From contig DYRX01000005.1 in the NCBI GenBank assembly GCA_020718525.1, positions 1-34,933 on the forward strand: DNA of 34,933 nucleotides, read 5' to 3'. Below, piece by piece: positions 1 to 34,933 of this stretch (position 1 is the stretch's first letter; every line of letters begins with the position of its first letter). A program made the translations under genes and the position numbers. The notes under the pieces were generated by a model. That model did not search any database. It had not been told where the DNA came from and saw only the letters and a list, made by a program, of their open reading frames with translations. Origin of the DNA: Victivallis vadensis. GTDB taxonomy: Bacteria > Verrucomicrobiota > Lentisphaeria > Victivallales > GWF2-50-93.

Positions 1-69
1 GGATGCAGAAATTGTATTTGTCTGTAAAAAGACTGAATATTGATCTAAATTCAACTGAAAGGAATTGAA

Positions 70-843
70 ATGAGCGGCAAAATCAGAGTCACAGTGTGGA
101 ACGAGTTCAGGCACGAAAAAAAGAACGAGGCGGTCAAAAAGATATATCCAAATGGAATGCATGCAGTTATCGCGGAAGGACTGAAAAAGGACGGATTTGA
201 AGTGAGGACGGCGACACTCGACGAGCCAGAACACGGTCTCAGCGACGAAGTTCTCAATTCGACAGACGTGATGACTTGGTGGGGACATGTAGCGCACGGC
301 GAAGTGAAGGACGAAATTGTGAAAAAGGTGCAGAAGCGCGTCCTCGAAGGCATGGGGATCATTGTCCTCCACTCCGGACATTATTCCAAGATATTCAAAA
401 CTCTGACCGGCACAAACTGCTCGCTGAAATGGCGCGAAGTCGCGGAAAAGGAAAGACTCTGGAACATTGCGCCAAATCATCCAATAACGGATGGGATCGG
501 CGACTACATTGAACTTCCCAACACCGAGATGTACGGCGAACGCTTCGACATCCCAAGTCCCGACGACATCATCTTCATCTCCTGGTTCGAGGGTGGCGAA
601 GTCTTCAGGAGCGGAGTCACCTTCAATCGCGGGAACGGCAAGCTCTTCTATTTCCGCCCCGGACACGAGACCTACCCGATCTATTACAATCCCCAGGTGA
701 TCAAAGTCATATCGAACGCCTGTAAGTGGGCGGCTCCGAGATCTTTCATCAAGGACGTTTGCCCGAATGTGAAGCCTCTCGAGCATATTCCGCCCAAAAA
801 CGTGGACTTCGGCAAGGCAGGCGTGCTTCAGAGCAACGGCTGA
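70..843 (+). CDS. ThuA-like domain protein (trehalose utilization family)
   Basis: 257 aa ORF; N-terminus [46 protein letters not shown] are typical of ThuA-like proteins; followed by Gfo/Idh/MocA gene; ribosome-binding-like AAAGGAATTGAA before ATG. Confidence 0.88.
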
Positions 844-879
844 TCCAATCCAGTCGAGGACTATCCATAGGAGGCAGAC

Positions 880-1923
880 ATGAACAAGTTGAGAGTTGGC
901 GTCATAGGTCTTGGAATGGGCGTTGCGCACGTGAACGGCTTCCGTTCTCACGAGTGCGCAGATTTGGTCGCGGCGGCAGACACGGATCCAAAAAGGCTGG
1001 AGGAGAGGGGTGGAAGGGATCTGAAGATTCCAGGTCTCTATCTTTCCGCAGAAGAGATGCTCGCGAAGGAAAACTTGGATATTGTCAGCATCGCCACGCC
1101 AAATAAACTTCATAAGCCGCTTGCTATCATGGCCTTCAAAAAAGGATGCCATGTCCTTTGTGAAAAACCCATGGCGATGAATGCGGCTGAGGCGAGGGAA
1201 ATGCTTGCGGCATCAAAAAAGGCGAAAAAACGCCTCATGATCAATTTCAGCTTCAGATTCACAGAGCAGTCATTTGCAATGAAGCAGGAGATTGACAAGG
1301 GAATCTTGGGCGAAATCTACTACGCGAGAACGCAATGGCTGAGGAGGCGCGGAATGCCCGGATTCGGCGGCTGGTTTGGTCAGAAGGCCCTTTCCGGAGG
1401 CGGTCCGCTCATAGATCTTGGCGTGCACAGGCTTGATCTCGCCCTTTGGCTGATGGGCTATCCCAAGCCGGAATGGGTGATGGGCAACACTTACAACCAT
1501 ATAGCCTCTGAGCGCGCAAAAGCCGAAAAGAAGGCTTTCGACGTCGAAGACATGGCTGTCGGATTCATCAAATTCAAGAACGGCGCGTCTCTGACTCTCG
1601 AGGCGTCCTGGGCAGGAAACATCAAGGACAGAGAGTACATGCACACTCAACTGCTCGGTTCCAAGGCGGGACTGCACCAGTACAATCTCAACGAAGGCTA
1701 CAGCTTCGAGTGCGAGTTCTACCTCGAAAAGAGCGGCGCGCAATACGACATGAAACTGCATCCTCCGGTTCCCCAGGCCAAAAACGCGATGTTTCATTTC
1801 GTTGACAGCATTGTCAGCGGAAAGCCGCACACTGCGACTGGCGAAGAGGGACTCATAATTATGGAAATCCTGGACTCCCTCTACAAGAGTGCTGAGGAAG
1901 GATGCCCCGTCAAGATAAAGTAG
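880..1923 (+). CDS. Gfo/Idh/MocA family oxidoreductase
   Basis: 347 aa; VGVIGLGMGVAHVNGF Rossmann motif and CEKPMAMNAAEAREM motif; AGGAGGC upstream of ATG. Confidence 0.93.
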   Translation: MNKLRVGVIGLGMGVAHVNGFRSHECADLVAAADTDPKRLEERGGRDLKIPGLYLSAEEMLAKENLDIVSIATPNKLHKPLAIMAFKKGCHVLCEKPMAMNAAEAREMLAASKKAKKRLMINFSFRFTEQSFAMKQEIDKGILGEIYYARTQWLRRRGMPGFGGWFGQKALSGGGPLIDLGVHRLDLALWLMGYPKPEWVMGNTYNHIASERAKAEKKAFDVEDMAVGFIKFKNGASLTLEASWAGNIKDREYMHTQLLGSKAGLHQYNLNEGYSFECEFYLEKSGAQYDMKLHPPVPQAKNAMFHFVDSIVSGKPHTATGEEGLIIMEILDSLYKSAEEGCPVKIK

Positions 1924-1925
1924 TT

Positions 1926-2369
1926 CTATAGCGGATCGAATCCTTCTGGCGCAAGAACAAAGTCGCTGAAGTCGAAGGCTGGAGAAACGACAGTGGAAAA
2001 GAGGGTCCAGGCATCAGGGGAGTCGCATGACAGCGAAGTGGTCTGCCATGTCCCGGCAGGAATGAAGGACTGAAAAAGCTCCGATTTCTGCGCCTGGGCT
2101 CCGAGAATCCTTTTTTCCCGGCGTCCGTCTGCAAAGAGCAGTTTCTGCTCCGCCGCCGCGCCTGCATGATAGAACCATATTTCGTCTGATCTGAGCATGT
2201 GCCAGCGTGAAAAGGATCCGGATCTGATGAGATAGAATATCGCGCTGGAATGCGCCTTTTCTCCGCAATGTGGATCGGATCGGTATGTCTCCCTGAAAAA
2301 GCCGCCTTCCTGCTGAAGAGCCTCCAGTCCAAGAATCCTGATCATAGAGTCTGCATCAATCAATTTCAT
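1926..2369 (-). CDS. Cupin domain protein (cupin_5/DUF985-like)
   Basis: 147 aa; LGLEALQQEGGFFRETYRS, AIFYLIRSGSFSRWHMLRSDEIWFYHAG, PAGTWQTTSL are DUF985/cupin_5-like; stop is 2 nt from the convergent stop of the upstream CDS. Confidence 0.8.
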   Translation of the reverse strand: MKLIDADSMIRILGLEALQQEGGFFRETYRSDPHCGEKAHSSAIFYLIRSGSFSRWHMLRSDEIWFYHAGAAAEQKLLFADGRREKRILGAQAQKSELFQSFIPAGTWQTTSLSCDSPDAWTLFSTVVSPAFDFSDFVLAPEGFDPL

Positions 2370-2440
2370 GCTTTTCTGCCTTTTATTGTTTGAAAAAATG
2401 AGAAAACGCTTTAAGTTCGCCTGTTCTCAAGCCGGTTTGC

Positions 2441-2515
<75 letters not shown>

Positions 2516-2634
2516 TATTTCTCCTCGTAAATATTCGTCCTTGACACTCAGTATTCCATTCTTCTTCCAACTGGCTCTTGAATTAAGCTTTCCCTGAATT
2601 ATAATCTGGACAAGTCAAATCCAGTTCCATTGCA

Positions 2635-3132
2635 ATGCCAATGAATATAGATCGGATCATTGAAACCTTCAACCGGCACCGGGTCGCCTGTCTTCTCATT
2701 GGCGGGGTTAATTTTCTTCTTCGCCACGAGCCATATTTGACGTTCGACATTGACTTTTGGATCATGGACTGTCCAGAAAATCTCAGAAGATGCGAAGAAG
2801 CTCTTGCCTCCCTCGATGCCGAATGGGGAGCTGGCGACGATGACTGGAAGCCTGTCGTGCAAAGACCGCCAGGCTGGCTGGCATCTCAGGCTGTATTTTG
2901 TCTTGCAAGCCCTTTTGGAGCCATTGGCATATTCCGTTTCGTCCAAGGTCTCGCCAACTGGGAGGAATCAAATCTGAACGCGTTGTCAGGGCAAACAGCT
3001 TCCGGCGTTGAGTACAGGGGGATTTCTGATAGAGACATGCTCCTCTGCCAGGAAGCTCTGCCTGAGCCGATGAGGAAGCTAGACAGAGTCAGAACACTCA
3101 GAAAGGCATTGTCAGCAAATGACACAGTTTGA
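2635..3132 (+). CDS. Putative nucleotidyltransferase-fold protein
   Basis: 165 aa; LLIGGVNFLLRHEPYLTFDIDFWI resembles the GG...DxD-type NTase core (AbiEii/DUF6036-like). Confidence 0.55.
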   Translation: MPMNIDRIIETFNRHRVACLLIGGVNFLLRHEPYLTFDIDFWIMDCPENLRRCEEALASLDAEWGAGDDDWKPVVQRPPGWLASQAVFCLASPFGAIGIFRFVQGLANWEESNLNALSGQTASGVEYRGISDRDMLLCQEALPEPMRKLDRVRTLRKALSANDTV

Positions 3133-3304
3133 ACAGCAGGCGCTCGAGGAAGATCGCAGAGATCGCAAATTCAACAAGCTTGATCGCTGGCGAGCCATTC
3201 AGGACACCATAGCCTGGGCGGATCTCCAGCAGTCAGAACCTCGCAACAGCCGCTCATCCCGCCTCAAAGAGCAGAAAAGAAAAAACACGGCGTCGTCAGG
3301 CTAA
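3119..3304 (+). CDS. Small charged hypothetical protein overlapping the NTase-like gene
   Basis: 61 aa ORF MTQFEQQALEEDRRDRKFNKLDRWRAIQDTIAWADLQQ...; overlaps the preceding CDS by 14 nt. Confidence 0.55.
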   Translation: MTQFEQQALEEDRRDRKFNKLDRWRAIQDTIAWADLQQSEPRNSRSSRLKEQKRKNTASSG

Positions 3305-3483
3305 TCTTTGGCGGCAAGGGGAGAGGTGTACCTGGACAAAGCCCCCTGCCCTGCCCCATCTTGCGATGAAATGTTTTTTTGTCTTGAAATTGATTCGCCA
3401 ATGGCTATTTTGCTTTGCATGGCGATTTGCTCGCCGCAGTTCGTGGGTGTAAAAAAAAACTTGCCTAGCCGGGGAGAAAGATC

Positions 3484-4566
3484 ATGAAAGACAATTTCTG
3501 CGTCATCATGGCAGGAGGGATAGGAAGTCGCTTCTGGCCTCTGAGCAAGACCAGCAAGCCCAAGCAGTTTTTGGACATAATGGGAGTTGGCAGGACATTT
3601 CTTCAGCTCACCTGCGATCGTCTCAAGCCTATCTGCCCTGAGGAGAACTTCTTCATTGTCACCAACGAAATTTACAAAGATTTGGTTCTTGAACAGATTC
3701 CGTTTTTGAGCGACGAGCAGGTGCTTCTTGAGCCGGTCAGGCGCAACACCGCCCCCTGCATCGCGTATGCAAACTGCGAAATTCGCAAGAGAAACAAGAA
3801 CGCCAAAATGATTGTCGCGCCTGCGGATCACCTGATACTAAAACAGGATGAATTTCTGCGCGTTTTGAAAAACGGCCTCGATTTCGCCTCAAAAAATGAC
3901 GCATTGCTCACAATCGGCATAAGGCCCAGCCGTCCCGACACCGGCTACGGCTACATCCGGAAATCTTCGCAGAAGGAAGGACTCTCAGGATACGACGAGA
4001 TTTACAAAGTTGACCGTTTCACCGAAAAGCCCAATCTTGAACTCGCAAAATCCTTCTGCGAAAGCGGGGACTACCTCTGGAATTCGGGAATATTTGTCTG
4101 GTCCCTCTCCTCCATAGACAATGCCATTGAAAAATATATGAACGATGTTTTCAGGCTCTTCTCAAGTCTGGCCAGTGGCAAGCCGGACAGGGAAAGCATA
4201 GGACGCGTCTATGCGGCTTCGCCAAACATTTCGATTGATTATGGCGTCATGGAAAAGGCGCCGAATGTATATGTTCATGATGCGGATTTCGCCTGGTCGG
4301 ATCTCGGAACCTGGGGCTCCCTGTATGAAAACATGCACAAGGACGGGACCGCCAACGCCGTGGCATCCGGAGATGCAATGCTCTACGACACAAGAAATTG
4401 CGTAGTCAACGTTCCTCCAAAAAAATTGGTCCTCATACAGGGGCTTGACGGATACATTGTTGTTGATTCCGGGGAGAGCCTGATGATTTGCAAAAAGGAT
4501 GAGGAGCAGAGAATAAAGCAGTTTGTCGGAGACATACAGAGCAGGAAAGGAAGCAATTTTGTCTAA
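3484..4566 (+). CDS. manC: Mannose-1-phosphate guanylyltransferase
   Basis: 360 aa; MAGGIGSRFWPLSKTSKPKQFLD, EPVRRNTAPCIAYA, APADHLI, FTEKPNLELAKSF, WNSGIFVW; short form without C-terminal PMI domain. Confidence 0.92.
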   Translation: MKDNFCVIMAGGIGSRFWPLSKTSKPKQFLDIMGVGRTFLQLTCDRLKPICPEENFFIVTNEIYKDLVLEQIPFLSDEQVLLEPVRRNTAPCIAYANCEIRKRNKNAKMIVAPADHLILKQDEFLRVLKNGLDFASKNDALLTIGIRPSRPDTGYGYIRKSSQKEGLSGYDEIYKVDRFTEKPNLELAKSFCESGDYLWNSGIFVWSLSSIDNAIEKYMNDVFRLFSSLASGKPDRESIGRVYAASPNISIDYGVMEKAPNVYVHDADFAWSDLGTWGSLYENMHKDGTANAVASGDAMLYDTRNCVVNVPPKKLVLIQGLDGYIVVDSGESLMICKKDEEQRIKQFVGDIQSRKGSNFV

Positions 4567-4653
4567 AAGCCTTTGCATAATTCTTGTAAAGCAGGTCTTT
4601 CATAATTCCAAACTCGATGTATCTTAACAGCAATTGAACAACATATCGGAGAA

Positions 4654-4998
4654 ATGGTCATGAACATATCGGTTGACAAAAAAGGAACGGTTACGCTGAT
4701 CACGCTGACAGGAAAAATTGACTCGTCCAACTCGAAGGATTTGAAGACGAAGTTTTCCCAGCTCCGCGCCTCGCCCGACAATTACGTCATGGACTTCAAA
4801 GATGTGGAATTCATTGACAGTTCGGGTCTGGGCGCATTTGTCGCATGCCTGAAGAGCGCGCTCGAGACAGGCGGCAACATCAAGATCGCGAATCTTCAGA
4901 AAAAGGTTCGCATGGTCTTCGAAATAACGAGAATTCACAAGATTTGCGACATATTCGACAGCGTGGATGCGGCACTGGCCTCATACTCGCGGGCCTGA
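4654..4998 (+). CDS. STAS-domain anti-sigma factor antagonist (SpoIIAA/RsbV-like)
   Basis: 114 aa; FKDVEFIDSSGLGAFVACLK contains the canonical DSSGLG phosphoserine site; start may be 4660 (MNISVD, GGAG at 8 nt spacing). Confidence 0.9.
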   Translation: MVMNISVDKKGTVTLITLTGKIDSSNSKDLKTKFSQLRASPDNYVMDFKDVEFIDSSGLGAFVACLKSALETGGNIKIANLQKKVRMVFEITRIHKICDIFDSVDAALASYSRA

Positions 4999-5031
4999 GC
5001 CGGGGAACTGCACAGCTAGCGGAGCTCCGTC

Positions 5032-6456
5032 ATGAAATGTGTAATCTCGCTCAATTTTTCCGGCTCCTCGTGGGCGACTTCTGTTTTTCCAGGCGCTTCT
5101 GCGCAGACTCTTAAAATAGCTAATAAAGCCTGGTGCGAGTATCTCCTCGACTTTTGCTTTGTCTCCTCCATAAAGGATGTCCGAATTCTCGTTGACGATG
5201 CCGGAGACAAGGTGGAGGATTATTTTTCCGACGGAATGAAGTGGGGACTCTCCATCTCCTACGGATTTTCCCGCGAGGGGGACGGCACGGACGAGATCAT
5301 CCTGAAAAACAGGGATTTCGTATCTGGCAATCAGCTTCTGCTGATCTCTGGTCCAGTCTTCATCAATTATTCTGCAAAGGCTCCAAAGAGCGTTTTTTTC
5401 CAAAAAACCGGACGGGAACTCCGTTCAAAGGACGGACTTGGTCGTCTCCTTCTTCTTGACATTTCATCGGACGGCAAAGTCCTTGAGCCGCCAAGTCTCT
5501 TTTCCCAGGAGGAAGCCGCCTTGGAAATTATGACAATATCCAGCGTCAAGGACTACTACGACGCCAACATGATGGTCATAAGGGAGAAAAGGGCGAACTT
5601 TGTGCTTCCCGGATACAGCAATGAAGACGGAGTCTATCTTGGGCAGAATGTTTCGACAAACAGGACAGCCCGTCTGGAAAAGCCCCTGATGCTGGGGGAC
5701 AATGTCGAGCTTGGCGCACTCTGCGTTTTGGGACCATCCGCGATAATCGGCTCGAATGTGATCATTGACGACAGCTCGGTGATTGAGAACTCCATCGTCT
5801 GCGACGGGACCTATGTGGGACGGGATTTGGACATATCCGGAAAAATCGTATCGCAGTCCAGTCTGATAGATCCTGAATCCGGTGAAAAATTCGTACTTGC
5901 AGACAAATTCATACTTTCCGGAGAGGCGATTTCAGAGTTCATGCTGAAGCTGAAAAAACTGCGTTCCTTCATAGCGGCGCTAGTCCTTGTCGTCGCCATC
6001 TGCCCTTTCTATCTGATATTTATCATATTTTCCAAAATTTTCGGCATTCTGGCGCCCGTCGAGAAGACTTACATCGCCTCTGATAGGAAAAGCAGGGCTA
6101 AAACTACGTTTTTCAAAGATCCTGACTCCTTTGCATCGAGACTCTTCTTCAGGCTTTCCTTGGACAAGTTCCCTCTTCTCCTCGAAGTGCTGAAGGGCAA
6201 TATTTTTGTCGCGGGCAACAGCCTTGCAGACTCGGACGAAGCAGGCGAGAAGTCTCTTGAAAATCTTCCGATCTACCTGCCGGGGGTTTTCACATACGCA
6301 GAGACTGTCTCCGAGTTTGGAGCCATCCCGCCGGAAGAAAGGATGATTCACGACATGTATTACAGCCACAGGCCGTCCTTGCTTCTGGATCTTAAAATTG
6401 TCCTGACAGTATTTTTCTCCAGATTATTCGGTCGCTTTTATCCTCATTCAGCGTGA
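5032..6456 (+). CDS. Left-handed beta-helix (NDP-sugar pyrophosphorylase-like) protein with C-terminal degenerate sugar-transferase-like domain
   Basis: 474 aa; hexapeptide-like LGDNVELGALCVLGPSAIIGSNVIIDDSSVIENSIV; C-terminal TM hairpin, then LSLDKFPLLLEVLKGNIFVAGNSL...LPGVFTYAE aligning by eye to the bacterial sugar transferase [21 protein letters not shown]...KPGITCTWQ. Confidence 0.7.
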   Translation: MKCVISLNFSGSSWATSVFPGASAQTLKIANKAWCEYLLDFCFVSSIKDVRILVDDAGDKVEDYFSDGMKWGLSISYGFSREGDGTDEIILKNRDFVSGNQLLLISGPVFINYSAKAPKSVFFQKTGRELRSKDGLGRLLLLDISSDGKVLEPPSLFSQEEAALEIMTISSVKDYYDANMMVIREKRANFVLPGYSNEDGVYLGQNVSTNRTARLEKPLMLGDNVELGALCVLGPSAIIGSNVIIDDSSVIENSIVCDGTYVGRDLDISGKIVSQSSLIDPESGEKFVLADKFILSGEAISEFMLKLKKLRSFIAALVLVVAICPFYLIFIIFSKIFGILAPVEKTYIASDRKSRAKTTFFKDPDSFASRLFFRLSLDKFPLLLEVLKGNIFVAGNSLADSDEAGEKSLENLPIYLPGVFTYAETVSEFGAIPPEERMIHDMYYSHRPSLLLDLKIVLTVFFSRLFGRFYPHSA

Positions 6457-6566
6457 AAATTTGCATATTGACGGGCAAGATTTGGGATTGGATTTTTTTG
6501 TTCCGCCTGAGGGCTGATATGAATGGTGGCGCGATTTTGGAGCGTTTTATTCGTGGGGGGGAGTAG
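6453..6566 (+). other. Candidate micro-ORF through repeat copy 1 (GTG start overlapping upstream stop as GTGA)
   Basis: Reads [V/M]KICILTGKIWDWIFLFRLRADMNGGAILERFIRGGE*; core shared with the copy-2 ORF; no clear Shine-Dalgarno seen. Confidence 0.35.
6463..6524 (+). repeat. 62-bp dispersed direct repeat, copy 1
   Basis: gcatattgacgggcaagatttgggattggatttttttgttccgcctgagggctgatatgaat; 58/62 identical to 34778..34839. Confidence 0.95.
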
Positions 6567-6699
6567 GAGGACGCAGAGCCGCCATATTGGCTGGCGTTTA
6601 GCGAGCTTTTTCTTTGCCGCATGTCTTTGCGCAAACTTGAAGGGACAATTCGCGATTGCTCGAATCTTCAACCCAAGCATAAAAAGGTCAACACAGATC

Positions 6700-7839
6700 A
6701 TGAGCGGATCAAAATACACTGTTTACGGCGGCTCAGAGATTGACACGCTGATTGAATCGCACATGAACAAGCTCGTTTCCGCCGTCTTGAAGGGCGGATC
6801 GGGAACGCTTTCGGCGATCGTTCTTGGGGGAGGCTACGGCAGAGGAGAGGGCGGAGTCAAAAAGATTGGCGGCAAGGATTTCCTCTTCAACGACTACGAT
6901 CTTTTTCTCATATCGAAGAATTTGAGCAGAAAAGAGAAGGCGAAGCAAAATGCGGCATTCAAGAAGGTCGCGCACAATCTTTCCTCCGAGTTCGGCATAG
7001 AGGTTGACTTCAGCCCCCTTAAAAATGAGTCGGAGCTGAGCTCGCTCGACTATGAAATGGTCTGGCTCGAAGCCAAACTCGGCCACGTCGTCCTTTGGGG
7101 CAATCAGAATGTCTTTGACAGAATTCCCAATTGGGATCTGAAAGATATGCCCCTGGAGGAGGCGGCGAGGCTTCTGATGAACAGGGGAATGGGAATCCTG
7201 CTTTCAAAAGGAAGGCTCGGACACGGGGACGAAGATGCGGAAAGCATGGAGTTTGTCGAGAGAAATGCCTGGAAGGCAATCATGGCGGCAGGCGACACCC
7301 ATCTAATCCTCAACCGCGCCTACGACTCATCATACAGAAAGCGCCTTGAAAACTTCAAGGAGCTTCCATCCGGCAAAGATTGTCTCGCACCCGACTTTGG
7401 CGCCTTCTATGCGAAATCCATCGGCTACAAGCTTCTTCCACCGGAAAATCCACCATCGAAACAGGATGCGTCAAGTCTTCTCGCAAAGGCAACAGAGTTT
7501 CTTCTCGCCTCTCAGATTGCCGTCGCATCGAGAATGGCGGGCAGAAAAATGGAACTCAAAGACCTGGCAGACTGCCCCCCCAACATATGCGCCTCGAAAG
7601 GTTTCAAGGGAATAGCAAAGAACATTGTCCTCAACGCGATGAAGTTCGGACCATTCCAGACGCCGTCCTCATTCCTGAAGCACCCGAGAGGAAGAATTTT
7701 TGCGGCGATTCCGTTTTTCTCCGGAGCAGTAGAATTCGATCCTCTAAAGCTTTCGCGTCTGCTCGGACTTCGCGGAACTGAAACGGACAGGACAGTCCTT
7801 TTCAACGCACTCGTCAAGCTTTGGGAGAGGTTTAGTTGA
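6700..7839 (+). CDS. Nucleotidyltransferase-domain (pol beta superfamily-like) protein
   Basis: AIVLGGGYGRGEGG...FNDYDLFLI NTase motif; likely start ATG 6700 after AAAAAGG rather than the 6523 extension that runs through intergenic sequence. Confidence 0.65.
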   Translation: MSGSKYTVYGGSEIDTLIESHMNKLVSAVLKGGSGTLSAIVLGGGYGRGEGGVKKIGGKDFLFNDYDLFLISKNLSRKEKAKQNAAFKKVAHNLSSEFGIEVDFSPLKNESELSSLDYEMVWLEAKLGHVVLWGNQNVFDRIPNWDLKDMPLEEAARLLMNRGMGILLSKGRLGHGDEDAESMEFVERNAWKAIMAAGDTHLILNRAYDSSYRKRLENFKELPSGKDCLAPDFGAFYAKSIGYKLLPPENPPSKQDASSLLAKATEFLLASQIAVASRMAGRKMELKDLADCPPNICASKGFKGIAKNIVLNAMKFGPFQTPSSFLKHPRGRIFAAIPFFSGAVEFDPLKLSRLLGLRGTETDRTVLFNALVKLWERFS

Positions 7840-9842
7840 TGGCAGAATCTCAGAAAAACAAAGCCGCGCCAATTACAGAAACGCCATTCGACTTCATAAA
7901 GATTTCGCCGAATGTCCTGCGCGTGACTTTGATGAAAAACATTGTCTGGATCATCCTCGCAGGCATACTTGGTGCGGGAATTGGCGCGGTTGCAAGCAAG
8001 CTGATGATAAAAAACAAATGGACAAGCAGATGCTCCCTGTACAAACTGCCACAGTCCGCCGAACTGCGCAAGGAAATACCTTCCCTCTACGAGCCGCCGG
8101 ATCTGAACACCGTAGTAGAGTCAATAAGGACGAGGGAAAACATACAAAAGGCCATCAAGCGCCTGGGAATGGACATATCGGTTGACGCATTCTACGGAAA
8201 GACCAAGATCCAGAAGCAGAAAAACAACAATCTCTTCACTATCGTGGCAGAGGACGAGGACAGGGAAAAATCCGCCCAGATAGCAAATGTCATGGCTGAA
8301 ATATTCCTTGAATCCTATGCGTCAATGATGCAGGGGTCTGCTAGAAAGCTCGAGGAGCAGTACATCAGCTCCGCCGGAACCATAAGGGCGGAAATGACCG
8401 ACCTCGAGAAGAAAATGCGCAAAATGCTATCTGACAAGGGTATAAACTCGATTGAAACCGAACTCGGAATGAACATACAAAAGGTCAAGGACATCGGAAT
8501 GAAGCTCCTGGAAAGCAGGGCGGCCGCCGAGACAGCCAGGATAAGGCTTCAGGATTTGGACATCGCAATTGCCAAAATGTCCCCTGATGTCCAGATTTCA
8601 TATGTTGTGACTCCGCCTGACGCAGGCCTTCTCAAACAGCTCGAGGCACAGCTCAACGAGCTCACACAGAAATTCACCGACGAAAATCCTAAAGTCAAAA
8701 GACTCCGCTCCGAAATCGAAGAGCTGAAAAAAAGAACCGTCAACCCGGGAAAGCCAAGCCCCGAGCAAGTCACATACGGAAGCAATCAGACCAGACAGAC
8801 TCTCGAAATAGAAAAGCTCAAGGTCGAGTCGGAGCTGAAGTCCTCCATGAAGAACATTGAAAGCTTCGAGCGCGAAGTGAAGGACATCAGAAAAAGCATT
8901 GACGGGATTTCATCCATGAACGAGGAATATTCGGAGCTTTCCAGGAAGCTTGATCTCAACAGGCAGACTTTGAGCAAGGTGGAGACAATGATCGCGGCAT
9001 CCGGACTCTCAGTCAAGCCTAACAGCCTGGACATCAAGATCTTCGAGCCGGCAGTTCCGCCCGCCTACCCAGACAGTTCGAAGCGGAAGCTCATAGTCAT
9101 CGCCGTCGGCGGGCTTTTCATGGGCTTGGTGGGTGCGCTGGCACTCGGCAGGGAAGTTCTGGATCTGACAGTCAAATCCGACTCCGATATGAGCGAAATT
9201 CTGCACGTCAAGAACCTGGGTGCCCTTCCCGACAGAGACGCAGTCAACATCTCGCTTTTCAACGTCTCCTTCCAGGTCGTCTTTGAAAACATGATGAACG
9301 AGCTGAAGAATGTCCAGCGCCCTGTAATTGTCGTCGGATCCGTCTCGAAGGAAGCCGGGAAGTCCCTCCTGATAAACGAGTGCATGAGGATCTTCAGGGC
9401 GAGAAACAAGACTGCCCTGATAATTTCAGACCCGAAAAACGCAGGCGCAGTTGAGAAGAACAGCATGGTCAACCACTTCGTCTATTCGAGACTTCCATTC
9501 GACGATTTCCACCCGACACTGCGGGGAGACGGAAGCCCGGGCGCGTTTTTCGAGCTGGACGAGACGACATTCTCCTACCCTATAGACGAAGAGCGCCTCG
9601 CCGCCTTCATCAAGGAGCAGAAGAGCTATGACATGATCATTTGGGAGCTCTTCGACTTCGACAGGAACAAAAGGCTTTTCTCTACGATAGCGAGACAGTC
9701 AGATCTCTTTGTTCTAGTTACGCGCTTCAGGAAAAGCAAAAAATTGGACTGCATAGCCTGCACAAAATTCTTGAAACTGCAGAACTGCCGGGACATTTCC
9801 GGAATCGTGAATTGCATCCACAGCGATTATTTCAACATTTGA
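7839..9842 (+). CDS. Wzc-like polysaccharide copolymerase with degenerate C-terminal ATPase domain
   Basis: TM near N-terminus, coiled-coil middle, PAVPPAYPDSSKRKLIVIAVGGLFMGL second TM, then IVVGSVSKEAGKSLLINE (Walker A-like); start TGATG overlap with upstream stop. Confidence 0.85.
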   Translation: MAESQKNKAAPITETPFDFIKISPNVLRVTLMKNIVWIILAGILGAGIGAVASKLMIKNKWTSRCSLYKLPQSAELRKEIPSLYEPPDLNTVVESIRTRENIQKAIKRLGMDISVDAFYGKTKIQKQKNNNLFTIVAEDEDREKSAQIANVMAEIFLESYASMMQGSARKLEEQYISSAGTIRAEMTDLEKKMRKMLSDKGINSIETELGMNIQKVKDIGMKLLESRAAAETARIRLQDLDIAIAKMSPDVQISYVVTPPDAGLLKQLEAQLNELTQKFTDENPKVKRLRSEIEELKKRTVNPGKPSPEQVTYGSNQTRQTLEIEKLKVESELKSSMKNIESFEREVKDIRKSIDGISSMNEEYSELSRKLDLNRQTLSKVETMIAASGLSVKPNSLDIKIFEPAVPPAYPDSSKRKLIVIAVGGLFMGLVGALALGREVLDLTVKSDSDMSEILHVKNLGALPDRDAVNISLFNVSFQVVFENMMNELKNVQRPVIVVGSVSKEAGKSLLINECMRIFRARNKTALIISDPKNAGAVEKNSMVNHFVYSRLPFDDFHPTLRGDGSPGAFFELDETTFSYPIDEERLAAFIKEQKSYDMIIWELFDFDRNKRLFSTIARQSDLFVLVTRFRKSKKLDCIACTKFLKLQNCRDISGIVNCIHSDYFNI

Positions 9843-9852
9843 CGAGGAGACT

Positions 9853-10980
9853 ATGAGCAAATCTGTTAAAAATTCTATTTTTATCTGCACTGTCTTTTTT
9901 TTCATCATTTTCCAGAACGGATGTAACGTTCCGGAGGGAGCAATAGACGCGTCCACTCTGCCTACGGAGGCTGAAGAAATCGCTGGTGGAACGCAAAACA
10001 ATGAGAAAATTAAAAAAGAGCTCGAGGAGCTACAGAAGCTCAAGACCGATGTCTACCGCTTCGCCCCGGGCGACAAATTCGATTTCAGGGTTTACGACAA
10101 CGAGGACATGACCTTCAACGGAGTGATTGTCACGCCGGATGGAAATGTCTCGATTCCCCTTGCCGGAGTTGTCCAGGTCGGCGGGCTTTCAATTGCCGAG
10201 GCACAGGCCGCCGTCGAGGAAAAACTGCGCAAATTTATACGCGACCCGCACGTATCGCTCATCCCGACTGAGATTTCTTCTTCAACATTTACAATCGTTG
10301 GAAAAGTCGGAAATCCAAACCGCTTCGCGATCACGCGGACAACACGGCTGACAGACGCGGTAGCGATGGCGAAAGGCTTTCTCACCGGACAGTACGACGG
10401 AAAAACCATAGAAATAGCAGATCTTGACAACGCCTTCATCGCAAGAAACGGAAAAGTCCTTCCAGTAAACTTCATAGAAGCCATAGAAAGAGGCAACCCT
10501 CTGCACAACATCCCCCTTGCCGACGGCGACTACATCTACATCCCGTCCTCCGTGAACGCGGAAATATTCATACTCGGCGAGGTTGTAGCCCCGACCCACA
10601 TTGGCTACCAGAACGGCATGACCGTCACAAGGGCGCTGACATATGCCAGAGGACTCCTCGAGGCTTCTTCCTCGACCATTCTTGTGATAAGAGGAAATCT
10701 TGCGACACCAAAGGTTTACGCGATTGACATACACGACGTGATGCGCGGGATGCAGAGAGACTTTGTCCTCAAGCCCAACGACATCATTTTTGCGCCCCGC
10801 GGAGCATTCTCCCAATACAACGTCGTAGTGGAAAAGCTCATGCCAACATTTGAACTTCTAAATCTGATTGCCGGACCTTTTGGAAACAACGCAATGACTC
10901 TCGCCCTTCCATCGTCTAGCGGAGACAGCGGAGGCGGTGGCGGCGGAAGCAGTGGTAACAGCAGTGGGAGCGGGAACTGA
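9853..10980 (+). CDS. Wza-like polysaccharide export lipoprotein (Poly_export/SLBB)
   Basis: Signal peptide with Cys lipobox (FQNGC); YRFAPGDKFDFRVYDNEDMTFNGVIVTPDGNVSIPLAGVVQVGGLSIAEAQ; SLBB-like repeats; Gly/Ser-rich C-terminus. Confidence 0.92.
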   Translation: MSKSVKNSIFICTVFFFIIFQNGCNVPEGAIDASTLPTEAEEIAGGTQNNEKIKKELEELQKLKTDVYRFAPGDKFDFRVYDNEDMTFNGVIVTPDGNVSIPLAGVVQVGGLSIAEAQAAVEEKLRKFIRDPHVSLIPTEISSSTFTIVGKVGNPNRFAITRTTRLTDAVAMAKGFLTGQYDGKTIEIADLDNAFIARNGKVLPVNFIEAIERGNPLHNIPLADGDYIYIPSSVNAEIFILGEVVAPTHIGYQNGMTVTRALTYARGLLEASSSTILVIRGNLATPKVYAIDIHDVMRGMQRDFVLKPNDIIFAPRGAFSQYNVVVEKLMPTFELLNLIAGPFGNNAMTLALPSSSGDSGGGGGGSSGNSSGSGN

Positions 10981-10998
10981 CAAGAGGAAAGCGGAGAG

Positions 10999-12390
10999 AT
11001 GGAGCTTAAATACATAGTTTTCGCAGTGTGCCTGCTTGGGATAGTCCCCTTCGCGTACGCTGTGGCTCTGCGCAACAAGATTGCAGAGAACATCGTCCTC
11101 TTCATCGCCATATTCTTCACATGCAGTCTCCTCGGAAAAATCAATTTTGTATCCATGGAGACATACCGGGGGACAGCGAAGGGATTTGAAATAACTCTCG
11201 TTGACATTGCCGCGCTCATTCTTTTTCTCCTGGTCCTCACCAGATCAAAAGAGCGAGCCCTGATTCTTATTCCGCCCTGCTCCATCCTATATCTGATTTA
11301 TTTCATCATCAGCTGGATTTCTGTAGTAAACGCCGAGCAGACAGTATACTCCTATTTTGAGCTCTGGAAGATGGCAAAGATGTATTTCTACTACTGGGTC
11401 ATGTCAAACTATCTGTGCTCGGAAGAAAATATAATGAAAGTCGTCAATATGATTCCGATTATAATAATTTATATCTTTCTGGTTGTGCTCGACCAGAAAT
11501 ACAGGATGCACCTTTTCCAGACAAACGGTCCACTGCCTCACCAGAATTCCCTCGTGATGTATATGATGATATTCGGCACAATCATGTTCGCCCTCCTTCT
11601 GAACGGAGACATTTCAAAATACAAGATCATGTTCCTGCTTCTGATAATGGCGATGGCTGCGGTCTGCATCGTCAGCACGCTTTCCAGAGCTGGTCTCATG
11701 TGCTTTGCGCTTTCCTGCACTATTGTCATGGGATTCTCGATGCTGAACGGACTTGATTCCAGAAAGATAGGTGTCACAATCCTGATAGTACTGGGGGCGC
11801 TTGGCATTCTTGCCAAGAGCATCAATACAATCATCGAAAGGTTCCAGACCGCTCCAGAACAGTCAGCTCAGACGCGTATAGATCTGGCTATCGCCGCCAA
11901 GAAAATGGCTGACGACAAAACATTCGGAATCGGTCTCAACAACTGGGGCATCAAGATAAATCCTCCCTATCCGTACAGCGATCACATAGAAAGAAAGGAC
12001 GATGAATTCAAGGAGGGCATTGTCGAGACGGTATATCTCCTTGTGGCGGCCGAGACTGGCTGGGCAAATCTGGTCGTCTTTCTTTTCTACATCGGAAAAT
12101 TCTATATTCTAAATCTGATAAACTATTTCAGGTTCAAGAAAAAGTCGCTGATGTTCATTTCAGCAGGACTTGCAGGCGGTCTTTTCGGCGTCTACTTCGA
12201 ATCAACTCTCGAATGGGTGCTCAAGCAGATGAACAACTATTATCAGCTCATGCTGGTATATGCAATGATATCTGCCATGACGGAACTTCACAGACGTGGA
12301 AAACTGGAACAGAGCGACGAGCAAGATGCAGAAACGCAGGAAGATGAAATCCCGCCTGCCCAAGCTGCGGAAGCATACAGCGGAGTTTGA
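10999..12390 (+). CDS. O-antigen ligase/polymerase (Wzy-like) membrane protein
   Basis: 463 aa multi-TM; STLSRAGLMCFALS and large periplasmic loop IGLNNWGI...; context of EPS cluster. Confidence 0.8.
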   Translation: MELKYIVFAVCLLGIVPFAYAVALRNKIAENIVLFIAIFFTCSLLGKINFVSMETYRGTAKGFEITLVDIAALILFLLVLTRSKERALILIPPCSILYLIYFIISWISVVNAEQTVYSYFELWKMAKMYFYYWVMSNYLCSEENIMKVVNMIPIIIIYIFLVVLDQKYRMHLFQTNGPLPHQNSLVMYMMIFGTIMFALLLNGDISKYKIMFLLLIMAMAAVCIVSTLSRAGLMCFALSCTIVMGFSMLNGLDSRKIGVTILIVLGALGILAKSINTIIERFQTAPEQSAQTRIDLAIAAKKMADDKTFGIGLNNWGIKINPPYPYSDHIERKDDEFKEGIVETVYLLVAAETGWANLVVFLFYIGKFYILNLINYFRFKKKSLMFISAGLAGGLFGVYFESTLEWVLKQMNNYYQLMLVYAMISAMTELHRRGKLEQSDEQDAETQEDEIPPAQAAEAYSGV

Positions 12391-12392
12391 AC

Positions 12393-12569
12393 ATGAACAG
12401 ACTTGTCGGAAAAATATGCAGGATATCCGCATTTGCGACAGGCATAGGCCTCCTTCTCGCCGCATTCTTTCTGACTCTCTACAAAATCAAATGCGCGATG
12501 GGGCTGGACTTTTTCCCGGAAATCCATCTCCGGAACATCATAGAAGAGATTCTGCCGCATGGAAACTGA
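12393..12569 (+). CDS. Small single-TM membrane protein (58 aa)
   Basis: MNRLVGKICRISAFATGIGLLLAAFFLTLYKIKCAMGLDFFPEIHLRNIIEEILPHGN; GGAG 7-8 nt upstream of ATG; sits between polymerase and flippase genes. Confidence 0.6.
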   Translation: MNRLVGKICRISAFATGIGLLLAAFFLTLYKIKCAMGLDFFPEIHLRNIIEEILPHGN

Positions 12570-12596
12570 AAATAAATCTTTGAACAGGAACAACTT

Positions 12597-14168
12597 ATGA
12601 GTCTTGCATCAAAAGAGGTTCTTCGGGGTACCATCAGCAACTACATACTGCTACTATCAAGAATCATATGCTCCATCTTCATGGCTAGGATACTTGTCGT
12701 CGGTCTCGGCGAAACCCTCTACGGCTTCTGGGGCTTCCTGTGGGCTGTCTTCGGATATTCCGTGCTTCTGGATTTCGGCTTCGGACAGACGATACAGAAA
12801 TTCACAGCGGAATCTGACGTTAAGAACGACATGAAATCCTTCAACAGCCTGGTCTCAACCGTGATGCTCGTCCTCTGCGCATTTTCCGTCGTCATTGCCG
12901 CGTCTTCCCTCTGCATCGCATATTTTCTGGATCATCTCGTCGCCGCCCAGCCCGGCGAAGGCGCCCTGGACATGAACTATCTGAAGATCTCTTTCGCCGC
13001 GTTCGGAGTCGGTGTCTCAATTGTCTTTCCAACGGGCATCTTTCCTGAAATTCTGGCGGGAATCCGCAGATTCGACATCAAAAATGCCATACTTGTGGTC
13101 AATGTCCTTGCGAATCTCGCAGGATTCTATCTGCTGATAAAATTCGGATATTCCCTGCTTTCCATAGCGCTTTTCACGGCGGGTCTCAATCTTGCGACGA
13201 ACATCGTGATGATCGTGATCATATCAAGGCTTCTTCCGGGCTTCCGGATATCCCCGTTCCTTGCGAATTTCGCGAAACTGAGAGAGATTTCATCCTTCAG
13301 CGCATATTCCTATGTCTGCACGATCTCCGACATGTTCATAACAAGGACAGACAGGCTCATCATCGGATATTTTCTTGGTATGTCCTCTCTCGGAGTATAT
13401 CAGATCGGAACAAGGCTTCCTGAAATGATGGAGAAGCTCACGACGCAGTTTCAGACCACGCTCGGTCCGATAGCCGCTTCACTCTACAAGTCGGGTGATT
13501 TCGAAAAATTGAGATGGGTCCTTCTGAGAAGCACAAAGATCTCCGCCTTCGTCGCCGGATATTTCCTCGTCGTGTTTTATCTTCTCTCACCGCAAATCCT
13601 TAAAATCTGGCTGAAGATCGAAGATCCCGAAGCCGTGAAAGTCACTTCCATATGCATCGCTTCAGTTTTCATCTCTGTGCTCTTCAGAAGCGTTCAGAGC
13701 AGGTTCATGCTGATGGCTGGCGAGCACAAGCATATTGCCCAGATACAGACAGCCTACGCAATACTGACACTTGTCCTGATGATCACGTCGGTGAAGTTTT
13801 TCGGCCTGCTTGGACTGCTCTACGGAGCTCTTGCGGCAAATGTCATCATAAGCGTATTCATAGAATTCCCCCTCGCCGCACGCCTCGGTAAAATGAGCGT
13901 CGGATATTATCTACGAAAAGTATATTTTCCTCTGCTGATTCCCATAGCACTCTGCGCGGGAGCGGTTTTCGCATTTCTTCAGATTCCAGGCCCGTGGAAC
14001 TTGCTGAGACTCGGAATCGCCTCGGTCAGCGCTGGAATTGTCTATCTCGCATCTGGATGGTTTATTTTTTTCAGCAGGGATGAAAAGTTGAAACTGCTTG
14101 ATATGTCGAAGCTTGCACCAGTCGTAAGGAAACTGAAGATCGGCGGATATCTTGGTCTTGGCGTTTGA
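12597..14168 (+). CDS. Oligosaccharide flippase (Wzx/MATE-MOP superfamily)
   Basis: 523 aa, about 12+ hydrophobic segments; LRGTISNYILLLSRIICSIFMARIL, FITRTDRLIIGYFLGMSSLGVYQIGTRLPEM. Confidence 0.9.
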   Translation: MSLASKEVLRGTISNYILLLSRIICSIFMARILVVGLGETLYGFWGFLWAVFGYSVLLDFGFGQTIQKFTAESDVKNDMKSFNSLVSTVMLVLCAFSVVIAASSLCIAYFLDHLVAAQPGEGALDMNYLKISFAAFGVGVSIVFPTGIFPEILAGIRRFDIKNAILVVNVLANLAGFYLLIKFGYSLLSIALFTAGLNLATNIVMIVIISRLLPGFRISPFLANFAKLREISSFSAYSYVCTISDMFITRTDRLIIGYFLGMSSLGVYQIGTRLPEMMEKLTTQFQTTLGPIAASLYKSGDFEKLRWVLLRSTKISAFVAGYFLVVFYLLSPQILKIWLKIEDPEAVKVTSICIASVFISVLFRSVQSRFMLMAGEHKHIAQIQTAYAILTLVLMITSVKFFGLLGLLYGALAANVIISVFIEFPLAARLGKMSVGYYLRKVYFPLLIPIALCAGAVFAFLQIPGPWNLLRLGIASVSAGIVYLASGWFIFFSRDEKLKLLDMSKLAPVVRKLKIGGYLGLGV

Positions 14169-14197
14169 AACAACACGTAATTCGGGGAGAATGGAAA

Positions 14198-15403
14198 ATG
14201 AAAGACCGCAAAGGTGGAAGGCTCAAGCTGGCGATAGTCACGAACCGCTTCTATCCGGAGGTCGGCGGCGCGGAGACAAACATATGGTTCCAGGCGAAGG
14301 AGCTGGCAAAAATCCACGATCTGACTGTCTTCTGCCCGAAAAGAATTGACGCCCCCTGGAAAGAAAGCATGGACGGATTCACGCTCATCAGGCTCTACGA
14401 CATTTTGAATCCGCTTTGCAGGACGCCCAATATCGCGACAAAAACACTTTCGCCCTCAATTCTCGCTAAAATCTTCTTTTCCCGCTTCGATGTCGTCATG
14501 TTTTTTCCTGCGCTCAACTACAACAACAAGCTGGCCTATTTGGCGGCTAAGCTTTCCGGCACCCCGATCATCGGCTGTTTCTTCGACTTCATTGACTATG
14601 CTGGACTGATCAAGAAAAACGGATCTGTCCCCGACGACATTCTTGAGAGGACTCATGTCAAAAGCCTCGACGCCAGGATACTTCGCGGACTCGATCATGT
14701 ATATGCGATCGCAGACAAGGAAATCGCGTTTCTTAAAAAATTCAATCCGAATGTCGAATATTCGCCAGTGCCTGTCCTGCTCGACGAATACTTGAAGGAA
14801 ACTCCGTCCTGCCGCGCAAAGTATGGCGTCTCGGAAAGCGACTTCGTATTTCTCTGCCTCGGAAGAGTCTCACAAATCAAGGGGCAGGATCTCGCGGTAA
14901 ACGCCTTCTGCTCCGCGTTCAAAGACAAACCCGACGCGAAACTCGTCGTTGTGGGAAGGCACGACTACGAGCCGTCCTTCACCGACGCGATGAAGAAAGA
15001 ATGCGCCGAAGCCGCTGTCCAGGATCGTGTGAAATTCACCGGAATGCTTGACAGGAGCGAAGTCCTGTCCTGGCTCCGCCATTCGGATGCGCACGTGATT
15101 CCTGTCCGCTTCATGAACTCCGGGGCGGTTGTTGTCGAAACCTGGGCGTCGGGAACCGCGGTCATTCAGAGCGACGTCGTGGATCCGAACCTTGTCGTGG
15201 ACGGCGAAAACGGATTCCTCTTCAAGAAAGGTGATGCAAAAGCTCTCGCGAATAAAATGCTTGAGGCATACTCTAAAAAATCAGAGCTTCCAAAAATGGC
15301 GGAAAAAGGCGCCGCCCTTGTAAAGGAGAAGTATACATACGAATATCTTATTGGCCTCTATCAGAAATCCTTCGACAGGCTACTCGCAGGAAAAACGCAT
15401 TGA
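14198..15403 (+). CDS. Glycosyltransferase family 4 (GT-B)
   Basis: LAIVTNRFYPEVGGAETNIWFQAKEL, FLCLGRVSQIKGQDLAVNAF, ETWASGTAVIQSDV; ATG 14198 preferred over TTG 14165. Confidence 0.92.
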   Translation: MKDRKGGRLKLAIVTNRFYPEVGGAETNIWFQAKELAKIHDLTVFCPKRIDAPWKESMDGFTLIRLYDILNPLCRTPNIATKTLSPSILAKIFFSRFDVVMFFPALNYNNKLAYLAAKLSGTPIIGCFFDFIDYAGLIKKNGSVPDDILERTHVKSLDARILRGLDHVYAIADKEIAFLKKFNPNVEYSPVPVLLDEYLKETPSCRAKYGVSESDFVFLCLGRVSQIKGQDLAVNAFCSAFKDKPDAKLVVVGRHDYEPSFTDAMKKECAEAAVQDRVKFTGMLDRSEVLSWLRHSDAHVIPVRFMNSGAVVVETWASGTAVIQSDVVDPNLVVDGENGFLFKKGDAKALANKMLEAYSKKSELPKMAEKGAALVKEKYTYEYLIGLYQKSFDRLLAGKTH

Positions 15404-15413
15404 TGGAGAATAA

Positions 15414-16433
15414 ATGAACGCGATAAAAAATCTTTCCCTTCGGACTGCGCTTGCGTTTACGCTCTGCGCCTTGCTGGGCGCCTGCTCGGATTCCGGCAAG
15501 GAGCAGAAGAGCGTCCAAAGCGACGTCGTGGTCATTGCCAACAAGCTGAACGGAGAGCTGAAAGAGATCAGAAAAGAGGCGGAACTCCTGGCAAAAACCT
15601 TCGAAGGATTCTATAAAAATCAAGACGAGCTTGCGTCGAAGGCAGTCAAGTCATCCTATGCGATGGCACCTAATGGCACATATTACAAGACAGTGAACGA
15701 CGGAGAGTCGGCTCTCTGGATTTCCGGCTACACGCCGATTACTGACGAAGTCATCAAAATCGCGCATTTGACCGAGGCCGGGGACAGCCATTTCAAGGAT
15801 TTGATCTCCAGACGCCCCGCCGCAATTCAGGTCTATTACAACGACAGAAACTGCATCAACAGGATCTATCCCTGGTTCGACGTGCTTTCCCAATATCAGC
15901 CTAAGATGAAGATCCCCGAGTTCAATTTCTACTATCTTGCAGATGAGAAGCACAATCCTGAGCGAGCCGGTGTCTGGATAATGGAGCCCTACATTGATCC
16001 GGCAGGAAGAGGCTGGATCGTTTCCGCCATTGCTCCGGTCTATCATGAAAAGCGCCTTGAGGGCGTCTGCGGAATAGACATCACAGTGCAGACCCTGGCA
16101 TCGAAGTATCTTTCACAGCTTGGCGCGGTATTCGCAATTTTCACGGACTCCGGCACTCTTGTCTCGGCTGACGAAAAGGCGATGGCGATCATGCGGATGC
16201 CTCCGCTCAACTCCCCAAAATACATGGAGGCGGTGAACAAGGATCTCTACCTGATGGAAACATACAACATTAGCAAATCGAGAAGCAAGGAAACAAGAAA
16301 ACTCGGGACAGACCTGATTGAGAAGAAGCTTTCTGAAACGTTTTTCGCTTCAGGAAATGATGAATACAAGGTCAGCTCGGCGAAAATATTGGAGCTTGGA
16401 TGGCTCCTTGTCTCGTTTGAACAGCAAAAATAG
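15414..16433 (+). CDS. Lipoprotein with Cache-like (PDC) sensor domain
   Basis: Lipobox LLGAC; SALWISGYTPITDEVIK, DRNCINRIYPWFDVLSQY, AGRGWIVSAIAPVYHEKRLEGVCGIDITVQTLA typical of Cache domains. Confidence 0.8.
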   Translation: MNAIKNLSLRTALAFTLCALLGACSDSGKEQKSVQSDVVVIANKLNGELKEIRKEAELLAKTFEGFYKNQDELASKAVKSSYAMAPNGTYYKTVNDGESALWISGYTPITDEVIKIAHLTEAGDSHFKDLISRRPAAIQVYYNDRNCINRIYPWFDVLSQYQPKMKIPEFNFYYLADEKHNPERAGVWIMEPYIDPAGRGWIVSAIAPVYHEKRLEGVCGIDITVQTLASKYLSQLGAVFAIFTDSGTLVSADEKAMAIMRMPPLNSPKYMEAVNKDLYLMETYNISKSRSKETRKLGTDLIEKKLSETFFASGNDEYKVSSAKILELGWLLVSFEQQK

Positions 16434-16449
16434 GCACGGCAAAAAGAAG

Positions 16450-19400
16450 ATGAAGCTTGCGGACATTAAATTGAAGTTCTTATTGAGGGGCACACGGCTG
16501 AATGTCCTGCTCATGATCGTTGTCCTGGCAAGCCTCGCCGCCGCCTGCCTCTTTTTCATGAGAACGACATTCGAAAGAGAGATCGCCTCCGCCCAGGAAA
16601 AGACATTTCTGCTTGTCTCCACCCTTCGCAACGACGTCGAATCGGAATATGCGAGATTCGCAGACGAAATGCGCTACAAAATCTCCTACGCCCCCCTTTC
16701 CGCCCTCCTCGCAGACGAAGCTCCGGCCTATGACAAGATTCTTCCTCTGCGCAAGCTCTATTCCCTGGATCAGGACATCATATCAAAAATCTGGGTGCTC
16801 TCGCCGGACGGAAAAGGCCGCGCTATCACATGCGAAAAGAACAACTACTTCAATCTCTCTGAAATAGCCGAATATGCCCCATCGCCCTTCGTCAGCGACG
16901 GAAAAATGACGGAAGCCCTCGAATTTCCATGCTATGCGGTCGGCGGAGATCTCGCATACCGAGTCATAGTCGAACTCGATTACGGCAAGCTGGTCGGCAA
17001 GGAGATGAGCATGCTTTCCTCCATCAATCCCGATGCCTGGTTCTTCTACATGAAGCCTGCGGGCAGACCGGTCGAGGTCAGAAAATCCGGCAGTTCAAAC
17101 GCCTCCATAGCGATTGACTCCACTGCGAGAGTCAGAATATTTTCAGAAGTGTCCGCAGGCTACGACGGGAGCACCGAAAACAAGGCGTTCACAGGCGGAC
17201 GCGAGATTGATCTTGTATCATCCTATTCCCCACTCGGCAAAAATGCTGAAAAAGGCTGGATAATGGTCTCCCTTGACAAACAAAAGGTTCTCTCCTCAAT
17301 CGTAAGCGCAATCTTCAACGTCTCAATCATCTTCATTGCACTGCTTTCAATCATCGTCGCGGTCTCCTCATACTTCATATTCAGAATCAGGTCTTCCGGG
17401 AAAGCCCTCTGGGAAAGTCAGAGGAAATGGAGCTTCGCGATCGAAGGCAGTGGAGAAGGCGTCTGGGAATGGGATGCCGCCACAAGGAAGATCCATCTCT
17501 CGGGGCGCTCCAGAGAAATCCTATCCGCCGCCTCCGACGAGATAGAAGAATGGACATTGAACGCCCATCATGACGATGAAAAGAGAGTGAAGGACGCGAT
17601 ATCAACATGCATGTCTGGCGACGAGGGGCTCTACAACTGCGAATACAGGTTCAAGTGTTCGGACGGATCCTTCAAATGGATACTCGACAGAGGCATGATT
17701 CTTGAAAGAGACCAAGGCACGCCACTCAGGATGATCGGGACCGTCGCTGACATCAGCTCGAGAAAAAAATCTGAAGAAGAAATCCGGCGACTCTCTGAAA
17801 GGCTCGATCTTGCGATACGCGCCGCAGGCATTGGCGTATGGGACTGGGACATGGAAAAAAATCGTCTCATTTGGGATGACTGGACCCGCAAGCTCTACGG
17901 CATTGAGTCCGAAGATTTCCCAACGAAAATCGAGGACTGGTTTGAGATGATTGATCCTGCGGACAGAAAGCGCGTCAAGGCCGACATCGAATCGTCCAAG
18001 ACAAGGCGTCTGTATTTCAGCGACGAATTCAGGATAGTCGCCAGGGACGGAACGAAGAAATTCGTGAGATCCGAGGCGAAAGTCTTCCTGAACGAAATCG
18101 GAATTCCCTCAAGAATAGTCGGAGTGAGCTACGACATCACAAAAAGCAAGACGACCGAGAACGAGCTCGTTCACAATTCCGAGACTGCCAGCCTGATCGC
18201 AAGGATGTCCACCCACTTTATAAATATTGACTCCCCATCCATAAACAACGCCATAACTCTTTCACTGGGCTCGCTTTGCGCTCATCTCCGCATTGATGTC
18301 GTGAGAATTTTCAGATTTTCCGAGGACGACTCCAGCTTCACATGCACCAACGAATGGAACTCAATGGGGGCTTCGCACTCGATTCCGCGCAAAACCCTTC
18401 AGGCAAAAAATGAAAGCCATTGGATGCGGACGCTCAGAGAGTATAAAAACATTTTCGTCAAGGACTTCATGAAATCCGCTCCGCCAGACGCGAAAGACTG
18501 GAGCTTTCTTGAAGGAGTCCCCGCAAAATCGGCCCTTCTTCTCCCGCTTGCGTGGAGAAACAGGCTCGAGGGCTTCATCTGCTTCATGACAGTCTCTCAC
18601 GAATGGTCGCCGGGCGACGCCGAGCTCTCCCTTCTCCAGACGCTCGAAGATATTTTTCTAAGCTCCTTCAAGAGGGAGGAAATAGAAGTCGCACTCATAA
18701 AAAACCAGGAAAAGCTCAGGGAAAGCAACACAGAACTCAATTCCTGGAAGAGCAGAATTTCAAACGAACTGTCCCTCGCAGGCGCTCTCCAGAAAAAAAT
18801 CTTCAGACCAGATCCGAGAATCTCTGACGAGTCATGCTTCATGTGGGCGCACAAGCCTGCCATGGATGTTGGAGGCGACATCTTCGGAATTGAAAGTCTC
18901 AAGAACGGCCGCGTCTGCCTCTTCGTCGGGGATGTTTCCGGACACGGAGTAGGTTCCGCCCTCGTCTCGTTCATGATGAAGGCGATAGTCAAAGAGGCTA
19001 TTGACGACTATTCCGATCTGGGTCCGGCGAAAATCTGCAACGAGATCAACCGCCGCTACCTTGACTCGGTATCAAGCGACTTCTATGTCACATTTTTCAT
19101 AGGAATATTCAATCCTGCAGACTTTTCCTGGAACTGCATGAACTGCGGCCACCCCGAGCCGCTGATATTTACAGACTCCGGCAAATTTCTTGACTTTGAT
19201 CTTTCCAGCTCCGGCGGCGGACTCCCGATCGGAATGGGATTTTTCGGAAAAAACCAGTATTCGGAGACGGACGAATTCCGTTTCCTCACGCCACCCGGAT
19301 ATTCACTGCTACTATACACAGACGGAATAGTCGAATCCGAAAACACGGCAAGCGGGGAAATGTGCGACATTGAAACGCTGAAGGAAGTCGCCGGAAACGT

Positions 19401-19944
19401 CCTTTCCTCCAAGATGCTCGGAGATCCGGCGTCTGAAATCGTAGCCCAAGTATCGGCGAGGGGGTTTAACTTCGACCGCGACGACATGACAGTCATGTCC
19501 GCCGTCTTTCACGATCCGGCATCAATCTCGATGAAAAAGGAGATTAAGCCCAGCCTGGACGCGATTCAGTCTTTCAGCGACGAACTCGATACATATCTTT
19601 CCTCGATCGGCTGGAAAGAGGAGTCGGCATATGCGGCACACCTCCTCTGCGCGGAACACCTCAGCAACGTCGTCAAGCACGGCTTGATCAGCTCAGGAGC
19701 GCCCATATTGTTCATGATGAGAATCTGCGACTCGGGTACCGCCATTCTTTTCTCAGACCACGGCTGTGAATGGAATTGCGAAGCAAGGAAAGAATCGGAG
19801 GAGCCAAGGCTCGCCGAAGGCGGCTATGGTCTCGGAATCATAAGAAAATTGTCCGATGTCTCCGTCTTCTACAGAAAAGATGGAATCAACCACGCATATT
19901 TTGTGATTTCAAAAGATGCGTGCCCAAGCTTTGACGGCGAATAG
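16450..19944 (+). CDS. Multidomain SpoIIE/PP2C-type phosphatase: TM-extracytoplasmic sensor-TM, two PAS, GAF, PP2C (SpoIIE), C-terminal HATPase
   Basis: PAS: GVWEWDAATRKI..., GVWDWDMEKNRLIW; SpoIIE: DVGGDIFGIESL..FVGDVSGHGVGSALVSFMMK..YTDGIVES..RDDMTVM; HATPase: LCAEHLSNVVKHG N-box, SDHG, GGYGLGIIRKL; ATG 16450 preferred over 16318, which overlaps the previous gene. Confidence 0.9.
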   Translation: MKLADIKLKFLLRGTRLNVLLMIVVLASLAAACLFFMRTTFEREIASAQEKTFLLVSTLRNDVESEYARFADEMRYKISYAPLSALLADEAPAYDKILPLRKLYSLDQDIISKIWVLSPDGKGRAITCEKNNYFNLSEIAEYAPSPFVSDGKMTEALEFPCYAVGGDLAYRVIVELDYGKLVGKEMSMLSSINPDAWFFYMKPAGRPVEVRKSGSSNASIAIDSTARVRIFSEVSAGYDGSTENKAFTGGREIDLVSSYSPLGKNAEKGWIMVSLDKQKVLSSIVSAIFNVSIIFIALLSIIVAVSSYFIFRIRSSGKALWESQRKWSFAIEGSGEGVWEWDAATRKIHLSGRSREILSAASDEIEEWTLNAHHDDEKRVKDAISTCMSGDEGLYNCEYRFKCSDGSFKWILDRGMILERDQGTPLRMIGTVADISSRKKSEEEIRRLSERLDLAIRAAGIGVWDWDMEKNRLIWDDWTRKLYGIESEDFPTKIEDWFEMIDPADRKRVKADIESSKTRRLYFSDEFRIVARDGTKKFVRSEAKVFLNEIGIPSRIVGVSYDITKSKTTENELVHNSETASLIARMSTHFINIDSPSINNAITLSLGSLCAHLRIDVVRIFRFSEDDSSFTCTNEWNSMGASHSIPRKTLQAKNESHWMRTLREYKNIFVKDFMKSAPPDAKDWSFLEGVPAKSALLLPLAWRNRLEGFICFMTVSHEWSPGDAELSLLQTLEDIFLSSFKREEIEVALIKNQEKLRESNTELNSWKSRISNELSLAGALQKKIFRPDPRISDESCFMWAHKPAMDVGGDIFGIESLKNGRVCLFVGDVSGHGVGSALVSFMMKAIVKEAIDDYSDLGPAKICNEINRRYLDSVSSDFYVTFFIGIFNPADFSWNCMNCGHPEPLIFTDSGKFLDFDLSSSGGGLPIGMGFFGKNQYSETDEFRFLTPPGYSLLLYTDGIVESENTASGEMCDIETLKEVAGNVLSSKMLGDPASEIVAQVSARGFNFDRDDMTVMSAVFHDPASISMKKEIKPSLDAIQSFSDELDTYLSSIGWKEESAYAAHLLCAEHLSNVVKHGLISSGAPILFMMRICDSGTAILFSDHGCEWNCEARKESEEPRLAEGGYGLGIIRKLSDVSVFYRKDGINHAYFVISKDACPSFDGE

Positions 19945-19994
19945 AACCGGCAATTGGAGCCGCCGCGGATGGCGATAAATGAGAGGAATGAAAA

Positions 19995-21617
19995 ATGGAC
20001 GATCTGAAGAAAATCAAAGATAAAATTGGCATCTGGGGCTTGGCGTTGTCGCTGATACTGCCTCTCCCAATTCTCCTTCCTCAGATTGCAGGACTCTTCT
20101 GCTCTTCGCATTATTTCACGGGATGCTTCGAAAACATCCACGATCAGAACATCTACTTTTCATTCATCAGGCAGGCGCGGGATGGCGAGTACTTCTTCAT
20201 CAATGCTCCATGCCACATCCCCCACAATCATGAATATGTGAATTTCACTTTTCTGCTTGTCGGACTGCTCTCGCGTTTTTCAGGAGCATCCATGGAATTG
20301 TCATACATATTCTCCGACTACATTTTCAGCGTAGCGGCATGCCTCTGCCTTTTCGTCCTCTTCGCCGCCGTATTCGAGAAAAAGCTCCCAATCGCACTGG
20401 GCGTCTGCTTCGCCTGGTTTGGAGCCGGATTCGGACTCTTCTACAAAATCTACGCGGCGCTCAAAGGCATATCCATAGACAAGATGAACATGACGTTTCT
20501 AAGCGGGGACTTGTGGATGCCGGAAATGACGCTCTGGCATTCCTGCGCATATTCGCCGCTGTTCATCGCGAGCTATCTGATGCTTCTTCTGATATATGGC
20601 GGCATATATTTTGCAGAATCAAAGCGCTCCTTTATCCCTCTGCTCATCGCCTCTTTTGCGGTCTTCTATCTCGCTCTATCCCACAGCTACCATATAGTTC
20701 CAGTCTCCATGATTTCTCTTTTCATATTTCTCTACTTCCGCTGGGAAAAGAGGCAGGCAATTCCGGAATGGTGTCTTCTTGCCGGCTACGTCCTCTTTGC
20801 GGCATCCCTCCTTTCTGGAACATTCTACCAGTACTATGTTCTTAAAAACAATCCTGGATTCTCGATCTGGGCGGCTCAGAATATAAACAAATCCCCGCCG
20901 TTCTACACCATACTTGCAGGCTTTGGCGTCATGGCGCTTGGATATATCGAGGCATTCATCGCCGTCTCAAAAGAGCGCAAGACATCGGGGCATCTCCTGA
21001 AAATCCTCGCATTCTGGCTCTTCTTCCAGACAATTCTGCTCTATTCGCCATTCGCCTTCGCAAGAAGATTCATACTCGGAATCGCAATTCCGCTCTCAGT
21101 ATTTTTCTCCTTGTTCATCTTCCGCATTTGGGCGCTCGGAAAAATGCAGAAGCTCCTCGCGCTCTTTCTCGTCTGCCTGCTCCCGATCACCTTCCTCTAT
21201 CAAAGCGCGGCAAACTGCGGCAAGCTCCTTTCAAAGGATTCCAGGTATTTCTATTCTAAATCAGCATCGGACGCGTACAAATTCCTATCAGAAATGCCTG
21301 AATCTGAGATCCTTATGGGAAGTCTGGAGGAGTCGAACAGGATCATGAGATTCTCTCCTCTCAGAATGATCTGCGCAAGCACACAGCAGTCCGCCCCGGG
21401 AATGCGGGAAGCAGTCGAAAATGCATTCGCCTTGAAGACGGATGACGCCCTCCTTGATTCGTTCATGAAAGAGAACAATGTCCGCTATCTATTCCTGAAC
21501 AAAAAAGACCACTCCGACTTCATATCCTCTCGCACTGAATTCCTCAACGGCAAAAAATTGATCTTCGAAAATAATTCTCATCTGATCTATGAGGTTGCAC
21601 CAAATGAAAAACAATAG
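19995..21617 (+). CDS. Multi-TM hypothetical membrane protein (possible GT-C/polymerase)
   Basis: 540 aa with about 10+ hydrophobic segments and soluble C-terminus; EPS context only. Confidence 0.6.
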   Translation: MDDLKKIKDKIGIWGLALSLILPLPILLPQIAGLFCSSHYFTGCFENIHDQNIYFSFIRQARDGEYFFINAPCHIPHNHEYVNFTFLLVGLLSRFSGASMELSYIFSDYIFSVAACLCLFVLFAAVFEKKLPIALGVCFAWFGAGFGLFYKIYAALKGISIDKMNMTFLSGDLWMPEMTLWHSCAYSPLFIASYLMLLLIYGGIYFAESKRSFIPLLIASFAVFYLALSHSYHIVPVSMISLFIFLYFRWEKRQAIPEWCLLAGYVLFAASLLSGTFYQYYVLKNNPGFSIWAAQNINKSPPFYTILAGFGVMALGYIEAFIAVSKERKTSGHLLKILAFWLFFQTILLYSPFAFARRFILGIAIPLSVFFSLFIFRIWALGKMQKLLALFLVCLLPITFLYQSAANCGKLLSKDSRYFYSKSASDAYKFLSEMPESEILMGSLEESNRIMRFSPLRMICASTQQSAPGMREAVENAFALKTDDALLDSFMKENNVRYLFLNKKDHSDFISSRTEFLNGKKLIFENNSHLIYEVAPNEKQ

Positions 21618-22863
21618 AAATACTCTGCTTCTTGTAATTGCGGCAGGATTAGCCATCTATGCCGTATTCAGACTCCTTTCGGTCGCAAAATCCGGAGAAT
21701 TCGTTGATTTCCGAGCATACTACGATACGGCATGGGCAATTTTCAGAGGAGAAAACCCATATATTCTTTCGAACCTCCGCGTCTGGGAATGGGCGGAAGC
21801 GCCAATATGCTTCCCTGGACTTTCAGTCCTTGCAACCCCTCTGCTTCTCTTCGATGTTGACACGGCAAAATATGTGTTTCTCCTTCTCAATTTTTCATCA
21901 GCAATTCTACTCTTCGCCCTTGTCTTCAGCAAGTCTGGACTGCTTCCCAATAAGCTGTCCATTGGATTTATTCTCGAAGAGCGAGGCATTCTTATTGCAA
22001 TCGCATTTTTTATATTTATTTCATCCTCGCCCCTGACAGCATGCCTGAGACATGGTCAGGTTGTCTGCATCGCCTCTCTCCTTCTTTGCTTGTCCATCTT
22101 CATTCCCAGAACATTTCCTGCGACAATCTCGCTTGCGCTCACTGCCATATGCAAATATTCCATAATGACCGTTCTTGCCCCTGCCCTTTTCGCAAGGGGG
22201 CGCTTCATCGTGTGCGTGCTAGGATTTGCGATATTCGCATCTTCGGCATTTCTGCCTCTCGCATTCGGCTGTGACATGGGGGCACTCTATTCAAGCTATC
22301 TTGATGAAATACGCAAGCAGACAAGCGCCGGTTTCAACACCTACGAATTCAGCGGATACAACATGTTGAATGCCGACTTCTTCAAGTTTCGCATTCTTGG
22401 CACAATTATAAAAGTCGCAGTGCTATGCGCATCACTATTTCTGATTCTGAAACTCCGCCGCGAAAAAGGCTGGAGGCTGATGGATCTTCTCACCCTCTGC
22501 TCGGCGACAATGCTCATTTCATATCATAGGATGTATGATCTCGTCCTTCTTCTCCCCTTCATGCTCGCCGCCACGCTCGTCTCCCTGGAACGCAAAGAAT
22601 TTACAAAGACCGCCGTCCTCATCCTCTTCTCCCTTGCGTGCATTGTCCCGGAAAACATCGTCTACCGGGTATCCAATGAAATAGCCTCGCTGATTCCTGC
22701 GGTGGGCGAAATCATATATCTGAGCCCGTTCAGAGATTTCAAAACCACTATGCCGTTCTATTCCTTTCTGACTCTTGCGATATTCGCATTTTCATTTCTG
22801 TCCAGCATAATTCCGGAAAGCGGCTCGAAATTGCGGAAACCTGATATAATATTTGAACAATAA
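21604..22863 (+). CDS. GT87/DUF2029-like polyprenyl-phosphate-dependent glycosyltransferase
   Basis: GEFVDFRAYYDTAWAIFRGENPYI and PICFPGLSVLATPLLLF typical of DUF2029/GT87; ATG 21604, 14-nt overlap with previous CDS. Confidence 0.75.
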   Translation: MKNNRNTLLLVIAAGLAIYAVFRLLSVAKSGEFVDFRAYYDTAWAIFRGENPYILSNLRVWEWAEAPICFPGLSVLATPLLLFDVDTAKYVFLLLNFSSAILLFALVFSKSGLLPNKLSIGFILEERGILIAIAFFIFISSSPLTACLRHGQVVCIASLLLCLSIFIPRTFPATISLALTAICKYSIMTVLAPALFARGRFIVCVLGFAIFASSAFLPLAFGCDMGALYSSYLDEIRKQTSAGFNTYEFSGYNMLNADFFKFRILGTIIKVAVLCASLFLILKLRREKGWRLMDLLTLCSATMLISYHRMYDLVLLLPFMLAATLVSLERKEFTKTAVLILFSLACIVPENIVYRVSNEIASLIPAVGEIIYLSPFRDFKTTMPFYSFLTLAIFAFSFLSSIIPESGSKLRKPDIIFEQ

Positions 22864-22878
22864 TATGGAGATGCTCAC

Positions 22879-24474
22879 ATGCAAAAGAAAAAAGTAGCCC
22901 CGCTGATTTACTGCCTCTCGATTGTCACGGCAATCCTCATCCTGCTTGCAGGAGCCATCTTCAGCTTCCGCCATCTCGGCGAAATATCTTTCCCCGCCTA
23001 TTCCCTAGCACTTCTGCTAGCGTCCGCCATCATCGGATTCATAACTCGCGGGCTTGCAAGAAAAAAATTCTTCGGCTCGAAAATCAGTCTGCACCAGTCC
23101 TTCTCCTTCGACTTTGTCGTCGAATCCGCCTGCATGATCAATCCGTTCATGTCTAGATTCGGCTTCGAAAAGGAGTTCACAAAAAGGGAGACATCCCTCT
23201 CCAGCGAAGTAGATCTTTGGACTCCGGCAAGGTTCATATCGCTTTTTTTCCTTCCCATGATAGCCTTTTTAGCGATATGGCTAGGCAAAAGCTATGCCCC
23301 CCACGCATTCGCGCTAGGATTTGTGTGTCTGCTCCTGATCACTGCATATCTCCTTTCAAGCAGAGCAATCATCTGTCCAATTTCGTACCTTGTCTCCATG
23401 ATCGCCGAAGGAACTGTCTTTGTCCTGGCGCTTTCCCCTCTGATGAATCATCATGACGCAGCCCTCATGTACTGCCTTTTCAATATTTTTCTCTTTGTCT
23501 CGCTCACACCCTTTGCCGCAGGATTCGCCGAAATTGCCGCACTCCCTTTCATGACTGCAAATCCCGGAGCATTTCTGTGGCTCTGCATCTTCCACATCTT
23601 CAGAATCGCCCCTTCAACTCTTGCCGGCATCGTCTATTTCGCAAGATATAAATTTTCCCTCAGAGATTTCTTCATTCCTGACCTGCCTGAAAGACTTCAT
23701 GCCAGCATACGCCCCGCGGCAGGCTGGGCCCCATCGGCAAGTCCGGGCGAATTCAGAGTCAGCATCGTCATCCCCGCATACAACGAGGAAAAACGCATCC
23801 CCGGCTTCCTCGACGACGTGAGAAAGTATCTCGACGGAAAAAAGGAAAAAATAGAAGTGCTGGTGGTTGACGACGGTTCTAAGGACGGCACCGCCTCTGT
23901 TGTTGAAAATATTTCTTCGCTTGATCCAAGGGTTAGACTTGTCAGGCAAATCCCCAATCAGGGCAAAGGCGCGGCAGTCAAGCGCGGCGTACTTGAGGCG
24001 AAAGGAGACTTTGTCGTCTTCGCCGATGCCGATGGCGCCACACCAATTGTCGAGCTCGACAAATTCCTTCCTGTCGCGGAGAAGGGCGACGACGTCTTGG
24101 TCGGCTCCAGAAAGGCAGGCGCTGGCAGTGTTGAAAGACAGAGAGATTTCATCCGCTCGCTGATGGGCTTCACATTCTACAAGATCGTCAACTTCTTCGC
24201 CGTCCCAGCGATAAAAGACACCCAGTGCGGATTCAAGCTCTTCAGGAGGGACGTCGCGAAAAAGCTCTTCGGATCATGCGCGGAAAAAGGCTGGGCATTC
24301 GATGTCGAGCTCCTCTACCTGGCGCAGATGCGCGGGTTTAAAATCACTGAAATTCCTGTCAACTGGCACGAGGTCGAAGGGTCGAAGGTAAATCCTCTCA
24401 AAGATTCAATCAAAATGTTCATCGCAATATTCAGAATAAGAAGAAGGCACAGCGGATTTTCCAATGAAACTTGA
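22879..24474 (+). CDS. N-terminal multi-TM (LPG-synthase-TM/UPF0104-like) fused to dolichyl-phosphate sugar synthase-like GT2
   Basis: N-terminus about 270 aa hydrophobic with TPFAAGFAEIAALPF; C-terminus VSIVIPAYNEEKRIPGFLDDV, VLVVDDGSKDGT, FADADGATP, DTQCGFKLFRRDVAKKLF. Confidence 0.85.
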   Translation: MQKKKVAPLIYCLSIVTAILILLAGAIFSFRHLGEISFPAYSLALLLASAIIGFITRGLARKKFFGSKISLHQSFSFDFVVESACMINPFMSRFGFEKEFTKRETSLSSEVDLWTPARFISLFFLPMIAFLAIWLGKSYAPHAFALGFVCLLLITAYLLSSRAIICPISYLVSMIAEGTVFVLALSPLMNHHDAALMYCLFNIFLFVSLTPFAAGFAEIAALPFMTANPGAFLWLCIFHIFRIAPSTLAGIVYFARYKFSLRDFFIPDLPERLHASIRPAAGWAPSASPGEFRVSIVIPAYNEEKRIPGFLDDVRKYLDGKKEKIEVLVVDDGSKDGTASVVENISSLDPRVRLVRQIPNQGKGAAVKRGVLEAKGDFVVFADADGATPIVELDKFLPVAEKGDDVLVGSRKAGAGSVERQRDFIRSLMGFTFYKIVNFFAVPAIKDTQCGFKLFRRDVAKKLFGSCAEKGWAFDVELLYLAQMRGFKITEIPVNWHEVEGSKVNPLKDSIKMFIAIFRIRRRHSGFSNET

Positions 24475-26479
24475 CACCGAAAAACTTAAAGTTTTCCTTC
24501 AGGGGCTGAAATTTGCCGTCGTCGGGGGGGCGAACACCGGCATTGACTTCCTGATGATGAACATCCTTTTCCTTGTTTTCCGTCCATCCGGACAGGCAGG
24601 CCTCATGCTGATTTCCGTTTCTGCCGCCTGCATGGCGATGCTGAATTCATATTTCATGAACAAATACTGGTCCTTCTCAGCCGGAAAAGCTCCGAAGCGC
24701 GAGAGGCAGGCTGGCGAATTTGCGGCATTCGTGGCAGTCTCCTTCCTGGGCCTCGCAGTGAACACTTCGGTCTTTCTTTTCTGCTCGAAATTTATAAACG
24801 AGCTCTTCGGCATTTCAGGATTTCTCAACATAAACGCCAGCCGCCTCGTCGGCGTAGGCGCCGCCATGTGCGTCACTTTTCTAGGCTACAAACTGGGAGT
24901 TTTCGACACTCAGTCAGTCAAGGAATTTAGAAATGAAAAAGCTGGCGACTGGACAGGCGGATTCGCCAACTCGTGGAGCTTCATAACTTCCCTCTGCACG
25001 GCAGGATTTGCCGTTAGGATTCTCTTCTGGCTCTCAGCTCCAGTCGTCTATGGCGATGCAGTAAACTATTATTGGGTCGCAAAGGGAATTGCCGCTGGCT
25101 CCTTCAGCTCGGTTGACTGGTTCTGGCACAACTTGTTCACATATTTCGAGGCGGCGATCATTTTCTGCGGAATCGGCGGCGAATATGCGATCATGCTCGC
25201 ATCCCTCATTCCCGGAGTACTGCTCCTCGTCCCCATATATTTTATCGCCGGAACAGTCTTTGGCGGAAATGTCGCCCGCATTGCCGCCCTTTTCGCCCTC
25301 TTCTCTCCAAGGCTTATTGAATATTCGGTGAACGGACATTCCGAGTCCTTCTACATGCTTCTTGTCCTCTGCGCAATCCTTGTGGCATGCAGATGGATCG
25401 CCAGCGGCGAAGCTCGCCTGGCGGGAGCTGCAATTTTTGGCGCCGCGACCGCAGGCTTTTTCCTGACTAGAAACGAATCCATCTTTCTGGTTCTCTTTCT
25501 TTTGCCGCTTACATTCATCGCAGGAAAATTTAAAAATAAAATCGCATGCGCCGCAACGCTCCTCCTTTCCTTTGCAGCAATCGTCCTGGCATACGTCTCA
25601 CTGAATATCGCAATTTCTGGCCATAGCGGAATCATGCAGAAGTCAAGCAACCTCTCAAAAATCTATTCCGAGCAGATAGACTGGCGCAATGCCGCGAGGG
25701 AAACCTACGGGGAAGAGGCTGGAAAAAATACGGAAGCAGGCAATGAGGGCGCACTGTCCCGCACTGTCCGGCATTTCCGGGAAAATGTCTTCTACATGGC
25801 GGAGAGGGTGCCTGGAGTCTTTCTCTCGCCTCTCGCTCTTTTCATCCCATTCGCGGGACTGCTTGGTGGAGCGTTTCTGGGCAAAAACAAGTCCGCCGCG
25901 CCGCTTGCGCTATGCGGAATCTTCCCGTTCATCTTCTATCCGCTTGTCCATGTCGAACCAAGAATGCTCTTTCTTTCGCTCGCCGTCTCCATGATCTGGG
26001 GATCGGCAGGACTCTGGATCTTTTCCGTCTTTGTCGCAGATAAAACCGCCAGGCAAAGCGTCTCCAGACTCTCCTGCCTCGCGCTTGTCGCGCTTCAGAT
26101 CCCATTCATCCCTGTCCTCGCGTGGAGGAGCCGCGATCTGAGACTTTTCCACAAGGAGATCGGAACTTGGATCTCCGCCAACATCGACGATTCCAAGCTG
26201 ATCTGCGGTGACGGATACGGATACGTCTTGTCCAGCTCGTTCTGGGCGGGAAAAAAGCCGATTCCCCGTCTCTGGACGACAGATCCTTCAGATCTTGCCC
26301 CTGACATGGAAAAGAGGGACGCGGAGATCCTGGTTCTCTATGAGGAATTTGCGAAACTCGCAAACCCGGAACTGCTCGGCGTCTTTGACAATGGCGTGCC
26401 GGGTCTGGAGCTGATCAAGGAGTTTAAAACGAAAAGAGGCAGAATTCAGATATACTCACGAAGAGGACAGGGAGAATAG
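24464..26479 (+). CDS. GtrA-like domain fused to GT-C (GT39/ArnT-like) glycosyltransferase
   Basis: N-terminus LKFAVVGGANTGIDFLMMNIL...NSYFMNKYWSF...FAAFVAVSFLGLAVNTSVF typical GtrA; then DAVNYYWVAKGIA, NGHSESFYMLLVLCAILVACRW GT-C-like; 11-nt overlap with upstream CDS. Confidence 0.82.
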   Translation: MKLDTEKLKVFLQGLKFAVVGGANTGIDFLMMNILFLVFRPSGQAGLMLISVSAACMAMLNSYFMNKYWSFSAGKAPKRERQAGEFAAFVAVSFLGLAVNTSVFLFCSKFINELFGISGFLNINASRLVGVGAAMCVTFLGYKLGVFDTQSVKEFRNEKAGDWTGGFANSWSFITSLCTAGFAVRILFWLSAPVVYGDAVNYYWVAKGIAAGSFSSVDWFWHNLFTYFEAAIIFCGIGGEYAIMLASLIPGVLLLVPIYFIAGTVFGGNVARIAALFALFSPRLIEYSVNGHSESFYMLLVLCAILVACRWIASGEARLAGAAIFGAATAGFFLTRNESIFLVLFLLPLTFIAGKFKNKIACAATLLLSFAAIVLAYVSLNIAISGHSGIMQKSSNLSKIYSEQIDWRNAARETYGEEAGKNTEAGNEGALSRTVRHFRENVFYMAERVPGVFLSPLALFIPFAGLLGGAFLGKNKSAAPLALCGIFPFIFYPLVHVEPRMLFLSLAVSMIWGSAGLWIFSVFVADKTARQSVSRLSCLALVALQIPFIPVLAWRSRDLRLFHKEIGTWISANIDDSKLICGDGYGYVLSSSFWAGKKPIPRLWTTDPSDLAPDMEKRDAEILVLYEEFAKLANPELLGVFDNGVPGLELIKEFKTKRGRIQIYSRRGQGE

Positions 26480-26482
26480 CAT

Positions 26483-27487
26483 ATGATAGCTCAGATTGCG
26501 AAACGCCTTAAAAATCTTATTGACGGAGACTCATTGCCGGTATATGTGATTTTCAGAAATCCGCCGGTCTTCATCAGCTATTTCGAAGATTTCCAGAAAT
26601 GCAAGGACGATATTATCCACTCGCTTTCCGGAGAAAAAGCCCATTTCATCTTTCAATTCGGATGGCATCGGGAAACACAGGAAAGAGCCGAAGAAGTCGG
26701 AAAGGAGATTGCGGATTTGAAGAGGACAAATCCGGAAATTGAAAGTATTTTCCTCTGTAACTCCGAAAACGAGCAGAGATTGGTCGGGGCCGCTGGAGTC
26801 AGGGCGGAATTCTGCCATCAGAACGCTTTTCTGGATGAAAATATCTACTCCATTTACAATGTCCCCAAAAAGTACGATGCGATTTACGTCGCAAGGATAA
26901 CCCCCTTCAAAAGACATTTTTTGGCTTCCAAGATCAAGTCTTTGCGCCTGATAGGCGACTATTCGATGAAGGAGGAATGGCACTTCAATGAGGTTATGCG
27001 CGCTCTTCCTAACGCAGACTGGAAGCGCAAGGCGTTTTCCAGATTCATGTCGAGAAACATGTGCGAAGCGCATTGCGGACTCTGTCTCTCCGCAGAAGAG
27101 GGTGCAATGTTCGTGAGCGCCGAATATCTCCTTTCCGGACTTCCCGTCGTTTCAACGGCAAACATCGGCGGAAGAGATGTAATGTTCGACAAATCCTACG
27201 CTTTCCCGGCGCAGGATACGCCAGATTCCGTCCTCGAAGGGGTTGAAGTGATGAAAAAGACAGCCCCGCCTGCGCAGGAAATCAGAAAATTGACTTTGGA
27301 GAACTTTGCCCCGCATCGTGAAAAGATGATCTCGATTCTACAGGAAATCTGCGACAAGCGCTCCGTCAAAAGGAATGTCCGCGCGGAATGGAGTAAGTTT
27401 TTCTCGCACAAATTCGGGCTCAGATGCTTCAATGGACCGATTGTCAGATTGACGAGAATACTTAAAAAAAAGAGTTCTAAAAACTAG
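26483..27487 (+). CDS. Glycosyltransferase (GT-B/GT4-like)
   Basis: YDAIYVARITPFKRHFLA...CGLCLSAEEGAMFVSAEYLLSGLPVVSTANIGGRDVMFD. Confidence 0.72.
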   Translation: MIAQIAKRLKNLIDGDSLPVYVIFRNPPVFISYFEDFQKCKDDIIHSLSGEKAHFIFQFGWHRETQERAEEVGKEIADLKRTNPEIESIFLCNSENEQRLVGAAGVRAEFCHQNAFLDENIYSIYNVPKKYDAIYVARITPFKRHFLASKIKSLRLIGDYSMKEEWHFNEVMRALPNADWKRKAFSRFMSRNMCEAHCGLCLSAEEGAMFVSAEYLLSGLPVVSTANIGGRDVMFDKSYAFPAQDTPDSVLEGVEVMKKTAPPAQEIRKLTLENFAPHREKMISILQEICDKRSVKRNVRAEWSKFFSHKFGLRCFNGPIVRLTRILKKKSSKN

Positions 27488-27526
27488 GAGGAGTCCGCCG
27501 GGCTTCCCCCGAGGATCCATAAATTT

Positions 27527-28459
27527 ATGAGACCAGTTTCAGATCAGAGGCGCATCAAGGAATTGCAGGCGAGGATCTCAATCCTCACCAGGGACACCCC
27601 GTGCAAAATACATCTGATGCACATAAAGCTTATTGTGGAGACAATCAAGCTGATACTCAATTCCACAAGACTCGGAGACAAAGGCTACAAAAACGCTCTG
27701 GACATTGAACTCAGCGAACGTGAACTTCATTTCAAGAGGCTTCCTAGTGAATTCGACGGATTCAGACTCCTTCACATATCGGACTTGCACATTGACGGAA
27801 TGCCAGAGCTGAAGGACAAAATGCTGGAAAAGATAATGCCCCTGGAATTCGATCTCTGCCTCCTCGGCGGGGACTACAGATTCCACAACAGCGGCAACAC
27901 CAGAAACGTCTGCGACAGAATGAGAAGTTTTATTTCGGAGCTGATTAAGAAGAACAAACCTGTCGCAGGAATACTGGGCAACCACGACGAATACGAAATC
28001 GCAAAACTTCTCGATCAGGCTGGCGTCGCTATGCTGATCAATGAAAGCATGAAAATATCAAGGAACGGGGCGGACATCTTTGTATGCGGACTGGACGACT
28101 GCCATTACTATTCCTCTCAGAACATTGCCGACTCGCTCGCTGGTATCCCTACGGATTCATTCAAAATCGTTCTCAGCCATTCGCCTGAACTCTACGCCGA
28201 AGCGGAAAAAGCCGGATTCGACCTCTACCTGGCTGGACACACGCATGGCGGCCAGATATGCCCAGTCCCCGGATTTCCAGTTCTGATACAGGCAAAGATT
28301 CCGCGCAGTCTGGCGTCCGGCATCTGGAACTATAAAAATCTGACAGGTCTGACCAACCGCGGAGCGGGAAGCAGTGGCGCGCCCGCAAGGTTCAACTGCC
28401 CGCCTGAAATTGCGCTGATCACCCTCAGAAAGGAGCCGGAAAATGAAGCCAAAGATTGA
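27527..28459 (+). CDS. Metallophosphoesterase (YaeI/LpxG-like family)
   Basis: FRLLHISDLHID, LGGDYRFH, GILGNHDEYE, LSHSPE, LAGHTHGGQICPVPG. Confidence 0.92.
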   Translation: MRPVSDQRRIKELQARISILTRDTPCKIHLMHIKLIVETIKLILNSTRLGDKGYKNALDIELSERELHFKRLPSEFDGFRLLHISDLHIDGMPELKDKMLEKIMPLEFDLCLLGGDYRFHNSGNTRNVCDRMRSFISELIKKNKPVAGILGNHDEYEIAKLLDQAGVAMLINESMKISRNGADIFVCGLDDCHYYSSQNIADSLAGIPTDSFKIVLSHSPELYAEAEKAGFDLYLAGHTHGGQICPVPGFPVLIQAKIPRSLASGIWNYKNLTGLTNRGAGSSGAPARFNCPPEIALITLRKEPENEAKD

Positions 28460-29609
28460 CATTTTCATGTTCATAGACGCGATGGGCTGGGAGGTGATCA
28501 AAGGCAGAGGCTTTCTTGAGGACATGCTCGCATACCGCCGTCCGGCAGGGATGCAGTTCGGCTATTCCTCGACAGCGATTCCCACCATTTTGACCGGCAC
28601 TCCGCCAATCGTCCACAAGCATCTGAGCTTCTACTACTACGCTCCGGACAAATCTCCCTTCAAGGCTTTTCATCTTTTGGGCCTCGGGCTTCTTCCCGAG
28701 AAGATCGCCGCAAAATGGAGACTCAGACATGTCTTGTCCAAGTGCGTCGCGAAAGCCTATGGATTCACCGGATATTTTGAAATGTATGCGATGAGCTTCA
28801 AGAAAATCCATTATTTCGACTACATTGAAAAGACAGACATCTTTGTTCCGGGGGGGCTTTCTCCGACTCCAAACCTCGCCGACCGCCTCAGCGATGCAAA
28901 TGTTCCGTACCACATTTCAAATTGGAGGCTCTCCGAGCAGGAGAACATTGACGCTCTCCTGAGGGACATTGAAAAAGAGGATATAAGCTTCGCATTCCTA
29001 TACACAGCAGCCATGGACGGACTTCTTCACATGGTTACAAAGAATGGCGCAAAGATACCAGTCAAGCTGGACTGGTATTCCTCGCATATCAGGAAGATCG
29101 CCGACACCGCCGCAAAGCATTACAGGGAAATATCAATTTCAGTCTTCTCCGACCACGGAATGACGAGCAAAAGCGGGGTCGAAGACATCATGGGACTGGT
29201 CGAAAAGCTCGGATTCAGATTTGGGAAAGACTATGCGGCGGTCTATGACTCCACCATGTCGAGATTTTGGTTTCTCAATGACCGCGCCAGGGAGGAGCTC
29301 GGCGACGCCCTCACGAAAATGCCGCGCTCAAGAGTCCTCAGCGAAGCAGAGAAGATTCGATACAGAATAAATTTTGCCGACAATATGTACGGGGAGGCGA
29401 TTCTTCTGATGGATCCCGGCGTTCAGATCGAGCCCTGCGACATGGGTCTGAAGGCTCTGCCCGGAATGCATGGATTCGCCCCCGAGCACGAGGACTCCTA
29501 TGCGGCTTTTCTTTCCACCGGGAAGCCATCGTCAGAACCGAACTGGGTCGGCGACTACTTCAAGATCATGACCGACAGCTTCGCCTCTAGAAAGGAGAAC
29601 CCGCAATGA
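28443..29609 (+). CDS. Alkaline phosphatase superfamily (phosphodiesterase/nucleotide pyrophosphatase-like)
   Basis: FMFIDAMGW, YSSTAIPTILTG, YTAAMDGLLH, SVFSDHGM, GMHGFAPEHEDSYAAFLSTG; 17-nt overlap with upstream CDS. Confidence 0.85.
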   Translation: MKPKIDIFMFIDAMGWEVIKGRGFLEDMLAYRRPAGMQFGYSSTAIPTILTGTPPIVHKHLSFYYYAPDKSPFKAFHLLGLGLLPEKIAAKWRLRHVLSKCVAKAYGFTGYFEMYAMSFKKIHYFDYIEKTDIFVPGGLSPTPNLADRLSDANVPYHISNWRLSEQENIDALLRDIEKEDISFAFLYTAAMDGLLHMVTKNGAKIPVKLDWYSSHIRKIADTAAKHYREISISVFSDHGMTSKSGVEDIMGLVEKLGFRFGKDYAAVYDSTMSRFWFLNDRAREELGDALTKMPRSRVLSEAEKIRYRINFADNMYGEAILLMDPGVQIEPCDMGLKALPGMHGFAPEHEDSYAAFLSTGKPSSEPNWVGDYFKIMTDSFASRKENPQ

Positions 29610-30457
29610 GCAGGCCTCTTGCAAGCATAGTAATGAGATCAATGAACGACATCAAGTTCATCGAAAAGACTTTGGAGGGCCTATTCTCGCAGAGCTTCAA
29701 GGATTTCGAACTGCTCAACATTGACTCCGGCTCCAGCGACGGCACATATGAAATCATAAAAAAATACAACTCCAACAAATGCAGACAGATACGCCCGCAG
29801 GACTATGTCCCCGGAAAGGTTCTCAATTCGATGGTCAAAGAATGCGCAGGCGAGCTGATCGTCTTCAACAATTCTGACTGCATCCCGATGAATTCCGACT
29901 GGCTGAAAAATCTTCTGGAGCCGCTAGTCAGCGAAGCCGATGTCGGAGCTTGCTTTGCAAACCAGTTGCCAAGGCCTGATGCGGATCTGCTTGTCGCAAA
30001 GGACAACCTGAGAGCCTACGGCGACGGTAGAATCTCCGCGACATGGAGGCACTTCTTCTCCCTCGCAAGCAGTGCTGCAAGAAAAAAAGTTCTCGAAGAG
30101 CATCCTTTCGACGAGAAGATCCAATACTCCGAGGATGTAGAATGGTCGCTGAGAATCAAGAATCTCGGATGGAAAATAAGATATGTCCCGAGCGCGGTAG
30201 TGGAGCATTCCCACAACTACAGCAGGAAAGAACTGAAGAAGCGCTTCTACAACGAGGGGCTGGCGGACGGGAGGATATTCGGGGAGCGCCCCAAGTTTTT
30301 GAGGAGCTTTCTACTTCCCCTTCTCGCCGAGTCGGCAAGGGACGCCGCCTATCTTGCAAAAACTGGGAATGTCCTGAGCATTCCTGACGGCATCATCTAC
30401 AGATTCATTCAAAGGCATTCCGCCTACAGAGGCAGAAGGGACTTCTTTCTAAAATGA
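29606..30457 (+). CDS. Glycosyltransferase family 2
   Basis: ASIVMRSMNDIKFIEKTLEGLFSQSFKDFELLNIDSGSSDGT, FNNSDCIP, ATGA overlap. Confidence 0.92.
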   Translation: MSRPLASIVMRSMNDIKFIEKTLEGLFSQSFKDFELLNIDSGSSDGTYEIIKKYNSNKCRQIRPQDYVPGKVLNSMVKECAGELIVFNNSDCIPMNSDWLKNLLEPLVSEADVGACFANQLPRPDADLLVAKDNLRAYGDGRISATWRHFFSLASSAARKKVLEEHPFDEKIQYSEDVEWSLRIKNLGWKIRYVPSAVVEHSHNYSRKELKKRFYNEGLADGRIFGERPKFLRSFLLPLLAESARDAAYLAKTGNVLSIPDGIIYRFIQRHSAYRGRRDFFLK

Positions 30458-31608
30458 AGATATTGATGGCAAGCAGATACGCGAAAAGAATTGGAGGAAT
30501 AGAAAGCTTCCTCTTCGATTCATCGAGGATTTTGAAGAGGGACGGTCATTCGATATTCGCCCTTTTCGAGGAAGGAGAGCTCGCCCAGACCGAGGCTTCC
30601 ATCTTCGAGAAGCACTTGACTCTCCCACAGGACGGAGCCACTGGAAATGTTCTGGATCAGATCGCGTCTATATCCCCGGACATGGTCATGATCCATAAGA
30701 TTTGCGATATCCGCCTCCTAAGGGAACTGAACCGCCGCTTCAAAACGCTCGCGGTCGTCCACGACCACGACTACTACTGCATAAGAAGGCACAAATACTT
30801 CCCGGTCAACAGAAAAAACTGCACGCGCCCATTTTCTCTACCATTCTGCTCGCTGTGCTCCACACTTCTCGAAAGGAGCGCCTCGGGCGTCAAAATGATA
30901 AATCCATTTGCACGGATGGCAATGCTGTCGGAGATACGCAGATGCGGAAAATATGCAGTGATATCGGAATATATGAGGGAAAATCTGATTTCCAATTCAT
31001 TCGACAGCAATAAGATAGCAAAACTCAAGCCGCCTCTCCGCGCTCTATCCGGCGAGCAGACAGAAAATAAAAGATGCGGCGCTTTCAGAATTCTCTTCGT
31101 TGGACAGCTCATACGCGGAAAGGGCGCAGACCTTCTTCTGCACGCCGCAAAGCTTCTAAAAATTGATTTTGAACTGCGAATTGCAGGCACTGGTAACGAC
31201 GAATCCTTTCTAAAGGAGCTCTGCTCCGAACTCAAACTTTCTTCCCAAGTCTCGTTTATGGGCAGGGCGACTGATATTGCTCCGCTCTACGACTGGGCGA
31301 ACATATCTGTCCTGCCGTCGCGCTGGCAGGAGCCCTTCGGACTGGTAGGAATCGAGTCAATGTCGCGCGGCAGACCTGTCGTCGCTTTCGACATTGGCGG
31401 CGTTCGCGAGTGGCTCAGGGACTCCTGGAACGGACTTCTGGCAAAACCCGGTGACGTCGCAGACCTCGCGGCTAAAATTGAAGAGCTCGCCGGCTCCGAA
31501 GACATGATGAGGACGTTCGGAGCCAACGGGCTTGACACTGTGCGCCTGGACTATTCCGACCAGGCTTTTGTCAGTTCATTTTTGAACTCAATAGAGGATC
31601 TCAAATGA
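30454..31608 (+). CDS. Glycosyltransferase family 4
   Basis: RIGGIESFLFDSSRIL, ILFVGQLIRGKGADLLLHAAKLL, VLPSRWQEPFGLVGIESMSRGRPVVAFDIGG. Confidence 0.93.
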   Translation: MKILMASRYAKRIGGIESFLFDSSRILKRDGHSIFALFEEGELAQTEASIFEKHLTLPQDGATGNVLDQIASISPDMVMIHKICDIRLLRELNRRFKTLAVVHDHDYYCIRRHKYFPVNRKNCTRPFSLPFCSLCSTLLERSASGVKMINPFARMAMLSEIRRCGKYAVISEYMRENLISNSFDSNKIAKLKPPLRALSGEQTENKRCGAFRILFVGQLIRGKGADLLLHAAKLLKIDFELRIAGTGNDESFLKELCSELKLSSQVSFMGRATDIAPLYDWANISVLPSRWQEPFGLVGIESMSRGRPVVAFDIGGVREWLRDSWNGLLAKPGDVADLAAKIEELAGSEDMMRTFGANGLDTVRLDYSDQAFVSSFLNSIEDLK

Positions 31609-32741
31609 AAAACATACTCTTTTCAGCAATGCCTATGGACGAGGGAAAATCTGGAATATCCAACTACATCTTCAACGTTCTAGGAGAAATGCTCAAGGAA
31701 AACAATGTGACTGTCGCCGCGCTCGGCAGAGACATGCATCTGCTCGAAAAACGCTTTCCGAAGGCGAAGTTCATTGTTGTAGCGGACAGATTCGCAAGCC
31801 CGCTTCGCAACATGCTCTGGCATCTTTTCATCTTCCCTTTCACAATAAGAAGATCAAGCTACGACTTTATTTTCCTGCCCGCCGCCAACAGGAGAGTCAT
31901 ATGCATAAGTCCTTTGTTTTCAATAGGAACCGTCCACGACTTCTCTCAGTTGCACATAAAGGGCAAATACGATCTTTTCCGCACCTTCTACGTTGAAAAG
32001 CTCATACCATTTTTTCTACACAGGCTCAGTGCGGTAGTCTCCGTGAGCGAAAGCACCAAAAAGGACATAGTCTCGCACTGCGGAATCGCAGACGACAAGG
32101 TGACAGTCCTCTACAACGGATATGACCGCAGTCTCTGCAATCTCAGTTTCCCTTCGGATCCGACTGCGACAAGAAACAAATTTGCGTTTGGCCAGGAGTA
32201 CATCCTCTACATATCCAGAATAGAGCACCCCGGCAAAAACCATCTCAACCTCATCAAGGCGTATGAAAGGCTTCCGGCGTCTATAATCGAAAAGTATGCC
32301 CTTGTTCTGGCAGGAAGCGACTGGACTGGTGCCGAAAAGGTTCACGAGTACGCCAAGGCATCCCCGCTCGCCAATCGTATCGTCTTCACTGGATTCGTCG
32401 CGTCCGAAGATCTGCCCCATCTCTACAGGGGGGCGTCGCTCTACGTTTTTCCGTCATTCTTCGAGGGCTTTGGAATTCCTCTGATCGAAGCGATGGCCTG
32501 CGGCGCCCCATGCGCGTGCTCCAACTGCTCCTCGCTTGCGGAAATCGCCGGATCTGCAGCCATGACTTTCGATCCCGCCAATCCAGATGAAATTTCCGCC
32601 GCAATAGGAAAAATACTTGAAAATCAGGCGCTCTCGGCGGAACTCTCCTCCAAGGGCAAAGAGAGAGTCTCCATCTTTTCATGGGAAAAGCACGTCAAGG
32701 GAATTTTGGACATCTATGATTCAAGAACGAAGAAAAAATGA
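31605..32741 (+). CDS. Glycosyltransferase family 4 (mannosyltransferase-like)
   Basis: ISNYIFNVLGEM, YILYISRIEHPGKNHLNLIKAYERL, VFPSFFEGFGIPLIEAMACGAPCACSNCSSLAEI. Confidence 0.93.
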   Translation: MKNILFSAMPMDEGKSGISNYIFNVLGEMLKENNVTVAALGRDMHLLEKRFPKAKFIVVADRFASPLRNMLWHLFIFPFTIRRSSYDFIFLPAANRRVICISPLFSIGTVHDFSQLHIKGKYDLFRTFYVEKLIPFFLHRLSAVVSVSESTKKDIVSHCGIADDKVTVLYNGYDRSLCNLSFPSDPTATRNKFAFGQEYILYISRIEHPGKNHLNLIKAYERLPASIIEKYALVLAGSDWTGAEKVHEYAKASPLANRIVFTGFVASEDLPHLYRGASLYVFPSFFEGFGIPLIEAMACGAPCACSNCSSLAEIAGSAAMTFDPANPDEISAAIGKILENQALSAELSSKGKERVSIFSWEKHVKGILDIYDSRTKKK

Positions 32742-34077
32742 TCTCGATCGCATAGAATCGAATCTGAGCGATTCAGTTCAGGGGACATTTCGCGCCTCTG
32801 CAAAAAAAATCGTCTCCGTCTCCTGCAGAGGAATGGCGCTAATCCTCCGTAGAATCTTCGAAATCGCCATCTCGCTCCCTTTGATTTTCCTTTTCACCCT
32901 CCCGATTGGGATTGCGAAATTCGCAAAAAGAATTTTCACAGGCAAGCCGGTCTTTGAAAAAAAAGCCGTCTATGGAAAGAACGGAGCGCCACTCGAGATC
33001 GTCTTCTTCAATTCCAGGCGTTATTTTGTCAGAAAGGCTTCATTGTTCGTCTACGTTCTAACGGGAAAAATCGCCCTTGTCGGCATTGGAATAGAAGATT
33101 ATGGAAGCAGACCGGATCTTCCGGAAAACGCCTATCTCCTCAGGGACAAGCCTGGCATTTTCAATCTTTGGTTTGTCAGGGAAAGCGGAAAGATAGGGCA
33201 TGAGGGGAAAATTGGGACTGAGTGGGAGTATGTATTTAGAAGGGACCTCTCAAAGGACATAGTTCTAATTCTCAAGAGCATTCCTGCGGCTCTTATGAGA
33301 AGCGAGGGAAGCGCATACCGTCCGGAAATTAATCTGCTGAACGTCAAATTCAGAAATATGCGGATGCTTGAGGCTCTGGAATTCATGGAGAAATCCATAG
33401 TTTCCGGAGATCGTAAAAAAGTATTTTTCATCAATCCGGACTGTCTCAACAAGAGCGTTTCCGACAGAGAGTACGCAGATAATCTCGCGAAGTCGGACAT
33501 TGTCCTTCCGGATGGTTCAGGAATCAATCTCGCGTGCAAGATAATGGGGACCCATCTCATAGAAAACGTGAACGGAACCGACATGTTCCCGTTCATCTGC
33601 CGCCTTTCCGCGGAAAAAAGCTTCAAAATATTCCTTCTCGGAGCCAAGCCAGGAATTGCCGACGCTGTCAGAAAAAACTGCGAGAGCAACTATCCCGGGG
33701 TGAAATTCTGCGGAGTCAGGGACGGCTATTTCGACAAAGCCAAGGAGTCTGCTAAAGTCATTTCAGAAATAAATGAAGCCGACCCGGATTTTCTTCTTGT
33801 CGCCTTTGGCGCACCATACCAGGAGAAATGGATAACGGAGCATTTTTCCGCCCTCGGGGCAAGAGTCTGCATTGGTGTCGGAGGGCTCTTCGACTTCTAT
33901 TCCGGGAGAATTCCCAGAGCGCCGAAATGGATGCGCGAACTTGGATTGGAATGGATATTCAGACTCCTTCAGGAACCGGCCCGCATGTGGAAAAGATATG
34001 TGATCGGCAACCCGCTTTTTGTGTTCAGAGTTCTTAAATGGAAAGCATTTATGGAGGATTCCAATGGAAATAAATGA
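32716..34077 (+). CDS. Degenerate sugar-transferase-like N-terminal domain fused to WecG/TagA/CpsF (GT26) glycosyltransferase
   Basis: C-terminus VLPDGSGINLACKIMG, NGTDMFPFI, FGAPYQEKWI, GVGGLFDFYSGRIPRAPKWMRELGLEWIFRLLQEPARMWKRYV (GT26); N-terminus LTGKIALVGIGIED...LRDKPGIFNLWFV resembles the sugar transferase tail; ATG 32716 preferred over 32617. Confidence 0.85.
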   Translation: MIQERRKNDLDRIESNLSDSVQGTFRASAKKIVSVSCRGMALILRRIFEIAISLPLIFLFTLPIGIAKFAKRIFTGKPVFEKKAVYGKNGAPLEIVFFNSRRYFVRKASLFVYVLTGKIALVGIGIEDYGSRPDLPENAYLLRDKPGIFNLWFVRESGKIGHEGKIGTEWEYVFRRDLSKDIVLILKSIPAALMRSEGSAYRPEINLLNVKFRNMRMLEALEFMEKSIVSGDRKKVFFINPDCLNKSVSDREYADNLAKSDIVLPDGSGINLACKIMGTHLIENVNGTDMFPFICRLSAEKSFKIFLLGAKPGIADAVRKNCESNYPGVKFCGVRDGYFDKAKESAKVISEINEADPDFLLVAFGAPYQEKWITEHFSALGARVCIGVGGLFDFYSGRIPRAPKWMRELGLEWIFRLLQEPARMWKRYVIGNPLFVFRVLKWKAFMEDSNGNK

Positions 34078-34786
34078 GAGACGGAACAGAGAGGAGATGA
34101 TTGACAAGTTCATCTCCGCCCGCCGCAAGGACAAACTGCTCCCTTCGGGACTTAAGATGGTGGCGTGGAAGTCAACTGTCGCATTATCATACTTTCTCAA
34201 GCGCGCAATTGACATCCTCGTATCATCCACGGCGCTTTTCATCGCTTCGCCATTCTTCACCCTTCTTGCCATCGCGATCAAAATCGAATCGCCAGGTCCT
34301 CTCATCTTTTCTCAGATCAGAGTCGGGAAAAACGGACGGCACTTTAAATTTTTCAAATTCAGATCCATGGTTCAGAACGCGGAAAAACTAAAGGACCAGC
34401 TCAAGCAGGACAACGAGTCAAAGGACGGCGTGATATTCAAGATGAAGAAAGATCCGAGAATCACGAAGATTGGCGCTTTCATACGAAAATTCAGCATAGA
34501 CGAACTGCCACAGCTTTTCAATGTTCTGATCGGAGACATGAGCCTGGTAGGTCCCCGCCCTCCCCTGCCCCGCGAAGTCGCGGAATACACGCTGGAAGAC
34601 CGCAAGCGCCTTCATGCCAAGCCTGGCATCACATGCACTTGGCAGATATCTGGACGAAGCGACATCCCATTTAAGATTCAGGCCGAGCTGGACAAGGAAT
34701 ACATACACAGCAAGAGCTTCTGGAAGGACATGAAAATTCTTATTCTTACCGTTCCGGCAGTCATCACCGGAAAAGGCGCATATTGA
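34064..34786 (+). CDS. Undecaprenyl-phosphate sugar phosphotransferase (bacterial sugar transferase family)
   Basis: LKRAIDILVSSTALFIASPFFTLLAIAIKIESPGPLIFSQIRVGKNGRHFKFFKFRSM, IRKFSIDELPQLFNVLIGDMSLVGPRPPLP, KPGITCTWQISGR; ATG 34064, 14-nt overlap. Confidence 0.95.
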   Translation: MEINERRNREEMIDKFISARRKDKLLPSGLKMVAWKSTVALSYFLKRAIDILVSSTALFIASPFFTLLAIAIKIESPGPLIFSQIRVGKNGRHFKFFKFRSMVQNAEKLKDQLKQDNESKDGVIFKMKKDPRITKIGAFIRKFSIDELPQLFNVLIGDMSLVGPRPPLPREVAEYTLEDRKRLHAKPGITCTWQISGRSDIPFKIQAELDKEYIHSKSFWKDMKILILTVPAVITGKGAY

Positions 34787-34839
34787 CGGGCAAGATTTGG
34801 GATTGGATTTTTTTGTTTCGCCTGAGGGGCGACATGAAT
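34778..34839 (+). repeat. 62-bp dispersed direct repeat, copy 2
   Basis: gcatattgacgggcaagatttgggattggatttttttgtttcgcctgaggggcgacatgaat; 58/62 identical to 6463..6524; contains the stop codon of the sugar transferase gene. Confidence 0.95.
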
Positions 34840-34899
34840 CTCGTCCGAGGAAGGAACGGAAAAATACGGTTGGTTTCGAATCCACAGCACAGGGCATAG
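34783..34899 (+). other. Candidate micro-ORF through repeat copy 2 (TTG overlapping upstream stop as TTGA)
   Basis: Reads LTGKIWDWIFLFRLRGDMNLVRGRNGKIRLVSNPQHRA*; first 19 residues match the copy-1 reading except A/G. Confidence 0.35.
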
Positions 34900-34933
34900 A
34901 AAAATCGGGGCTACTACCTGTGGTCTTTTGTAT

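Follow-up and report, generated by a model that had tools for sequence, protein, structure and literature searches.

A predicted one-component, membrane-anchored partner-switch regulator in an exopolysaccharide cluster of Victivallis vadensis, apparently derived from an in-frame kinase-regulator gene fusion

Partner-switch proteins that carry the kinase and the phosphatase in one chain are already known, namely Rv1364c, HsbR, CrsR and SypE. These are the closest described systems to the protein analysed here, for which a preliminary description of this DNA had named SpoIIAA/AB/E and RsbV/W/U as models; it does not represent a novel combination of SpoIIAB with SpoIIE. In Rv1364c of Mycobacterium tuberculosis, RsbU and RsbW domains are combined in a single polypeptide, as they are in our protein. 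Rv1364c has an N-terminal PAS input; unlike our protein, it contains its own STAS domain and no transmembrane sensor, and it works within the SigF network. In HsbR-HsbA of Pseudomonas aeruginosa, which serves biofilm control, and in CrsR-CrsA of Shewanella oneidensis, a PP2C domain precedes a GHKL kinase/anti-sigma domain within one chain and a STAS protein is the partner (PMC6482189); this domain order is found again in our protein, with a putative STAS partner. The SypE-SypA pair of Vibrio fischeri resembles what we propose below, since SypE combines serine kinase and phosphatase functions and targets S56 in a STAS protein from a polysaccharide cluster (PMC4517449). Its output is biofilm, which is promoted by unphosphorylated SypA, and the target of SypA is unknown (PMC4517449). 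Unlike our protein, SypE shows the order kinase-REC-phosphatase (PMC10120452) and, as a response regulator, receives its input through a phosphorelay. Finally, partner switching by SiaABC of P. aeruginosa and BgrUVW of Sinorhizobium meliloti affects exopolymer or aggregation, comparable to our proposal, but their kinase and phosphatase are separate proteins and their output is a diguanylate cyclase.

The stretch of DNA analysed (the window, 34,933 nt) is the entire contig C547 of a MAG of 4.35 Mb, which is 91% complete and consists of 592 contigs. According to a Pfam scan of the window proteins, the gene of interest and a STAS gene, which are 11 kb apart, both sit in an exopolysaccharide (EPS) cluster. 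It encodes a nucleotidyltransferase, sugar-transferase hybrids, Wzz-like, Poly_export and Wzy_C proteins, a flippase, many glycosyltransferases and, at 34019-34786, a sugar transferase, and the EPS setting claimed in the preliminary description is thus confirmed. The open reading frame and its limits had also been given correctly; the ATG at its start leads to 1164 aa, and a TTG further upstream would lead to 1208 aa. We propose, with a probability of about 0.72, that this protein regulates the EPS cluster by partner switching, as a one-component system anchored in the membrane, and that it arose by in-frame fusion of a kinase gene and a regulator gene. The features of the locus are listed in Table 1.

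Table 1. Coordinates of the fused gene, its predicted domains and the neighbouring genes in the window
Feature	Position	Strand	Remarks
STAS protein, putative substrate	4654..4998	+	putative phosphosite S56 at 4819-4821
Hexapeptide / sugar-transferase hybrid	5032..6456	+	directly downstream of STAS
EPS machinery	7836..15403	+	gene order identical in G006
Wzz-like	7836-9842	+	
Poly_export	9853-10980	+	
Wzy_C	10999-12390	+	
Flippase	12597-14168	+	
GT4	14165-15403	+	
Lipoprotein with Cache-like domain	15414..16433	+	16 bp upstream of fusion gene
Predicted fusion of a transmembrane sensor with a PP2C phosphatase and an RsbW-like kinase	16450..19944	+	1164 aa
Two hydrophobic segments and the extracytoplasmic sensor region between them	16471..17397	+	segments at residues 8-42 and 278-316; hydropathy
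Two PAS domains	17428..18126	+	Pfam PAS_3/PAS
GAF-like region, sub-threshold	18274..18645	+	16.3 bits vs cut-off 22.4
Proposed fusion point within coiled-coil linker	18706..18729	+	QEKLRESN, residues 753-760
SpoIIE/PP2C phosphatase domain	18877..19503	+	metal ligands D810, D828, D958, D1011/D1012 intact
HATPase_c_2 (RsbW/SpoIIAB-like Ser kinase) domain	19555..19869	+	N-box E1069/N1073/H1077; G1 box D1103-x-G1105; G2 box G1125/G1127

The sensor region, the two PAS domains (PAS_3 twice, 2e-28), the SpoIIE/PP2C domain and the C-terminal HATPase domain named earlier were all recovered, while the GAF domain stayed below threshold in our protein as well as in its relative at locus L087 of the genome G006. 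The SpoIIE domain (residues 819-1018; 7.5e-32, 111 bits, cut-off 25) comes with the conserved metal-binding aspartates of SpoIIE/RsbU-type PP2C phosphatases. The HATPase_c_2 domain (residues 1036-1140; 1.5e-7, 31.9 bits, cut-off 27.4) has the E and N of the N-box, the DxG of G1 and the GxG of G2, as expected for a serine kinase of the RsbW/SpoIIAB type. The box-like motifs noticed before could be assigned to individual residues. Most of these residues and of the PP2C aspartates do not vary among 16 relatives, and D1103 as well as G1105 is kept in at least 90%. The presence of both domains with conserved catalytic residues supports the earlier view that a predicted kinase and a predicted phosphatase reside in a single polypeptide. 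Residues 746-1164 were modelled with AF2 (pLDDT 85); the top fold match was 3ke6, the RsbU-RsbW crystal structure of Rv1364c, and the PP2C of SiaA was likewise among the fold matches. With phmmer, the HATPase domain matched no PDB entry, whereas the fold search of the model did find matches. The extracytoplasmic region is 49% identical to the sensor of the G006 relative over 254 aa; its AF2 model, built from two sequences, reached a pLDDT of 39 and was not used. The lipoprotein with the Cache-like domain is conserved in G006 (63% identity) and may bind the ligand read by the sensor.

The STAS protein matches PF01740 (5.4e-19) and the anti-sigma antagonist family TIGR00377, and RsbV and SpoIIAA are its matches in the PDB. 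It contains the motif D55-S56-S57-G-L-G, which corresponds to the phosphorylatable serine in the DS[ST]GLG motif of RsbV/SpoIIAA-type proteins. The intact phosphosite described previously was corroborated by an alignment of 16 STAS sequences, in which S56 is invariant. This predicted site has the same residue number as the phosphosite of SypA (PMC4517449).

In the mechanism that we infer for this locus, two neighbouring genes, one for a histidine kinase and one for a REC-PP2C-HATPase response regulator, would have fused in frame, with loss of the HisKA/HATPase_c core and of the receiver. The extracytoplasmic/PAS/GAF-like sensor would then act on the PP2C domain via a continuous coiled coil, probably as a dimer; in RsbU, it is dimerisation via such a linker that activates the PP2C domain (PMC12143880). 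A signal would shift the balance between phosphorylation of Ser56 by the C-terminal HATPase and its dephosphorylation by the PP2C domain, and the sensor would set this balance directly, with no phosphorelay. Free or phosphorylated STAS would in turn permit or block EPS production through a partner.

To place the protein among its relatives, a profile of its PP2C-HATPase part was searched in the order (137 genomes) and in a sample of the phylum (388 genomes). The group had 47 members in 42/137 genomes of the order, where the next group scored near 150 bits, and was present in 80/388 genomes of the phylum sample. Its 99 sequences represent 98 proteins, one gene being split in two. The check for a receiver covered nearly all group loci and found this domain in 97 of the 98 proteins of the GTDB phylum, with the window protein as the sole exception. 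The relatives thus share the full REC-PP2C-kinase order of HsbR and CrsR, while in our protein a membrane sensor takes the place of the receiver. It would work like HsbR and CrsR but lacks their N-terminal receiver, which is present in its nearest homologue in G006. The type of switch is known, and the fused form is unique among the 98 related genes examined. In the open-access papers searched, we found no description of this module in Verrucomicrobiota.

The genomic neighbourhood of these relatives bears on the output of the switch. In the phylum, a STAS gene was located within the fetched stretch for 60 of the 99 group sequences. Its other classes typically show the gene order REC-PP2C-HATPase, sugar transferase, STAS, hexapeptide hybrid. 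BacTr was found upstream or downstream of STAS in 25/60 loci and the hexapeptide hybrid directly downstream of STAS in 24/60 loci, as in the window. Since sugar-transferase genes flank the STAS gene in many loci, these enzymes are candidate targets, and the hybrid encoded next to STAS in the window is a candidate output. This hybrid starts like a nucleotidyltransferase and also contains hexapeptide repeats and the C-terminal half of a sugar transferase of the bacterial type. We suggest tentatively that throughout the GTDB phylum Verrucomicrobiota the switch gates EPS synthesis directly, STAS acting on the sugar transferases encoded adjacent to it, and that here a two-component relay has collapsed into a one-component transmembrane serine kinase/phosphatase by a swap at the coiled-coil linker.

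Alternatively, the partner switch could act on an alternative sigma or anti-sigma factor encoded elsewhere, and the EPS genes would be controlled only through transcription, comparable to CrsR-RpoS and HsbA-FlgM. The third domains of HsbR and CrsR bind RpoS (PMC6482189), and our genome does contain sigma-70-type factors, one of them in a 258-aa frame. However, no factor of the SigB/F/G type scored above the model cut-off in the genome, and none of the Pfam-scanned proteins of the window is a sigma factor, in line with the preliminary description. Moreover, the STAS gene adjoins sugar transferase genes in many loci, and we consider a sigma-dependent output less likely. A partner of the RpoS, FlgM or HsbD type was not identified for our protein, and a diguanylate cyclase was not detected among the scanned proteins of the window.

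What the preliminary description had missed is that, as judged from its sequence, the protein appears to be a derived form in which a histidine kinase sensor is fused to a REC-PP2C-HATPase response regulator. The best relative within the order is found in G006, which belongs to the same family, and it matches the window protein in two pieces. Locus L087 of G006 shows the order of the window (STAS, hexapeptide hybrid, Wzz, export, Wzy, flippase, GT4 and Cache lipoprotein), and the single window gene corresponds to two adjacent genes there. They encode a 1061-aa histidine kinase (PAS_3 twice, a weak, sub-threshold HisKA, and HATPase_c) and a 589-aa regulator of the structure Response_reg-SpoIIE-HATPase_c_2. 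Residues 1-760 of our protein are 51% identical to the former and residues 761-1164 are 57% identical to the latter. The two parts meet in frame at QEKLRESN, with histidine-kinase-like sequence before and response-regulator-like sequence after this point. An E-x-L-R coiled-coil motif at the crossover is common to both G006 parents, and the DNA alignment indicates the same point. The HisKA/HATPase_c core and the receiver of a two-component system, both present in G006, are absent from our protein, and the window gene appears to be an in-frame fusion of the two parental genes minus these parts. FastTree placed the window protein as sister to the G006 regulator with a support of 1.0, and by parsimony the fusion is thus the derived state. 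A fused ancestor with a later split in G006 was dropped, because the receiver is kept in 97/98 group members.

The fusion is known from one MAG contig. Misassembly of this MAG, with separate histidine kinase and REC-PP2C-HATPase genes in the true genome as in G006, would agree with the receiver in all 97 other group members and with the number of contigs. It is nevertheless improbable, considering that the join is in frame and falls exactly in the homologous coiled coil, that the longest exact repeat common to the G006 parent genes over the crossover stretch is only 9 bp, and that neither the lost kinase core nor the lost receiver has a close copy elsewhere in the 91%-complete genome (best identities 41% and 25%). 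Coiled-coil linkers were proposed to allow sensor exchange between PP2C phosphatases and histidine kinases (PMC12143880), and the structure of the window gene resembles the outcome of an exchange of this kind.

The pairing with the STAS protein, which had been based on co-location alone, is now backed by conserved linkage and by co-occurrence at the levels of order and phylum. The comparison across genomes that had been proposed as a check showed that in the order (137 genomes) 35/38 genomes with a close STAS relative carry the PP2C-HATPase, compared to 7/99 of the remaining genomes (Fisher p about 4e-22, phylogeny ignored). Moreover, 26/47 PP2C-HATPase genes of the order lie at most 20 kb from STAS, usually among EPS genes, and 17 lie within 2.5 kb; in genus g28 they are found on separate contigs. 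The window thus shows PP2C followed by HATPase together with a putative cognate STAS protein, as in HsbR and CrsR, this relation being supported by genome context. A pairing of STAS with standalone RsbW-like kinases was dropped, since these STAS/PP2C-HATPase loci yielded one weak match only. It is very improbable that a different kinase (the RsbW-like protein of C545 or C132) acts on the STAS protein and that the HATPase of the fusion is merely regulatory: the genome does have two strong standalone RsbW-like kinases, but the one on C132 adjoins its own STAS gene, the STAS gene of the relatives goes with the REC-PP2C-HATPase gene and not with standalone kinases, and the kinase boxes of the fusion protein are intact.

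If the locus is read as a fused partner switch, it is of interest for several reasons. It would provide a natural before-and-after pair for the coiled-coil linker proposal (PMC12143880), in which the sensor of a histidine kinase was transferred to a PP2C-kinase protein and the phosphorelay was removed, at one syntenic locus. Further, the data point to a widespread partner switch within polysaccharide clusters of an under-studied phylum. Last, the targets of SypA-like STAS proteins may become approachable via their constant neighbours.

Some additional observations concern related genes. Elsewhere in the genome, partner-switch genes are present on contigs C132 (STAS, HATPase, SpoIIE), C545 (HATPase, SpoIIE) and C578 (STAS, SpoIIE). 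A piece at locus L151 seemed to be a receiver-less group member, but this was apparent only, as the gene is split into two open frames. At locus L129 (G122:C171, 4516-6741), a receiver-less 741-aa PP2C-HATPase adjoins a STAS gene; it was rejected as a group member, since it belongs to a different, lower-scoring partner-switch group (149 bits). Longer relatives with open frames of 640-942 aa were considered as further fusions, but all those tested keep the receiver, and what some of them have added in front of it is an Hpt domain or another receiver instead of a sensor. An Hpt domain precedes REC-PP2C-HATPase at L115 (7950-10088), L116 (7730-9838), L123 (7279-9285) and L111 (1576-4158), suggesting a longer phosphorelay in some lineages.
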